64,000 bases of DNA, from the NCBI GenBank assembly GCA_019187405.1, contig JABAQZ010000023.1, positions 124,001 through 188,000 on the forward strand, in the 5' to 3' direction. The stretch's first letter is position 1; each line of letters opens with the position of its first letter. This DNA is from Ignavibacteria bacterium (GTDB lineage: Bacteria > Bacteroidota > Ignavibacteria > Tepidaquicellales > Tepidaquicellaceae). The position numbers and the translations under genes were made by a program. The notes under the pieces were generated by a model. It made no database searches, was not told the DNA's origin, and saw nothing but the letters and a program-made list of their open reading frames with translations. Of the stretch, positions 1 through 64,000 are shown piece by piece.

Positions 1-1247
1 TTCTAAATCATCCGAGACTCGAAGATGAAATAATAGTTCTATACTCTCCGCTAACGGACGTAAACAACAACAGAAAATGTCTTTTTTCGTCCAATGGGGG
101 AAGTGCATCGAATATTAATGGTGCATTTGTCTCAGATTCATCTGATCTATTCTGGGGTAACGGCATACCGCCTTATGAGTCAGGAATATTTAAAGGCGAT
201 TATCTTTTAAGCGGACTCAACGGTAAAAGCGCTTCCGGAAATTGGAAAGTACTTAACTTCGATCAGTTTTCCGGCAGTCAGGGATCCTTTGACAGCATTA
301 TAGTTACATTCACAAAAACCGCCGGAATACCAAGTCCATCAATAAGAGCAGAATCAATGTCAGATACTTTGATGGATTTCGGAACTGTTGTTTATCCCGA
401 TTCGGTAATTCGGGAAATATATTTGAAAAATAATGGCAATCTTAATCTGATAATTGACAGCGTTACTGTAAGCGGATTACATCCTGAAATTTTTGAAATA
501 TTGACAACGCTACCGGACAGCATTGCTCCTGGCGACAGCACTTTATTATCCGTAAAGCTGATACCCGGAATGATGAATGTCATTCCTGCAGATTCTTTGA
601 CAGGATCAATTCAGGCAGGTGTGTTGAACATATATAATAATGATCCTTCAAAATCTCATTTCAGAATTTCTTTAATTGCCGAACTTGAAGCAGCGGAGAT
701 GTATACATTGAATCTCAGAATGCTGATACAAGGTTTGTTTTTACGGGACAGTTTAATTACTGTTCGAGATTCCGTAACAGTGATATTGAGGAATAACAAT
801 ATGCCTTATGAAATTGTTGACACAAGCAAAAATATCATGGACAACACTGGGCATATTGCTTTTGATTTTTCCGGATTATCTCTCGGAGGTAATTATACAC
901 TGCAGATTCGTCACAGAAATTCGCTTGAAACCTGGAGTGTAATATCAGGATTAAGTTTTTCTGATAGAATTCTTAATTATGATTTTACGGATTCAGCTTC
1001 CAAAGCTTTTGGAAACAATCAGATATTGTTGAATGATTTAGTTAATTTGTATGCTTTTTACAGCGGAGATGTTAATCAGGATGGAAGCATCGATGGAACT
1101 GATATGCTTATAATTGACAATGATGCGGGGATGCTTAAAACAGGTTATCTGAATTCAGATATAAACGGAGACGGATTCGTTGACGGCTCTGATGCTCTGA
1201 TTGTTAACAACAATGCCGAAGATTTTAGATTAAGCATTATTCCATAA
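1..1247 (+). CDS. Secreted protein with P-domain-like and dockerin-like regions (5' end outside window)
   Basis: The frame is open from base 3, so this is the C-terminal ~414 residues of a larger secreted protein. The internal ATG at 357 is not the true start. The first ~100 residues resemble a proprotein convertase P domain: a DEIIVLYSP strand, an acidic-aromatic centre and a GNWKVLNFDQ..G..GSFDSIIVTF ending. Next comes a beta-sandwich of the ASH/choice-of-anchor D type (about 357-690). The last ~180 residues carry two calcium-loop motifs, GDVNQDGSIDGTD and DINGDGFVDGSD, typical of dockerin type I repeats. The same C-terminal module occurs in the protein at 55559-58822. P domains often follow a secreted serine protease, so the missing N-terminus could be a peptidase; that is inference. 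There is no T9SS sorting domain. Confidence 0.75.
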   Translation, partial: LNHPRLEDEIIVLYSPLTDVNNNRKCLFSSNGGSASNINGAFVSDSSDLFWGNGIPPYESGIFKGDYLLSGLNGKSASGNWKVLNFDQFSGSQGSFDSIIVTFTKTAGIPSPSIRAESMSDTLMDFGTVVYPDSVIREIYLKNNGNLNLIIDSVTVSGLHPEIFEILTTLPDSIAPGDSTLLSVKLIPGMMNVIPADSLTGSIQAGVLNIYNNDPSKSHFRISLIAELEAAEMYTLNLRMLIQGLFLRDSLITVRDSVTVILRNNNMPYEIVDTSKNIMDNTGHIAFDFSGLSLGGNYTLQIRHRNSLETWSVISGLSFSDRILNYDFTDSASKAFGNNQILLNDLVNLYAFYSGDVNQDGSIDGTDMLIIDNDAGMLKTGYLNSDINGDGFVDGSDALIVNNNAEDFRLSIIP

Positions 1248-1315
1248 GCTGTTATTGATTTTTTCAACATTGTAAGAAGTTAATAAAAAAATTATATTTG
1301 CATTAAGTAAATAAT

Positions 1316-1388
1316 GCTGGCATAGCTCAGCTGGTAGAGCAGCTGATTTGTAATCAGCAGGTCGGGGGTTCAAATCCCTCTGCCAGCT
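1316..1388 (+). tRNA. trnT: tRNA-Thr (anticodon TGT)
   Basis: This is a 73-nt cloverleaf. The acceptor stem pairs GCTGGCA (1316-1322) with TGCCAGC (1381-1387). The D arm contains AGCTCAGCTGGTAGAGC and the T arm contains GGTTCAAATCC. The anticodon stem GCTGA/TCAGC encloses loop TTTGTAA, giving anticodon TGT (1349-1351). The CCA end is not encoded. A terminator hairpin follows at once. Confidence 0.96.
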
Positions 1389-1396
1389 CAAAAATA

Positions 1397-1427
1397 AAAC
1401 CCTGTTGATGTATTATACAGGGTTTTT
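1397..1427 (+). terminator. Rho-independent terminator after tRNA-Thr
   Basis: AAACCCTGT (1397-1405) pairs perfectly with ACAGGGTTT (1417-1425) around an 11-nt loop and runs into a T tract. Its position directly after the tRNA suggests it ends that transcript. Confidence 0.85.
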
Positions 1428-1518
1428 CATTTATAAAGAACTTTCTGTGAAATATTTATTTATATTTTTCCTTCAAAAAAATATCATTTGATTTTTACAC
1501 TATAGATAATTTTGTATC

Positions 1519-3222
1519 ATGTTTATTCCGAAGTTGATTACAACTCTGAGAACTTACAACAAAAATCAATTTATTCGTGATTTAACTGCCGGAATAATAG
1601 TTGGAATAGTTGCACTCCCCCTGGCAATTGCATTTGGAATTGCTTCTGGTGTATCGCCGGAAAAAGGAATAATTACTGCAGTTATCGGTGGATTCATAAT
1701 TTCAGCTTTAGGCGGAAGCAAAGTCTCTATTGGCGGTCCAACTGGTGCTTTTATTGTTATTGTATTCGGAATAATTCAGTCTCATGGTATTAACGGTCTA
1801 ATGATTGCCTCGATTCTTGCAGGACTGATCCTTATTGCCATGGGATTAATGAAGCTCGGTACTTTGATTAAATTCATTCCTCTGCCTCTCATTAGCGGAT
1901 TTACTTCAGGTATTGCGCTTATAATTTTTACAACCCAAATAAAAGACTTTCTCGGATTGAAAATTAACAATCTTCCTCCGGATTTTCTCGGCAAACTCCC
2001 TGAATATTTAAAAAATTTTCCTTCTTTAAACTATGATGCTTTAATTGTTTCTCTTGTTACACTTTTGGTGATAATATTATTCCCTTTTATAAATAAGAAA
2101 ATTCCTGGAATATTTGCGGCGCTTGTTATTGGCACCTTGTTTTCAAATTTTCTGGGAATGAATGTTGAAACAATCGGCTCAAAATTCGGCTCAATACAAA
2201 ATTACTTTCCTGCTCCTTCATTTCCGGAAATCACTTATTCGGAAATATATAATCTGATCGGTCCGGCATTTACTATTGCAATACTTGCGGCAATCGAATC
2301 ATTGTTGTGTGCAGTTGTAGCTGACGGAATTATTGGAGGAAGACATCGTTCAAATATGGAACTCATTGCCAACGGAGCGGCAAATGTTGCATCTCCTTTG
2401 TTTGGAGGAATTCCTGTAACCGGAGCAATCGCACGAACTGTTACTAACATAAGGAGCGGCGGTAATACTCCTGTTGCCGGTATTATCCACTCATTTATGT
2501 TGCTTCTCATTATGTTTTTCTTTGGTAACTATGCAGGGATGATACCAATGGCAGTGCTGGCTTCTATTTTAATAGTTGTCTCTTTTAACATGTTTGAATG
2601 GAGGGAGTTTAAGGCTCAATTAAAAATGCCGAAGAGCGATATCCTTGTGTTTCTGAGTACATTTATATTGACAATATTATTTGATCTTACAATTGCTATT
2701 GAAATCGGAATGATAATGTCGGCATTTTTATTTATGAACAGAATGGCTTCAGTAGCAAATATAGGTATGATTTCTCGTGAATTTGACGAAACTTTGGAAC
2801 AGGATGATACAGGCGTCAATTCTATTCAGAATAAAGAAATTCCTAAAGGTGTAATTATTTATGAAATAAACGGTCCATTCTTTTTCGGAGCGGCAAGCAA
2901 ATTCAAAGAAATACTTAGATCAGTTCATTCAAAATACAATATCCTGATACTTCGTCTGAGAAATGTTCCGGCAATTGATGCTACAGGTATCGCAACAATA
3001 GAAGATATTTATGATGAATGCAGAAAAAACAATTCGGTCTTGATATTATCCGGTATGCATGCACAGCCGCTTTTTGCATCAGAGAAATCCGGCTTAATCA
3101 AAAAAATCGGTGACGACAATGTAAGAGGTAACGTAGATGATGCTCTCAACAGAGCAAGGGAAATTCTTGGATTACCTCCAGGAGAAGTAACTGCCGAAAA
3201 AGAAACTTCCGTGGAAAAGTAA
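1519..3222 (+). CDS. SulP-family inorganic anion transporter with STAS domain
   Basis: A 567-residue inner-membrane anion transporter of the SLC26/SulP family (sulfate, bicarbonate or similar). The N-terminal ~400 residues are strongly hydrophobic with the family's early signature: LTAGIIVGIVALPLAIAFGIASG, then GGSKVSIGGPTGAFIVIV. The C-terminal ~110 residues form a cytoplasmic STAS domain with a VPAIDATGIATIEDI core. Length is normal for the family. The start at 1519 fits because the transmembrane signature follows within 25 residues; no clear Shine-Dalgarno is present. Substrate cannot be assigned. The lack of sulfate-assimilation genes nearby leaves bicarbonate or chloride equally possible. 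Confidence 0.93.
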   Translation: MFIPKLITTLRTYNKNQFIRDLTAGIIVGIVALPLAIAFGIASGVSPEKGIITAVIGGFIISALGGSKVSIGGPTGAFIVIVFGIIQSHGINGLMIASILAGLILIAMGLMKLGTLIKFIPLPLISGFTSGIALIIFTTQIKDFLGLKINNLPPDFLGKLPEYLKNFPSLNYDALIVSLVTLLVIILFPFINKKIPGIFAALVIGTLFSNFLGMNVETIGSKFGSIQNYFPAPSFPEITYSEIYNLIGPAFTIAILAAIESLLCAVVADGIIGGRHRSNMELIANGAANVASPLFGGIPVTGAIARTVTNIRSGGNTPVAGIIHSFMLLLIMFFFGNYAGMIPMAVLASILIVVSFNMFEWREFKAQLKMPKSDILVFLSTFILTILFDLTIAIEIGMIMSAFLFMNRMASVANIGMISREFDETLEQDDTGVNSIQNKEIPKGVIIYEINGPFFFGAASKFKEILRSVHSKYNILILRLRNVPAIDATGIATIEDIYDECRKNNSVLILSGMHAQPLFASEKSGLIKKIGDDNVRGNVDDALNRAREILGLPPGEVTAEKETSVEK

Positions 3223-3405
3223 TTTCATTTCTTATCTTTATCTGTTTAAGTCTGGAAGCAAATATATACTAACCTTATTCATCAAAGCATTTTTTTAACA
3301 ATTTCTTTTTATTCATTGCAGATTTATTTTGCTGAATGCAAAATATAAAAAGACTTCGTTGTTTCTTTTGTGTAATAAAAGACTTTTCCAAACTATTGCT
3401 CAAGC

Positions 3406-4875
3406 ATGCTTTTTAATTCAATACACTTTTTAATTTACTTTCCGGTTGTTACAATACTTTATTTTATAATTCCGCATAAATTCAGATGGTTTCTTCTTCT
3501 TACTGCAAGCTGTTATTTCTATATGTCATTTATTCCAGAATACATTCTTATTCTTGCTGTTACAATTATCATAGATTATTTTGCTGGCATATATATTGAA
3601 AACTCTGAAGGCATAAAAAAAAGAAAGTTTCTTGTGATGAGCATTATTTCGCTCATACTCGTTTTGTTTATTTTTAAATACTTTAATTTCTTTAACCACA
3701 GCTTTGCTGAATTATCAGAAGCATTTTATCTGAAATATCCAGTGGAGGATATAGGTCTGATTTTGCCAATCGGCTTGTCCTTTCATACATTCCAGAGTCT
3801 AAGTTACGTAATCGAAGTTTACAGAGGAAATCAGAAAGCCGAAAAAAACTTCGGCATATATTCTCTTTATGTAATGTTTTATCCTCAGCTCGTTGCAGGT
3901 CCAATAGAACGACCGCAGAATCTTCTTCATCAGTTTTATGAAATGCATAAAGTCGATTACAGAAGAATTGCAGACGGACTTAAGCTCATGACCTGGGGAA
4001 TGTTTAAAAAAGTAGTTATAGCAGACAGACTTGCCGTTTTTGTAAATCAGGTATATGACAATCCTTATGAATATCAGGGCATTAGTCTGTTGATAGCAAC
4101 GATTTTTTTTGCGTTTCAGATTTATTGCGACTTTTCCGGATATACCGACATTGCACGCGGAGCTGCTAAGGTGATGGGATTCAGGTTAATGCTTAATTTT
4201 GACAGACCGTATTTTTCAAAATCAATAAGCGAATTCTGGAAACGATGGCATATATCGCTTTCAACTTGGTTTAAGGATTACCTCTACATTCCTCTTGGTG
4301 GCAATAGAGTCTCAATTCCAAGATGGTATCTTAACTTGTTTGTTACATTTCTTGTGAGCGGATTGTGGCACGGAGCTAACTGGACTTTTGTAATCTGGGG
4401 AGCTTTGCACGGTATCTATCTTATCGTCGGTATTATTACTTCAAATTTCAGAGAAAAAGTTACCAATCTCTTTGGATTGAATAATTTACCACGCATTCAG
4501 AAATTACTTAGAATTTTTATCACTTTCTGTCTTGTCTGTTTTTCATGGATTTTTTTCAGAGCACAAGACCTTGACAGCGCGGTATATATAATTAAAAATT
4601 TCTATACAGGGTTTGGCAACGTAACTGAATTATTTACAGAAAATGCAAAGCATGTCTATTACCTCGATAAAAACTTGTTTGATTTTTCATTTGCAATATT
4701 AATGATATTGGTTTTAAAATCTGTCCAGATGCTGCAAAGGAAAGGAGACATGATTCAGATGTTAAACAGACAATCATGGGTGCTTAGATGGCTGATTTAT
4801 TATGCAATAATATTGATAATTTTATTGTTCGGACAGTATAACATAAATCAACAGTTTATTTATTTCCAGTTCTGA
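3406..4875 (+). CDS. MBOAT-family O-acyltransferase (AlgI-like)
   Basis: A 489-residue polytopic membrane protein of the membrane-bound O-acyltransferase family, the type that passes an acyl group across the membrane onto an exported polysaccharide. Visible landmarks are the N-terminal LFNSIHFLIYFP start, a central block PQLVAGPIERPQNLL, SISEFWKRWHISLSTWFKDY, and the catalytic-region block LWHGANWTFVIWGALHG with the conserved histidine at residue 322. The last base of its stop codon is the first base of the next gene's ATG, so the two are translationally coupled. Such pairs (AlgI with AlgJ/AlgX, DltB with DltD) modify alginate, cellulose or teichoic acids. No polysaccharide synthase is close by, so the acceptor is unknown. 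Confidence 0.92.
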   Translation: MLFNSIHFLIYFPVVTILYFIIPHKFRWFLLLTASCYFYMSFIPEYILILAVTIIIDYFAGIYIENSEGIKKRKFLVMSIISLILVLFIFKYFNFFNHSFAELSEAFYLKYPVEDIGLILPIGLSFHTFQSLSYVIEVYRGNQKAEKNFGIYSLYVMFYPQLVAGPIERPQNLLHQFYEMHKVDYRRIADGLKLMTWGMFKKVVIADRLAVFVNQVYDNPYEYQGISLLIATIFFAFQIYCDFSGYTDIARGAAKVMGFRLMLNFDRPYFSKSISEFWKRWHISLSTWFKDYLYIPLGGNRVSIPRWYLNLFVTFLVSGLWHGANWTFVIWGALHGIYLIVGIITSNFREKVTNLFGLNNLPRIQKLLRIFITFCLVCFSWIFFRAQDLDSAVYIIKNFYTGFGNVTELFTENAKHVYYLDKNLFDFSFAILMILVLKSVQMLQRKGDMIQMLNRQSWVLRWLIYYAIILIILLFGQYNINQQFIYFQF

Positions 4876-5852
4876 TGAAAAAACTTTATTTGAATATTGT
4901 TTTTTTAATGCTTCTCGTAGGACTTACTGTGATTTTTTTATATCGCAGACAGTCAACGGTTTACTCTTCCGATAATTATTTGGCATCTATTATTGACAAG
5001 AACAATCTCCTGAAAAACACAGTATCGCCCCGGATTATTTTTGTAGGCGCTTCAAATCTTGCTTTCGGAATTGATTCGGAAAGAATGGAAAAAGAATTCG
5101 GTATGCCGGTGATAAACATGGGAATACACGGAAATCTCGGACTTGCATTGCTCCTAAATAATGTTAAGAAGTATTTGAGAAAAGACGATATTGTAATTCT
5201 TGCTACTGAATATTACCTGGGAGAATTTGATTTCAACACGGTGAATTATACTGTAAAAATTTTCCCTGAAGCCGGAGACTATGTAGATTACGGATTGGAT
5301 TATTACAAACAGAGGGTTAATTATACTTTTAACGAACTCCAGCTTTACAGAAAAAAAATTCAGAATAAAATTTTTGGAAAAAAGCTTAATTTAAAAGAAT
5401 TGAAAATGAACACCGAAAATGATTTGAATCTTTTTGATACATCTCTTTATGCAAGAAATAAATTCAATTCAAACGGAGATGTCATCAGCCATCTTACTAA
5501 AGAAAAACCCAAAGAGATTAAAGGCAGAGTGCTCCTCGAAAAAAAAGATTATGATTATTATATTAGCATGCTAAATGATTTTCAAGAATATGCGGCAAGT
5601 ATTGGAGCAAAAGTTTATTATTCTTTTCCATGTTATCCGGAAAGTGAAGTTGTAAAGTATAAAAAAGTGATTTCGGAATATGAAGACGATTTGAGGAAGA
5701 ATCTGAAGATTGAAATTATTAATACACCTTCTGATTTAGTTTATCCCGACAGTCTTTTCTTTGATACAGTTTATCATCTCAATAAGGATGGCAGACAAAA
5801 GCGAACCGATTACACTATAAATCTTCTCAAAGAGAGAGTGTTCAAAAAATGA
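4875..5852 (+). CDS. SGNH-like membrane-anchored protein, partner of the MBOAT
   Basis: 325 residues with a single N-terminal membrane segment (about residues 5-23) and an extracytoplasmic domain. Block I is IIFVGASNLAFGID, with candidate nucleophile Ser60. Near the C-terminus DTVYHLNKDG supplies a candidate Asp297/His301 pair. This layout matches the SGNH/DltD/AlgJ-like proteins that accept the acyl group from an MBOAT and place it on a glycan. The 1-bp overlap with the MBOAT gene strongly supports joint function. Overall identity to a named family is low by eye, so the specific product is not assigned. Confidence 0.75.
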   Translation: MKKLYLNIVFLMLLVGLTVIFLYRRQSTVYSSDNYLASIIDKNNLLKNTVSPRIIFVGASNLAFGIDSERMEKEFGMPVINMGIHGNLGLALLLNNVKKYLRKDDIVILATEYYLGEFDFNTVNYTVKIFPEAGDYVDYGLDYYKQRVNYTFNELQLYRKKIQNKIFGKKLNLKELKMNTENDLNLFDTSLYARNKFNSNGDVISHLTKEKPKEIKGRVLLEKKDYDYYISMLNDFQEYAASIGAKVYYSFPCYPESEVVKYKKVISEYEDDLRKNLKIEIINTPSDLVYPDSLFFDTVYHLNKDGRQKRTDYTINLLKERVFKK

Positions 5853-5856
5853 AATG

Positions 5857-6216
5857 TCAAATCTTTTCCGGAGTTAAAACAGTAAGTTCGCTTAGGACAT
5901 TTCCTGTATTAAGTGTTGATGCAGGTTCAAACAACATCAGCCAGACTTCTTCATCGGCGCAAGGTTTGTGATATACTTTCTTAGGTACGACCAACATTTC
6001 TCCTTCTTTAATTATTACTGTTTTGTCGTCAAATACCATTTTTAGTTTTCCTTTTAAAACATAAAACAGTTCATCCTCGTCCTCGTGATTGTGCCGTATA
6101 AAATCACCTTTTAGTTTTGCAATCTTCACCTGATGTCCATTTAATTCGGCAATTATTTTGGGGTTGTAGTATTTGTCTATCTGTCCGAACTTTTTCAAGA
6201 TATTTATTGAACGCAT
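5857..6216 (-). CDS. Cupin-domain protein
   Basis: A 119-residue single-domain cupin. Motif 1 shows GDFIRHNHEDEDELFYVLKGKL, with the expected H-x-H...E metal ligands, and motif 2 shows EGEMLVVPKKVYHKP with the last His. These proteins bind a divalent metal and act as small isomerases, dioxygenases or sensors; nothing here points to a substrate. It converges with the SGNH gene, only 4 bp apart. It is read away from the DUF2061 gene 29 bp upstream, so the two may share a transcript. Confidence 0.85.
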   Translation of the reverse strand: MRSINILKKFGQIDKYYNPKIIAELNGHQVKIAKLKGDFIRHNHEDEDELFYVLKGKLKMVFDDKTVIIKEGEMLVVPKKVYHKPCADEEVWLMLFEPASTLNTGNVLSELTVLTPEKI

Positions 6217-6245
6217 ATTCTATTAAAATTTAACTCTGAATTTTA

Positions 6246-6689
6246 TCACTGCTCTCTCGTAACTCTTAGCCAGAATCTTTCATGAAAATAAAATAAAAGC
6301 ATCTTTGTGAAAACTTCAGTAAATCCGATTTCAAAAGCTACATGTAAATCACCGGTGATAAACAGTGCAATAATAATTGTATCAATAGTACCAAAGAATC
6401 TCCAGCTGATGCCTTTTGCAAAGCTTCTCCAATGTTTATCTTCATAAAAAATAGTCCCGTTTTCTAACATTATCTTGCGCTTTCCTATGTGAAAAATCAT
6501 CCAAGCTCTTTCGTGAAAATAATATAAAATTACTTTGGTAAACAACTCGATACTTCCAATATGAAATGCTTTATCTATGTTACCGGTAAAAATCCAGGAC
6601 AGAAAAATTGTATCCATCGTTCCAATAATTCTCCAGGTAATTCCTTTTATCAGACTAATCCTGCGGGAATGAATTCGATGTTTTGTCAT
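6246..6689 (-). CDS. Tandem DUF2061 membrane protein
   Basis: 147 residues made of two copies of DUF2061, a short two-helix membrane domain of unknown function. The copies start at SLIKGITWRIIGTMDT and SFAKGISWRFFGTIDT, and each ends with a YFHER motif (FTKVILYYFHERAW, FTKMLLFYFHERFW). The internal duplication is clear by eye. No function is known for the family. It precedes the cupin gene on the same strand and is divergent from the DUF3667 gene. Confidence 0.85.
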   Translation of the reverse strand: MTKHRIHSRRISLIKGITWRIIGTMDTIFLSWIFTGNIDKAFHIGSIELFTKVILYYFHERAWMIFHIGKRKIMLENGTIFYEDKHWRSFAKGISWRFFGTIDTIIIALFITGDLHVAFEIGFTEVFTKMLLFYFHERFWLRVTREQ

Positions 6690-6840
6690 TAAAGAACGGA
6701 AAATTTTTATTGCAAATTGCTTAAAATTATTTTTGAAATCAAAGCAATTTAAAAAAATATTGTTTTAGAATGTTACGATCCTGAAAAATATTGTCGGTGG
6801 AATCTCTGTTTTTGTTTGCTATTTTGTAAAAAATTTTGAA

Positions 6841-7692
6841 ATGAACAGCGAAGTTTGTGCCTCCTGCGGTGAAAGTTTAACAGGGAAGTATTGCCAAAAG
6901 TGCGGCGAAAAGAAATTTGACAAGAGTGAATTTACTGTTATGAATTATGCCGGGCAGTTACTTTATAACCTAACTCATTTTGAATCAAAAATCTGGAAAA
7001 GCCTTTATCTGCTTTGCTTTAAACCGGGTGAAATTACTATTAATTACCTCAAAGGAAAAAGGATTTTTTATGTTAAGCCAGTTCAATTCTTTTTGCTGGT
7101 AAATATATTTTATTTTTTTGTATTGAATTATGTCGGGTATGATGTGTTTACTTCTTCACCGGATGATTACATGAATAAAGATTTGATGGGAAGCATATTT
7201 ACCGCGTTGATTAACAATAAAGTTAAATCGGAAAATTTGTCTTTCGATGAATACACAATGGATTTCTACAATCATAATTACATTCAGTCTAAACTTCTGA
7301 TTATTCTGATGATACCCATGATATCGCTTGCTTTGTATTTTCTTTATCCGAAATCAAAGAAACTTTTTTTTGAACACATGATTTATTCGACTCATTATCT
7401 TACATTTATCCTTTTTTTTATTACAGTCTTCCTGAATCTGATCTTTTTGCTTGCTTATTTGATTAAAAAACTTTTTTTTAATGAGGATAGCGGATTTATT
7501 TTTCAAAATGAATTCGGCATGGCTGTTACTGCAATCACTGCATCAATTTATGCTTATTTATCTTTGAAAAAAGTTTATGGCCAGTCAGAATTGTTGACTA
7601 TTGTAAAGACCATTTTATTTATGATAAGCTTAATAATAATTACGGATATTTACCGCATCATACTGTTCTTCACTTCTTTTTATTTAACCTGA
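6841..7692 (+). CDS. DUF3667-like protein with N-terminal zinc ribbon and membrane helices
   Basis: 283 residues. The N-terminus has a zinc-ribbon pattern, CASCGESLTGKYCQKCGEKK (two CxxC pairs), followed by a conserved stretch ending FKPGEITINYLKGKRIFYVKPVQFF, and then about five transmembrane helices. This arrangement matches the DUF3667 proteins common in Bacteroidota. Their function is unknown. It stands alone between a divergent promoter region and a 247-bp intergenic stretch. Confidence 0.75.
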   Translation: MNSEVCASCGESLTGKYCQKCGEKKFDKSEFTVMNYAGQLLYNLTHFESKIWKSLYLLCFKPGEITINYLKGKRIFYVKPVQFFLLVNIFYFFVLNYVGYDVFTSSPDDYMNKDLMGSIFTALINNKVKSENLSFDEYTMDFYNHNYIQSKLLIILMIPMISLALYFLYPKSKKLFFEHMIYSTHYLTFILFFITVFLNLIFLLAYLIKKLFFNEDSGFIFQNEFGMAVTAITASIYAYLSLKKVYGQSELLTIVKTILFMISLIIITDIYRIILFFTSFYLT

Positions 7693-7864
7693 ACGGTTTA
7701 TTCAAAATTGAAAATATCGAAAATATTCTCTCTAAATCATGTATCCGTTTTCATCATCTTCAAACTCATGCCAAAATCTCTCAAGCTGTCTGCCATAGGA
7801 AATAAAATTTTTCCCGTAAATCACAGATAGTTTACCTATCCGACAAAACTCTCATTGCATTGAT

Positions 7865-7900
7865 CATTGCACATTGTACATTGCACATTGAACCGAATAT
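7865..7900 (+). repeat. Heptamer tandem repeat CATTGNA, copy 1
   Basis: Units CATTGCA, CATTGTA, CATTGCA and CATTGAA follow one another from 7865 and lead into CCGAATA; a looser CATTG run begins at 7853. It lies 40 bp upstream of the histidine ammonia-lyase start, in gene orientation. Two related copies occur upstream of purN and dcd. Shorter than a gene and not coding. Confidence 0.7.
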
Positions 7901-7939
7901 CTATCTTTTATCTGCATGCTTTCATTTGTATATTGAGCC

Positions 7940-9475
7940 ATGCAAAAAACCGGTTTTGTAATAAACGGAAAAAATCTCACCGTTGAAAATTCCGTTGACA
8001 TAGTATTAAACAACAGAAAAATATCTTTAAGCAAAGCTTCTGAAAGAAAAATTCTCAAATCAAGAAAGCTTGTAGAATACTGGATAAAAAACAATGAAGT
8101 CATATATGGAATTACCACTGGTTTCGGCGAATTTAAAGATGTAAAAATACCGCAAAAGGATTTAGAAAAGCTTCAAAGAAATTTGATACTATCCCATTCA
8201 TCCGGAACAGGGAAATTCATCCCCGCAGTGATAGCAAGACTTATGCTGCTCTTCAGGATAAATTCACTTTCGCTTGGTTTTTCAGGCGTAACAATGAATT
8301 TAATAAATACATTAATCAGGATTTTTAATTCCGGTATAGTACCAATGATTCCTTCGCAGGGATCTGTTGGAAGTTCCGGTGATTTGTCTCCGCTATCTCA
8401 TTTAGCATTAACAGTTATTGGCGAAGGTTACTGTATTGTAAATGGAAATATCATAGAAAGTAAAAAAGCTTTAAAAAATTTTAACATTGCGCCCTTAAAA
8501 CTTTCAGCAAAAGAAGGTCTTGCATTAATTAATGGAACACAGATGATGTCTGCTTATCTTTGCAAATCTGTATTTGATGCTCTTACTTTATCTAAACTTG
8601 CGGATGTAGCAGGCAGTCTGTCACTTGAAGCATTAAAAGGATCATCAAAAGCGTTTTCCGATAAACTTCAAAGAGTAAGACCGCATAAAGGTCAGATAGT
8701 GTGCGCTTCTAATCTAAGAAATCTTCTTCAAGGCAGCGAGATTATGAAATCACACAGACATTGCGGTAAGGTTCAGGATGCATATTCACTCAGATGCATT
8801 CCTCAGGTTCACGGCGCAGTCAAAGATACAATTGAGTACTGCAGGAAAATTATTGAGACAGAAATTAATTCAGCCACGGACAATCCTCTTATTTTTGCAG
8901 AAAGCAGCGAACATATCGAAGGAGGAAATTTTCATGGCGAGCCGGTTGCACTTGCGGCTGATTTTCTTGCAATTTCTTTGAGTGAACTTGGAAATATCAG
9001 TGAGAGGAGAACTGCGCGGCTCGTTGACGGCAATTTAAGCGGATTGCCCAGATTTCTTGCCGATGAAGGAGGAATTAATTCAGGATTAATGATTGCACAA
9101 TATACTGCAGCATCGCTTGTAAGTGAAAATAAAGTGTTGTCTCATCCTGCATCGGTTGATTCAATTCCTACAAGCGCAAATCAGGAAGATCATAATTCAA
9201 TGGGATCGGTAGGAGCAAAAAAATGCTATGATGTTTTAAATAATACAAAGAGGATCATTGCAATAGAATTTCTTTGCGCAGTTCAGGGAATGGATTATCA
9301 CAGACCGCTCAAAAGCGGAAAGGGAAGTGAAGCAGCATATTCATACATTAGAAAAAGAATGCCTCACTTATCTGAAGACAAAATAACATCTGAATTAATG
9401 GGAGAAATGAATGAAATAATTTTCAGTCCCGGCTTTCTAAAATATGTCGAAAAAAAATCCGGGAAAATTTTATAA
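7940..9475 (+). CDS. hutH: Histidine ammonia-lyase (aromatic amino acid lyase)
   Basis: 511 residues, usual size for HAL, which deaminates L-histidine to trans-urocanate in the cytosol using the self-formed MIO cofactor. The MIO loop GSVGSSGDLSPLSH lies at residues 141-154. The cyclising triad is Ser145-Ser146-Gly147 rather than the usual Ala-Ser-Gly. YGITTGFG (from Tyr56) supplies the catalytic tyrosine. SHSSGTG and TSANQEDH are the histidine-type selectivity motifs; PAL/TAL enzymes differ there. No hutU, hutI or hutG lies nearby. The stop is 2 bp before the YihY start, so HAL, YihY and the SpoIIE-type phosphatase probably share a transcript. Confidence 0.92.
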   Translation: MQKTGFVINGKNLTVENSVDIVLNNRKISLSKASERKILKSRKLVEYWIKNNEVIYGITTGFGEFKDVKIPQKDLEKLQRNLILSHSSGTGKFIPAVIARLMLLFRINSLSLGFSGVTMNLINTLIRIFNSGIVPMIPSQGSVGSSGDLSPLSHLALTVIGEGYCIVNGNIIESKKALKNFNIAPLKLSAKEGLALINGTQMMSAYLCKSVFDALTLSKLADVAGSLSLEALKGSSKAFSDKLQRVRPHKGQIVCASNLRNLLQGSEIMKSHRHCGKVQDAYSLRCIPQVHGAVKDTIEYCRKIIETEINSATDNPLIFAESSEHIEGGNFHGEPVALAADFLAISLSELGNISERRTARLVDGNLSGLPRFLADEGGINSGLMIAQYTAASLVSENKVLSHPASVDSIPTSANQEDHNSMGSVGAKKCYDVLNNTKRIIAIEFLCAVQGMDYHRPLKSGKGSEAAYSYIRKRMPHLSEDKITSELMGEMNEIIFSPGFLKYVEKKSGKIL

Positions 9476-9477
9476 CG

Positions 9478-10380
9478 ATGAAAAAATTCTTCACGTCAAA
9501 AATTAACCGGATAAAGGAATCCGGTATCTATAAAACACTATACTTTTACATTGACAGGCTGATTGATAAATTTGACAATGATCACATCTGGATTATGTCT
9601 TCAGGAATATCATTCAATATGCTTATTTGCCTCATACCATTTTTCCTGATACTTTTAACAATTCTCGGAATTTATCTCGACAGCAATACAGTTCAGGACA
9701 AGCTGATGAATTATCTAAACAGTATCATACCGCTTCCCGGTCAGTATAAGGAAAGATTTATTTATGAATTAACCGAAAGAACAAAAGAGCTTACAACAAA
9801 TACTTTTCTGACGGGAGTAATCGGACTTGCAGGATTGTTTTGGACAGTCAGCGGGCTATTCAGCGCAATGAGGGAAGTTCTCAGAAAAGTTTATCAGGTA
9901 AATGCCGAGTTGAATTACTTCGCGGGGAAGCTAAGAGATTTTTTACTTGTGATAATAAGTGTAGTCTTATTTCTAACATCAATGATAATTACTTCATCTG
10001 TTCAGATTGTCGAAATTTATTCTCAGGGAATTTTTGGTGAATACGTTACGCTTACACTTTTTCAAAAAATTGTTCCTTTTGTATTTGGTATTATTGTATC
10101 GTTTTGTTTGTTTTATGTTCTTTACGCTTATGTGCCACATTATCGAATTCATAAAAAAATCATTCTGTTTTCTTCCGTTGTTTCGGCTGCCATGTTTGAA
10201 GCGCTAAAGTATCTGTTTTCTGTTTACATATTAAAAATTGCTAATTACGGCAGGATATACGGAACTTATGCGACAATAGTAATTAGTATTTTTTATATTT
10301 ATTATCTTTCGGTGATATTTGTAGTAGGCGCTGAATTAGGGCAGTTGTATTTTGAAAAAAACAAAAGTAAATTTGTCTGA
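9478..10380 (+). CDS. YihY/BrkB-family inner-membrane protein
   Basis: 300 residues with about six membrane helices. The family's N-terminal pattern is visible: a short cytoplasmic stretch, then DNDHIWIMSSGISFNMLICLIPFF. Later come the central FLTGVIGLAGLFWTVSGLFSAMREVLRKVY block and the C-terminal NYGRIYGTYATIVISIFYIYYLSVIFVVGAELG block. These proteins were once called ribonuclease BN, but that activity belongs to RNase Z; their role is uncertain. Only 2 bp separate it from the upstream lyase gene and 18 bp from the downstream phosphatase gene. Confidence 0.9.
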   Translation: MKKFFTSKINRIKESGIYKTLYFYIDRLIDKFDNDHIWIMSSGISFNMLICLIPFFLILLTILGIYLDSNTVQDKLMNYLNSIIPLPGQYKERFIYELTERTKELTTNTFLTGVIGLAGLFWTVSGLFSAMREVLRKVYQVNAELNYFAGKLRDFLLVIISVVLFLTSMIITSSVQIVEIYSQGIFGEYVTLTLFQKIVPFVFGIIVSFCLFYVLYAYVPHYRIHKKIILFSSVVSAAMFEALKYLFSVYILKIANYGRIYGTYATIVISIFYIYYLSVIFVVGAELGQLYFEKNKSKFV

Positions 10381-10398
10381 ATTAAATTTTAATTTTAA

Positions 10399-11649
10399 AT
10401 GGAGCAAAGAAAGTTATATAGAACGCTTGAAAACATAACAAAAGAAGTTCCGAAATTTAAAAAAGAAGAAGAGCTATTATGTTATGTGCTTGACCAGATT
10501 ATAAAAAATGAAGAAATAAACATCAAGGGCGGCAGACTTTGGAAGCTGAATAGAAAGCATGATGCTTATTCATTGTCCAGACAAATGGGAAACGTCAAGC
10601 TTATTAAAGACAACTACATGCTTAAAGTTGAGAAGTATCCTATTTTCAAAAAAGTTGGATTGTTTAGATCGTTGATAGCCGAAGAGACAGATGAATATCT
10701 GATTGAGAAAGGAATTTATCATTACTCGGCAACGGGAGTAGGAGACAAGTTTAAACTGAAGGATAAAAAAGGAGAAACATACTTTCTTTATAAATATGTA
10801 ATGGCTTTGAATGCAAAAAGTCTTGAAGGTGATCTTCTGAATACTCTTAATATCATCAGCATGACATTGAGCTCTATCTTGAGAACAAAGCATATTGAAT
10901 CTTCTGTTAAAGAAAACATGCAGGAGCTCGAGAAAGCCCGTGAAATTCAAAAAAGCATTTTACCCGAGCATGAAAAGGATTTCGGTAATTATGAAATGTT
11001 TGGGCTGTCAGTTCCCGACAAGATTGTCGGAGGAGATTTTTTTGATTATCTGGAAAGTGAGGACAAGGAAAGGCTCGGCATAGCAATAGGCGATGCGGCA
11101 TCAAAAGGAATTTCCGCCGCGGCTCAAGCGCTCTATGTTTCCGGCGCATTGAAAATGGGAGCAGGTTTTCAGAATAATATAAATTCCGTAATTAGCAGAA
11201 TAAACAATTTAGTTTATGAGACTTTCCCTTATGAGAGATTTGTTACGCTTTTTTATTGTGAACTCCTTAAAGATAAAAAGGGCTTGTGTCAATTTGTAAA
11301 TGCCGGTCAGAATCCACCCCTTTTTTTAAAATCAGGTAAGAGGAAAACAGAAAAACTTTCATCCACGGGACCTGTATTGGGACTTGCTCCTTATCAAAGG
11401 TATTATTCTGACAGCATCAATTTCGATATAAATGATTTGCTGGTTTTATATACTGACGGAATAATAGAAGCAACAAATGAAAAGTTTGAATTTTTTGGTG
11501 AAGACAGAATTAAAGAATCACTTATAAAATACAGAGACTTAAGCGTAAAGGAAATTAGCCAGAGACTTCTGCAGGATGTTACACTTTTTTCATCAAACGG
11601 TATTTATTCAGATGACAGAACTATTGTTGTCATCAAAAGGGTAAAATAA
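10399..11649 (+). CDS. SpoIIE/RsbU-type PP2C phosphatase with N-terminal sensor region
   Basis: 416 residues. The C-terminal ~220 residues form a PPM/SpoIIE serine phosphatase domain. The usual linker helix EKAREIQKSILP precedes the metal-binding motifs VGGDFFDY, GDAASKG, YTDGIIEATN and a closing DDRTIVV. The N-terminal ~175 residues are probably a GAF-like sensor, judged by length and position only. Such phosphatases act on anti-anti-sigma (STAS) proteins in partner-switching stress pathways. No anti-sigma or antagonist gene lies in the window apart from the STAS domain of the SulP transporter. It is the last gene of the lyase-YihY run. Confidence 0.88.
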   Translation: MEQRKLYRTLENITKEVPKFKKEEELLCYVLDQIIKNEEINIKGGRLWKLNRKHDAYSLSRQMGNVKLIKDNYMLKVEKYPIFKKVGLFRSLIAEETDEYLIEKGIYHYSATGVGDKFKLKDKKGETYFLYKYVMALNAKSLEGDLLNTLNIISMTLSSILRTKHIESSVKENMQELEKAREIQKSILPEHEKDFGNYEMFGLSVPDKIVGGDFFDYLESEDKERLGIAIGDAASKGISAAAQALYVSGALKMGAGFQNNINSVISRINNLVYETFPYERFVTLFYCELLKDKKGLCQFVNAGQNPPLFLKSGKRKTEKLSSTGPVLGLAPYQRYYSDSINFDINDLLVLYTDGIIEATNEKFEFFGEDRIKESLIKYRDLSVKEISQRLLQDVTLFSSNGIYSDDRTIVVIKRVK

Positions 11650-11788
11650 CTTTGATTATTTGTTTCAATTAGCTCTATTGTTAATGAAAAATTTTAATGT
11701 ATTTTCTTTTAAAATTGTTTTTTCTTTTAAATAAAAATACTATATTGAAACGAATTTTTAATCAAACCGGAATCTTTTCGGCAAAATT

Positions 11789-12559
11789 ATGAAAGAAAAA
11801 TCTAAGTTTTTATCATCACTATTAATTTCTCTGCTTGCGGGATTTATTTATTTTCAACTAAGCGGTGACATTAAGGATAAATTAACTTCTTCTGTTAAGG
11901 CTGTTTTGATTTCACAAAATACTGAAATATACGGTCCGTTAAATTTGGAAACTAATAATACAGACTTAAAAAAATCTACCGGTTTATACAAAAAAAATAA
12001 ATTAAGAATTTATATTAAATCCGATTTAAGAAAGAAATCAATCCAAGATATTAAATCTGAAAAGTCGAATATTTCTGATTTGAAATCCGAAACACAAGCT
12101 ATAATAAGAAGACCTTCTGCCAATAAAAACGTTGATTTTACGGCTGAGCTAGATAAGCTGATTTCCAAAAAGCACAAGCAGCTTTCTGAACTTGATGATG
12201 AGCTCAGAAAAAAATCTGCTGAAAATGAAATATCAGATATTGATGCATATAACAAAGTGAAAATGTTTATAAATAAATGTGATAAAAACCAGAAGACAAA
12301 TGGTTATGGTTTTGAATATAACTACGTTAAGAAAGAAACAATTAAGAAATATAAGACTAATAATAGAAAATACGGATACAGAAATGCGATTTTGAATTCA
12401 AAGAATTGCAGCAACTCCGGTGAGAAAAAATCGAATGGATTATCTGCTCCGGAATCAAAAAGAAAAGTTAATAATGGTGGTAAGAACAAGATTAAATGTG
12501 AAAAGGAAAGTAATGAAATTATTTTGCCGGATAATGTGTTAGACGATTATACATTTTAA
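11789..12559 (+). CDS. Hypothetical lysine-rich protein with N-terminal membrane segment
   Basis: 256 residues, not recognised. Residues ~8-25 (FLSSLLISLLAGFIYFQLS) form one signal or anchor helix. The rest is strongly charged, rich in Lys, Ser, Asn and Glu, with a likely coiled-coil stretch around ELDKLISKKHKQLSELDDEL. A YGYGF-like Tyr/Gly patch follows. Composition suggests a largely disordered, periplasm-facing tail. It lies 42 bp before the HMA-protein gene and could be co-transcribed. No function is proposed. Confidence 0.6.
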   Translation: MKEKSKFLSSLLISLLAGFIYFQLSGDIKDKLTSSVKAVLISQNTEIYGPLNLETNNTDLKKSTGLYKKNKLRIYIKSDLRKKSIQDIKSEKSNISDLKSETQAIIRRPSANKNVDFTAELDKLISKKHKQLSELDDELRKKSAENEISDIDAYNKVKMFINKCDKNQKTNGYGFEYNYVKKETIKKYKTNNRKYGYRNAILNSKNCSNSGEKKSNGLSAPESKRKVNNGGKNKIKCEKESNEIILPDNVLDDYTF

Positions 12560-12601
12560 ACCAAATTTTAAAATCACTTTTATAAATTAAATTAAAATCA
12601 A

Positions 12602-13126
12602 ATGAAAAAGAAAATTATCATTCTTGCTTCTTTTATTGTTGTTTTAATTGCCGGTATTCTGTATGTCAATAGCAATAATTTGATAGCAGATGACAAGAAC
12701 GGCAAAAAAGACTGTTCTTCAAAGTGTACCGATAAAGCATCTATGGATCATTCGTCTGATCAACATTCAGGCAAAGTTACGGAAAAATGTACTGATAAAG
12801 CTGATATGAACCATTCATCTGAAAATCATTCAGGTTCGGTAACCGAATCTTCAGGATTCCCGGTTTATGAATTTGTAACTGATAAAATTGACTGCGACGG
12901 TTGTAAACCCGGTGTTTCAGAAAAGCTGATGGGAATTTCCGGTGTTAAGGAAGTTGCTTATGGTGAAACCTGCAGCGTATCAAAAATGACATCCGTGAAA
13001 GTTTATTATTCTGATACCGAAACAACTCCGGAAATTATTGCTGCTTCAATAAAAGATAAAGGTCTCGAATGCAACAGCAATAAATGCGGAGATAAAAACA
13101 AAACAGGAGAAAGCAAGAAGCTTTAA
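12602..13126 (+). CDS. Secreted/anchored metal-binding protein: Met/His-rich repeats plus HMA-like domain
   Basis: 174 residues with an N-terminal signal-anchor helix (about 4-22). Residues 41-61 and 62-82 are tandem 21-residue repeats sharing KCTDKA..M..HSS..HSG..VTE, rich in Cys, Met and His. Residues ~87-155 look like a heavy-metal-associated (HMA) ferredoxin-like fold with C98-D-G-C101 in place of the classic MTCxxC. A further cysteine follows at 124, then C157 and C162. Copper or another soft metal in the periplasm is the likely ligand, by analogy with CopZ/MerP and Met/His-rich copper proteins. No P-type ATPase or efflux system is nearby. Confidence 0.75.
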   Translation: MKKKIIILASFIVVLIAGILYVNSNNLIADDKNGKKDCSSKCTDKASMDHSSDQHSGKVTEKCTDKADMNHSSENHSGSVTESSGFPVYEFVTDKIDCDGCKPGVSEKLMGISGVKEVAYGETCSVSKMTSVKVYYSDTETTPEIIAASIKDKGLECNSNKCGDKNKTGESKKL

Positions 13127-13142
13127 TTTATTTTTGAATTCT

Positions 13143-13178
13143 AAAAAAAAGCCCGTCTCTTGAACGGGCTTTTTTTTT
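13143..13178. terminator. Bidirectional terminator between the HMA gene and dnaB
   Basis: AGCCCGT and ACGGGCT pair around a short loop. They are flanked by an A8 run on the left and a T9 run on the right, so the hairpin works in both directions for the two converging genes. Confidence 0.9.
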
Positions 13179-13250
13179 AGAATGAAAATAATAATCATTT
13201 TAAAGGAAAACTTATGATTTCGTGATTATTTTTTTATGAAGAGAAAAACT

Positions 13251-14699
13251 TCAAAACGGCATATCACCGTTTGTTGATGGCGGAATATCAATTACCGGAT
13301 GCCTTGTTTTATTTTCAAACTTCGCATATTCATCAAGAAAAACTAAATCAAAATCTCCGACAGGACCGTTTCTCTGCTTGCCTATAATGATCTCCGCTTT
13401 TCTTTTTAGCTCTTCAAAATCCGGATCATCGGGATTGTGTTTCATTCCCATAACCGGTCTGTGAACGAAAATTACAACGTCAGCGTCTTGTTCGATAGCG
13501 CCTGATTCTCTCAGATCAACAAGCTGTGGTCTCTTTTCTTTGCCTCTTTGTTCTGAAGAACGGTTCAGCTGAGCGCAGGCTACAACCGGAATATCGAGCT
13601 CTTTTGCAAGGGCTTTTAATCCTCTTGAAACGTATGCAACTTCAAGATCTCTTCTCTCAAAATCTTCGCGTCCCCGTATAAGCTGAAGATAATCAACAAT
13701 AATCATATCAATGCCATAATCTTTGTGAAGTCTTCTGGCTTTTGCTCTGATCTCAAGAACAGTCAGCTCGCTGGTGTCATCGATAAACATATTTGTTTTC
13801 AGTTTATGATAAGTATGCAAAACTCTTTTCCATTCATCATGGCTTGATCTGCCGGTTTTAAGTTTCTTACCGTTTACTCTTGCTTCTCCTGCAAGCAGTC
13901 TCAGCATTAATTCCCTGAAAGACATTTCAAGACTGAAGATTGCTATTGATTTCTGATGATCGACTGATGCATTTCTTGCTATGTTCATGGCAAAAGCTGT
14001 TTTACCGTGAGATGGTCTGCCGGCAATTACAATCAATTCGGATTTCTGAAATCCAGCGGTCATATCATCCAGCTCAGTAAATCCGGTGGGCACGCCTATA
14101 ATTGCTCCTTTGTTGTTTCTCTGATCGCCGATTTTACTGACGAGCATATCAATTTCATCTTTTACGGATATTACTTTTTTCTTTGAGAGAGATTCCGAAA
14201 TATCAAGTATGCTTTGCTCGGCTTCATCCAGCGTAATAAATGTATTCATGGTTTGATCAAAACATTTATCAACAATGCCGGATGAAATATGTATCAGATT
14301 TCGAAGTATGTATTTCTCAAAGACAACTCTTGAATGAAAATCTATGTGTGCAGAAGATGAAACGGAAGAAGTCAGCTCAATTATATACTCTATTCCTCCG
14401 ACTTCTTCAAGTTTTCCCATTCTTTTCAGTTCCTCTTTCAGAGTATTTGGATCTACAGGTTCATTTTTAGAATCAAGATTTATCATTGCCTGAAACAAAT
14501 CTCCGTGTATTGGTCTGTAAAAATGCTTCGGCTCAAGTAAATTTAATACATCATTCATAACCTGATTGTCAATCAATATCGAACCGAGAATTTTAACTTC
14601 CAGGTCAAGAGCGTTTGGCGGAGTTCTGCTTGAATCAGCGAATTCGCTTTCATCCATTGAAACATCTTTTTTTGCCTTAACAAATTTCTTTTTTGCCAT
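13251..14699 (-). CDS. dnaB: Replicative DNA helicase DnaB
   Basis: 482 residues, normal for the hexameric 5'-3' replicative helicase. An N-terminal helical domain (PPNALDLEVKILGSILIDN onward) is followed by the RecA-like motor with Walker A GRPSHGKT at residues 227-234. Walker B is DMIIVDYLQLI, and the arginine-finger region is GKQRNGPVGDFDLVF. No intein is present. It is the last gene of the minus-strand run beginning with the SDR at 20285, 38 bp after the UDG gene. Confidence 0.97.
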   Translation of the reverse strand: MAKKKFVKAKKDVSMDESEFADSSRTPPNALDLEVKILGSILIDNQVMNDVLNLLEPKHFYRPIHGDLFQAMINLDSKNEPVDPNTLKEELKRMGKLEEVGGIEYIIELTSSVSSSAHIDFHSRVVFEKYILRNLIHISSGIVDKCFDQTMNTFITLDEAEQSILDISESLSKKKVISVKDEIDMLVSKIGDQRNNKGAIIGVPTGFTELDDMTAGFQKSELIVIAGRPSHGKTAFAMNIARNASVDHQKSIAIFSLEMSFRELMLRLLAGEARVNGKKLKTGRSSHDEWKRVLHTYHKLKTNMFIDDTSELTVLEIRAKARRLHKDYGIDMIIVDYLQLIRGREDFERRDLEVAYVSRGLKALAKELDIPVVACAQLNRSSEQRGKEKRPQLVDLRESGAIEQDADVVIFVHRPVMGMKHNPDDPDFEELKRKAEIIIGKQRNGPVGDFDLVFLDEYAKFENKTRHPVIDIPPSTNGDMPF

Positions 14700-14737
14700 T
14701 TTAAAACTGTTAGCCTGTTAACAATAAATATTTAAGT

Positions 14738-15571
14738 TTACTTCCGGTTAATCATTGTATCAAATTCTTTCCTGAAAAGCTGAACATCCTCCCATGTAGG
14801 TTTTTTCCAGTTGGGATTTCTAAGCAAAGCTGCAGGATGATAAGTTACCATCATCTTTATTCCGTTATAAAGATGAAATTTTCCTCTTAACCTCCCTAAG
14901 GGTTCTTTTGACTTCAGCAAAGTCTGTGCTGCAAATGTACCGAGTGCAAGTATGAGCATTGGTTTTATCATCTCGAGCTGTTTATGTAAATATGGCTCGC
15001 AGTGTGCAATTTCATCCGGCAGAGGATTCCTGTTTTCAGGTGGTCTGCATTTTAGTATGTTGCAAATGTAAACTTCTTCTCTGTCAAAATTAATGGCTTT
15101 AAGTATGTCTGTAAGAAGTTTTCCTGCTCTCCCAACAAATGGTTTTCCCTGTATATCTTCATCTGCTCCGGGAGCTTCACCTACCACTACAATTTTAGCT
15201 TCGGGATTGCCGTGTCCAAATACTACTTGTGTTCTGGATACAGACAGATTGCTGCATTTATCGCATGTCTGTATTTTTTGTTCAAACACCTGCAACGTCT
15301 CAGCATTCATCCATTCTTCTTTGAATATTGGAATTTCCTGTTTTCTGTTATCAGTAACTTTAATCTTTTCAGCAACTAACTGATCACTCTCATTTTCGGT
15401 GTTTTCCGGATCATTTTTTTCGATACTTTCTGCAAATTCCTCATCTTGATAAATTACAGGCTCATCTGAAATGTGAAATTCATTTTTGAATAACGGATAA
15501 TTATTATTTTCAATATAAAATTTGAGATATCTGCAAACATCATTTATTATTTTATCTTTACCGCTGCTCAT
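14738..15571 (-). CDS. Uracil-DNA glycosylase, family 4 (iron-sulfur)
   Basis: 277 residues. The core shows VVGEAPGADEDIQGKPFVGRAG and CNILKCRPPENRNPLPDE, diagnostic for family 4/5 UDGs that excise uracil from DNA. Probable [4Fe-4S] ligands are Cys103, Cys106, Cys175 and Cys191. A late HPAALLRNP motif supplies the catalytic-region histidine. The first ~85 residues are an acidic, poorly conserved extension, so the full-length start could be later. Its ATG overlaps the coaBC stop (ATGA), indicating coupling. Confidence 0.9.
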   Translation of the reverse strand: MSSGKDKIINDVCRYLKFYIENNNYPLFKNEFHISDEPVIYQDEEFAESIEKNDPENTENESDQLVAEKIKVTDNRKQEIPIFKEEWMNAETLQVFEQKIQTCDKCSNLSVSRTQVVFGHGNPEAKIVVVGEAPGADEDIQGKPFVGRAGKLLTDILKAINFDREEVYICNILKCRPPENRNPLPDEIAHCEPYLHKQLEMIKPMLILALGTFAAQTLLKSKEPLGRLRGKFHLYNGIKMMVTYHPAALLRNPNWKKPTWEDVQLFRKEFDTMINRK

Positions 15572-16782
15572 TTCAATGAAAGAAATTTGTTCAGGATTTC
15601 GTTGCCTGCGTCATACTTGCTCATTAAAGGATATGACTTCGTACTCTTAGTATCAATAATAGTAATAACATTTGTGTTTGTACCAAATCCTGCTCCGTGT
15701 ATATCAGGATTATTGAGAACAATAAAATCCAGATTTTTTTCTTTCAATTTTTTCTTAGCATTTTCGAGCAGGTTTTCCGTCTCAAGTGCAAATCCGGCAA
15801 GCTTGTATCTTTTTTTATTCTTTCCGAGAAAATATAATATATCCGGAGTTTTTTCAAATTCAAAAACAAATCTGTTTTTATCTTCTTTCTTAATTTTTGT
15901 ATTTACTTTTTTAACCGGTCTGAAGTCTTCAACTGCAGCTGCCATTACTATGAGATCTTTATTTCTCAAATTTAATTTTACGCTTTTTAACATTTCGTCT
16001 GCAGAAGTTACATTTATTCTCTTTACTCCTGCAATATCATTTAACATTACAGGTCCTGAAATTAATGTAACCTCAGCTCCTCTGTCCTTTGCAGCGCGTG
16101 CAATTTCAAATCCCATTTTGCCTGTGGAAGGATTTGATACAAATCTGACTTTGTCAATAAATTCAACTGTCGGTCCAGCGGTGATAAGTATTTTTTTCCC
16201 TGAAAGATCAGATTTTTTGTCAAAGAATTCTTTTAAATAACCAAAAAGTTTTTCTGGTTCAGGCATTCTTCCCTCACCTACAAGTCCGCTGGCAAGTTCG
16301 CCGTATTCAGGTTCTATAATCTTATATCCTGAAAATTTTAATTTATCAATATTAAAAGTTGTTACATGGTTTTTATACATGTCATCATCCATTGAAGGAG
16401 AAATAATAACGGGACATTTAGATGCAAGGACGGAAGCCAGAAGAAAATTATCGGCAATGCCTGCAGAAATTTTTGCAATAGTATTTGCCGTTGCAGGAGC
16501 AATCAAAAAAACATCCGCCCAAAGTCCGAAATTAACATGCCAGGTCTTCAACTCCGTTTTTTCGGCATTGCATAAATCAGGGCTTTCAGGAAACATATTA
16601 ATGAATACTTCATTTCCAGATAAAACAGAAAGAGTAACCGGAGAAACAAAATTTACGGCTGAAGGCGTCATTATTATTCTGACTTCAGCTCCCTGTTTTA
16701 CAAGCAGTCTAACCAGAGTGCATATTTTATATGCGGCAATTCCGCCGGAAATTCCAATTAATATTTTTTTACCTTTTAACAT
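15568..16782 (-). CDS. coaBC: Bifunctional phosphopantothenoylcysteine decarboxylase/synthetase
   Basis: 404 residues covering both CoaC and CoaB, two steps of coenzyme A synthesis. The N-terminal flavoprotein half shows GISGGIAAYK and PATANTIAKIS. The substrate-binding motif is PSMDDDMYK, with Asp where many enzymes have Asn (PAMNxxMW). The CoaB half starts at KKILITAGPTVEFIDKVRFVSN and contains AAAVEDFRP. A 12-bp hairpin lies between it and rpoZ. It overlaps the UDG gene by 4 bp. Confidence 0.95.
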   Translation of the reverse strand: MLKGKKILIGISGGIAAYKICTLVRLLVKQGAEVRIIMTPSAVNFVSPVTLSVLSGNEVFINMFPESPDLCNAEKTELKTWHVNFGLWADVFLIAPATANTIAKISAGIADNFLLASVLASKCPVIISPSMDDDMYKNHVTTFNIDKLKFSGYKIIEPEYGELASGLVGEGRMPEPEKLFGYLKEFFDKKSDLSGKKILITAGPTVEFIDKVRFVSNPSTGKMGFEIARAAKDRGAEVTLISGPVMLNDIAGVKRINVTSADEMLKSVKLNLRNKDLIVMAAAVEDFRPVKKVNTKIKKEDKNRFVFEFEKTPDILYFLGKNKKRYKLAGFALETENLLENAKKKLKEKNLDFIVLNNPDIHGAGFGTNTNVITIIDTKSTKSYPLMSKYDAGNEILNKFLSLK

Positions 16783-16790
16783 TTTTGTTT

Positions 16791-16825
16791 TAAAAAAATA
16801 TCCCTTTGTAATAAAAGGGATATTT
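16791..16825 (-). terminator. Terminator or attenuator hairpin between rpoZ and coaBC
   Basis: AAATATCCCTTT (16796-16807) pairs perfectly over 12 bp with AAAGGGATATTT (16814-16825) around a 6-nt loop. On the minus strand the stem runs into T7. It sits in the 75-bp gap after rpoZ, so it may end part of the yicC-gmk-rpoZ transcript before coaBC. Confidence 0.7.
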
Positions 16826-16857
16826 ATGAAATGTAAAAAACGAATCTGATAAAAACC

Positions 16858-17175
16858 TTATTGTACTTCTTTAGAACCTTCCTGTTCATCTTCAAAACGG
16901 AACCGGTAGTTTAGTTTGTCATTCATAAGTTCCTGAAGAGCCTGCGCAGTTGGTTTTATCCTTTTCTCAAACTCAAGAGAAATATTCAGCTTGTCCTGAT
17001 TCATAATTGTATCGTCTTCTGTTTCTTTTGCAATTATCGGCTCTAGCTTCATATTCAATTCTATTTTAAGAGCATCGTTTATCTGCCTGGATCTCTTTGA
17101 TACTACGACAATCGATTCATATAAATTTGCTGTTTTGGATTCTACTTTTTCCAAATCCATTGTTTCTATCGGCAT
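16858..17175 (-). CDS. rpoZ: DNA-directed RNA polymerase omega subunit (Bacteroidota type)
   Basis: 105 residues. The core NLYESIVVVSKRSRQINDALKIEL matches the omega pattern (tNrYelv.v.akRARqi), and a C-terminal PTAQALQELMNDKLNYR follows. Omega assists RNA polymerase assembly. Its position 22 bp after gmk and before coaBC is the widely conserved gmk-rpoZ-coaBC order, which strengthens a call that would be weaker on sequence alone. Confidence 0.88.
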   Translation of the reverse strand: MPIETMDLEKVESKTANLYESIVVVSKRSRQINDALKIELNMKLEPIIAKETEDDTIMNQDKLNISLEFEKRIKPTAQALQELMNDKLNYRFRFEDEQEGSKEVQ

Positions 17176-17197
17176 TTTTTATTCCTAAGTTTATTTA

Positions 17198-17764
17198 TTA
17201 AAAATCTTTTTTTGTATTAGACTGCGAAATTATTTTTTGTACTTCGTTAACAGCTTTATCGAGCTTATCATTTACCACAATATAATCAAAATCATTTGCT
17301 TTTCCGATTTCCAAATCAACCCTTTTTATTCTCTCTTCAATCTGCTCTTTGCTTTCTGTTGCTCTGTTTTTTAGCCTTTTGATGAGAGTTTCTTTTTCAG
17401 GAGGCATGATAAATATGAGCCTGGCATTCAAGCCATATAATTTTTTAATGGATAAAGCGCCATTGACATCAACATCAAAAATCATATCCTTACCTTCTTT
17501 TAAATTTTTTTCAACATAGGTCTTCAGAGTCCCGTAATAATCTCCATTAAAGAGAATCTCGTATTCTACAAGTTCATCGTTAGCAATCTTTTTTTTAAAT
17601 TCATCTTTTGTAAAATAAAAATAATCTTTCCCGTCTGCTTCGCCGGATCTTTTTTCCCTTGTTGTAGCGGAAACAGAAAACACGATTTCAGGATTACTTT
17701 TCAGAATTTCTCTTACAATGGTAGTTTTACCTGCTCCCGATGGAGCTGCAATAACATATAGCAT
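17198..17764 (-). CDS. gmk: Guanylate kinase
   Basis: 188 residues, normal for GMP kinase (GMP + ATP to GDP + ADP). Walker A is APSGAGKTT at residues 7-15. The GMP-binding stretch has SVSATTREKRSGEADGKDYFY, and DMIFDVDVNGALSIK and FIMPPEKETLIKRL follow. It is 1 bp after yicC and 22 bp before rpoZ. Confidence 0.97.
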   Translation of the reverse strand: MLYVIAAPSGAGKTTIVREILKSNPEIVFSVSATTREKRSGEADGKDYFYFTKDEFKKKIANDELVEYEILFNGDYYGTLKTYVEKNLKEGKDMIFDVDVNGALSIKKLYGLNARLIFIMPPEKETLIKRLKNRATESKEQIEERIKRVDLEIGKANDFDYIVVNDKLDKAVNEVQKIISQSNTKKDF

Positions 17765-17765
17765 T

Positions 17766-18647
17766 CTATTCTACATTTTGAAGTTGCTCTTTTATCTTCT
17801 CAAGTTCTTCCTTCATTACGGAAACTTTTTGTGAAATATCAGCATCAAGTGATTTTGATGCAATCGTATTTATTTCCCTGTTGATTTCCTGCGTGAGAAA
17901 ATTCAGTCTTCTGCCCGAATATTCCGATGATTTTGCATATTCAACAAAATATTTTGTATGACTTTTCAATCTGATTAATTCCTCTGTAATATCTATTTTA
18001 TCCGACAGCAAAACAATTTCCAGCTCTAATCTTCCTTCATCAATTATTTTCCTGTCACTGATAATGCTCCTGACTTTTGCATTTATTCTATCCTTTTCCG
18101 TTTTCAATCTTTGTTTTGAGATTTTTGAAATTTCGGCAGCTTCTTTATCGATGAATTTTATCCTTTGCATCAAATCATTTTTCAGGCTGATGCCTTCTTT
18201 CGCTTTCATCTTTTTCAAATCGTCAATTGCCTTCAGGAGCAGCGAACATACATACTCGAATTCTTCTTCTTCAACATTCCCTCCGGCTTCAGCTTCAAAT
18301 AAATCCTTAAACACCAGAATATGGTTTAGAGTAATTTCTTCTTTTGTCCCGATTAATTTTTTAATGCTTTTTAATAATTCAAGATAATTTTTTACCGAAG
18401 ATTCGTTTGTAAAAAGAGTTCCAATGTCCCCGCTTCCTGTCTCAACACTTATATTCACATTCAGTTTTCCTCTTGAAATTTTTCCTCTGATCAGCTCTCT
18501 TAATTCAAAATCCCTTAAAGTAAATTGTTTAGGATATTTCATCGAAACATCGCAGTACTTGTTGTTTACCGATCTTATTTCAATGTTATATTTTTTTTTC
18601 TTAAAAGTACCTTCGGATTTTCCGTATCCGGTCATGCTTATTATCAT
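17766..18647 (-). CDS. YicC-family endoribonuclease-like protein
   Basis: 293 residues, typical for YicC. The N-terminus MIISMTGYGKSEG and following IEIRSVNNKYCDVSMKYP are family hallmarks. The C-terminus GRRLNFLTQEINREINTIASKS is the conserved YicC-like block. E. coli YicC has been reported as an endoribonuclease; the role here is carried over from the family. It sits directly before gmk, as in many bacteria. Confidence 0.93.
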   Translation of the reverse strand: MIISMTGYGKSEGTFKKKKYNIEIRSVNNKYCDVSMKYPKQFTLRDFELRELIRGKISRGKLNVNISVETGSGDIGTLFTNESSVKNYLELLKSIKKLIGTKEEITLNHILVFKDLFEAEAGGNVEEEEFEYVCSLLLKAIDDLKKMKAKEGISLKNDLMQRIKFIDKEAAEISKISKQRLKTEKDRINAKVRSIISDRKIIDEGRLELEIVLLSDKIDITEELIRLKSHTKYFVEYAKSSEYSGRRLNFLTQEINREINTIASKSLDADISQKVSVMKEELEKIKEQLQNVE

Positions 18648-18656
18648 AAGTAATTC

Positions 18657-19484
18657 TTATTTGATGACATAATTTCTTATCAATTCTTTTTTAAGGTATT
18701 CAAAAGCCTCTTCAGGTGTATTTGCAAATTTAAAAAGCTTAAGATCTTCTTTTGATATCATCTGAAGTTCGGCTAATTTATCCAAGTCAATAATTTTATC
18801 CCAGAATTCTTTTCCGTAAATTACGACGGTAATTTTTTTATGCAGTTTTTCTGTCTGAACAAGCGTCAATATTTCCATCAATTCATCCAAAGTACCAAAT
18901 CCTCCCGGCATTATAACAAGCGCTTTTGCAAGATAAGCAAACCAGAATTTTCTCATAAAAAAATAATGAAATTCGAAATTTAACTCAGGTGAAATAAATT
19001 TATTCGGATATTGTTCAAACGGAAGAGAAATATTGAGACCCATCGAAAATCCTTTAGCTTTCGCTGCACCTTTGTTTGCAGCTTCCATTATACCCGGTCC
19101 GCCTCCCGAACACACGATAAACTTATTCGGCTTCTTTAAGCTCTTTGCCCATTTTGTCATTAAGTAAGCTAACTGAACTGTATCTTCATAATACTTTGAC
19201 ATTTCCATATTTGCCTCGGCAATTTTCAGATCAATTTCCAATTTCTTATTATTATTTCTCGGGCTTTTCATTTTTTCTTTTAATTCCAAAAGCTTCTGTC
19301 TTGCTTCTTTTTTTGGCAGAATTCTTGCAGAACCAAAAAATACGATAGTATGCTTAATTTTGTATTTTCTGAATCTTTCAAACGGCTCCATGTATTCTGT
19401 CAAAATACGTACATTCCTTCCACCCGGGGAATTCATAAAACTCGAATTTTCATAAGCCTTCGGAGCTTTTTTAACTTTGTCCAT
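18657..19484 (-). CDS. LOG-family protein (TIGR00730-type nucleotide phosphoribohydrolase)
   Basis: 275 residues. The Rossmann-like LOG fold is shown by FFGSARILPK, CSGGGPGIMEAANKGAAKA, SMGLNISLPFEQ and the signature PGGFGTLDELMEILTLVQTEK. LOG proteins hydrolyse nucleoside 5'-monophosphates or cytokinin nucleotides at the N-glycosidic bond; many bacterial members have no known substrate. An N-terminal ~40-residue basic extension precedes the fold. It starts 57 bp after the SDR gene and ends 9 bp before yicC. Confidence 0.9.
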   Translation of the reverse strand: MDKVKKAPKAYENSSFMNSPGGRNVRILTEYMEPFERFRKYKIKHTIVFFGSARILPKKEARQKLLELKEKMKSPRNNNKKLEIDLKIAEANMEMSKYYEDTVQLAYLMTKWAKSLKKPNKFIVCSGGGPGIMEAANKGAAKAKGFSMGLNISLPFEQYPNKFISPELNFEFHYFFMRKFWFAYLAKALVIMPGGFGTLDELMEILTLVQTEKLHKKITVVIYGKEFWDKIIDLDKLAELQMISKEDLKLFKFANTPEEAFEYLKKELIRNYVIK

Positions 19485-19541
19485 TTATTTTTTCTGTTTA
19501 ATTCAATAAATCAAATCAATTTTTTCTAACCTAATTTTTTA

Positions 19542-20285
19542 TTAAAGACTCTTGCCGCCGTCAACTACTATTGTCTGTCCGGTTATGTAACTGTTTTCAA
19601 GCGCAAGATAAAGCAAAATTGAAATTATGTCTTTTGATTTGGCAAATCTTTTCATAGGATATTTATTAACTTCATCAGGATCGACGTTTTCATTTTCATC
19701 GTTGTCAATCAAAATTGTACCGGGAGCAATGGAATTGATAAGTATCTTCGGCGCAAGTTTTTTACCAAGCTGTTTTGTAAGCTTTATCACACCTGCCTTG
19801 GATACTGAATAGGGGATGTATCCCGTCCAGTTTTCAAATCCTCCGAGTGAAGAAATATTTACAATGTGTGAATGAGTAACTTCGCTTTTCAGCATTATGG
19901 TCGCTGCTTCCTGACAGCAGAAGAAAACACTTTTCAGATTTGTATCCAGAAACTTATCATAAATTTTTTCCGAAGTTTCGGTAAATTCTGTTCTGCTGAA
20001 AATTGCGGCATTGTTAACCAACAGGTTAAGCTTTTTATATTTAACCATGACAGTTCTGAATAGTTTTTGAATTTCCTGAACTTTAGTTAAATCACACTTC
20101 ACTGCTGTTATGTTAACGCCGGATTCTTTAATCAAAGAAATCGTTTCTTCAAGAGCTGATTTACTGCTTTCATTATAACCTATGATTATATCAAATCCCT
20201 TTAATGCAAGTGCATGTGCAATTTCTTTACCTAATCTCCTTGCTCCGCCTGTTACAAGAGCAACTTTATTCTCACTTTTTGACAT
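19542..20285 (-). CDS. SDR-family oxidoreductase (pteridine reductase-like or FabG-like)
   Basis: 247 residues, classical short-chain dehydrogenase. The cofactor motif is TGGARRLGKEIA, the NNAA motif is present, and the catalytic residues are Ser (VNISSLGG) and the Tyr-Lys pair in YSVSKAG. The GGARRLG form resembles FolM/pteridine reductase-like SDRs, but substrate cannot be set by eye. The ending YITGQTIVVDGG is typical. It is first in the minus-strand run that leads to dnaB. Confidence 0.85.
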   Translation of the reverse strand: MSKSENKVALVTGGARRLGKEIAHALALKGFDIIIGYNESSKSALEETISLIKESGVNITAVKCDLTKVQEIQKLFRTVMVKYKKLNLLVNNAAIFSRTEFTETSEKIYDKFLDTNLKSVFFCCQEAATIMLKSEVTHSHIVNISSLGGFENWTGYIPYSVSKAGVIKLTKQLGKKLAPKILINSIAPGTILIDNDENENVDPDEVNKYPMKRFAKSKDIISILLYLALENSYITGQTIVVDGGKSL

Positions 20286-20418
20286 TATTCATTAATCAAT
20301 ATTCTTTACAGTTCCCTCAAACTCAGAGAACAATTTTCTTATTTTTTATAAAATTGCTGAATAGCATTTCAAAAAAACATATTTAAAATTAACAATTGTA
20401 AATTAATATTTGAAAAAG

Positions 20419-20492
20419 TGCCCTTGGGATGACTCGAACATCCGGCACGCAGTTTAGGAAACTGCTGCTCTATCCACCTGAGCTACAAGGGC
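20419..20492 (-). tRNA. trnR: tRNA-Arg (anticodon CCT)
   Basis: A 74-nt cloverleaf on the minus strand. The acceptor stem pairs GCCCTTG (20492-20486) with CAAGGGC (20426-20420), with A as discriminator. The anticodon stem GCAGT/ACTGC encloses TTCCTAA, so the anticodon is CCT. The T arm contains GTTCGAGTC. CCA is not encoded. The rest of 20286-20735 shows no gene or convincing structure. Confidence 0.95.
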
Positions 20493-20735
20493 ATTTTTTA
20501 AATTAACAATAAAAATACTAAACCTGATTATCAATTTCAGCGGAATTCTCAGTAACATTGTTTGTCTTTTTTGTGACAACCGTTACTTCAAAGAAATCGG
20601 TTTTGATTAAATTATGAAACTTAACTATATCCAATAAGGAATGATTTTAAACCGGGGACAATTTAAATTAAATTTCGAATTAAAATCGCATCAAATGACA
20701 ATTTCAAATTATCAATATATTAAAAACTAATTTCT

Positions 20736-21731
20736 TTAAATCAGGAAAGCATAAACAGCTACTAAAACGTATAAGCATGGGAAAATCCATCTGCAATGTT
20801 TGTCAATTTTTTGTGCCAATACGGCATTGCCTCTTGCTGAAATGGAAGATGTGACAATTGATTCAAGTAACGTGAAAAATATCAGCAGGGATGAACCGAT
20901 AATAAAAAGATCCATTCTTGTCATGTATGCAATCTTAGGGAGGTTTGCCGTAACAATAAATCTGTATGCAATCAGCGTCAGCATTGAAGTCGTTGCTATT
21001 GATATCTGTGATGAAGAAAGTGAAGAATCCAGCCAGAAAGCCATCCATGACATCATTATGATGAGAAGTAAAGGAATAATAAAAAGTAAAACGTAATAAC
21101 CGTATTCTCTTTTTACTTTAACTTCAAATACTAGTGAAGATACTTTTTCTGAACTGCCTTCAAAAGTAAAATCTGATTTTTTTAAATTCCATCCTTCAAC
21201 TTTCCAGTCAAGAGCTGAAATTAATTTATTTACGCCGGAACCGGCAGTATCAATCTCGAATTCAATACTATCGTATGATATGCTCATATCAATTAATCTT
21301 AGCTGAAGAGTTTGTTCATCAAAAGGAAAGTCTTTGTAAAACAGGTTTTGTGTAAAGTCGCCATAAATACGCTGGAAAGAAACTACTGTCCCGTCTCCGA
21401 ATATTGACACATGTTCGGAAAATGATTTTGTAATGTTAAGTCTGTTGGTAAATGTTATGGTAGGATCCCAGACTTTATCAAGTCCGGCAATTATATATCC
21501 TTTTCCTTCATGCTTTAATCTCGGATCCTGCCAGCTTACACTTAGTATCATGTCAGCTTTAATAATCTGAGAAGCGGAATTAATTTCGCTAATGTTGTTT
21601 AGATACATAGCGACATACACCTTTGTTGCCCCGTCAGGATTTGGGCTGGAAATTGTATCTTGTGCAATTATTCCAGATGCATACATCAATATTGCTGTAA
21701 TGGATATAAAAAGCGGATTCAATAATTTCAT
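20736..21731 (-). CDS. Prokaryotic pentameric ligand-gated ion channel (GLIC/ELIC-type)
   Basis: 331 residues: signal peptide (about 1-23), extracellular beta-sandwich (about 30-207) and four helices M1-M4. Receptor hallmarks are WQDPRL (67-72), WDPTITFTN (88-96), the loop FPFDEQ (135-140) without Cys-loop cysteines, and REYGYY before M1 with Pro220. M2 (about 241-262) keeps Leu at 9' (L251) and ends at NLPK. The -2'/-1'/0' positions are Ser240-Ser241-Gln242, so neither the glutamate of cation channels nor the PAR of anion channels is present. The M3-M4 loop is short (~16 residues). It is monocistronic, and its ligand is unknown. Confidence 0.93.
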   Translation of the reverse strand: MKLLNPLFISITAILMYASGIIAQDTISSPNPDGATKVYVAMYLNNISEINSASQIIKADMILSVSWQDPRLKHEGKGYIIAGLDKVWDPTITFTNRLNITKSFSEHVSIFGDGTVVSFQRIYGDFTQNLFYKDFPFDEQTLQLRLIDMSISYDSIEFEIDTAGSGVNKLISALDWKVEGWNLKKSDFTFEGSSEKVSSLVFEVKVKREYGYYVLLFIIPLLLIIMMSWMAFWLDSSLSSSQISIATTSMLTLIAYRFIVTANLPKIAYMTRMDLFIIGSSLLIFFTLLESIVTSSISARGNAVLAQKIDKHCRWIFPCLYVLVAVYAFLI

Positions 21732-21915
21732 TTCAGAAAATTTTTCAAAAATATGATTAAATGCATTGAAATAAAATATACATTTAACAAATCGTATGTG
21801 ATAATTTGACTTTATGTTTTTAGGTTATAAATCACCATTCGAAACATTTTGGAGTGTCTTTTAAAAAAATTATGTCTTTATTAATTTATCTTAAAATAAA
21901 ACAACTCTGAGATAA

Positions 21916-22470
21916 TTGGAAAAAAATTTTGATCTTCAGCCTCATCTTGAAAATAGTATTGTAATCATAAGTCCTTTAAAGAAGCAGGATTTTGAAAAAT
22001 TATTTGAAGCTGCATCTGATCCTTTGCTATGGGAACAGCATCCTAATAAAGACAGATATAAACGGGAAGTATTTGAAAATTTTTTTAAAGGCGCTCTTGA
22101 ATCCGGAGGGGCATTTATTGTGTATAATGCGGTAACTAATGAAGTGATCGGCAGTTCGAGATATTACGGATATCTTCCGGAAGAAAAGTCAGTGTCAATT
22201 GGATATACATTCATAAAACGAAGCTGCTGGGGAGGAAAATATAATAGAGCATTGAAAAAGCTCATGCTTGACCACGCATTTAATCACGTCGAAAAAGTAT
22301 ATTTTCACATCGGAGCAAACAACATAAGATCCCAGAAGGCAATTCTTAAATTAAAAGCAGAAAAAACTGGCGAAGCAGATATTGAATATTACGGTGAAGC
22401 TCCCTACAGAAATTTTATTTATACTATGACAAAAGATAAGTGGAAATCGATCAGTTCTGATGTAATGTAA
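21916..22470 (+). CDS. GNAT-family N-acetyltransferase (RimJ/RimL-like)
   Basis: 184 residues. The acetyl-CoA-binding core is visible as SVSIGYTFIKRSCWGGKYNRALKKLMLDHAF, followed by FHIGANNIRSQKAILKLKAEKTGEA, matching RimJ/RimL-type acetyltransferases. Translation most likely starts at TTG 21916: the codon just before it is a stop, and the domain begins within 12 residues. The substrate (a protein N-terminus or a small amine) is unknown. Single gene. Confidence 0.85.
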   Translation: MEKNFDLQPHLENSIVIISPLKKQDFEKLFEAASDPLLWEQHPNKDRYKREVFENFFKGALESGGAFIVYNAVTNEVIGSSRYYGYLPEEKSVSIGYTFIKRSCWGGKYNRALKKLMLDHAFNHVEKVYFHIGANNIRSQKAILKLKAEKTGEADIEYYGEAPYRNFIYTMTKDKWKSISSDVM

Positions 22471-22500
22471 TTATCAATATATATTAAACCTGTATTAAAC

Positions 22501-22541
22501 TTGATCAATTAATCATTAGAAATCTTTTTTTTTGATCAATT
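22501..22541. promoter_or_regulatory. Paired TTGATCAA palindromes upstream of gap
   Basis: The perfect 8-bp palindrome TTGATCAA, each time followed by TT, occurs at 22501 and 22532. The 31-bp spacing is about three helical turns. They lie 100-140 bp upstream of the gap start and may be an operator pair. Chance occurrence in AT-rich DNA is possible. Confidence 0.35.
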
Positions 22542-22637
22542 GAATACTTGTCAAGTCAACAAAGGTTCCATATATCTAAATTGAATTTCAGAAACACATT
22601 GAGTAATTTTACGAAACAATTAAAAAACGGAGGTTAA

Positions 22638-23633
<996 letters not shown>

Positions 23634-23657
23634 AATTTGTATTAAATATTTTTAAAT

Positions 23658-23685
23658 AAAAGGTTAGTTTAAGCTAACCTTTTTT
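23658..23685 (+). terminator. Rho-independent terminator after gap
   Basis: AAAAGGTTAG (23658-23667) and CTAACCTTTT (23674-23683) form a 10-bp stem with loop TTTAAG, followed by T-rich sequence. The next ATG lies just 13 bp after the arm. Confidence 0.85.
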
Positions 23686-23695
23686 ATTTTAAACC

Positions 23696-23962
23696 ATGGA
23701 TTCAGTATTTTTAGTCATCAGTTTGTTCTTACCGCGGTTAATGCTGATAATTTATTTCTTAATTCATCAGATACCGTTAAATACAGTTCCTTTTATCGGA
23801 GATATTTTACTTACTATATTCATCCCGAGAGCGTTGATACTTATTTACATAGTGCAAAATCTCGGAACCGACAGTCCTTGGTTCTGGATTCATCTTGTCG
23901 TTGCAGCGCTTGTTTATTTCGGCGGAGGTAAAAAGATGAGAAGCAAGTATAAGAAAAACTAA
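23696..23962 (+). CDS. Small hypothetical membrane protein
   Basis: 88 residues with two or three hydrophobic segments (about 4-22, 29-48, 58-73), including FIPRALILIYIVQNLG and WIHLVVAALVYFGGG, and a basic end KKMRSKYKKN. No family recognised. It starts 13 bp after the gap terminator, so it needs read-through or its own promoter. Its hydrophobic pattern and positive-inside tail make it look real. Confidence 0.6.
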   Translation: MDSVFLVISLFLPRLMLIIYFLIHQIPLNTVPFIGDILLTIFIPRALILIYIVQNLGTDSPWFWIHLVVAALVYFGGGKKMRSKYKKN

Positions 23963-24022
23963 AATAAAGCAGTTTTCTGTTATCCGATTAAATTCTTCGT
24001 GAATTTAAGAAGCAAATAAAAA

Positions 24023-24841
24023 TCAAACTGAATTTTTACAGGAATCAATTTCTTTGTTAAACTCAACGGCTGATTCTCTGATTTTCTCAAAAAATTCTTT
24101 TTCGCTGCAATCTTTTGGAGCTGAATAAATTACAGCTCTGCTCGAGTTAATAACGGCTGTTTCAGATTTTATGGATTTCATTAGCATTCCGATGTCGTTT
24201 TTTTGCGCTCCTATACCCGGAATAAGAAGAGGGACTTCGGGATTTAAAGAAGTAAACTTCAATATTTCTTCAGTATGATTTGCACCGAAAACAAATCCGA
24301 CATTATTGTCTGCAGACATAGATAAAGAAAATTCAATTACAGATTCATATAAAAACTTTCCGCCTGACTTAAGCAGCTGCAGATCTGAATTTGATTTGTT
24401 TGAAGTCAAAGCAAGCACATAAACACATTTATCATTGCGTTTTAAAAAAGGTACAAGCGCATCTCTTCCCATGTAAGGGCTGACAGTAATCGAATCAAAG
24501 TTGTATTTGTCAAAATATGTCTTTGCATACATCTCCGCCGTATTTTCTATATCACCTCTTTTCGAATCACAAATCTTAATCATGTCTTCGGGAATTGATT
24601 TTACCGTGTCGCGCATGGCTGAGATTCCCTGTTCTTCTAAATATTCATAAAAAGCCAAGTTAAGTTTGTATCCTGCGGCAACATCTTTTGTACATTCGAT
24701 AACTGCTTTGTTAAATTCAGAAACGGGATTTTTATATTTTAAAAAAATATTTGGGATTTTATTTAAATCTGTATCAAGTCCGATTACAAGAATGGATTTA
24801 TTGCGAGAAATTATTTTCTTTAACTTACCGGTATATGCCAT
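24023..24841 (-). CDS. pyrF: Orotidine-5'-phosphate decarboxylase, type 2
   Basis: 272 residues, the longer type 2 form. Converts OMP to UMP, the last step of UMP synthesis. Visible motifs are GLDTDLNKIP, YKLNLAFYE, the catalytic stretch CDSKRGDIENTAEMYAKTYF and the phosphate-binding LLIPGIGAQ. It follows dcd by 9 bp, so both pyrimidine genes are probably on one transcript. Confidence 0.95.
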   Translation of the reverse strand: MAYTGKLKKIISRNKSILVIGLDTDLNKIPNIFLKYKNPVSEFNKAVIECTKDVAAGYKLNLAFYEYLEEQGISAMRDTVKSIPEDMIKICDSKRGDIENTAEMYAKTYFDKYNFDSITVSPYMGRDALVPFLKRNDKCVYVLALTSNKSNSDLQLLKSGGKFLYESVIEFSLSMSADNNVGFVFGANHTEEILKFTSLNPEVPLLIPGIGAQKNDIGMLMKSIKSETAVINSSRAVIYSAPKDCSEKEFFEKIRESAVEFNKEIDSCKNSV

Positions 24842-24850
24842 TTATTTTAA

Positions 24851-25384
24851 TCAGAAATTTTTCCACATCATTGACTCAACGGGTTTATTTGTTTTTCTGT
24901 TATATTTGGCGTTGGGTTTTTTGTCATAAGAAGTGATCACGTCGCCTTCTACCAAAAAATAAATCAGCTGCCCAATCGGCATCCCTGCATAAACTTTTAC
25001 AGGCTGCTTGACAGAAATTTCGAGAGTCCAGTTATTCTTAAATCCTACGTCGCCTTTGCCTGCAGTTGCGTGAATATCTATACCAAGCCTTCCCACGCTG
25101 GACTTGCCTTCAAGGAAAGGAACATAAATCAAGGTTTCAGTATATTCCTGCGTTACTCCGAGATAAAGTTTTGTCGGGTGAAGTATGTGTCCGCTTTTTG
25201 GTATTTTGAAGTAATTGACTTTGTTATGAGATTTAGCGTCCAGTACTTCATCTTTATAAACTGCCAGCCATTCTCCAAGATGAACGTCGTAGCTGTTGGA
25301 TCCGAGACATTTTCTGTCAAACGGCTTTATGACAATGTTTTTGTTTTTTATCTCTTCAAGAATTTTTTTATCCGAAAGAATCAT
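24851..25384 (-). CDS. dcd: dCTP deaminase
   Basis: 177 residues. Deaminates dCTP to dUTP, feeding dTTP synthesis. The trimeric dUTPase-like fold is shown by GSNSYDVHLGEWLAVY, LHPTKLYLGVTQEY, LEGKSSVGRLGIDIHATAG and the catalytic-region WTLEI. Slightly shorter than the E. coli enzyme. Whether it also has dUTPase activity, as in some archaeal homologues, cannot be told. It is 113 bp downstream of rodA and has a degenerate heptamer repeat in that gap. Confidence 0.92.
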   Translation of the reverse strand: MILSDKKILEEIKNKNIVIKPFDRKCLGSNSYDVHLGEWLAVYKDEVLDAKSHNKVNYFKIPKSGHILHPTKLYLGVTQEYTETLIYVPFLEGKSSVGRLGIDIHATAGKGDVGFKNNWTLEISVKQPVKVYAGMPIGQLIYFLVEGDVITSYDKKPNAKYNRKTNKPVESMMWKNF

Positions 25385-25394
25385 TTATTTAAAT

Positions 25395-25412
25395 ATTCAA
25401 TTGTTCAATTAT
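25395..25412 (-). repeat. Degenerate heptamer repeat upstream of dcd, copy 3
   Basis: On the minus strand the sequence reads TATAATTGAACAATTGAA, sharing its first 12 bases with the purN-upstream copy. It lies 11 bp before the dcd start. It has only two units, so it is the weakest member of the family. Confidence 0.4.
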
Positions 25413-25497
25413 AAATTTTATATGTATAATGTTTAATAATACTGTATGCAGCGGGATATATCTATATATTCATTTTACATTTTCATTTTATTCAGAA

Positions 25498-26721
25498 TTA
25501 ATACTGATTTCTGTATCTGTATGTACTCATTCCAATTCCCATCATTACAAGAAATGACATCAGCGATGAAATGCCGTAACTCATTAATGGCAACGGTATC
25601 CCGATTACCGGCATAATGCCGATTGTCATACCTATATTAATTAAAAGGTGAAATAAAACAATGCTCGAAATTCCAATGCATGAAATACTGAGAAAACGGT
25701 TTCGCGTGATGTTTGCATTATTCACCAACCGGAAAATTAAAATCATATAAAGTAAAAGTATAAGCAGTGAGCCGATGAAACCAAATTCTTCTCCGATCAT
25801 ACAGAATATGAAATCTGTCCACTGTTCAGGTATAAATTTCAGCTGAGTCTGTGTGCCTTCGAGAAATCCTTTGCCCCAAAATCCGCCAGAGCCGATTGCC
25901 ACTTTGGATTGAATTACGTTATATCCGCTGCCGAGAGGATCAGTAGTCGGATCAAATACTGCTTTAATTCGGTTCTGCTGATATGGCGCTAACTTCTGAT
26001 AAAGATTATCCGCTGAAAAACCGATGATGAAATTGATGATCAGCACTATAATGGTTATTACAATATTTTTCTTTAACATAAAAAGTAAAACAGCAACAAG
26101 GCAAATTGCGCCTATGAAATAGGATATGCCTAAAAACGCGCCTGCTGCAACTATGACGGGCGAGATAATAATGAACAGCACGTAAGGAGAAAGACCTGCC
26201 CAGAATAAAATCGGAAGCAGCATTGATAAAAATACAAGAGAGGTCCCCATATCCGGCTGCAGCATGATTAATGTTACGGGAATAAAAATAAACAAACATG
26301 TTTTAAAAAAAATCATAACTCTGTTTACATTTCTGTAACCTTCCTCTGTCATTGAAAGAAAATTTGCAATGGCAAGGATTGTGGCTATCTTAGCAAATTC
26401 AGAAGGCTGTATGCCGAACCCGCCAATGCTGAACCAGCTTTTCGATCCTGAGATTTTTTTTCCGAACAATAATACTAACACAAGTAATACTAAAGATATT
26501 ACATACAGGAAATACGAACCTTTGGCTATAATTCTCGGAGGTATGTAACTAATAAATATCATAACCGATATACCCGCCAAGGCAAATGTCAGCTGCCTTG
26601 AAAAATAATCGGCAGAGCTTGTAAAAGTTGCGCTGAAAATAGCAAACAAACCCGATGTAACAATGCAAGCAGTTACAATGAGAATAGTAAAATCAAAACC
26701 TTCAAAAATATTTTTATTCAT
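25498..26721 (-). CDS. rodA: Rod-shape SEDS peptidoglycan polymerase RodA
   Basis: 407 residues with about ten membrane helices. SEDS signatures include GGFGIQPSEFAKIATILAIANFLS, the PDMGTSLVFL block and GIGMSTYRYR at the end. RodA polymerises glycan strands and works with the class B PBP encoded just upstream (mrdA). Gene order mreB-mreC-mreD-mrdA-rodA identifies it as RodA rather than FtsW. Confidence 0.96.
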   Translation of the reverse strand: MNKNIFEGFDFTILIVTACIVTSGLFAIFSATFTSSADYFSRQLTFALAGISVMIFISYIPPRIIAKGSYFLYVISLVLLVLVLLFGKKISGSKSWFSIGGFGIQPSEFAKIATILAIANFLSMTEEGYRNVNRVMIFFKTCLFIFIPVTLIMLQPDMGTSLVFLSMLLPILFWAGLSPYVLFIIISPVIVAAGAFLGISYFIGAICLVAVLLFMLKKNIVITIIVLIINFIIGFSADNLYQKLAPYQQNRIKAVFDPTTDPLGSGYNVIQSKVAIGSGGFWGKGFLEGTQTQLKFIPEQWTDFIFCMIGEEFGFIGSLLILLLYMILIFRLVNNANITRNRFLSISCIGISSIVLFHLLINIGMTIGIMPVIGIPLPLMSYGISSLMSFLVMMGIGMSTYRYRNQY

Positions 26722-26746
26722 TGACTAACTGCAACGATAATTTAAT

Positions 26747-28537
26747 TTAATCCCTGGCATTTTCAACAATTTTTATTTCTCCGTCGGTATTGTAATTGTC
26801 ACCACTGAGATATTTCAGCATTAATGCACCGGCTACAGGAGCAGCAAAAGAAGCGCCCCAGCCCTCATTCTCACCCAAAACGCAAATTGCTATTTTCGGA
26901 TTTTCATAAGGAGCAAATCCGACAAACCATGAATGATTTTTTCCGCTTGAATTCTGAGCTGTTCCGGTTTTTCCGCAAAGTTCAATATCAGAAGACATAA
27001 TGCTTTTTGCTGTTCCATTTCCATTTACTACAAGATACATTCCTTTCTTTACCGCATCATAATATTTTTGAGGAAGATCAATTCTTCTTTGTTCATACTT
27101 TACTATTTCTTCTGTATTATCAGCAGTGTTTCTTATTTTTGAGACAAGATGAGGCTGGCAGTAAAGTCCGTTCATTGCAATAGCGGCAGTGTATGCAGCC
27201 ATCTGAACAGGAGAAACTCCAAGCTCACCCTGACCAATGCCGAGACTAACAAGAAAACCCTGTGTCCATTTATTTTCTCCGTAGCGTTTGTCAAGATACT
27301 GTCTTGAAGGAAGGAGCCCAGAAGTTTCATTTGGCAGATCGATTCCCGTCTTTTGTCCAAATCCGAGCATCTTTCCGTATTTGTAATAATTATCGATGCC
27401 CAGCATGAGTCCGAGTTTGTAATAAAAGACGTTTGCAGAAACTTCAATTGCACGCATAACATTAATGTTTCCGTATGCTCCATGATCTTCAAAAGATCGG
27501 TTTCCGTAAGTAAATGAACCCGGGCAGGCGATAGTGGATGTTGTTGTAATTAATCCTGCATCCAGAGCTGCAAGAGACATCATCATTTTCCATGTTGATC
27601 CCGGAGGATATTTTGTCTGAATAACTCTATTGAAAAGAGGTTTTTCAGGATCGTTAAGCAATGCAGAAAAAACTTTAGGGTCAGTCTTCCCGGAAAACAA
27701 AGATAAATCAAAATCCGGCTTTGATACAAAACACAGTACTTCTCCCGTTTCGGGCTCGATCGCTATCACTGCTCCCTTTTTTCCATCAAATAGTTTTTCT
27801 GCAAACTCCTGCAGTTTGATATCGATGCCGAGAATAAGATCAGAGCCGTTAACCGGGGGAATGTCATTCATTCCGTCATTGAGACCTCCAATCTCTCTGC
27901 CTTTTACGTCGACAGTAATAAACTTATATCCCTTAACGCCTCTTAGATAATTTTCATAATTTGCTTCAAGCCCGCTTGAGCCGACAATATCTCCTTGCTT
28001 ATAATAATCTCCAATCTGTTTCTCTAACTGTTTTGATGAAATTTCACTTGCATATCCAAAAGCATGCGAGCCGCGAAAATTATTCGGATAAAATCTGATA
28101 GCATCTATCTGATAATCAACGCCGCTTAAGTGATCCTTGTTTTCGGCAAGGTATGAAACCACTTTGAAACTTACGTCTCTTTTAACCTTAGCAGGATTGA
28201 ATCGGTTTGTTCCCTTGTAGCTTTTAAGTTCTTTGATAAGAGTATCCGGATGTATTTCAAGTAAGGATGATATTTCCTGAAGCTTGCTGGTGTCAAACAT
28301 TGAGGGAGTAATCGTAACGGTATAAGAAGGTTTATTATCGACCAGCACTTTTCCGTTTCTGTCATACATTAAACCGCGAGGCGGAGTAATAGTAATTGTC
28401 TTAACTGAATTCTTGTCAGACTCTTTGCTCAGCTCTTCAGAGGAAAAAAGCTGAAGGTATGCAAGTCTTGCTCCGAGCAAAAAGAATATCACCGAGCATA
28501 ATACAAATATCAGATATTTTTTTTTATCCTGTTCCAA
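26747..28537 (-). CDS. mrdA: Penicillin-binding protein 2 (peptidoglycan transpeptidase)
   Basis: 596 residues. An N-terminal membrane anchor (about 8-27) is followed by a PBP dimerisation region and the transpeptidase domain. Active-site motifs are STWK (Ser314, Lys317), SAN (SANVFYYKLG) and KTG (CGKTGTAQN). It crosslinks peptidoglycan in the periplasm as part of the elongasome with RodA. It starts 2 bp after mreD. Confidence 0.97.
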   Translation of the reverse strand: MEQDKKKYLIFVLCSVIFFLLGARLAYLQLFSSEELSKESDKNSVKTITITPPRGLMYDRNGKVLVDNKPSYTVTITPSMFDTSKLQEISSLLEIHPDTLIKELKSYKGTNRFNPAKVKRDVSFKVVSYLAENKDHLSGVDYQIDAIRFYPNNFRGSHAFGYASEISSKQLEKQIGDYYKQGDIVGSSGLEANYENYLRGVKGYKFITVDVKGREIGGLNDGMNDIPPVNGSDLILGIDIKLQEFAEKLFDGKKGAVIAIEPETGEVLCFVSKPDFDLSLFSGKTDPKVFSALLNDPEKPLFNRVIQTKYPPGSTWKMMMSLAALDAGLITTTSTIACPGSFTYGNRSFEDHGAYGNINVMRAIEVSANVFYYKLGLMLGIDNYYKYGKMLGFGQKTGIDLPNETSGLLPSRQYLDKRYGENKWTQGFLVSLGIGQGELGVSPVQMAAYTAAIAMNGLYCQPHLVSKIRNTADNTEEIVKYEQRRIDLPQKYYDAVKKGMYLVVNGNGTAKSIMSSDIELCGKTGTAQNSSGKNHSWFVGFAPYENPKIAICVLGENEGWGASFAAPVAGALMLKYLSGDNYNTDGEIKIVENARD

Positions 28538-28539
28538 AT

Positions 28540-29043
28540 TCAGAAAGATTGCTTTACGTCAAATCTGTTATAAATTAATGCGAATATCAATCCAAACACA
28601 GAAGTATAGATGGTAGTCGTAAGCACATGCATCAGAAATATATCTAACAAGTTTATCGATGAGCCCTGAAAATAAATTATATAATAAATTGTATATGCAG
28701 CAAGTGTACACAGAAAAATTATTCCGATGAAAGATCTCCTCTTTGCGGAGTCGATTGAATCTCTTTTGAAATAACCGGAAATGAAACCGGCAATACTGTA
28801 AGACAATGCAAGTAAACCGATAAACGATCCGCTAAGGATATCGAGAATTAATCCTGATAAAAATCCCGAAATCATACCGGCTATGTTTCCATGAGTATAT
28901 CCAATAAAAATCACAAGCAGGATGACAATATCGGGAGTAATGTTATAATTAGGAATTGAAAGAAGATATCCAATGAATGTTACCTGAATTAAAATCAGAA
29001 CTGTGAATAATCCGGCATATTTTAATACTGAAGTTAAATACAA
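28540..29043 (-). CDS. mreD: Rod-shape-determining protein MreD
   Basis: 167 residues and almost entirely hydrophobic, with about five helices; family features are PDIVILLVIFIGYTHGNIAGMISGFLSGLILDIL and a late SVFGLIFALIYN. MreD is an inner-membrane elongasome component. The sequence is divergent, as is usual, but the position between mreC (3 bp) and mrdA (2 bp) settles the call. Confidence 0.93.
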   Translation of the reverse strand: MYLTSVLKYAGLFTVLILIQVTFIGYLLSIPNYNITPDIVILLVIFIGYTHGNIAGMISGFLSGLILDILSGSFIGLLALSYSIAGFISGYFKRDSIDSAKRRSFIGIIFLCTLAAYTIYYIIYFQGSSINLLDIFLMHVLTTTIYTSVFGLIFALIYNRFDVKQSF

Positions 29044-29046
29044 TTT

Positions 29047-29874
29047 TTATTTTTTTTGAAATGCATTTTCCAGTTCAAGCCTTTCGCTGTCGGGCAAATG
29101 CTTAAGCACAAAGACTTCCTCGAGCTCCTGAAAAGAGACCTGAGGTTTAATAATTATTTTTTTAAAAAGATTATCAAGATTGCCCTCTTCAATAACAATT
29201 CCAACCGGTATGCCGGGAGGGAAGTAATTACTGTATTCGGATGTAATTATCAGGTCACCGGTTTTTACATCGGCGCTTTTTGGAACGTTTTTTATGAGCA
29301 GATTACCCGATCCGTCGTAATTAAGTATTCCGTCAACTCTGCTTCGCTGAATCTTAACGCTGACACTCAGATTTCTGTTATACAATATTTGAGCAATTGA
29401 GTAATTTTTGCTTGTCGATACAATTCTTCCTACAAGTCCGTCATCTGTAATTACCGGCATATTTATTTTTACACTGTCGGATTCACCAACATTTAATGTT
29501 ATGGTATTCCTGGATTGAATCAAAGTTTTGTTAACAATTCCGGCGCTTACTACTCCCGAAATTTCTTTATTCTTAATTCCCAGCATTCTTGATAAACGTA
29601 TGTTTTCCAGCCTTGCTTCCTTCAGCGCTGAAAGCTCGTTGGAAAGCTCAATGTTTTTTGCCCTTAGAAATTCATTTTCCTTTTGAATCTCAAAAACATT
29701 GGGAACTGCGGACACTCCGCTTTGAATTGTTCCCACAAATCCTACGGCAACAGCACGGAGATATCTTATCTGCGTATTATCGTTTGAAAATAAAAGTATA
29801 AGTGAAATTACTATGAGTAAAGAAAGGATTAAATATTCTTTGATTTGTAATAAAAATAATCCTATGGTTTTCAA
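29047..29874 (-). CDS. mreC: Rod-shape-determining protein MreC
   Basis: 275 residues: one N-terminal membrane helix, a coiled coil (ENEFLRAKNIELSNELSALKEARLENIRLSRML) and a periplasmic beta domain (INMPVITDDGLVGRIVSTSKNYSIAQILYN). MreC links MreB filaments to the PBP2/RodA synthase. Usual length. 51 bp after mreB, 3 bp before mreD. Confidence 0.95.
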   Translation of the reverse strand: MKTIGLFLLQIKEYLILSLLIVISLILLFSNDNTQIRYLRAVAVGFVGTIQSGVSAVPNVFEIQKENEFLRAKNIELSNELSALKEARLENIRLSRMLGIKNKEISGVVSAGIVNKTLIQSRNTITLNVGESDSVKINMPVITDDGLVGRIVSTSKNYSIAQILYNRNLSVSVKIQRSRVDGILNYDGSGNLLIKNVPKSADVKTGDLIITSEYSNYFPPGIPVGIVIEEGNLDNLFKKIIIKPQVSFQELEEVFVLKHLPDSERLELENAFQKK

Positions 29875-29925
29875 TCTTTCAGATGATTTATGTCATTAAA
29901 CAGTTAATATAATTACCTGATCAAG

Positions 29926-30942
29926 TTACCTTCTCAAAAGTACTTTCTTGAAAAAATCTATATCCTCGAGTACCTTTCCCGTTCCCCGTGCAACAGCAGT
30001 AAGCGGATCTTCCGCTATGTGAACAGGCACGCCGGTTTCCATTTTGATTCTTTCATCGAGTCCTTTTATCAATGCTCCGCCTCCAGTAAGAAATATTCCT
30101 CTGTCAAGGAGATCAGAAGAAAGCTCCGGAGCTGTTTTTTCAAGCGCAACTTTTACTGCTTCTATCATTTGAGTGACCGGTGCGTTGAGTGATTCCCTGA
30201 TTTCAATCGAACTTACTTCCGTAATCTTGGGAATTCCTGCAACAAGGTCTCTTCCTTTTACTTCAATTATTACTTCTTCCTTCAGCGGCATTACTGAACC
30301 AACCTGACATTTAATCTCTTCGGCAGTTCTTTCACCAATGAGAATATTGTGGTTGTTTCTGAAAAATCTGATAATGGATTCGGTCAGCTCATCGCCGGCA
30401 ATTCTAATTGATGCTCCGTTCGTTATTCCCGACAAAGCTATTACTGCAATTTCTGTAGTCCCGCCTCCGATGTCAACTATCATATTGCCGTAAGGAGCCA
30501 TTACATCGAGCCCGATTCCGATTGCAGCCGCCATTGGCTCGGAGATTAGATAAACTTCTTTTGCTCCGGCATGTTCAGCCGTATCTCTCACAGCTCTTTT
30601 TTCAACTTCCGTAATTCCGCTCGGGACACAAATTACGATTCTTCTGGCAGGCATCCAGCTTGAACTTATCTTCTTGATAAATTCCTTAATCATTCCTTCT
30701 GCAATTTCAAAATCCGCTATGACTCCATCTTTCATGGGTCTGATTGTGGCAAGTTCTTTATGGACCTTGCCCATCATTTTTTTGGATTCTTCACCGATTG
30801 CGATAATTTTTCTTGAGCTTACATCGTAGGTAACAATTGACGGTTCGTTTAGCACAATACCTTTGCCTTTCATGTAAATCAGAGTGTTAGCAGTGCCGAG
30901 ATCAATTGCTATGTCATTGGAAAACATTCCAAACAGCGGCAT
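29926..30942 (-). CDS. mreB: Actin-like rod-shape protein MreB
   Basis: 338 residues, standard. Nucleotide-binding motifs are IDLGTANTLIYMKGKGIVLNEPS, VDIGGGTTEIAVIALSGI and LTGGGALIKGLDERI. MreB filaments direct lateral wall synthesis. It lies 43 bp after purH, so the cell-shape genes may be read with the purine genes upstream. A moderate AAGGA ribosome-binding site precedes the ATG. Confidence 0.98.
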   Translation of the reverse strand: MPLFGMFSNDIAIDLGTANTLIYMKGKGIVLNEPSIVTYDVSSRKIIAIGEESKKMMGKVHKELATIRPMKDGVIADFEIAEGMIKEFIKKISSSWMPARRIVICVPSGITEVEKRAVRDTAEHAGAKEVYLISEPMAAAIGIGLDVMAPYGNMIVDIGGGTTEIAVIALSGITNGASIRIAGDELTESIIRFFRNNHNILIGERTAEEIKCQVGSVMPLKEEVIIEVKGRDLVAGIPKITEVSSIEIRESLNAPVTQMIEAVKVALEKTAPELSSDLLDRGIFLTGGGALIKGLDERIKMETGVPVHIAEDPLTAVARGTGKVLEDIDFFKKVLLRR

Positions 30943-30985
30943 TTAATAATCCTTATAATTCTTGTTTTGTTAAAAAATTTTTTTG

Positions 30986-32524
30986 TTAATGTCTAAAGTG
31001 TCTCACTCCAGTAAAAGCCATTGCGAGATTTCTCTTATTGGCTTCTTCTATAACTTCTTCGTCCCTTACTGATCCTCCCGGCTGAATTATGCAAACAGCG
31101 CCTGCATCGGCAATTTCAATCAACCCATCGGCAAACGGGAAAAAAGCATCCGATGCTGCCGCACTTCCTTTTAGATCATGACCAAATGTCCTTGCCTTAT
31201 TTACTGCAATTCTTGTCGAATCAATTCTTGACGGTTGTCCTCCTCCGATTGCCAAAGTTTTTTTTTCTTTAGCAAAAACAATTGCATTTGATTTTGTATG
31301 TTTTGCTATTACAAATGCAAATAACATGTCATCAATCTGCATATCATCTGCTCTTTTCTTTGTTACAAACTTCAGGCTGTCTCTGGAGGTCTTTAAATTA
31401 TCTTTCTCCTGATACAACACTCCGCCTGAAATTTTTCTGAATTCAAAATTCTCTTTAAAGAATACAAATTTAACGAGCCGCCTGTTTTTCTTTTTTCTTA
31501 AAATTTCCAGCGCTTCTTCATCAAAATCCGGTGCTAATACGATTTCGGAAAACAATTTATCAATATCTATTGAAGTTTTAAAGTCTAATTTTTTATTAAA
31601 TATGATTATTCCGCCGAAAGGCGATTGTGTGTCAGTTTCAAATGCTTTTGCATAAGCGCTTTGAAGCGAGTCGGAAACCGCAGCACCGCATGGATTGCCG
31701 TGCTTGATTATTGCGCATGCAGGAGAATCATTCTCAAATTCCGAAATCAAATTATAAGCAGCTTCCATGTCAAGCAGATTATTGTATGACAATTCTTTAC
31801 CGTGAAGAACTTCAAATATGCCGTTGAAATTTTCTTTAAGCAGCACGGCTTTTTGATGCGGATTTTCACCGTATCGGAGATTTTGCTTTTCATATTTTTC
31901 AAATCCGGGAAATTCATTTATTGAAATTTCATTACCGGCATTGATTGAATCCAAATAGCTGCTTATTAATCTGTCATAATTTGATGTAAGCGAAAAACCT
32001 TCTGCCGCAAGCTTAAGAGAATACTCTTTAGGAATTATTCCGTTTTCTGATTTCATTGTTTTAATGTATTCATCATACTGTCCTGGATTTGTAAGTAAGT
32101 TTACACACTTAAAGTTTTTTGCAGCAGCTCTTATCAGAGTAACTCCTCCAATGTCTATCTGCTCAATTGCATCTTCAAGTGTTGCGTTTCCTTTTTTTAT
32201 GGTTTCTTCAAATGGATAAAGATTTACAACTACAAGACATACCGGATAAATTCCTTTCGATTTGATTTCATCGATATGAAGCGGATTAGAAATATCGGCA
32301 AGAATCCCGCCGGAGATTTTCGGGTGTAGAGTTTTTACTCTCCCGTTTAATATTTCGGGAAATCCGGTTACATCTTCGACGGAAATTACATTTATATTTT
32401 CTTTTTTTAATAAATTATATGTTCCACCGGTTGATATGATTTCAAAACCCAGCTCATCAAGTTTTTTTGAAAAACTTACGATTCCTGATTTATCATAAAC
32501 GCTTACAAGTGCTCTTTTTTTCAA
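30986..32524 (-). CDS. purH: Bifunctional AICAR transformylase/IMP cyclohydrolase
   Basis: 512 residues. Catalyses the last two steps of IMP synthesis. The N-terminal cyclohydrolase region shows GFEIISTGGTYNLLKKENI and GRVKTLHPKISGGIL. The transformylase region shows RYGENPHQKA, IIKHGNPCGAA, GGQPSRIDSTRIAVNKA and the final AFTGVRHFRH. Full length, no disruption. It is 30 bp after purN. Confidence 0.97.
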   Translation of the reverse strand: MKKRALVSVYDKSGIVSFSKKLDELGFEIISTGGTYNLLKKENINVISVEDVTGFPEILNGRVKTLHPKISGGILADISNPLHIDEIKSKGIYPVCLVVVNLYPFEETIKKGNATLEDAIEQIDIGGVTLIRAAAKNFKCVNLLTNPGQYDEYIKTMKSENGIIPKEYSLKLAAEGFSLTSNYDRLISSYLDSINAGNEISINEFPGFEKYEKQNLRYGENPHQKAVLLKENFNGIFEVLHGKELSYNNLLDMEAAYNLISEFENDSPACAIIKHGNPCGAAVSDSLQSAYAKAFETDTQSPFGGIIIFNKKLDFKTSIDIDKLFSEIVLAPDFDEEALEILRKKKNRRLVKFVFFKENFEFRKISGGVLYQEKDNLKTSRDSLKFVTKKRADDMQIDDMLFAFVIAKHTKSNAIVFAKEKKTLAIGGGQPSRIDSTRIAVNKARTFGHDLKGSAAASDAFFPFADGLIEIADAGAVCIIQPGGSVRDEEVIEEANKRNLAMAFTGVRHFRH

Positions 32525-32554
32525 TATGATTTTAAATTTTAAAACTGTTTGTAA

Positions 32555-33175
32555 CTAAGAAACCCAAACTTTATCTTCTCTAACTTTTATTTTCCTGTCT
32601 TCAAATTTTTTAATTATGTCCGGATAATATTTATGTTCAAGCTTTTGAATTTTTTTCTGCAGTGTAAACTCATCGTCATTTGAAGTAACATTGCAGCATT
32701 TCTGAAATATAATTCTGCCCTCGTCATAAATCTCGTTAACAAAATGAATCGTTATGCCTGAAACTTTTACTCCGCTCTTGATTACTGCCCTGTGTACATT
32801 AATTCCAAACATTCCCTTTCCTCCGAATAAAGGAAGAAGTGCAGGATGAATATTTATGATTTTGTTCCTGAATTTATTTACGACTTCAACAGGGATAAAC
32901 TTCATAAATCCCGCAAGCACGATGAAATCAGATTTATGCTTCTTTAAAATTTTAAGAAAAATACGGGCAAGCTCTTTTTGTGGGATAGTTTTATATAACT
33001 GATTGCTGATTATTTCAAAATTTATTCCATGTGAAGCCGCAATTTTAACCGCATTGCAATTAGGATTATTGGAAATCAGCAGATTAATTTTTGATCGCAG
33101 GTATCCTTTTTTAATCGAATCAATAATCGCTTTAAAGTTTGTACCTGTTCCTGAAGCGAATACACAAATCTTCAA
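32555..33175 (-). CDS. purN: Phosphoribosylglycinamide formyltransferase (formyl-THF dependent)
   Basis: 206 residues. Transfers a formyl group to GAR in purine synthesis. Motifs are VFASGTGTNFKAII, NIHPALLPLFGGKGMFG and the active-site region VSGITIHFVNEIYDEGRIIFQ. Translation appears to start at TTG (33175-33173) because the conserved KICVFASGTG follows immediately and no in-frame ATG precedes it. First gene of the purN-purH-mre run; a heptamer repeat lies just upstream. Confidence 0.94.
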   Translation of the reverse strand: MKICVFASGTGTNFKAIIDSIKKGYLRSKINLLISNNPNCNAVKIAASHGINFEIISNQLYKTIPQKELARIFLKILKKHKSDFIVLAGFMKFIPVEVVNKFRNKIINIHPALLPLFGGKGMFGINVHRAVIKSGVKVSGITIHFVNEIYDEGRIIFQKCCNVTSNDDEFTLQKKIQKLEHKYYPDIIKKFEDRKIKVREDKVWVS

Positions 33176-33209
33176 CTCACTTTGTTTTATGCAAATTAAC
33201 TATTCGGAT

Positions 33210-33236
33210 TTCAATGTTCAATGTTCAATGTTCAAT
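33210..33236 (-). repeat. Heptamer tandem repeat CATTGAA, copy 2
   Basis: On the plus strand TTCAATG is repeated three times and followed by TTCAAT. Read on the minus strand it is CATTGAA repeated and leading into ATCCGAATA, matching copy 1 near 7865, which ends CATTGAA-CCGAATA. It lies 35 bp upstream of the purN start. Confidence 0.75.
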
Positions 33237-33339
33237 TATAGGGCTTATTTACTGTTAACAAAAGTGAATTGCCAATGGAAAATGATTCAAACAAAATTAT
33301 AATTTATTGCATTTGCGTTTAAGCAACTGAATATCAATA

Positions 33340-34650
33340 TTATTTTAACAATGTCATTCTCTTGGTAATGTTTAATCCTTCAATTTCCAAAGTATACAAA
33401 TAAATCCCGCTTGCAAATCCGGCGGCATCCCATTCGGTTTTGTATGTTCCCGGATTTATGTTTCCTTCAAACAATACTTTGACAAGCTTTCCCTGCATGT
33501 CATAAATTTTCAAAGTTGCCTGCGTAGATTTTTTAATATCAAACTGAATCGTTGTCGAAGGATTAAAAGGATTGGGGAAATTCTGTCTTAATTCAATTCC
33601 TGAAGGAATATTTTCTTGTTGATTTGATAAATTGGTTATTCCTCCTGTTGTTGTTTTTAAAATCATTCCGTTTTCAGTATAATAATAACCTCCTGTTGCC
33701 CAACCGGTATTTTCATTGATAAAAAAGATTGAGCTAACACCATCTAAATATATATTTCTTAAATTAAACCAGTTGAAACCACTGTTAGTGGTTTTCATAA
33801 TTGTAGTAGTATCTGGAAATCTAGATCCCCCAATCCAACCAGTATGATTGTTTATAAAAAATATCGTCTTTATGTCCTTTACAGGTGATAAATAAGATTT
33901 GATCCAGCTATCTCCGAAATTTGTACTCATCAATATTATACTGTCAATTCCTGCCAACCATACATTATTTTCAATTGCAAATATTTCATCGGCTCTTGAA
34001 TGAAATCTGCCTGGCTCTTTATACTTAATTAACCAGGAATTTCCGATATCAGTAGTTTTTAAAACTATATCAGTATCTCCACCCGTATCATCCCAGTAAT
34101 ATCCGCAAGCCCATCCTGTGTTTTCCTCAAAATAAACGCAAGATATTACAAACGGCAGATACATGCTTCCTGATAAATTCCAGTTTATTCCTCCATTTAT
34201 TGTTTTAATAATTGCTCCCGCAGAACTGAAATCTCCAGAAAGATCAAGACCTATAAACCCTGTGTTTTCATTAATGAAATACATATCCGTTATTTCGGAT
34301 TGATAGGATGCAATATTCCAGTTTTCTCCTCCATTAGTAGTTTTATAAATAATTCCTGAATGAACAATATAATAAAATCCTCCTCCAGCCCAACCGGTAT
34401 TTTCATTAATGAAAAAAATCGTATTTAGTGATCCATAGTATGAAAATGACTGATGAGTCCAGTTATTTCCTCCATTTGTAGTATGGAGTATTTTTGTGGA
34501 ATCTGCTACTGCCCACCCGGTTTGTGAATTAATAAAAAATATATCATTAATATTGTTGCGAATGTTACTATTCTGAAGCACCCACCCGCTCTGAGAAAAT
34601 GAATTTAAAGCGATGAAAGTTATAAAAAATGATGTAAAGATAATTTTCAT
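33340..34650 (-). CDS. Secreted Ycf48/BNR-like beta-propeller with T9SS sorting domain
   Basis: 436 residues: signal peptide (IIFTSFFITFIALNSFSQ), a repeated motif of the form INENTGWAGG.....I.KTTNGGxNW occurring about seven times, and a C-terminal T9SS type A sorting domain (NFPNPFNPSTTIQFDIKK ... GIYLYTLEIEG ... KRMTLLK). The repeats resemble the photosystem II assembly factor Ycf48/YCF48-type propeller; no enzymatic residues are evident. Likely a surface-exposed or released binding protein. The DNA of its sorting domain is almost identical to that of the next gene. Confidence 0.88.
   Translation of the reverse strand: MKIIFTSFFITFIALNSFSQSGWVLQNSNIRNNINDIFFINSQTGWAVADSTKILHTTNGGNNWTHQSFSYYGSLNTIFFINENTGWAGGGFYYIVHSGIIYKTTNGGENWNIASYQSEITDMYFINENTGFIGLDLSGDFSSAGAIIKTINGGINWNLSGSMYLPFVISCVYFEENTGWACGYYWDDTGGDTDIVLKTTDIGNSWLIKYKEPGRFHSRADEIFAIENNVWLAGIDSIILMSTNFGDSWIKSYLSPVKDIKTIFFINNHTGWIGGSRFPDTTTIMKTTNSGFNWFNLRNIYLDGVSSIFFINENTGWATGGYYYTENGMILKTTTGGITNLSNQQENIPSGIELRQNFPNPFNPSTTIQFDIKKSTQATLKIYDMQGKLVKVLFEGNINPGTYKTEWDAAGFASGIYLYTLEIEGLNITKRMTLLK
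33398..33586 (-). repeat. Near-identical sorting-domain DNA, copy A
   Basis: This 189-bp stretch, encoding the middle of the T9SS sorting domain, matches 34773-34961 with a single mismatch (33577 versus 34952). Flanking sequence on both sides differs. Confidence 0.95.
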
Positions 34651-34714
34651 GACAGATCTTATTTTGTAATAAATAATTTATTAAAAAAGTTACTTTTATT
34701 AGTATAAATTTAAT

Positions 34715-36061
34715 TTATTTGATCAATGTCATTCTTTTAGTTGCCTTGTAATCATCAGCCATTAAAGTATATAAATAAATCCCGCTTGCAAATCCGGCGG
34801 CATCCCATTCGGTTTTGTATGTTCCCGGATTTATGTTTCCTTCAAACAATACTTTGACAAGCTTTCCCTGCATGTCATAAATTTTCAAAGTTGCCTGCGT
34901 AGATTTTTTAATATCAAACTGAATCGTTGTCGAAGGATTAAAAGGATTGGGAAAATTCTGTCCAAGCGAAAATGAATTTGGTATTTGCGAACTTATATTC
35001 TGAACATTAATAAATGGATTCGGATAATAAAGTATCAACTGTCCCTGTACAGTATAATGCGGCTCTGTATGACCATTTGAATTGTAATTGCAGTCAACGC
35101 AAGTAATCCCGCTAACACACTGAGGATTATTCGGTCTGCAGAAATTTTCAAACGGCTGCAGATCATAATCTAATACGACATTCTGACCCGGAGTAACACT
35201 CGATGTTACATCATTTTCCCATGGAATTACGCTTGCTCCGGGACACCAGCCAGCACGTGGATATGTCCAAGACCCTCCTTGCGGACTGCAAGGATTTATA
35301 TCACAGTCGCCTCTCCACAATACATGAGGAAAAGAATTACTGCCTACATATAGCGTATGTATCTTGAATGAAAATTCAGCAGCATTATCCGTATTTCCCT
35401 GTCCGTGACCTGTGTTTACGATTTTTACTTTTGCTTTGTTGGTCTGATTGTCAATCATTACGGTTTGTGCAGGTAAATATGCTTCAACGGGATTTGACGG
35501 ATCTCCATATATAATATGGTTGTTTTGCCATAGGTTAATTACTTTGTATGGCTTATCGGAAATTTCACCTTCAATGAATGCAAACTTAACCGTAACCAAC
35601 CACCCTCTTGTGCCTCCGATCCAGCTCTCAATATAACTGCCCAGCTTCACAGAATCATGTAGCAGCGGCATGTAATCTGTAACGTCTATTACAAATACAC
35701 ATTGCCCCGGATATCCTCCTCCGACAATGTTATATGGAGTTACTATTCTTGCAATTTCATAATTGGTGTTTGTATCTACGTAAAGCTTAATCCATCCAAG
35801 CCTGTCCCATGGATCACATCCTGCAGACGGACATCCGATTGTATAAAACATCATGATTTTTTTGTAATGAGTATTTGTATCAGGAAGTAAAAAATTTCCA
35901 TAATGAACGTCAGCCCAGTTCTGAAAATTCTGATTGAAGGTTGTAACCCATGTTGTATCTCCGGAAGCAGAATAAGCAGACTGCATTCTTATTATACAAA
36001 TTAATATTGCAACTGCAAATGTTGCTTTCTTATTGTTTAAAAATTTTAAAGGAATTTTCAT
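34715..36061 (-). CDS. Peptide-N-glycosidase F-like secreted protein with T9SS sorting domain
   Basis: 448 residues with an N-terminal signal/anchor helix. The central region contains IMMFYTIGCPSAGCDPWDRLGWIKLY and VFVIDVTDYMPLLHDSVKLGSYIESWIGG, followed by a cysteine-rich second half (CDINPC, CRPNNPQC, CVDC). This resembles the PNGase F N- and C-terminal jelly-roll domains. PNGase F removes N-linked glycans from glycoproteins; Asp83 or Asp86 and Glu145 are candidate catalytic residues, not verified. The C-terminus is a T9SS sorting domain nearly identical at DNA level to the neighbouring gene. Located 64 bp upstream of it on the same strand. Confidence 0.82.
   Translation of the reverse strand: MKIPLKFLNNKKATFAVAILICIIRMQSAYSASGDTTWVTTFNQNFQNWADVHYGNFLLPDTNTHYKKIMMFYTIGCPSAGCDPWDRLGWIKLYVDTNTNYEIARIVTPYNIVGGGYPGQCVFVIDVTDYMPLLHDSVKLGSYIESWIGGTRGWLVTVKFAFIEGEISDKPYKVINLWQNNHIIYGDPSNPVEAYLPAQTVMIDNQTNKAKVKIVNTGHGQGNTDNAAEFSFKIHTLYVGSNSFPHVLWRGDCDINPCSPQGGSWTYPRAGWCPGASVIPWENDVTSSVTPGQNVVLDYDLQPFENFCRPNNPQCVSGITCVDCNYNSNGHTEPHYTVQGQLILYYPNPFINVQNISSQIPNSFSLGQNFPNPFNPSTTIQFDIKKSTQATLKIYDMQGKLVKVLFEGNINPGTYKTEWDAAGFASGIYLYTLMADDYKATKRMTLIK
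34773..34961 (-). repeat. Near-identical sorting-domain DNA, copy B
   Basis: Partner of 33398-33586: 188 of 189 positions identical. The remainder of the two genes is unrelated, so only the sorting-domain segment has been copied or converted. Confidence 0.95.
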
Positions 36062-36437
36062 GACGGTATGAATTATTTGATTTTAATTGTTATAAAATTA
36101 AAGAAATTCTTTTTAATAATAAAGTTTAGGCGATGCTTCCCGAAAACGGTAATTGCTACTTATATTGGTTTGAATAAGAAAATTTCTTTCATTCAAAATT
36201 AATGAAAGCTTTTCATGAAAATTTATGCAATGTATTTTGAAACCTTTTGATTTCATGCTCAGTCTAAATAAATAATAAAACATTTAACTTTAACAATTAA
36301 AAATTCATGTAAGAATTCAAAAAAAATTTTAATTAATTATAACAAATTTAAAAATGCTTCGTAAAAAACTATATAACTTCTGTCAAAGATTCAAAAGTTA
36401 AATTCTTAATTAACCAACTATAATAAAAAGGAGTAAA
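36062..36437. other. Intergenic stretch without recognised feature
   Basis: 376 bp of AT-rich DNA between divergent genes. It must hold promoters for both directions, but no convincing consensus, repeat or hairpin was seen. Confidence 0.5.
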
Positions 36438-36869
36438 ATGAAAACTTTAACAAAAAATTTGTTCACATCTTTGTCAATATTGCTGATCTCTTTAATGTTT
36501 ACCGGTATTCAAAAAGTTTCTGCAGCTGACAATCCCGATTATTCGGGCAGATGGGAAATCTCATTTTTCGATGCTTCGGGAAAATTATTCGGTATCAGAT
36601 CTATTTCTATTGATTCGGACGGTTCAATATCCGATAAGATAAATCTCGATCTTGACAAGGTCATTTATCTGACGGAAATTTCAGCTGTTGTCTCAGACAA
36701 AGGCAAAGTAAAGGAAGGGAAGCTTACAGATACATATAAGATCGAAAATGTAGGCATACTCACAGGTAACTTTACTGAATCCGAAGGTAAAGGCGAATGG
36801 AAAAATTACTATGGCAAAAACGGTACTTGGTCTGCAAAGAGATCCGATAAAAAAGACAGGCAAGACTAA
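36438..36869 (+). CDS. Hypothetical secreted protein
   Basis: 143 residues with a clear signal peptide (LFTSLSILLISLMFTGIQKVSA). The mature part looks like a small beta-barrel/lipocalin-type domain, with alternating strands such as YSGRWEISFFDASGKLFG, ILTGNFTESEGKGEW and NGTWSAKRS. The paired GRW/GTW patterns at both ends resemble small proteins that bind hydrophobic ligands, but the family is not recognised. A good AAGGAG ribosome-binding site (36428-36433) sets the start, and a terminator follows. Confidence 0.75.
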   Translation: MKTLTKNLFTSLSILLISLMFTGIQKVSAADNPDYSGRWEISFFDASGKLFGIRSISIDSDGSISDKINLDLDKVIYLTEISAVVSDKGKVKEGKLTDTYKIENVGILTGNFTESEGKGEWKNYYGKNGTWSAKRSDKKDRQD

Positions 36870-36901
36870 AGTATTTCCCATTACAAAACAGCCTTCAATC
36901 G

Positions 36902-36935
36902 CCGGGAAAGTTTAAGAGACATTCCCGGTATTTTT
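36902..36935 (+). terminator. Rho-independent terminator after the secreted hypothetical gene
   Basis: CCGGGAA (36902-36908) pairs with TTCCCGG (36922-36928), followed by TATTTTTATTTT. Loop of 13 nt. Confidence 0.75.
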
Positions 36936-36988
36936 ATTTTAGACAGCAAAATTAAATTATAATAAAATATACGGAACTCCCGAAGTGA

Positions 36989-37699
36989 TCAGATGTTGCC
37001 TTTGGAGGGCTTAATTACAATGTCTTCTATGAGAACTTTTTTCGGCTGCTGAAAAATCTGAACTGCAATTTTTGCAATGTCTTCCGGATTCATCATTCTG
37101 TTTTTATATCTCTGTCTTGATCGGCTGTCCCACATTGGAGTTTCTACAGCGCCCGGCAGAAGATTGCTGATTTTAATATTATATCTTCTGACTTCTTCTC
37201 TAAGACAGTTTGACATAGCCAGCAGACCTGCTTTGGATGCAGCATAAACTGAACTGTTTTCAAGCGCCGTGTTTGCCGCGACAGAAAGTACGTTGATAAT
37301 GTGTCCCTTCTTTTTCCTTATCATCTGAGGCAATACATTTTTTATGCAGAGAAAAGCTCCTCTCAGATTGGTATTCATTATAAGGTCATAATCAAATGTC
37401 TTGGTTTCCATAAACGACTTAAATGCTGTAACACCAGCATTGTTTATTAGAAGATCGATGTTTCCATACTTTTCCCTGATTCTCTTTGCTGTAATCTGTA
37501 TGCTTCTTTCCGACAAAACATTGCAGACAAAAGCAGATGCTTCTCTTTCGGCAAATTTAATTTCACTTACCACTCTCACAAGTCTGGATTTTCTTCTTGC
37601 GCTAACTACAACTATGCAGCCTGCTTTGGAAAATTCCATAGCAAGCTCTTTGCCAATGCCGGTTGATGCGCCTGTTATCCAGACTACCTTGCTGTCCAT
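36989..37699 (-). CDS. SDR-family oxidoreductase
   Basis: 236 residues, classical SDR. Cofactor motif TGASTGIGKELA; NNAG; catalytic Ser (INVLSVAAN) and Tyr-Lys in YAASKAG. After the first strand SARRKSR carries basic residues, which favours NADP. Substrate unknown. Last gene of the fabD run, 33 bp after the mutase gene. Confidence 0.88.
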   Translation of the reverse strand: MDSKVVWITGASTGIGKELAMEFSKAGCIVVVSARRKSRLVRVVSEIKFAEREASAFVCNVLSERSIQITAKRIREKYGNIDLLINNAGVTAFKSFMETKTFDYDLIMNTNLRGAFLCIKNVLPQMIRKKKGHIINVLSVAANTALENSSVYAASKAGLLAMSNCLREEVRRYNIKISNLLPGAVETPMWDSRSRQRYKNRMMNPEDIAKIAVQIFQQPKKVLIEDIVIKPSKGNI

Positions 37700-37732
37700 G
37701 AATAATTTTTGTTTCGGTTTAATTTTAATTTG

Positions 37733-39307
37733 CTATACACTCTTATACTCGCCCCAAACTTCTCTGAGTGAATTTGAAATTTCCCCGACGGTTGCATAAC
37801 TCTCAACCGCATCCAGAATAAACGGCAGAAGATTTTCATCAGTTAATGCTTTCTGTTTTATTGTTTCAAGTTTATTTCTGACTGCCGGATTATCTCTTTG
37901 AGATTTAACTTTGTTAAGTTTTTCTATTTGACGTTTTCCGACGCTGTCGTCAATTTTGAGCAGTTCATGCTTTTCGGGATTTTCCGATAAAAATTCATTT
38001 ACACCGACTTCGATGGATTTTTTTTCTTCAAGCTCTTTCTGAATCAGATAAGAATGTCTCTCGATTTCCTGTTTCTGAAATCCGTATTCAATTGCCTTTG
38101 AAGCTCCGCCGAGTTCGTCAATTTTTTTAATATATTCAATAGCGCTCTTTTCAATTTCATTCGTTAAATATTCAATAAGATAAGCTCCTCCCAGTATGTC
38201 AACGCTGTCTGCAGCGCCGCTTTCATGAGCAATGATCTGCTGCGTTCTCAGTGCAGTCTGAACGGATAATTCGGTTGGCAGTGCAAGCGCTTCATCCATG
38301 CCGTTTGTATGCAGAGACTGACAGCCTCCGAGAACTGCCGCCATTGCCTGTATCGTAACTCTGACAATGTTATTCTCTATCTGCTGTGCCGCAAGAGTAG
38401 AGCCGCCTGTCTGCGCGTGGAAGCGTAGCTTCATACTGTTTTCGTCTTTGGCATTAAACCTTTCCTTCATAATGTTTGCCCAAATTTTTCTTGCTGCTCT
38501 GAATTTAGCAATCTCTTCAGCAAAATTATTATGAGAATTAAAAAAGAAAGAAATTCTTTTTGCAAAATCATCAACATCGAGTCCGGACTCAATTGCACAC
38601 TTTACGTATTCAATTCCGTCTGCTAATGTGAATGCAACTTCCTGAACTGCACTCGATCCAGCTTCTCTGATATGATAACCGCTTACTGAAATCGTATTCC
38701 ATGAAGGTAGATTCTTGCTGCACCATTTAAATATATCAGTAATAAGCCTCATGGATTCTTTCGGAGGATAAATGTAAGTTCCCCGAGCTATATATTCTTT
38801 GAGCAAATCATTTTGAATAGTACCGGAAAGTTTTTTCAAGTCGGCGCCCTGCTTTTTGGCAATTGCAACATACATCATAAGTAGTATTGAAGCTGTTGAA
38901 TTAATTGTCATCGAAGTTGAAACATTCTCGAGCTTTATGCCTTCGAAAAGTGTCTCCATGTCTGCAAGAGAATCTATAGCAACTCCCGCTTTTCCGACTT
39001 CGCCTTCGCTCATTGCGTCGTCGCTGTCATAACCGATTTGCGTCGGCAGATCAAAGGCAACTGACAATCCCGTCGTACCTGACTCAATCAGAAATTTATA
39101 TCTTTCGTTTGATTCTTCTGCTGTTGCAAATCCAGCATACTGTCTCATAGTCCAGAATTTCGAACGATACATAGACCTGTGAACACCTCTCGTATATGGA
39201 TATTCGCCAGGTGCAGGCAAGGCATCTGACTTTGTAAGAAATTCTGGAAGCTCTATACCTGAATCAGTTACAAATTTTTCTTTTCTTAATTTAAACTGTT
39301 TACCCAA
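37733..39307 (-). CDS. Methylmalonyl-CoA mutase-family large subunit (TIM-barrel only)
   Basis: 524 residues, the length of the substrate-binding barrel without the C-terminal B12-binding domain. Family blocks are [95 protein letters not shown] and [20 protein letters not shown]. Such split mutases pair with a separate cobalamin subunit to rearrange the carbon skeleton of acyl-CoAs (methylmalonyl-, isobutyryl- or 2-hydroxyisobutyryl-CoA). No cobalamin subunit or MeaB chaperone lies in the window. Substrate specificity is not assigned. Confidence 0.9.
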
Positions 39308-39361
39308 ATTATTTTCCTGTGTTTCAAAATTAAAATTTATTTCAATTTAGTTTTTCAATTA

Positions 39362-39769
39362 TTAAAAAACATACTTGACAATGAGACTGTCAACATAAAG
39401 ATTGTAATAGTTGCCAGATTCTTTTGATCTGAATCCTTGTTCATTTTCTTTGACAATGATGTCCCAAGTTTCTTTTGTCCAGAAAGGAGGTTTCTTTTCA
39501 AGCTTAAGCGTGAATGTTGTATCGTCTATTTTTGTTACGCTGAACTTTGACTTGTGAAAAAAAGGACGCCTTTCATCCTTCATTATATAATATAAGGTAT
39601 CCTTGTCAAACTCCGCAGTAAATTCATACACGCTGTCCTTATAAAGATAAGCCTTTCCGTTTAATCTCTTGAAGTTACTTTTTTTGCATCCGGTGCTTAA
39701 CAGCGAAACTGCAGCAAAAAGTAAAATAAGAAAAGGTAAAATGAAATTTCTTGATTTCAGATAATTCAT
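39362..39769 (-). CDS. Hypothetical lipoprotein
   Basis: 135 residues. A signal peptide ends in the lipobox LLSTGC, so the mature protein starts at the lipidated cysteine. The mature domain has alternating strands (YLYKDSVYEFTAEFDKDTLYYI, FHKSKFSVTKIDDTTFTLKLEKK) with no recognised family. Lies 17 bp after fabG and 54 bp before the mutase gene, so probably in the same transcript. Confidence 0.75.
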   Translation of the reverse strand: MNYLKSRNFILPFLILLFAAVSLLSTGCKKSNFKRLNGKAYLYKDSVYEFTAEFDKDTLYYIMKDERRPFFHKSKFSVTKIDDTTFTLKLEKKPPFWTKETWDIIVKENEQGFRSKESGNYYNLYVDSLIVKYVF

Positions 39770-39786
39770 AATTAAATATTTTTTTA

Positions 39787-40515
39787 TTATTGCATTACTA
39801 TTCCGCCGTCAACACATAACGTCTGTCCTGTAATATATGACGACTCATCGGAAGCAAGAAACATTACGGCTTTTGCAATGTCGTCACCGCTTCCGAATTT
39901 TTTCATAGGAATGGTATTCATGTAATTTTGCTTTACTTCATCACTTAATTTTCCCGTCATTTCCGTTTCAATGAATCCGGGAGCAACGGCATTAACATTA
40001 ATGTTTCTTGAGGCAAGCTCCCTGGCAACAGACTTAGTGAATCCGATTACTCCGGCTTTTGAAGCTACATAATTTGCCTGTCCGGGATTTCCGATTATTC
40101 CTACTATAGAAGTAATGTTAACGATTTTGCCGTATTTCCTGCTCATCATTCCTCTTGTTACAGCTTTTGTCATGTTGAACATTCCTTTTAAGTTAGTCTG
40201 AATAACCGCATCCCAGTCTTCCTCGCTCATTCGCATCAGTAATCCGTCTTTTGTAATTCCTGCATTGTTTACGAGAATGTCAATCTGCTTAAACTCTTTT
40301 AATACGGCATCAATAGTTTCCTGGACCTGCTTTGAATCAGATACATCACATTTATAGTGCCGGATATTCTTTGAATCGAAGTATTCACCGTCAATTGAAT
40401 TTTTAAAAGTAACAATCACATTTGCTCCTGCTTCGCAAAAAGTTTCTGCAACGGATTTTCCAATCCCTCTCGATCCTCCCGTAACAACTACAGTTTTTCC
40501 GGTAAAGTCAGCCAT
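39787..40515 (-). CDS. fabG: 3-oxoacyl-ACP reductase FabG
   Basis: 242 residues. NADPH-dependent reductase of fatty-acid elongation. Cofactor motif TGGSRGIGKSVA, NNAG, the catalytic Ser in NITSIVGIIGNPGQ, and Tyr-Lys in YVASKAG. The NPGQANYVASKAGVIGF stretch and the ending YITGQTLCVDGG are typical FabG. Context (fabD two genes upstream) supports it over a generic SDR. Overlaps the upstream gene by 8 bp. Confidence 0.94.
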   Translation of the reverse strand: MADFTGKTVVVTGGSRGIGKSVAETFCEAGANVIVTFKNSIDGEYFDSKNIRHYKCDVSDSKQVQETIDAVLKEFKQIDILVNNAGITKDGLLMRMSEEDWDAVIQTNLKGMFNMTKAVTRGMMSRKYGKIVNITSIVGIIGNPGQANYVASKAGVIGFTKSVARELASRNINVNAVAPGFIETEMTGKLSDEVKQNYMNTIPMKKFGSGDDIAKAVMFLASDESSYITGQTLCVDGGIVMQ

Positions 40516-41161
40516 TTGTTCCTTCTTTTATTTTTAAATTCTCAATCTGATATTTCTTCTTGTAATTTTTTATAAAATACTTTTCAAGAAAATCAAAGCA
40601 TTCTTCGCCAAACACATATTTAATTTCTTCAGTCATTGCTTCAAATACAGTCTGCGTAAAATTATGTTCCTTGTCTGCGCCGCAATAATCAAGTTTTTTT
40701 GAATGCTCGTCGTCATAAGTAAGTATGTTATCCACCACCGTCAGCGGATAAAGAATGCAATACTTTGGTTTTATGTTCCATTTGTGCTCGCCATTTTTCG
40801 TTGCACTAACCTGAAGAGAACAGTAATTGTGTTTATCCTTGAAGACGCATTGAGTTGTTCCTTTTGAAGTTACGTAAATCTCCGTGCCCAATGCAAATCC
40901 CGACGGAAAGTCTCCATCTCTTACAAGCTCTTTCTCAAACCATTTTGCTTTATCTTTTGGCTGATACTCGTCCATTGATTCTAATATTTTTGTTTCATGT
41001 TTAAGTATCACGCTCTGAAAATCTCTGTCCATGTAAACCCCCCAATCACAGCATTGTCCGCCGCAAATACCAATGTCGCATCCCGGTACGAAGCCCTGTC
41101 TGAAAATAATCGTATCGATCATTAAACCTTGAAACTCAATCAATTCTTTTTTGTCTGTCAT
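40508..41161 (-). CDS. DUF3109-like cysteine-rich protein
   Basis: 217 residues with clustered cysteines: GCDIGICGGQCCDWG near the N-terminus, then CVFKDKHNYCSLQ, KYCILYPLT and DYCGADKE. This resembles the DUF3109/YkgJ-like proteins thought to bind zinc or an iron-sulfur cluster; biochemical function is unknown. It is placed tightly between fabD (6 bp) and fabG (8-bp overlap), so it is co-translated with fatty-acid genes. Confidence 0.75.
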   Translation of the reverse strand: MTDKKELIEFQGLMIDTIIFRQGFVPGCDIGICGGQCCDWGVYMDRDFQSVILKHETKILESMDEYQPKDKAKWFEKELVRDGDFPSGFALGTEIYVTSKGTTQCVFKDKHNYCSLQVSATKNGEHKWNIKPKYCILYPLTVVDNILTYDDEHSKKLDYCGADKEHNFTQTVFEAMTEEIKYVFGEECFDFLEKYFIKNYKKKYQIENLKIKEGTNG

Positions 41162-41167
41162 CTGATT

Positions 41168-42091
41168 TTATAATTTCTTTATGTCTTCTGCCGATCCAAT
41201 GTTGAATACTTCAACCTCTTTGTTAATTCTTTTAATCAGACCGGTAAGAACTTTGCCTGAACCGATTTCATAAAACTTTGAAATGTTGTGCTCGCTGATC
41301 ATGTTTTCAATCAGCATCTGCCATTTAACCGAAGACATAAGCTGCCTGAATAAGGAGTTTTTGATAATGTCCTTATCTTCGACAGGTTCGGCTTCGGCAT
41401 TTGTATAAATGGGAATAACTGAATTATGGAATTCGGTTTTATCAATTGCTACTTTTAGTTCTTCAGAAGAAGTAAGCATTAATTCTGAATGAAATGCACC
41501 GCTTACCTGCAGCTCTTTTGCGAGTTTGCAATTGTAAGGTTCTTCTTTTGCAATTTTCATCGCTCTGTGAACGGCATCAACATCTCCTGAAATGACAATC
41601 TGCCCGGGTGCATTGTAGTTTGCAGGCTGTACGATTTGATTTTCTTTTGCTGTGCTGCAAATCTCGTCGATTTGTTCTGCTGTTAATCCTATTAAAGCAG
41701 CCATTGTTCCCGGTCTTTTCAAACCTGAATCCCTCATAAGTTCGCCTCTTTTCTTCACGAGCTTTAGTCCGTCTTCAAAAGAAAAAGATTTTGCATAAAC
41801 ATTTGCGGTATATTCACCGAGTGAATGACCTGCAGCTGCAACAGCATTAATTTTTTCAGCGATGAGCCGAATTAAAACATAAGAATGCACATACAAAGCA
41901 GGCTGGGTAATATGAGTCTGGGTTAATAATTCGGCTGGACCATCGAAAGAAATAGCGCTTAAAGGAATTCCTGTAATTTCATCAGCAGAAGAATATATAT
42001 CTTTTGCAATATCAAAATTATCATAGAGATCTTTTCCCATTCCGACAATCTGCGAGCCCTGTCCGGGAAACACGAAAGCAATTTTATCCAT
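41168..42091 (-). CDS. fabD: Malonyl-CoA:ACP transacylase
   Basis: 307 residues. Loads malonate onto acyl carrier protein. Motifs are FPGQGSQIVGMGKDLYD, TQPALYVHSYV, the nucleophile elbow GHSLGEYTA and VSGAFHSELM with the catalytic-region His. First gene of the fabD-DUF3109-fabG-lipoprotein-mutase-SDR run. Confidence 0.96.
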   Translation of the reverse strand: MDKIAFVFPGQGSQIVGMGKDLYDNFDIAKDIYSSADEITGIPLSAISFDGPAELLTQTHITQPALYVHSYVLIRLIAEKINAVAAAGHSLGEYTANVYAKSFSFEDGLKLVKKRGELMRDSGLKRPGTMAALIGLTAEQIDEICSTAKENQIVQPANYNAPGQIVISGDVDAVHRAMKIAKEEPYNCKLAKELQVSGAFHSELMLTSSEELKVAIDKTEFHNSVIPIYTNAEAEPVEDKDIIKNSLFRQLMSSVKWQMLIENMISEHNISKFYEIGSGKVLTGLIKRINKEVEVFNIGSAEDIKKL

Positions 42092-42236
42092 TCAATTATT
42101 TTAATTCAAATTAATTAAATTTAAATGTTAAATCAATTTCAGAAAAAATTTAGCGTTTGCTTTATTGATATCTAACGAATTAAAAATGGAGTGATAAAAC
42201 TTAAGAGGACTTTTGGATTGAATTTATTAAAACCAA

Positions 42237-42313
42237 CCCTTCCTACGAGTGAGAAGCGTACTTTTCGGAAGGGAGGCGTGTTCTTTGCACTGAAGCTTCC
42301 CACAACAGAACAC
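42237..42313. other. Tandem hairpin element between fabD and a small ORF
   Basis: Two perfect 7-bp stems stand side by side. CCCTTCC (42237-42243) pairs with GGAAGGG (42267-42273), with a nested six-pair GAGAAG/CTTTTC stem capped by CGTA. GTGTTCT (42278-42284) pairs with AGAACAC (42307-42313). This stretch is more GC-rich than its surroundings. It could be a structured RNA, a double terminator for a minus-strand transcript or a repeat remnant; no T tract follows either stem. Confidence 0.45.
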
Positions 42314-42319
42314 AATCAT

Positions 42320-42556
42320 TTATTCTTCGAGCGGAAAGCGATCAGTTAAGCGACCGTTGTCATAAACATAAATCCACCATGCACCGTCAACAAATTTTTT
42401 CTCGAAAGTTATTTCTTCCTTATTATTTGCAAATGAAACGGTTGCATTTAAATTATTGCCGGCTCTATTAAAAAAAATTTCGCTCGGAACATATACGATG
42501 AGTAAGCAGGAAAATACAAATGCAAAAACAGTCAGTAAAAATTTTTTGGGGTTCAT
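42320..42556 (-). CDS. Small hypothetical exported protein
   Basis: 78 residues: N-terminal signal/anchor (KKFLLTVFAFVFSCLLIVYVPSEIFF) and a short soluble domain with EITFEKKFVDGAWWIYVYDNGRL. The tail reads like a small beta hairpin. No family recognised. Its stop lies 6 bp from the tandem hairpin element, which may be its 3' structure. Confidence 0.55.
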   Translation of the reverse strand: MNPKKFLLTVFAFVFSCLLIVYVPSEIFFNRAGNNLNATVSFANNKEEITFEKKFVDGAWWIYVYDNGRLTDRFPLEE

Positions 42557-42762
42557 CTTTCCGCTTTTTCAGGTTTTCAAAATTTTTCTATAACCTAATT
42601 TTGTGCAGGTGTGAATCCAAAAAAATTTTTAAAAGAAAATTATTTATGGAAGTATGCTTTTCTTATTGATAAAAATGTAAAAACTTGAAAATCAGAGCGG
42701 ATTTGGATATATTGGATAAAAATTTATTAATCAAAAATTATTTGCGGAAGCAGGATTTTCAT

Positions 42763-44265
42763 TTGAATAACCACAGGGTTATAGAAATACTTAAAACTTT
42801 TTCTAAGGACGAAACCGTAAGATTCGGGGAATTCATCTGCTCGCCATATTTTAACAAAAGTGAAAAGCTTATAAAATTTTACAAAGCGCTGATGAAGTAT
42901 TACCCGTTATTTCAGTTTAAATCTTATACCGGGAAAAGACTTCACCAAACAGCGTATCCGGGAAATGTATTTAATAAGAATAATATCAATAAACTTTTTT
43001 TTGATCTTCTGAAAGCAGCGGAAAATTATCTAAAAATTAAAAATTTTCAGGAAGAAGAAATTCAAGGAGATGATTTTCTCCGTTTTGAATTGCAAAAAAG
43101 AAATCTTCATAAGCTTGCGGAACTGAATATAAAAAAGAATGAAGCATTGTTGAATCAGGTAAAAGATCTGGAATACGATTATTACATTAATTGCTTCAAG
43201 CTAATATCCGATAAGATAAATTGCATGTATCAGAATAAAAAAAGAAACAATAAATCTCTTATAATGTACGATGCATCTATGATTTCCGATAGGAGCAGAT
43301 ATATAACATTTCTTTTTGTAACCGAGGTTATAAGAAATTATGACAATCTGCTTACAATAAATAAGACTTATGAGATTAACAAAGACAGGGAATTTACATT
43401 CGGTCTATTTAAAAATACGGATTTCCCGGCGCTTATAAAATATTTGATTGAAAATCCGGGTAATGAAAAGTATGCAGATATATTTAGGATTTATTTATCT
43501 CTTCTAAATATGTTTTCTGATTTTGAAAATGAACGTCATTACTTTGAATATAAAAAACTGCTGTTTGCAAATTTAGATTGTTTTGCATTGAATGAAAAAA
43601 GATTTCATGCTGGGCGTCTCGTAAGATACTGCATGCTTAAAAGGGCTGATGAAAATAATGCTGTCGTTTTTGGCGAAGAACTTTTTAAAGTTTATAATTT
43701 CATTTTAAAAAGCGGTCTTTATAAGACTATCTTATATGAATTCATGCCGTTAGAACTATACAGAAGCATTTTATTTCTCGGACTGATACTCAAAAAATAT
43801 GTCTGGACAATAAAATTCATAAAAAAGTATATTAAGTTCATTAAGCCGGATATAAGAAAAAATTTATATCATTTCAGTCTGGCAGAATATTATTTCAGAA
43901 GGAAAATGTATAAAAGCGCAACCGAGCATTTTCATAAAGTAACCTTTGACGAATTCATATTCAAAATTGACCTGAAGAATCTAATGCTTATGTGTTATTA
44001 TGAGACAAAGCAATATGAAAGCGCGTTGTCGCTGATTTATACTTATGAACAGTTTTTATCAAAAGATAAAACTATCTCAGCAGATCAGCGAAGAAGATAT
44101 AAAAATTTCATAGACTCAGTAAAAAAACTTGTCTTATACAGAGCTTCTGCCGGAAATGAATCCACTTTAAGCATTGAGATATCACTAAACAAGGATTTTC
44201 CGAATAAAGACTGGATAAGAGAAAAGCTGATCGAGATTCCTCAAAAGAGGAAAAAAGCTGTTTAA
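42763..44265 (+). CDS. Hypothetical helical-repeat protein, 'SPYFNK' family paralog A
   Basis: About 500 residues, unrecognised family, paralogous to the gene at 53786-55219. Both begin with EILKTFS/LLLKSFS, then EFICSPYFNKSEKLIKFYKALMKYYPLF versus EFVRSPYFNKNKNVISLFDYLKKFHPRF. They share a C-terminal TPR-like block (YESALSLIYTYEQFL). The frame is open from TTG 42685, but TTG 42763 gives MNNHRVIEILKTFS, which aligns end to end with the paralog's start, so I prefer it. Rich in Lys, Phe, Tyr and Leu; no signal peptide or membrane helix; predicted all-helical and cytoplasmic. Function unknown. Confidence 0.75.
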   Translation: MNNHRVIEILKTFSKDETVRFGEFICSPYFNKSEKLIKFYKALMKYYPLFQFKSYTGKRLHQTAYPGNVFNKNNINKLFFDLLKAAENYLKIKNFQEEEIQGDDFLRFELQKRNLHKLAELNIKKNEALLNQVKDLEYDYYINCFKLISDKINCMYQNKKRNNKSLIMYDASMISDRSRYITFLFVTEVIRNYDNLLTINKTYEINKDREFTFGLFKNTDFPALIKYLIENPGNEKYADIFRIYLSLLNMFSDFENERHYFEYKKLLFANLDCFALNEKRFHAGRLVRYCMLKRADENNAVVFGEELFKVYNFILKSGLYKTILYEFMPLELYRSILFLGLILKKYVWTIKFIKKYIKFIKPDIRKNLYHFSLAEYYFRRKMYKSATEHFHKVTFDEFIFKIDLKNLMLMCYYETKQYESALSLIYTYEQFLSKDKTISADQRRRYKNFIDSVKKLVLYRASAGNESTLSIEISLNKDFPNKDWIREKLIEIPQKRKKAV

Positions 44266-44452
44266 TTTAATTCTCACTTATTTATTTCTAAAAAAGGAAA
44301 TAAAGAGAAGAAAAAATTTCCAGGGATTATAAAAATTGCTTTGTGCATGCGGTTTTTAATTTTGATTACTGATTTATAAATCTTCGGAATATTATTAAAA
44401 TATTTTATCTTTAAAACTAATTACTTAATTTTGATTTAATAAAAATAATTCA

Positions 44453-46423
44453 ATGTCAGATAAAGAAAGAAAAGGAAAGGACATAACGTCCTTATCGAGG
44501 GAAAACAGATTATTCAAACCAAAAAAATCTTTTTCATCCAATGCATTTATAAAATCATTTCAGCAGTATAAGAGAGCTTATGAAAAATCCATTAAAGATC
44601 CTGAAAAATTCTGGTCAAAAATCGCCGAGGAGCTTCACTGGTTTAAGCCGTGGAAAAAAGTATTAAAATGGAAAGCGCCGCATGCCGAATGGTTTGACGG
44701 AGGGAAAATAAATGTGTCTTACAATTGTCTCGACAGGCATTTAAAGAATCACAGAAAAAACAAAGTTGCATTGTTTTTTGAAGGCGAGCCGGGTGATACA
44801 AGAACGTTAACTTATAATCAGCTATATGTTGAAGTATGCAAGTTTTCAAACGTATTAAAAACTCTCGGCATTAAAAAAGGAGACAGAGTCTGCATTTACA
44901 TGCCAATGATTCCCGAAGCGGTAATTGCAATGCTCGCTTGTGCAAGAATTGGAGCGGTACATTCAGTTGTATTCGGAGGATTTTCTTCTCATGCGCTCGT
45001 TGACAGAATTACCGATGCGGAAGCAGTAATGGTCATAACAGCAGACGGTGCTTTCAGAAGAGGACAGATTGTACATTTAAAAAATAATGTCGACGAAGCA
45101 ATGAAAAGCTGTCCTTCCGTTAAAAACGTTATCGTTGTAAAAAGATGCGGCTGTGATATTTCATGGAATGAATTTACCGATAAGTGGTATCACGAAGAAA
45201 TGAAAGATGCCGGTGAAAATTTTCAAGCGGAAAAACTTGACAGCGAACATCCATTGTTTATTCTTTACACAAGCGGGACAACGGGTAAGCCGAAAGGAAT
45301 CCTTCATACGACAGGCGGTTATTCCGTTCAGACTTATATTACTTCAAAATATATTTTTGACATTAAAGATGAAGATGTATTCTGGTGTACTGCCGACATT
45401 GGATGGGTAACAGGTCACAGCTATGTTGTTTACGGTCCTTTGTTAAACGGCGCTACTGTATTTATTTATGAGGGAGCACCTAACTTTCCCGAGCCGGACA
45501 GATTTTGGCAGATGATTGACCGATATAAAATTTCCATATTTTACACAGCACCAACTGCAATAAGGGCATTTATAAAGTGGGGCAACCACTGGGTAGAAAA
45601 ATACAAATTAAATTCACTTAGACTTCTTGGCACTGTGGGTGAACCGATAAATCCTGAAGCATGGATGTGGTATAACAAAATAGTTGGAAAGGAAAAATGT
45701 CCGATTGTGGATACATGGTGGCAGACAGAAACCGGAGCAATCATGATATCTCCATTCCCGGGAGCAACTCCGACAAAACCAGGTTCAGGTACTCTGCCTT
45801 TTTTTGGGATAGAACCTGAAGTAGTTGATAAAAAAGGGAAGAAAGTACAGAAAGGAAAGGGCGGACTCCTTATTATAAGAAAACCCTGGCCTGCAATGTT
45901 AAGGACCATTTACAAAGATGACGAAAGATATAAAAAACAATATTGGAGCGAGTTTCCCGGAATATATTTTACAGGCGACGGTGCAAGAAAAGATAAAAAC
46001 GGATATTTCTGGGTAATGGGCAGAGTGGATGACGTGCTTAACGTAAGCGGTCATCGTCTTGGAACTGCCGAAATAGAATCTGCCTTGGTGGCACATTCAA
46101 AAGTTGCCGAAGCGGCTGTAGTAGGTAAACCCGATGAAATTAAAGGAAATGCTATTTGCGCATTTGTAACGCTTGCCGGAGATCTTTCTCCTTCTGAAGA
46201 ATTAAAAAGCGAATTAAAAGACTGGGTAGTGAAAGAAATCGGAGCGCTTGCAAGACCTGATGAAATAAGGTTTACCGACATGCTTCCCAAAACACGGTCG
46301 GGCAAAATCATGAGACGGCTTTTAAGAGAACTTGCTCACAGCGGAGAAGTTAAAGGCGATACCTCCACACTCGAAGATTTCAGCGTACTTGAAAAGCTAA
46401 GAGAAGAAGAAGAAGATGAATGA
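44453..46423 (+). CDS. acs: Acetyl-CoA synthetase (AMP-forming)
   Basis: 656 residues, standard. Converts acetate, ATP and CoA to acetyl-CoA via acetyl-AMP. Motifs are [20 protein letters not shown] (P-loop), [19 protein letters not shown] with the acetate-pocket Trp, [30 protein letters not shown] (hinge) and [14 protein letters not shown] with the catalytic, acetylatable Lys. Single gene with no acetate transporter beside it. Confidence 0.97.
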
Positions 46424-46664
46424 TTTTAGATAAATTAGTCTGGAAATTTTATTAATTAAATATCATGTCAAAGTCTTTTGAGTGTAATTGAAAATATTGT
46501 AACATAAATTTTCAAATCCGCCTGTATATAAGTTTGCTTCGATATTTCTTTAAGCTTAATCAAAGAAACTTAAATAATGTTGATAGATTTTAATTTTCCG
46601 CAAATATTTTCAATAAGGTATTTATTTTCTGATTATTAAATGGTAAGTTAAATTTGAAATCAAA

Positions 46665-46997
46665 TTGAAAAGTACTTTAATTAAATATCAAAATTCTCTG
46701 AGAAGATTTAAATTCTTTGAAGAAAATGATTTTCAAAGAAACCTGATTTTCTTTTTGGGGATATTTGCCATGCTCGTCATTGCCATTGATTTCAATACCG
46801 AAATGGCAAAAGAAAAGGATGAGATTTCATATTTATTGTCAACACTTGAAGACTCTTCAAACTGCATTGAAATAGACTTTATAAGTTTTTTTGATTTTAA
46901 ACCGCCTTTTCAATCAATAGTATTCATATCAAATCACTATTACAGTTCGGAAAACACTTCCGGAATTCATCATGAAAGAGGACCTCCTCTTTTATAG
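46665..46997 (+). CDS. Small hypothetical membrane protein (uncertain)
   Basis: 110 residues from a TTG start; one membrane helix (NLIFFLGIFAMLVIAIDF). The N-terminal basic stretch and the acidic middle look protein-like, but the tail (HHERGPPLL) is unremarkable and no family is recognised. No ribosome-binding site is seen. It may start later, at the ATG of MLVIAID, or not be real. Confidence 0.35.
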   Translation: MKSTLIKYQNSLRRFKFFEENDFQRNLIFFLGIFAMLVIAIDFNTEMAKEKDEISYLLSTLEDSSNCIEIDFISFFDFKPPFQSIVFISNHYYSSENTSGIHHERGPPLL

Positions 46998-47080
46998 TCC
47001 TCAGATTTATTTTATTAAAATTTCGTAATAAGCCATTGCGGGCAGTGGTATGTCTGGCTTTTATTGATTGTAAGCTGATA

Positions 47081-47108
47081 ATTTAAGTTTAACCCCTTTA
47101 ACTTAAAT
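47081..47108 (+). promoter_or_regulatory. 9-bp inverted repeat upstream of TonB receptor 1
   Basis: ATTTAAGTT (47081-47089) is the exact reverse complement of AACTTAAAT (47100-47108), with a 10-nt spacer. It lies about 150 bp before the receptor start. It could be an operator or a weak hairpin; the AT-rich arms make chance possible. Confidence 0.3.
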
Positions 47109-47260
47109 ATTTCGTTTTCAATTAAGAGCAATCTTATATCTTGAAAAATTAATTTACCCCTTTCTTTAATTTTGAAAGATTTTAGTGAAGAATGCGTTGT
47201 CCGTAATGGATTATTAATGAATTCAAAAAATTATTTATAACTAAAATAATTAACTTACTT

Positions 47261-49684
47261 ATGAATAAATTAGTAATACTATTAATGTATGTAATGATAT
47301 TCTCTTCGGCGGTTTATTCTCAAACAGTAAAGGTTGTGGATAAGACAAATCTAACTCCGGTTGAAGGTGCAAAGATTTATGATAATTCTGACATGAGCAA
47401 ATTTGTCATTACAAATCAGAGCGGGAATGCAGATATATCCTCGCTTGGCGAAGCAGAAGTATTAAGAATTCAAGCTGATGGATTTCAGGATATAATTATC
47501 GGAGTATCAGGTCTAAAAGCTGCAAAGAATATTATCGGAATGGTCGAGAGAAGTTATACCACGGACGAAGTGATTGTTTCAACAACAAATTTTGACCGTA
47601 ATATAAAGCTGCAGCCTCAGCAGGTGGAAATATTAAATTCAGACAACATTAAATTTTATAATACTCAGACAACAGCAGACATGCTGTTAAACTCTGGAGA
47701 TGTTTTGGTTCAGAAGAGTCAACTTGGAGGCGGTAGTCCAATTCTCAGAGGATTTGAAGCTAACAGAATTCTAATAAAAGTTGACGGTGTAAGACTTAAC
47801 AATGCAATTTTCAGAGCAGGTCATCTGCAAAATGTTTTAAGGATTGATCAAAACATACTTGATAGAGCCGAAATACTTTATGGTCCCGGATCGGTAATTC
47901 ACGGAAGTGATGCTATGGGAGGTTCGCTTAATTTCTATACTATGAAGCCGGTACTTTCTTCATCAAGCAAAGCCCTTTTTAAAACTTCAGGATACGGAAG
48001 ATTCAGCAGCGCCGACGAAGAAAAAACAGGGCATATAGATTTGAATTACGGAACTAAAAAATTTGGATTCCTTGGTAGCTTTACTTATTCCGATTTCGGA
48101 GATCTCAAGCAGGGAAAGAATACAAATCCTTTTCTCGATACTCTATGGGATAGGAAATATCAGCAGGGCAGAATCAACGGTAAGGATACAATGCTTCTGA
48201 CTGATGATGTTGACGTTCAGGCGAAATCAGGTTATCATCAATATGATATTCTCGGAAAGTTTTTATTCAGTCAAAGCAGTAATGTCGAGCATATTCTTAA
48301 TATTCAGTTTTCCAATACCGGAGATGTACCAAGATATGACAGATTGTCTGAAATAAGACCTACCGGGTTATTCAGAAGCGCTGAATGGTATTATGGTCCG
48401 GAGAAAAGATTATTCGGTTCATATCAGCTCAATCTGAAATCCGAAAAGTCATTTTATTCTAATGCCAGCTTTACGCTTGCTTATCAGGACATTGAAGAAA
48501 GCAGACATAATAGAAGCTGGAAAAGTAATTTTAAAACTAATAATGAAGAGAATGTAAAAGTGTTTTCAGGGAATTTTGATTTCAATAAGACAATAAAGAA
48601 TCATGCATTGAGTTACGGAGTTGAAGGAGATTATAATGACGTAACATCAACCGCGCAAAAAGTAAACATTGTTACCGATTCAATAGCGCCTGCGCAGACA
48701 AGATATCCCGATGGCGGAAGTACGATGTTTAATATAGCAGGTTATCTGTTGGATAATTACGAAGCAAGTAAATATGCTTCGTTAACAGCCGGCTTGAGAT
48801 ATACTTATACTTCATTGAAATCCGAATTTAATGATACCACTTTTTTTAAGTTTCCATTTCAGACAGCCGAGTTGAATACCGGAGCATTGACGGGTAATCT
48901 CGGAGCAGTATTCATTCCTGAAGGAGACTGGAGAATAGCTATACTCGGTTCCACAGGATTTAGAAGCCCCAATGTTGATGATATGGGTAAAATATTCGAA
49001 GGTTCATCTGTCAGCGGAGGAACGATAACAGTTCCAAACCCGGATTTGAAACCCGAATATCTGTATTCGGGGGAAATTAGTTTGAGTAAGATTTTTGATA
49101 ACAGAGTTAAAATCGGCGGAACGGCTTATTACAGTTTTCTCACTGATATAATTGTTACGGATAAATATAACTTTAACGGCAGTCCGAGTTACATTTATGA
49201 AAATGACACACTTGAAGTTATAGCATCGCAAAATAAAGACGAAGGATATGTTTACGGTTATAATATTTATATGGACGCTGATTTGACAAACTGGTTTTCA
49301 TTCAATGGTTCGGTAACATACACATACGGCAGGGTTAAAACGGATTCCACTGACGCACCGCTTGATCACATTCCTCCCGTATTTGGAAAAACCGGTTTTA
49401 CAGTACATTTCCCGAAATTCAGAGGAGAGCTTTATACATTATTCAACGGATGGAAGCATATTTATGATTACAGTCCGGCGGGTGAAGATAATCTTGTTTA
49501 CGCAACCCCGGAAGGTATGCCATCTTGGTTTACACTGAATCTTAAAGCTGCATATCAGGTCCAGCAGAATTTTTCGGTTGAATTGGGTTGGGACAATATT
49601 TTTAATTCAAGATACCGCGTATTTGCATCAGGAATTAGCGCTCCCGGCTCTAATTTTATCATAACATTGAGAGGAAATTATTAA
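47261..49684 (+). CDS. TonB-dependent outer-membrane receptor (heme-receptor-like)
   Basis: 807 residues. Signal peptide, then a carboxypeptidase-regulatory-like domain (TVKVVDKTNLTPVEGAKIYDN), a plug (ADMLLNSGDVLVQKSQLGGGSPILRGFEANRILIKVDGVRLNNAIFRAG ... RAEILYGPGSVIHGSDAMGG) and a 22-strand barrel. GFRSPNVDDMGK followed by NPDLKPE resembles the FRAP/NPNL boxes of heme or hemoglobin receptors, so a porphyrin ligand is plausible but unproven. Ends in a typical beta-signal (NFIITLRGNY). Single gene with its own terminator. Confidence 0.9.
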   Translation: MNKLVILLMYVMIFSSAVYSQTVKVVDKTNLTPVEGAKIYDNSDMSKFVITNQSGNADISSLGEAEVLRIQADGFQDIIIGVSGLKAAKNIIGMVERSYTTDEVIVSTTNFDRNIKLQPQQVEILNSDNIKFYNTQTTADMLLNSGDVLVQKSQLGGGSPILRGFEANRILIKVDGVRLNNAIFRAGHLQNVLRIDQNILDRAEILYGPGSVIHGSDAMGGSLNFYTMKPVLSSSSKALFKTSGYGRFSSADEEKTGHIDLNYGTKKFGFLGSFTYSDFGDLKQGKNTNPFLDTLWDRKYQQGRINGKDTMLLTDDVDVQAKSGYHQYDILGKFLFSQSSNVEHILNIQFSNTGDVPRYDRLSEIRPTGLFRSAEWYYGPEKRLFGSYQLNLKSEKSFYSNASFTLAYQDIEESRHNRSWKSNFKTNNEENVKVFSGNFDFNKTIKNHALSYGVEGDYNDVTSTAQKVNIVTDSIAPAQTRYPDGGSTMFNIAGYLLDNYEASKYASLTAGLRYTYTSLKSEFNDTTFFKFPFQTAELNTGALTGNLGAVFIPEGDWRIAILGSTGFRSPNVDDMGKIFEGSSVSGGTITVPNPDLKPEYLYSGEISLSKIFDNRVKIGGTAYYSFLTDIIVTDKYNFNGSPSYIYENDTLEVIASQNKDEGYVYGYNIYMDADLTNWFSFNGSVTYTYGRVKTDSTDAPLDHIPPVFGKTGFTVHFPKFRGELYTLFNGWKHIYDYSPAGEDNLVYATPEGMPSWFTLNLKAAYQVQQNFSVELGWDNIFNSRYRVFASGISAPGSNFIITLRGNY

Positions 49685-49704
49685 ATACCTTTCTTGAATA
49701 TATT

Positions 49705-49737
49705 AAAGAGGAATCAGATATTTTGATTCCTCTTTTC
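49705..49737 (+). terminator. Rho-independent terminator after TonB receptor 1
   Basis: AAAGAGGAATCA (49705-49716) and TGATTCCTCTTT (49724-49735) form a perfect 12-bp stem with a 7-nt loop, followed by T-rich sequence. Confidence 0.88.
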
Positions 49738-49807
49738 TTAATTCTTACAAGAGATTTTTTCCTGATGCAGAATTTATTTTATTACTGATTAAAAAAATTT
49801 TATGCAG

Positions 49808-49874
49808 TTGTAAAAAAGTTACAGAAAAAACTTTTGTAAATTGTTTTATAATGATAATTAATTGTAAAAAAGTT
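49808..49874 (+). promoter_or_regulatory. Direct 13-bp repeat flanking a possible promoter, TonB receptor 2
   Basis: TTGTAAAAAAGTT occurs at 49808-49820 and 49862-49874. Between them is TATAAT (49847-49852). The second copy ends 25 bp before the ATG. This could be a regulator-binding pair around the promoter of the receptor/BNR transcript. Confidence 0.35.
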
Positions 49875-49899
49875 CAATAGATTTAAAAAACAGATTTAA

Positions 49900-52047
49900 A
49901 TGAAAAAAATGAAAAATTTAGTATATACAATTTTATTGTTTATGTCATTGTCGCAGTTTTCGATTGCGCAGGAAGAAGATGAAAAGGAAGAAGGCGATAC
50001 GCTTGAAGCAGAGACACAGGAAATTATCATCACCGGTACGAGAACTCCCGAAAAAATAATTGACATACCATTCTCGGTGTTTAAGGTAGATAAAAAAGAA
50101 CTGAAATACGGCAGAAACTTAAGTCTCAAAGATGTGCTGGCAGATGTACCTGGTCTCTTTCTTCAGACAAGATACGGAAGTCATGATACAAAAGTATCGA
50201 TAAGAGGCTATGGTACTCGTTCAAATACGGGAGTAAGAGGTATAAGAATACTTCAAGATGCAATTCCCGAATCAGAGCCGGATGGAGAAACAAACATTGA
50301 TGCAATTGATTATTCGTCTCTTTCCACTGTGGAAGTAGCCAAAGGAAATTTATCCTCTCTTTATACAAATGCGCCCGGAGGCGTAATAAATTTTATTACA
50401 GATATGGATTTTTCGACAAATTATGTGAAGCAGACAAATCAGATCGGTTCATTTGATCTTCGCCAAAACGGCGTTAAGACGGGATTAATGACAAAGAATT
50501 ATAAATTTTATTTGTCATATAATTACAGAAATTATGAAGGGTTCAGGGACCATAGCAATGAATACATCCACTTACTTAATTCGATTCTCCAGATTTATCC
50601 CGACAGCCGGACAACCATTTCGGTTTTGGGAAACTATGCAAACGGACTCATAAAAAATCCGGGATCACTTACAAAGGAGCAGTATGAGAATGATCCTTCG
50701 CAGGCATATTCAGTAGCCGTATCAAGTGATTTTAAAAGAGATCTCGGAAAGGGAAGAATCGGCATCAGATACAATACGTCATTCGGTAAAAAAAATCAGA
50801 ATGAACTTGAGGCAACGGGATATCTTCAGATAAGAAATCTTCAGTTTACCACAAACACTTTATATACATTTAGCGACAGATATTCTTTGGGAGGAATTTT
50901 CAGGTATGCAAATAAATCTGATTTATTTTCTCATAAAAATGTGTTTTCCACTGGTTTGGATTACAATTATGTTTACGGACCTTATTCATCATTTAATAAT
51001 GTTGCCGGTACAAAAGGAGATGATCTTCAGCATGAGAACATCGAAAAACTTAATAACGCGGGATTATACTTTCAGGATCAGTTTTATTTTTATAAAGATA
51101 TTTCATCTATATTTATTTCAGGGAGGTATGACGACGTAAATATTTCAAATGACAATCAGCTTTTCAGCTTACAGAATTCCGTAAGAAGATTTTCGAGATT
51201 TACTCCCCGTATTGCATTAAACTTTAAGATAACTCCTAAAATAGCAGCATATACATCTTATGGTTTTGCTTTCAATACGCCTGCTGCGGCTGAGCTCAGC
51301 AATTATTCTTACAGTTCGAATTCAGGACTTACAACATTAAATCCGGATCTTGAACCTGAAAAATCTAAGAACTTCGAAATCGGTATCAAGGGTAATGTAT
51401 TCGGAAAAACAGATGCTTTGGAAAAAATATTTTTTGAAGTTACTTTTTATAATACTGAAGTTGAAAATGAGATAGTACCTTTTGTAATCAATGATGCAGC
51501 ATATTTCAGGAATGCAGCAAATACTAACAGGAAGGGAATTGAAATGGGACTTAAGTTAGAGATGTTTGAAGGACTTGAAGTGATGACAAATTATACCTTT
51601 TCAGATTTTCAATACAAAGATTATACTGCAATAAATTATACTGCTGGCGGAGATACGCTGTCTGCAAATTACTCGGGGAATATCGTCCCGGGTTTTCCTA
51701 AAGATATAGTAAATTTCATTTTAAATTATAAATTCAAATTCAGAAAAGACTTCACCGGGTTGATACAATGGGACATGGATTACATTGGTAGAATGTATGT
51801 TGATGATGCTAATTCAGATAAAACTTCCGATTATTTTTATGGCAACTGTATGCTTGGGATGAATTATACAGCAGGGAATTTTAATTTTCTTCTTACGGGA
51901 GGAGTTAAAAATATTTTTGACAGAAAGTATGTTGGATATGTAAACATAAACGCAAATCCAGAGCTGCCTCCGGATGAGCGAAGATATTATGAACCTGGTG
52001 AGCCAAGAAATTTTTACACGGGATTAAACATTGGTTACGGATTTTAA
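49900..52047 (+). CDS. TonB-dependent outer-membrane receptor (FecA-like)
   Basis: 715 residues. After the signal peptide a short acidic stretch leads into EIIITGTRTPEKIIDIPFSVFKVDKKEL, a TonB-box/plug entry. Then come LKDVLADVPGLFLQTRYGSHDTKVSIRGYGTRSNTGVRGIRILQDAIPESEPDGETN and VEVAKGNLSSLYTNAPGGVINFIT. The DGxP...DG plug pattern resembles FecA/siderophore-type receptors. Late barrel strands end FYTGLNIGYGF. It lies 19 bp before a BNR cargo gene, so receptor and secreted partner are probably co-expressed. No SusD-like protein is present. Confidence 0.9.
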   Translation: MKKMKNLVYTILLFMSLSQFSIAQEEDEKEEGDTLEAETQEIIITGTRTPEKIIDIPFSVFKVDKKELKYGRNLSLKDVLADVPGLFLQTRYGSHDTKVSIRGYGTRSNTGVRGIRILQDAIPESEPDGETNIDAIDYSSLSTVEVAKGNLSSLYTNAPGGVINFITDMDFSTNYVKQTNQIGSFDLRQNGVKTGLMTKNYKFYLSYNYRNYEGFRDHSNEYIHLLNSILQIYPDSRTTISVLGNYANGLIKNPGSLTKEQYENDPSQAYSVAVSSDFKRDLGKGRIGIRYNTSFGKKNQNELEATGYLQIRNLQFTTNTLYTFSDRYSLGGIFRYANKSDLFSHKNVFSTGLDYNYVYGPYSSFNNVAGTKGDDLQHENIEKLNNAGLYFQDQFYFYKDISSIFISGRYDDVNISNDNQLFSLQNSVRRFSRFTPRIALNFKITPKIAAYTSYGFAFNTPAAAELSNYSYSSNSGLTTLNPDLEPEKSKNFEIGIKGNVFGKTDALEKIFFEVTFYNTEVENEIVPFVINDAAYFRNAANTNRKGIEMGLKLEMFEGLEVMTNYTFSDFQYKDYTAINYTAGGDTLSANYSGNIVPGFPKDIVNFILNYKFKFRKDFTGLIQWDMDYIGRMYVDDANSDKTSDYFYGNCMLGMNYTAGNFNFLLTGGVKNIFDRKYVGYVNINANPELPPDERRYYEPGEPRNFYTGLNIGYGF

Positions 52048-52066
52048 AAAATTCACTGAAATTTAA

Positions 52067-53683
52067 ATGAATACATTGCGAATAAAAAAAATTATCACAT
52101 TCATTTTATTGCTTACCAGTGTTGGCTTAAATGCGCAGATAACAAACTTCAGGATTCATCCGTCATTGAACCCGCAAATAGAGCCTTCAGTATCGAGGCA
52201 CCCGGAAAACGAATTAATAATGTTTGCAAGCGCTTATACAATTACTGCTGCTTTTAGGAGTGAAGGCGTTTATGTGTCAACCGACGGAGGATTTACATGG
52301 CATGGAAGCGATACCTGCAACAGCGGTTCTTCTACAAATAATCACGGAGGCGATCCCGGTCCGGTAATCGACAGATATGGTAACTTAATCTTAACTCATC
52401 AGGGAGGATTTATTACGGGAATGTTCTCCAATACATCTTCAAATCTCGGTGCTTCCTGGACGACAAATTATCAAATTGCTTCCGGTGATCAGGACAAAGG
52501 AACTCCCGGTACTGACGATGTTAATTCGAGCAGTTATTACGGCAGATCATATCTTGTGTGGACAAAATATCTGTCTCCATTTCCCATCGTTATCTCATAT
52601 ACAACTAACAGCGGTATTAACTGGAATTCCGTTATTCAAATAAATTCCACGCCATCTGGATATTATTCCTTAGGTTCAGATATTAAAGTAAACAATCAGG
52701 GCGTTGTTTATGTTTGTTGGGCTGCTGCAATTACAACTTCGCCTCAAAATGAAAAATTCTGCGGATTTGCAAAATCTAACAATGGCGGTGTAAGCTGGGA
52801 TGTTAATGAAAATGCATTTGAAATGAACGGTGTGAAAACATCTTCGCTTCAACCATGGAACATCCGAATAAACGGATATCCTCACATTGAAACAGATAAA
52901 ACGGGAAGTATGTATAACGGTTTCGTTTACATTGTAACAGGAGAAAAAAATCTTTCTCCGGCTGGAACGGATCCTGACATTATATTTCATCGATCAACTG
53001 ACGGCGGGAATACATGGTCAGAAGGAATCCGCGTAAATCAAGATCCTCTGAACAATGGAAAAGTTCAATACTTCCCTGCAATATGCACTGATGAAAACGG
53101 AGGGATCAATGTAATTTATTATGACAACAGAAATATCTCTTCCGATTCTATGGATGTTTATTTATCGCGATCTACAGATGCAGGTTTGACATGGCATGAT
53201 TACAGAATTAATCAATTTCGTTTTGTGCCAAAAACAGTGATTGGCTCCGTTGGAGCAGGCAATCAAGGAGATAATATTGCTGTTATCTTTACAAACGGCA
53301 AACTCCAGCCGATGTGGATGGCTGATTATACGGGAGTCTATCAAATTTGGTCCGCTATGATAGATCTTAATACTATTGGAATAAATCAAATAACAAACGA
53401 ATTACCCGGTGATTTAAACCTATTGCAGAATTATCCAAATCCATTCAATCCCGAGACGATTATAAATTTCAGTTTACCTCATGATGCATTTACGAAATTA
53501 ATAATATCAGACATAACCGGAAAGCAAATCGCAGAGCTGCTGAATAAATATACAAAAGCCGGATATTATTCATTTCCATTCAATGCGAGTAATCTCTCAG
53601 GAGGAATATATTTTTATACTTTGGTAACCGAAAACAATGGAAGAATTCGACAAGTTTCAAAAAAAATGCTTTTGGTTAAATAA
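52067..53683 (+). CDS. Secreted BNR/sialidase-like propeller with T9SS sorting domain
   Basis: 538 residues. Signal peptide; at least four Asp-box (BNR) motifs: STDGGFTWHG, SNNGGVSWDVN, STDGGNTWSEG and STDAGLTWHDY. Also sialidase-like strands such as EPSVSRHPENELIMFAS and FPAICTDENGGINVIYYDNR. The C-terminus is a T9SS type A domain (NYPNPFNPETIINFSLPHD ... GGIYFYTL ... KKMLLVK). The family includes exo-sialidases, but the catalytic arginine triad was not confirmed, so a binding role is possible. Directly follows the FecA-like receptor gene. Confidence 0.87.
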   Translation: MNTLRIKKIITFILLLTSVGLNAQITNFRIHPSLNPQIEPSVSRHPENELIMFASAYTITAAFRSEGVYVSTDGGFTWHGSDTCNSGSSTNNHGGDPGPVIDRYGNLILTHQGGFITGMFSNTSSNLGASWTTNYQIASGDQDKGTPGTDDVNSSSYYGRSYLVWTKYLSPFPIVISYTTNSGINWNSVIQINSTPSGYYSLGSDIKVNNQGVVYVCWAAAITTSPQNEKFCGFAKSNNGGVSWDVNENAFEMNGVKTSSLQPWNIRINGYPHIETDKTGSMYNGFVYIVTGEKNLSPAGTDPDIIFHRSTDGGNTWSEGIRVNQDPLNNGKVQYFPAICTDENGGINVIYYDNRNISSDSMDVYLSRSTDAGLTWHDYRINQFRFVPKTVIGSVGAGNQGDNIAVIFTNGKLQPMWMADYTGVYQIWSAMIDLNTIGINQITNELPGDLNLLQNYPNPFNPETIINFSLPHDAFTKLIISDITGKQIAELLNKYTKAGYYSFPFNASNLSGGIYFYTLVTENNGRIRQVSKKMLLVK

Positions 53684-53785
53684 CGACATTTGTCATCCTA
53701 AGAATTACAAAAAAAGAGTAATTTTAGAAAAAAACAAAATCAGATGGAATATTTACAAATCTAACGGGAGAATTCACGTCTGGTT

Positions 53786-55219
53786 TTATTTAAATTCTTC
53801 GGCTTTCTCAAACAGCCATAATTTTAATCCGAAGTGATTAGTTTTAACTAACGTGATTTCATTTTTTATATTTATGGAAAAAAAGTGATTGCCATCTTTG
53901 TTTAAATTGGTCTTTTGTCTGATCATTTCATTTACAATTTTCAGAAAATTATAAAATGAATCCTTAAACCCATCTTGTATATCGCTTTCTCTTTTTAGGT
54001 AATGTCTGAATGAATCAATATGATTAATAGCCAGCTCATAAAAACCTTTCTCATAATAAATCTGCAGAAGAATAAGTTTCAGTTGTATTTTTACAATAAA
54101 ATTTGAAAAGTTTACTCTTGAGAAAAGCTCAAGAGCTTTATCAAGATTGTTTTTCTTAAATTCAATGTAAGCATAACAAAAATTCAAAGTGTTATCTTTT
54201 TCTTCCGTAAGTTTATCTTTAAAACAATTTATATAATCTTCAGCCCATCCGAATTCATTAACTCTTACGGCAATTTTGACATAATTCATAAAATCCAGAT
54301 ACATGATTTTTCCCAATTCGATTGTGCCTTTTTCAAAATTTTCTGCCGATAATAGAAAATGTTCTTTCATAAAGTCGGTTCTGCATTGAAAGTTATACAT
54401 GTCGGCGCAGAATCCACCCATGTGCAGATAATACATATATTTGTCATACATACTGAATTCATCATAATGACTCTCGAAAAGTTCTTTCAGCTTGAAAAAA
54501 AACTGCTCTTTGCCGTTCGTTTCAAGAAGTATTATATAGTAATACATAAGAAGAGTAGGATTATGCTGGTTGTCTCTGTTTTTTATAAAATTGAAAACTT
54601 CGTCAAACATGTTAAATTTGTATTTGAAATTATTCTGTTTGTTCTCATGTAGCATAGTATTATAAAGTCTGAGAAATCGAATTAATGCATATTCGAGAAG
54701 GTTGTCGAGCTGTTCCTGAAACAATTCAAAATGTGAATTCGGTTCTTTGGGAGAATAAAATGATTTCAATTCTTCGCTTAAGTCCAGCATTGCATAGAAA
54801 TAAAACTCATCTTTAACGGTTTTTGATTCATTTTCAGAAACAACATTTTTGTAAAGCTGTTTGAATAGAGAATCCTGGGCTCTGCTTCTGTATTGCTCAA
54901 GCAGGATTTTATTTTTTAGATGCGTTTTTTCTTCAATTCCTTCCGAAACAAGAAATTTTTTGACGGCTGCCAGGAGATCCGAAGAAATATTTTTTAATTT
55001 ATGATAATCAAACTTATCCTTTCCGAATACATTTCTGAATACAAGCTCATCGGAAAGTTTTTCCGAATCGAACCGTGGATGAAACTTTTTTAGATAATCG
55101 AACAGCGAAATGACATTTTTATTTTTATTAAAATAAGGAGACCGGACAAATTCTCTGAGTGATTTCATATCTTTCGATGAAAATGATTTGAGCAAGAGAA
55201 TTAATTTAGTATTATGCAT
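53786..55219 (-). CDS. Hypothetical helical-repeat protein, 'SPYFNK' family paralog B
   Basis: 477 residues, paralog of 42763-44265. Shared landmarks are the N-terminal LLLKSFSSKDMKSLREFVRSPYFNKN, a DLLAA(V)KKFL segment after ~80 residues, and a C-terminal repeat region with LDKALELFSRVNFSNFIVKIQLKLILLQIYYEKGFYELAINHID. All-helical, cytoplasmic by appearance, no signal peptide. Not recognised as a named family. Its ATG start aligns with the internal TTG start proposed for the paralog. Converges with the BNR gene. Confidence 0.8.
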   Translation of the reverse strand: MHNTKLILLLKSFSSKDMKSLREFVRSPYFNKNKNVISLFDYLKKFHPRFDSEKLSDELVFRNVFGKDKFDYHKLKNISSDLLAAVKKFLVSEGIEEKTHLKNKILLEQYRSRAQDSLFKQLYKNVVSENESKTVKDEFYFYAMLDLSEELKSFYSPKEPNSHFELFQEQLDNLLEYALIRFLRLYNTMLHENKQNNFKYKFNMFDEVFNFIKNRDNQHNPTLLMYYYIILLETNGKEQFFFKLKELFESHYDEFSMYDKYMYYLHMGGFCADMYNFQCRTDFMKEHFLLSAENFEKGTIELGKIMYLDFMNYVKIAVRVNEFGWAEDYINCFKDKLTEEKDNTLNFCYAYIEFKKNNLDKALELFSRVNFSNFIVKIQLKLILLQIYYEKGFYELAINHIDSFRHYLKRESDIQDGFKDSFYNFLKIVNEMIRQKTNLNKDGNHFFSINIKNEITLVKTNHFGLKLWLFEKAEEFK

Positions 55220-55414
55220 TTGTTAAAAATTTCTAATTTAAAAAATCCAAAAACTGTAATAACGAAACAATATTAAACATTGTTGTTATATGATACAAAA
55301 AATATTACAATAAAATTTTCTAAAATCTAAAAAATTTTTCTTTGTTTTGATAATATTTATTAAATATTTTTGAATAAATGGCGTAACGATGACAATATTT
55401 TTATTCAAATTTTT

Positions 55415-55489
55415 CACTCCCGTATCAGTCTTTATCTTACATCGTACGCCAAACGTTAATGATAAAATATTCTCAAAAATACGGGGGTG
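55415..55489 (+). other. Nested long-range stem in the leader of the 1087-residue protein gene
   Basis: CACTCCCGTAT (55415-55425) pairs with ATACGGGGGTG (55479-55489), 11 bp with one G-U pair; inside it TTTATC (55431-55436) pairs with GATAAA (55461-55466). It lies 70 bp upstream of the 55559 start in a 339-bp AT-rich gap. GC-rich arms in such surroundings suggest a structured leader RNA, but no known riboswitch class was recognised. Confidence 0.4.
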
Positions 55490-55558
55490 GTTTTAAAATC
55501 AGAATTCGATATAAAAAAATAAATTCATTAAATAAAATCTAATAATTAAAAAACTGAA

Positions 55559-58500
55559 ATGAAAACTATTCAAACTTTACTTATTCTGATACTGATGATG
55601 CTGATGATTTCTGGAGGGAATTCTTTTTCTCAGCAAACGGATCAGCATAAAAAATACCCGGGATCTCATAAAAGAGGTGTAAAAAAAGTTGATGAGGAAT
55701 TTGTAAAAAAACAAATTGGAAAGAACACAAAATCTCTTAAGAAAGACTTAAGAGGAACTTGGACATTAGAAGAAGATTTTGAATCGGGAACGTTTCCTCC
55801 CACCGGCTGGAATGTAATATACGGTGCAACTGAATGGGAACAGGCATTTTACAGCTCTTATGGAAGCGGCAGTTATTCAATGTTCTATTCAAGCTGGGAC
55901 TGTAATTACAGCGACAATGAAATATATACTTCGAATTTCGGACCGACAGTTTTCGGAGAAAAATTATATTTTGATTTTGCCTATGCTCCTTATGAAGATG
56001 AATTTGGTACATATTATGATGCTCTGGAAATATTTTATTATGATAGTAGTTCTTCTTCATGGTATTCACTCGAGTATATTTACGGCGATTCACTTCAGAC
56101 AGCGCCTGCAACAAGTTCGTATTTTGAGCCGACTTCTACTGAATGGGGAACTTATGAAATAGATATTCCTGAATATACTAATCAGCTTTATTTCAAAGTT
56201 TTGGAAAACTGCAGTAATAATATTTACATCGATAACATAAGAATAGGAACACCGATAATTTCTTATGATGCAGCGGTAAAACAAGTTTATGCACTCGGAA
56301 GACTGCCGAGATTGTTTCATGCTAACGATACAATTTCTGCTGTGATTGAAAACTTAGGCTTGACAAACTTAGTCAATCTTCCAGTTTTTTTGGAAATTAC
56401 AGGAGCAAATACAATGTTAGATACAATTGAGATTCCCAATCTGCCTCCGATGTCTTCCGTTTTAGTTACATTCAAACCATTTAATCCCGCAGTCAACGGC
56501 AATCATGTGATACATGTAACGGTTCCGCATACTGATAATAACAACAGCAATGATTCAGCAATTTATCTTTGCAATGTAAATCCAAACACTTTTTCTTATT
56601 CAGACACCTCCGATACACCGGTGGGAGGTGTGGGATACTATGATGCTATTTACTTCATCAGTAAATACAGAGTTTCGGCGCCAAATAGTGTTGTTACGGA
56701 AATTAAATGGAGAGTTCCTGGTGCATACTTTGATGTAAGGGCTGTCGGGCAAATGATAAGAGGAGTTGTATTAGATTCAACCGGTAAAATAATGGCAAAA
56801 TCAGATCCACTGTATCTTACGGAGGATGATCTCGAAACAACTGTAACTTTGAAAATTGCAAATCCCGTACCTTATAAAATTACAAATTCGAATGGTTGGT
56901 TTTATGGAGGAGTGGAAGTCAACGATCCGATATTTGACGAATTTTTCTGGATGGCAGATAATCAGTATGAAGATCCGTTAAGAGACAATGCAATGTATCT
57001 GGGATTTTCACAAGTGCTTGGAATCGGAGAAACAGTCCCTTTATATTCCGGTGGGGAGAGGTTTTATAACCAATCCGTAGTATCGGCAAGCTATACTGTT
57101 GATGCAGGAGTATCAAGTATTGGTACGGTATCGCAAGCATATTACAATTCTTCGACTATTTCCCCGTCGGGAAAAGTTTTTAACGCCGGAACAGGTAATG
57201 CAACATTCACTGTAACAAGGAGAATTTCTCCCGGAGGTTATGTAAGCACAAAAACAGTAACAGCGCTTGCTCCCAACTCATCGGCGAATGTCACATTTGA
57301 TTCATGGACGTTTACATCCGGTACGCAGTATTCTGTAAGAGATTCAGTTGTTCTCTCTGGCGACATGAATTCTTCTAACAACGTGCTTTCTGGTTCGATC
57401 ACTCCGAGAATAGCAAAAGAGATGGCAGTGTTATGGCAGAAGAATGAAGACAGGGACAGTCTTGTCAGAGCAATCTTGCAGGATGGAAGATATGCAAATA
57501 ATTTTGATACGATTGACATCAATTATCAGGGAACATACAGAACCTGGAAAATCTTGTTTGCAAATCCAAAGTCATACAGAGAATTTTTAACAAGAGTAAG
57601 AGATTCTTTAAAATCATTTATTGATGCTTCAACATCATTAAACAAAAAAACGCTTGTTGTATTTGGTGACAGACTGGCGCAGAGATATGATCCGGATGGA
57701 TTTGATTATACATATAATCCCGCTGATTCGGTTTTCCTGAGACAGTATCTAAAAGCTGCATATACCGGACAGGACTGGATCAATAATGTATTTAACAGTC
57801 AGAGTAAATTCAAAGGATTGGGATTCTTTAATGGCGTTACACAGGATTCTGTTTCTTATCCTATGTATTCAAGTCCGAGTCTTATAAAGCCGGTTAACGG
57901 GGGAAGTACTGCATTTCTGCCAGTCTCGGTCAGCAGTTCGGATTCTTCTATTGCAGTATGTTATGCAGGAACTAACTTCAATACATTTTTTATGACAAAC
58001 AGAATTTCGGATTTAAGAGCAACAGATAATTCCACCGAAGGTCCCGTAAATGTATATTCGAGAATCATAGACTGGCTGCAGAGCATATCGACAGGCAATA
58101 AAATTCTCAGCTTGACCATGCTGATAGAAGGATTTTATGATTCCGGAAGCAATTTTATGACAAGCGATACGGTAACAGTTAATATCAGAAGCAACAGTCC
58201 TCCATACAATCTTATTGAATCAAAAAAAGCATATCTGAACTCTTCAGGATCGGCATCTGTACAGTACAGCTCTGTTTCAAACGGAGTAAATTACTACATA
58301 CAGATTCTCCACCGCAACGGGCTTCAAACATGGAGCAGGATTCCTCAGAGTTTTTCTTCAAACAGCATGAGTTATAATTTTACAACTGACTCCGCAAAAG
58401 CATACGGATTTAATATGATAAAGAATGGATCGAAATGGGTTCTTTATACGGGAGACGTAAATCAAGACGGAATTATCGAAGGCATTGACTATTCGCTTGT

Positions 58501-58822
58501 TGACAATGATGCAGCGAATTTCGAAACAGGTTATATTTCTACGGACGTAAACGGCGACGGGGTAGTGGAAGGGAGTGATTTCTCTTTAGTTGAAAATAAT
58601 GCTTCGCAGTTTATTTCTGCAGTAACTCCTCCGGGATTTGACGGAAATGTAATTTCAATGAATGATATAATTCCTCCGCAGCAAAATTATGATGAGCATA
58701 AAATTAATCATGAAATTTATGATGCTTTTAAAAACATGAAAAGCAGACAAAATTCAATTCCGAATTACATGATCAATGAATTTAATAAAGGAAAAAGATT
58801 AGTCAGGAATAATCAATTCTGA
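55559..58822 (+). CDS. Large secreted multidomain protein with dockerin-like C-terminus
   Basis: 1087 residues. Signal peptide (about 1-25), then a choice-of-anchor J/MAM-like beta-jellyroll beginning EEDFESGTFPPTGWNV and ending YIDNIRIG (about 75-235). Two CARDB-like domains with NNSNDSAIYLC and MNSSNNVLSG endings follow. Next is an alpha/beta region (about 620-860) with KTLVVFGDRLAQRY, not recognised, and then a C-terminal module (LSLTMLIEGFY ... GDVNQDGIIEGIDYSLVDNDA ... DVNGDGVVEGSDFSLVENNA). The last module matches that of the protein at 1-1247. A charged tail of ~60 residues ends the protein. No T9SS sorting domain. Probably calcium-stabilised and extracellular. Confidence 0.85.
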   Translation: MKTIQTLLILILMMLMISGGNSFSQQTDQHKKYPGSHKRGVKKVDEEFVKKQIGKNTKSLKKDLRGTWTLEEDFESGTFPPTGWNVIYGATEWEQAFYSSYGSGSYSMFYSSWDCNYSDNEIYTSNFGPTVFGEKLYFDFAYAPYEDEFGTYYDALEIFYYDSSSSSWYSLEYIYGDSLQTAPATSSYFEPTSTEWGTYEIDIPEYTNQLYFKVLENCSNNIYIDNIRIGTPIISYDAAVKQVYALGRLPRLFHANDTISAVIENLGLTNLVNLPVFLEITGANTMLDTIEIPNLPPMSSVLVTFKPFNPAVNGNHVIHVTVPHTDNNNSNDSAIYLCNVNPNTFSYSDTSDTPVGGVGYYDAIYFISKYRVSAPNSVVTEIKWRVPGAYFDVRAVGQMIRGVVLDSTGKIMAKSDPLYLTEDDLETTVTLKIANPVPYKITNSNGWFYGGVEVNDPIFDEFFWMADNQYEDPLRDNAMYLGFSQVLGIGETVPLYSGGERFYNQSVVSASYTVDAGVSSIGTVSQAYYNSSTISPSGKVFNAGTGNATFTVTRRISPGGYVSTKTVTALAPNSSANVTFDSWTFTSGTQYSVRDSVVLSGDMNSSNNVLSGSITPRIAKEMAVLWQKNEDRDSLVRAILQDGRYANNFDTIDINYQGTYRTWKILFANPKSYREFLTRVRDSLKSFIDASTSLNKKTLVVFGDRLAQRYDPDGFDYTYNPADSVFLRQYLKAAYTGQDWINNVFNSQSKFKGLGFFNGVTQDSVSYPMYSSPSLIKPVNGGSTAFLPVSVSSSDSSIAVCYAGTNFNTFFMTNRISDLRATDNSTEGPVNVYSRIIDWLQSISTGNKILSLTMLIEGFYDSGSNFMTSDTVTVNIRSNSPPYNLIESKKAYLNSSGSASVQYSSVSNGVNYYIQILHRNGLQTWSRIPQSFSSNSMSYNFTTDSAKAYGFNMIKNGSKWVLYTGDVNQDGIIEGIDYSLVDNDAANFETGYISTDVNGDGVVEGSDFSLVENNASQFISAVTPPGFDGNVISMNDIIPPQQNYDEHKINHEIYDAFKNMKSRQNSIPNYMINEFNKGKRLVRNNQF

Positions 58823-58850
58823 CAAATCAGACATGCAGGAATAAATTTAA

Positions 58851-58877
58851 AGCCGGATATCATGTCCGGCTTTTTTG
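58851..58877 (+). terminator. Rho-independent terminator after the 1087-residue protein gene
   Basis: AGCCGGA (58851-58857) pairs with TCCGGCT (58865-58871), loop TATCATG, then TTTTT. Confidence 0.88.
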
Positions 58878-58910
58878 TTAATTTATTTTATTGAATTTTT
58901 TTGAAGAGAT

Positions 58911-58941
58911 AAAAAAAGCGGATTTCTTCAATCCGCTTTTT
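58911..58941 (-). terminator. Rho-independent terminator for the IgGFc-binding-like gene
   Basis: AAAAAGCGGAT (58913-58923) pairs with ATCCGCTTTTT (58931-58941). On the minus strand the stem runs into T7. It lies 25 bp after the stop of the minus-strand gene. Confidence 0.88.
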
Positions 58942-58965
58942 GATATTCATGAGTCTTTTAATAAA

Positions 58966-61113
58966 TTATTTTATCAGCGTCATCTTCATTACCTTATTAA
59001 ATCCGTTTGCTTCGAGCTTATAGAAATAAATACCGCTTGAATAACCAGATGCGTTGAATTCAATCGAATAATGACCGGCAGGTTTCAAGCCTTTGTCAAT
59101 AACTGCAACAAGTTTACCGCTGTTATCATATATGCTCAATGTAACGCTTGCATTTTCAGGCAGAGCATATTCTATTCTTGTAACAGGATTAAACGGATTT
59201 GGGAAGTTCTGCATGAGTTCATACTTGACAGGATTTTCAACTGTTACCGATTTTGTAAGATTGAAGTATTCGAAGTTACCGTTAAAGTCAATCTGTTTCA
59301 GCCTGTAATTGTAAACGCCTGCTGATAAATTTCTGTCAGTATAGCTGTAGGACTTTGGTTCATTTGTTGTACCATATCCTGCAACGAATGCTACTTTCAA
59401 CCAATCAGACGAGTTAAGTGATTTTCTTTCCACATCAAATCCTGAATTGTTGATTTCAGCATTAGTTGACCAGTTTAAAGTTACATTCTTACCGTCAACA
59501 TTTGCGCTGAATGAATTCATTTCAACCGGACCTGCAGATTCCCATCTCTTTAATACCGTATCGCTCAGATTTCCTGTCGAACCAATTATGGTATCCATAC
59601 CGGCAACCGTTCCAGTGTAACAATATTGAGCATTTCCGTTGTTATCCGTGAATGCAAAACCGGCACCCGGATTTGCACCGCTGATTATGTAGTCAACTCT
59701 GACTCCAACAACAGGAGCGCCGTTCTGGTCTAATACCAATCCGGTAACGCAATGTTGTGTGTTAATCGGATTTACGTCAAACTCCGGTGTAACATCGAGA
59801 CTTGTTACCGTAGCTATCGGAGCAAGGGATAATCCTCCGGGATATCCATAAGAATCATAAGAGTCGAATCCGTATGAAAATACTCCGAATGGAAGAGCTG
59901 CTTGCAGATTGTGTGAACCGAGCGCAACTGGAACTCTTGTTGCTGAAAATCCGCTGACGCCGATCGGGTTAAAACTTCCGGCCGGAATTGGTAAACCGTC
60001 AAGAAGTATTGCTCCAACAATAGCATTTGGGGCAACTACATTTATAAAATTGCCCGTAAATCCGGAAGCAGGTGTTGTAATTGTGTATCCTGACAGAAAT
60101 TGTTCATACGGTGGTATAAGCATCATAAATGGATCGGATGTGACTCCATCATAATCAGTTGAATTTGAATACTGTGAAACAAGTACCGGTTTATCTGAAT
60201 TTATAACCGATCTTGTATTTAGTATAACATCGTGAAATTGTCCTTTATTCAGATTTATAACCGGTCCTCCGTTAATTGTAACAGAGGTAGTATTTTCCGA
60301 TGCTAAAATCCTCCATGAGTCTCCATTAAGTCTTGTGGCAAGAAGTTCCGTAACGAAATTTTTTCCCCATGTAGTAATAGGAGGTAACATTTCCACAATG
60401 TGGTCGCAGCAGCAGGAAAATACAATAGGTACATTTGCGCATCTGTGACCACCGAAAACAGCAACCGGCTGGGTTGAACTTATCAATGTTCCCGTAAGGT
60501 CATTTGCAAAACCGTTTGTTGCATTAGCAAGCTGATATGTTTCACCCTGATTTAATACAATGTTGTAAGGTACGCCTGCCGTCCGGATACCAGTTGTTAC
60601 TGACGGGGTGATTGTAACGGTTGTGCCGTTTACTGTTCCGACAATGCCGAACAATGTACCGGGGACTACATTGTTGTTTCCCCAGGCTAAAACTATGTAA
60701 TCAATTCCCAGAATATCAACGGGTAACCCGAGATAAGCATCGGTTGTAAATTGCTTTCTGTTTAATCCGTACACGGTTACTTCATCAACTGATGTGACAT
60801 GTATTCCTTTATTCTCAACAATGTCTGTAGAGGTTACCACTGCAGAATTGGGGACAACAACTGTTGTAACAGTATTTGCAGTTACGCTAAAAGGCGCTGA
60901 AAATCCTAATCCCGGAATTGCAACATTACCGGTAGTGTTTACATCTGAAGTAATAAAAATACTTAAAGTCTGACTTCCTCCTAAATCATTGTAATTAAAC
61001 ATCAGCCAGAAATCTGTTCCTTTACTGTCGAATGCGGCTTTGGAATAATTGAGGCAGGTGAGAACAATGATGATGGAGAAAAAAATTGAATAAAATTTTT
61101 TAAAGGTTTTCAT
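58966..61113 (-). CDS. IgGFc-binding-like secreted protein with Ig/FnIII domains and T9SS sorting domain
   Basis: 715 residues. Signal peptide, then an IgGFc-binding N-terminal domain (KGTDFWLMFNYN, VYGLNRKQFTTDAYLGLP, PVAVFGGHRCANVP, EMLPPITTWGKNFV, SQYSNSTDYDG). Next comes a Big_1-type Ig domain (HCVTGLVLDQNGAPVVGVRV), an FnIII-like domain (LNWSTNAEINNSGFDVERKS) and a T9SS sorting domain (NFPNPFNPVTRIEYALPEN ... GIYFYKLEANGFNKVMKMTLIK). Likely a surface-exposed adhesin-like protein. A strong AAAGGAG ribosome-binding site lies 6 nt from the ATG. Ends in its own terminator. Confidence 0.88.
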   Translation of the reverse strand: MKTFKKFYSIFFSIIIVLTCLNYSKAAFDSKGTDFWLMFNYNDLGGSQTLSIFITSDVNTTGNVAIPGLGFSAPFSVTANTVTTVVVPNSAVVTSTDIVENKGIHVTSVDEVTVYGLNRKQFTTDAYLGLPVDILGIDYIVLAWGNNNVVPGTLFGIVGTVNGTTVTITPSVTTGIRTAGVPYNIVLNQGETYQLANATNGFANDLTGTLISSTQPVAVFGGHRCANVPIVFSCCCDHIVEMLPPITTWGKNFVTELLATRLNGDSWRILASENTTSVTINGGPVINLNKGQFHDVILNTRSVINSDKPVLVSQYSNSTDYDGVTSDPFMMLIPPYEQFLSGYTITTPASGFTGNFINVVAPNAIVGAILLDGLPIPAGSFNPIGVSGFSATRVPVALGSHNLQAALPFGVFSYGFDSYDSYGYPGGLSLAPIATVTSLDVTPEFDVNPINTQHCVTGLVLDQNGAPVVGVRVDYIISGANPGAGFAFTDNNGNAQYCYTGTVAGMDTIIGSTGNLSDTVLKRWESAGPVEMNSFSANVDGKNVTLNWSTNAEINNSGFDVERKSLNSSDWLKVAFVAGYGTTNEPKSYSYTDRNLSAGVYNYRLKQIDFNGNFEYFNLTKSVTVENPVKYELMQNFPNPFNPVTRIEYALPENASVTLSIYDNSGKLVAVIDKGLKPAGHYSIEFNASGYSSGIYFYKLEANGFNKVMKMTLIK

Positions 61114-61895
61114 TTGAATCTCCTTTCGAGGTTAAATTTATTATACTCTGTCCTTCACATTTCAAAATTGATTATTTTTAATTTTTAAAGAAATATAGAA
61201 ATATTTACACTCCGTTCCTGAATAAAATTTACAACAAGTTTTAATAATTTATTCCGAAGAAGATTGGAAAAAAATTATATAATATAAGAAGAGAAAAAGT
61301 ATAGAGAGATTGTTGAATAAAAAGTAATCCTCGGAATTAAGATAGCTTGACTTTAGTATGCTGAAGAGAAAAATCTTAGTGGAGAATATGTGGTTTATTA
61401 TTTTTGTGAAAAGATATTTAGAAAAAGTATAATGGAGATTCTTAGAAAAAAAAGAAAAGAAAAATTGTAATTCTATTTTCTAATAAGCTGTAAAATCTGC
61501 TGCAGTTTTTTCAAAACTGAATTGTTAGCCGCAAAGACTAAAGAGCAAGCGCTTGTGAATACTTTAAAAAAGATTGATAAAATAATTAAACAGAGGAAAT
61601 TGTATGCTGCAGTGAGATTGAGCTAAGATAAGATTAAAGATTCTTTATTAAATAAGGTTACTTTCAAGTTTAAATTTTTTAAAAAAGCATTTCTATTATT
61701 GATTATTGAGAAAGGTTTTATTTCCTATGTTTTTTCATTAAGTTCAATAGACTTGATTGAAGAATCCCAAACATCTGCAGCTTAAAAGTCAGGTTTATAA
61801 TTACAATTACATTGACATTTCTAAGCAATAAAAGTATATTATTTGCTGTATTTTTAAACCTTTTGCACAATAATTCATAATTACGGAGTGAAATA
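61114..61895. other. Long AT-rich intergenic region
   Basis: 782 bp without a convincing gene. Contains purine-rich runs. A short plus-strand open frame ends with TAA at 61624-61626; its basic, Ala/Lys-rich stretch faintly recalls the C-terminus of ribosomal protein S20, with a stop upstream in the same frame. Treated as possible gene debris. The secD promoter should lie near the right end. Confidence 0.5.
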
Positions 61896-63950
61896 GTGAA
61901 GAAAAATCTTTCCAGGATAATTATTACGATTTTACTGATAGCTTTATCCATTTACTTCCTTTATCCTACATATCAGGATTACAAACTAACGCAGGAAATA
62001 AAAAATCTAACAGGACAGGACAGCATTGATTTTGTAGATAAAAACAATCTTTCTCTTCAGGACGCAAGGGAAAAAAGGCTTAAGCTCGGACTGGATCTCA
62101 AAGGCGGAATGTATGTCGTACTTGACGTTGATGTCATAAAACTTCTTGAAGATCTGGCAAAAAAGAAAGACGATCAGCTTACAGCTATTCTTGCGGATTT
62201 AAAGGAAACTTCCAAAAAAAGCGAAGAACTAATTCTTGAACAGTATAAAATCAAACTTCAGGAGAAGGGATTAAGCTTAAAATCATATTACGGTGAATTA
62301 AGAGATTCTGAATCAGATATTGAATCTAAGCTTACATCTGAAATTGACAACTCGCTTGAACGCGCGGTGGAGATTGTCAGAAACAGAGTTGATCAGTATG
62401 GCGTTGCGGAACCACAGATTCAGAAAATAGGAAACAGCAGAATTATTATCGAATTACCCGGCGTAAGTAATCCGCAGGAAGTAAGAAAGCTGCTTGAAGG
62501 AACAGCTTTGCTTGAGTTTAAACTGATTTACGATCCGCAGAAAGTGGTAAAAGTATTTGAAAGCATTAATAAGATAATGGTCGGCGATACGACAATTGAT
62601 AAAGATTCTTTATCTGTATCTGAACTTAAAGACACATTATCATCTAAAAGCGAAACCTTAACTGAATCAAAAGATACTTCTACCAATACATCTGCAAGTT
62701 CAAAGGATTCAGTAAAGAAAAAAAACACTGCTGTTAAGGATACATCAAAGGAATCTAAATCGAAAGAGAAGCAGTTAGCTTCCAAAGATACTTCGGGGAA
62801 AAAGGATACTTCATCAAAATCCGATACAAATCTTGCTTCAGATACAGCGCTTGAATCCGATACATCCCAGCAGCAGTTAACCGAAGAAGAATTTAAAGCT
62901 AAGTATCCGTTTTTTACCTTGGTTGCGCTTAATCAGGAAAGCGGTACAGCAGACGGCTATGTAAAGGATTCCGACAGGGATAAAGTGGAAAGACTATTAA
63001 ACAGGGAAGATATTAAAGATATTTTACCTGCCGATCTTCAATTCTGCTGGTCAAACAAGTCATTTGATGCCAGCGGCGAGAAAATTCATGTGTTGTATGC
63101 TGTTAACAAAACTCCGGAATTAACAGGCAAAGTCATTACAAATGCAAGATCAAACATTGATCCAACAAGCAATACGCCGATTGTTTCAATGGAGATGGAT
63201 TCTGAAGGCGCGTCTGACTGGGCACGTATTACCGGCGCAAACATAAATAAGAGAATAGCCATCGTGCTTGATAATGTGGTTTACTCCGCTCCTGTAGTAA
63301 GAAATAAAATTACCGGAGGCAATTCACAGATTGAGGGAATGGCAAATGTACAGGAGGCAAAGCTGCTTGAGATTGTCCTTAAAGCCGGCGCTCTTCCTGC
63401 TCCCGTAAAAATAATCGAAGAAAGATCAATAGGACCTTCTCTGGGTGAAGATTCCATTAATGCCGGCATTACATCATCGCTGGCGGCACTGTTATTGGTA
63501 GCATTGTTTATGATAGTATATTACAGATTCGGAGGAACAGTTGCGGATCTTGCACTGGTAATCAACATGCTTTTTATACTCGGCGTTATGGCTTCACTTA
63601 AAGCTACATTGACATTACCAGGAATAGCAGGTTTGATTTTGTCTATTGGAATGTCTGTCGATACGAACGTTCTGATTTTTGAAAGAATCAGAGAAGAGCA
63701 GGATGCGGGAAAACCATTGAGAACGGCAGTTGACATAGGTTATAAAAAAGCATTCTCTGCAATTATCGATTCGCATCTAACGAGTATTATTACAGGAGTA
63801 ATTTTGTATCAGTTTGGCAGCGGACCGATTCAGGGATTTGCACTTACGCTGATATTTGGTTTGCTTGCTAACCTGTTTACTGCTATTATCATTACACATT
63901 ATATATTTGACATAATGATAGAAAAAGGCAAACACATCAGTTTTGGATAA
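61896..63950 (+). CDS. secD: Protein translocase subunit SecD
   Basis: 684 residues. Membrane protein that helps drive preprotein export using the proton gradient, paired with SecF. Landmarks are the N-terminal helix, RLKLGLDLKGGMYVVLDVD, AVEIVRNRVDQYGVAEPQIQ, the P1 head, and the six-helix C-terminal half with GLILSIGMSVDTNVLIFERIREE. Between residues ~235 and 329 lies an unusual Ser/Thr/Lys/Asp-rich insertion with repeated DTS units. Start is GTG 61896, supported by GGAG at 61885-61888. The secF start follows 25 bp after the stop. Confidence 0.96.
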   Translation: MKKNLSRIIITILLIALSIYFLYPTYQDYKLTQEIKNLTGQDSIDFVDKNNLSLQDAREKRLKLGLDLKGGMYVVLDVDVIKLLEDLAKKKDDQLTAILADLKETSKKSEELILEQYKIKLQEKGLSLKSYYGELRDSESDIESKLTSEIDNSLERAVEIVRNRVDQYGVAEPQIQKIGNSRIIIELPGVSNPQEVRKLLEGTALLEFKLIYDPQKVVKVFESINKIMVGDTTIDKDSLSVSELKDTLSSKSETLTESKDTSTNTSASSKDSVKKKNTAVKDTSKESKSKEKQLASKDTSGKKDTSSKSDTNLASDTALESDTSQQQLTEEEFKAKYPFFTLVALNQESGTADGYVKDSDRDKVERLLNREDIKDILPADLQFCWSNKSFDASGEKIHVLYAVNKTPELTGKVITNARSNIDPTSNTPIVSMEMDSEGASDWARITGANINKRIAIVLDNVVYSAPVVRNKITGGNSQIEGMANVQEAKLLEIVLKAGALPAPVKIIEERSIGPSLGEDSINAGITSSLAALLLVALFMIVYYRFGGTVADLALVINMLFILGVMASLKATLTLPGIAGLILSIGMSVDTNVLIFERIREEQDAGKPLRTAVDIGYKKAFSAIIDSHLTSIITGVILYQFGSGPIQGFALTLIFGLLANLFTAIIITHYIFDIMIEKGKHISFG

Positions 63951-63975
63951 TTTATTAAGTTAGTATAAACAAAGA

Positions 63976-64000
63976 ATGAGAATTTTTCATAACACAAATT
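63976..64000 (+). CDS. secF: Protein translocase subunit SecF (first codons only)
   Basis: An ATG 25 bp after the secD stop begins MRIFHNTN, which matches the start of SecF proteins (MRI...NTNFxFxG). The window ends after eight codons. Gene order secD-secF is standard, and that supports the call. Confidence 0.7.

Follow-up and report, generated by a model that had tools for sequence, protein, structure and literature searches.

An uncharged selectivity filter in a bacterial pentameric ligand-gated ion channel from an Ignavibacteria genome

The stretch of DNA analysed here, which we call the window, comprises 64,000 nucleotides of contig JABAQZ010000023.1 of an Ignavibacteria bacterium. One of its reading frames resembles a subunit of a pentameric ligand-gated ion channel (pLGIC) whose selectivity filter carries no charge. 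If this protein is a member of the family, then we can ask: Is its filter a peculiarity of one protein, which ions would such a channel pass, and what would open it?

Gene, fold and family assignment

The pLGIC subunit gene lies at 20736–21731 on the minus strand, starts with ATG and codes for 331 amino acids. The first-pass annotation gave these coordinates exactly but left out the strand; the plus-strand frame across the same interval contains many stops. It had proposed a bacterial pLGIC, and it named as possible refutations a profile match outside the family and a predicted structure lacking four channel helices. In the Pfam search the ligand-binding domain PF02931 (E=5e-17, residues 31–209) and the channel domain PF02932 (E=1e-11) both scored above the gathering cut-off, which places the protein inside the pLGIC family. 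The best PDB sequence matches were GLIC and GLIC chimeras with glycine-receptor or GABA-A channel domains (E down to 5e-38). Two ligand-gated channel models of NCBIfam matched at 2e-38 and 8e-37, both below their curated cut-offs, so these models would leave the protein unnamed. Within its own genome of 3.78 Mb the gene is the sole match to the channel family, and this single copy fits a homomer.

The N-terminus is signal peptide-like (residues 1–24, 21660–21731 on the minus strand, as are all features below). Its presumed cleavage point was placed from the AlphaFold2 model, which has a helix at residues 4–18 and then a low-confidence stretch at 19–26, and from the start of the Pfam ligand-binding match at residue 31 of 331. 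It is followed by a beta-sandwich ligand-binding domain, presumably periplasmic, at residues 25–208 (21108–21659), supported by PF02931 and by the strands in the model. Sequence and alignment place the FPFDEQ loop, a Pro loop without cysteines, at residues 135–140 (21312–21329). The membrane part consists of helices M1 (residues 210–233, 21033–21104), M2 (236–263, 20943–21026), M3 (272–299, 20835–20918) and M4 (303–329, 20745–20825), all taken from the predicted model and, for the pore helix M2, from the alignment as well. The monomer model was built from nine natural sequences and is of moderate confidence (pLDDT 76.5, pTM 0.63); it comprises the N-terminal signal-like helix, the beta-sandwich and four helices. 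Pfam, sequence and model thus agree on the full channel layout that had been read from the letters, including a leucine (Leu251) at M2 9′.

Foldseek and VIA-align returned sTeLIC, GLIC, GABA-A, glycine, GluCl and nicotinic receptors as structural neighbours. The top VIA Z values were all 25–26 for cation and anion receptors alike, so the fold is clear and the two classes are not separated by it. Jaiteh et al. list as superfamily hallmarks the [F/Y]PxD loop, the beta-9 Trp, the pre-M1 Arg, the M1 Pro and the M2-M3 Pro (Table 1 in PMC4795631), and all seven corresponding residues are present here (F135, P136, D138, W176, R208, P220, P265). No cysteines flank the FPxD loop or occur elsewhere in the receptor domain, the only two of the protein being Cys313 and Cys319 in M4; other bacterial members likewise lack the Cys-loop pair. 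The protein has no extra N-terminal domains of the DeCLIC type, its ligand-binding domain starting near residue 31. Profile matches, predicted structure and hallmark residues all identify it as a bacterial pLGIC.

How does it compare with the channels of known structure? GLIC, the proton-gated channel of Gloeobacter violaceus, matches over its full length (E ~1e-34), has the same fold (Z 25.8, 2.4 A over 300 residues), and shares the short M3-M4 loop and the absence of the Cys-loop cysteines. It differs in having only ~25% identity, a Glu at -2′, an M1-M2 linker two residues shorter, and proton-sensing residues that the window protein does not have. The alkaline-gated bacterial channel sTeLIC ranks first by structure (Z 25.9) and, among bacterial channels, first for the channel domain alone, but its identity is 24%, its M1-M2 linker is likewise shorter by two residues and there is charge in its filter stretch, DYTKRI. 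The animal anion channels (glycine, GABA-A and GluCl receptors) have a linker of equal length and a channel domain that aligns without gaps from M1 to M3; however, they carry Cys-loop cysteines and Pro-Ala-Arg at -2′ to 0′, and identity is ~21–23%. The gapless alignment, proposed earlier for the M2 region, holds with the glycine receptor through M1, M2 and M3, while GLIC requires a two-residue gap in the M1-M2 linker.

The neutral filter and its branch

The alignment assigns Ser240-Ser241-Gln242 (21006–21014) to filter positions -2′ to 0′, in agreement with the Ser-Ser-Gln of the first-pass annotation. The acidic ring at -1′ or -2′ of cation-selective pLGICs is missing, and so is the Pro-Ala-Arg/Lys at -2′ to 0′ of anion-selective Cys-loop receptors; the latter absence speaks to family membership and not to the ions passed. 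None of the nine pore positions aligned (-2′, -1′, 0′, 2′, 6′, 9′, 13′, 16′, 20′) holds an ionisable residue. Surveys of 2004 and 2016 had already recorded that filters differ among bacterial channels and that the animal motifs are often missing from them (PMC549065, PMC4795631). In the later survey 79% of sequences had a basic residue at 0′ (PMC4795631), which makes Gln at 0′ a minority state.

We collected 66 related sequences by profile searches of the family, order, class, phylum and two distant groups, together with a scan of a named collection and a plasmid search. A neutral -2′ to 0′ triplet was found in 12 of the 66, gathered with a search profile built mostly from neutral-filter members, and Gln stands at 0′ in every one of them. 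The triplets seen were SSQ, ASQ, GSQ, TSQ, GAQ or GPQ, that is, a small residue at -2′, Ser, Ala or Pro at -1′ and Gln at 0′. All 12 channels are also neutral at 2′, 6′, 9′, 13′, 16′ and 20′. Three sequences were set aside as fragments or misalignments, and the other usable channels (51/51) have charge in the triplet (DPR, EVR, DSR, SDR, ETQ, DIA and others).

In the IQ-TREE phylogeny of 62 rows the 12 neutral-filter channels form one side of a single branch with support of 97/92, in a tree that has several long-branch rows and weak support at the deep split and was built without ELIC, DeCLIC and full-length eukaryotic channels. The window protein groups at 100/100 with its four close orthologs, which come from four other genomes of the same family (53–56% identity). 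The hosts of the branch are Ignavibacteria, other Bacteroidota, a Burkholderiales genome and its order, and ‘Candidatus Hebobacteria’ (Armatimonadota). The neutral-filter relatives in uncultured Ignavibacteria, Bacteroidales, Burkholderiales and ‘Candidatus Hebobacteria’ share the branch, Gln 0′ and the uncharged pore positions with the window protein, but have 27–58% identity to it and other gene neighbours. Judged by alignment and tree, the neutral filter marks a supported branch of bacterial channels and not one odd protein. A coherent branch with a neutral filter and an invariant Gln at 0′ is not described in the literature that we examined, and the data sets of the surveys may include members of it; our literature search found no paper that pairs Ignavibacteria with ligand-gated ion channels.

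The Asp-Pro-Arg channels of a sister family and of other Bacteroidota belong to the same superfamily, occur in neighbouring lineages and likewise have no Cys loop. They differ in their charged filter, their separate tree branches and an identity of ~22–26% over the best-aligned part. Of the 15 genomes of the sister family f2, which belongs to the same order, 14 carry a member of this other pLGIC subfamily with its Asp-Pro-Arg at -2′ to 0′ (L013, L056, L058-L069). Such near-universal presence, unlike the patchy window channel, suggests a role that matters to those bacteria.

A genome scan with the single protein as query found no relative, nor did a profile-guided scan of viral contigs, and the phage collection gave no match. 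The plasmid collection yielded nothing but distant channels of Azospirillum, whose filter is Asp-Pro-Arg; on two large plasmids (L115 and L116, at ~3001–3867) this pLGIC gene is unannotated in an incomplete plasmid table. A distant pLGIC with Pro-Ala-Arg at -2′ to 0′ was seen in a reverse-strand frame at 1237–2274 of L114 (G1089, from the order of the Burkholderiales genome), but this sequence is a long branch, so the alignment of its triplet may be off.

Ion selection and gating

We propose that the window channel is probably a homopentameric, small-molecule-gated, neutral-filter pLGIC of the inner membrane with weak or anion-leaning charge selection. The protein would be one subunit of an inner-membrane homopentamer, its receptor domain facing the periplasm. 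The ligand, a small molecule, would bind between subunits. Its signal would reach the pore by way of the FPFD loop, R208 and the M2-M3 loop, and M2 would then open past the Leu 9′ girdle. As the coupling residues are intact, ligand-driven opening is likely. In the alignment loop B shows no conserved aromatic residue, and the sequence thus does not reveal where a ligand would bind.

Since the filter lacks a glutamate ring, we expect little charge selection or a preference for anions, and in such weak, anion-leaning selectivity we have moderate confidence. According to Cymes and Grosman (2016), control reportedly passes to other ionised pore side chains when the first-turn charges are removed. 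When the filter glutamate was neutralised, alpha7 and GLIC became anion-selective in simulations, and mutants of 5-HT3A were slightly anion-selective (PMC8011927). Extended to the whole branch, the idea becomes more tentative: these channels of several phyla may conduct anions or fail to discriminate by charge, as a natural and evolutionarily stable condition.

The main evidence against anion-leaning selectivity is the net negative receptor domain, which could favour cations. All 12 branch members have such a domain, with net charge from -2 to -14, and in alpha7 experiments a single filter-glutamate mutation left the cation selectivity unchanged (PMC8011927). It is conceivable, if rather doubtful, that the window protein selects cations, as GLIC and ELIC do, in spite of its neutral filter, with selectivity set by acidic residues of the vestibule and the pore mouths. 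However, the acidic ring at the cytoplasmic mouth, reported in common for cation-selective pLGICs (PMC9897478), is missing here, the M3-M4 linker beside the inner mouth is basic, and the charge of the receptor domain reportedly does not determine charge selectivity (PMC12749857).

Could the channel be opened by protons? GLIC is its closest solved single-species relative by full-length sequence, and the acid response of GLIC depends on E35, with E26, E222, H235, E243 and H277 also affecting proton activation (PMC5760087). In the window protein the equivalents of E26, E35, E222, H235, E243 and H277 are Asn, Gln, Ser, Leu, Thr and Ser, and the E35 equivalent is Gln in 11 of the 12 branch members. 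These positions are non-titratable, so GLIC-type acid gating is unlikely and a chemical ligand likelier. Other acidic residues could sense protons, and yet a proton-gated channel like GLIC strikes us as improbable.

Selection, distribution and significance

Among the four close orthologs dN/dS is ~0.06–0.10 where dS is measurable, synonymous sites being saturated in most pairs that involve the window gene. Conservation is highest in M2-M3 and lowest in the receptor domain. These comparisons show the gene to be under purifying selection.

A profile search found the window channel in five of the 29 genomes of the family. One of the other genomes, G001, keeps an intact copy and has in addition a decayed second copy with several in-frame stops (L117, G001:C418:17751-18406). 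The patchy presence, the broken second copy and the neighbours, which differ between genera, agree with the published picture of unicellular pLGICs as thinly distributed and readily lost (PMC4795631). The same patchiness and broken copy, together with a pore without a charged ring, might suggest a receptor that has ceased to conduct or a gene that is being lost, but this is very improbable given an intact gene in the window, the strongest purifying selection in M2-M3 and an M2 pattern that several phyla share.

Neighbouring genes had been said to give no clue, and this remains so in the window and in the relatives. No recognisable partner gene is common to genus g2, genome G021 and the window; a subtilase beside the channel is common to three genomes of genus g2. 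The channel gene adjoins a block of YicC, LOG-family, SDR and tRNA-Arg(CCT) genes (17766–20492 in the window), at a point that varies between genomes, and the block itself is kept in almost all of the 25 SDR-bearing genomes of the family. Could the gene have been inserted at the tRNA-Arg recently? Beyond the tRNA none of the nine relatives compared matches the window, which indicates a variable boundary and does not demonstrate insertion. The G+C content of the gene equals that of the window (0.352 and 0.350), so composition carries no sign of recent transfer.

In the 2016 survey the biological role was known for no unicellular pLGIC (PMC4795631), and any ligand for the window channel would therefore be informative. 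The choice between cations and anions in pLGICs has been argued largely from filter-charge mutants, whose results differ from one receptor to another and do not agree when simulation is compared with experiment (PMC8011927). A natural branch in which the filter charge is missing, a state kept under selection, offers wild-type proteins for testing this choice. Here an uncultured bacterium has a relative of the receptor channels of nerve cells with no charged residue in its ion-selecting ring.
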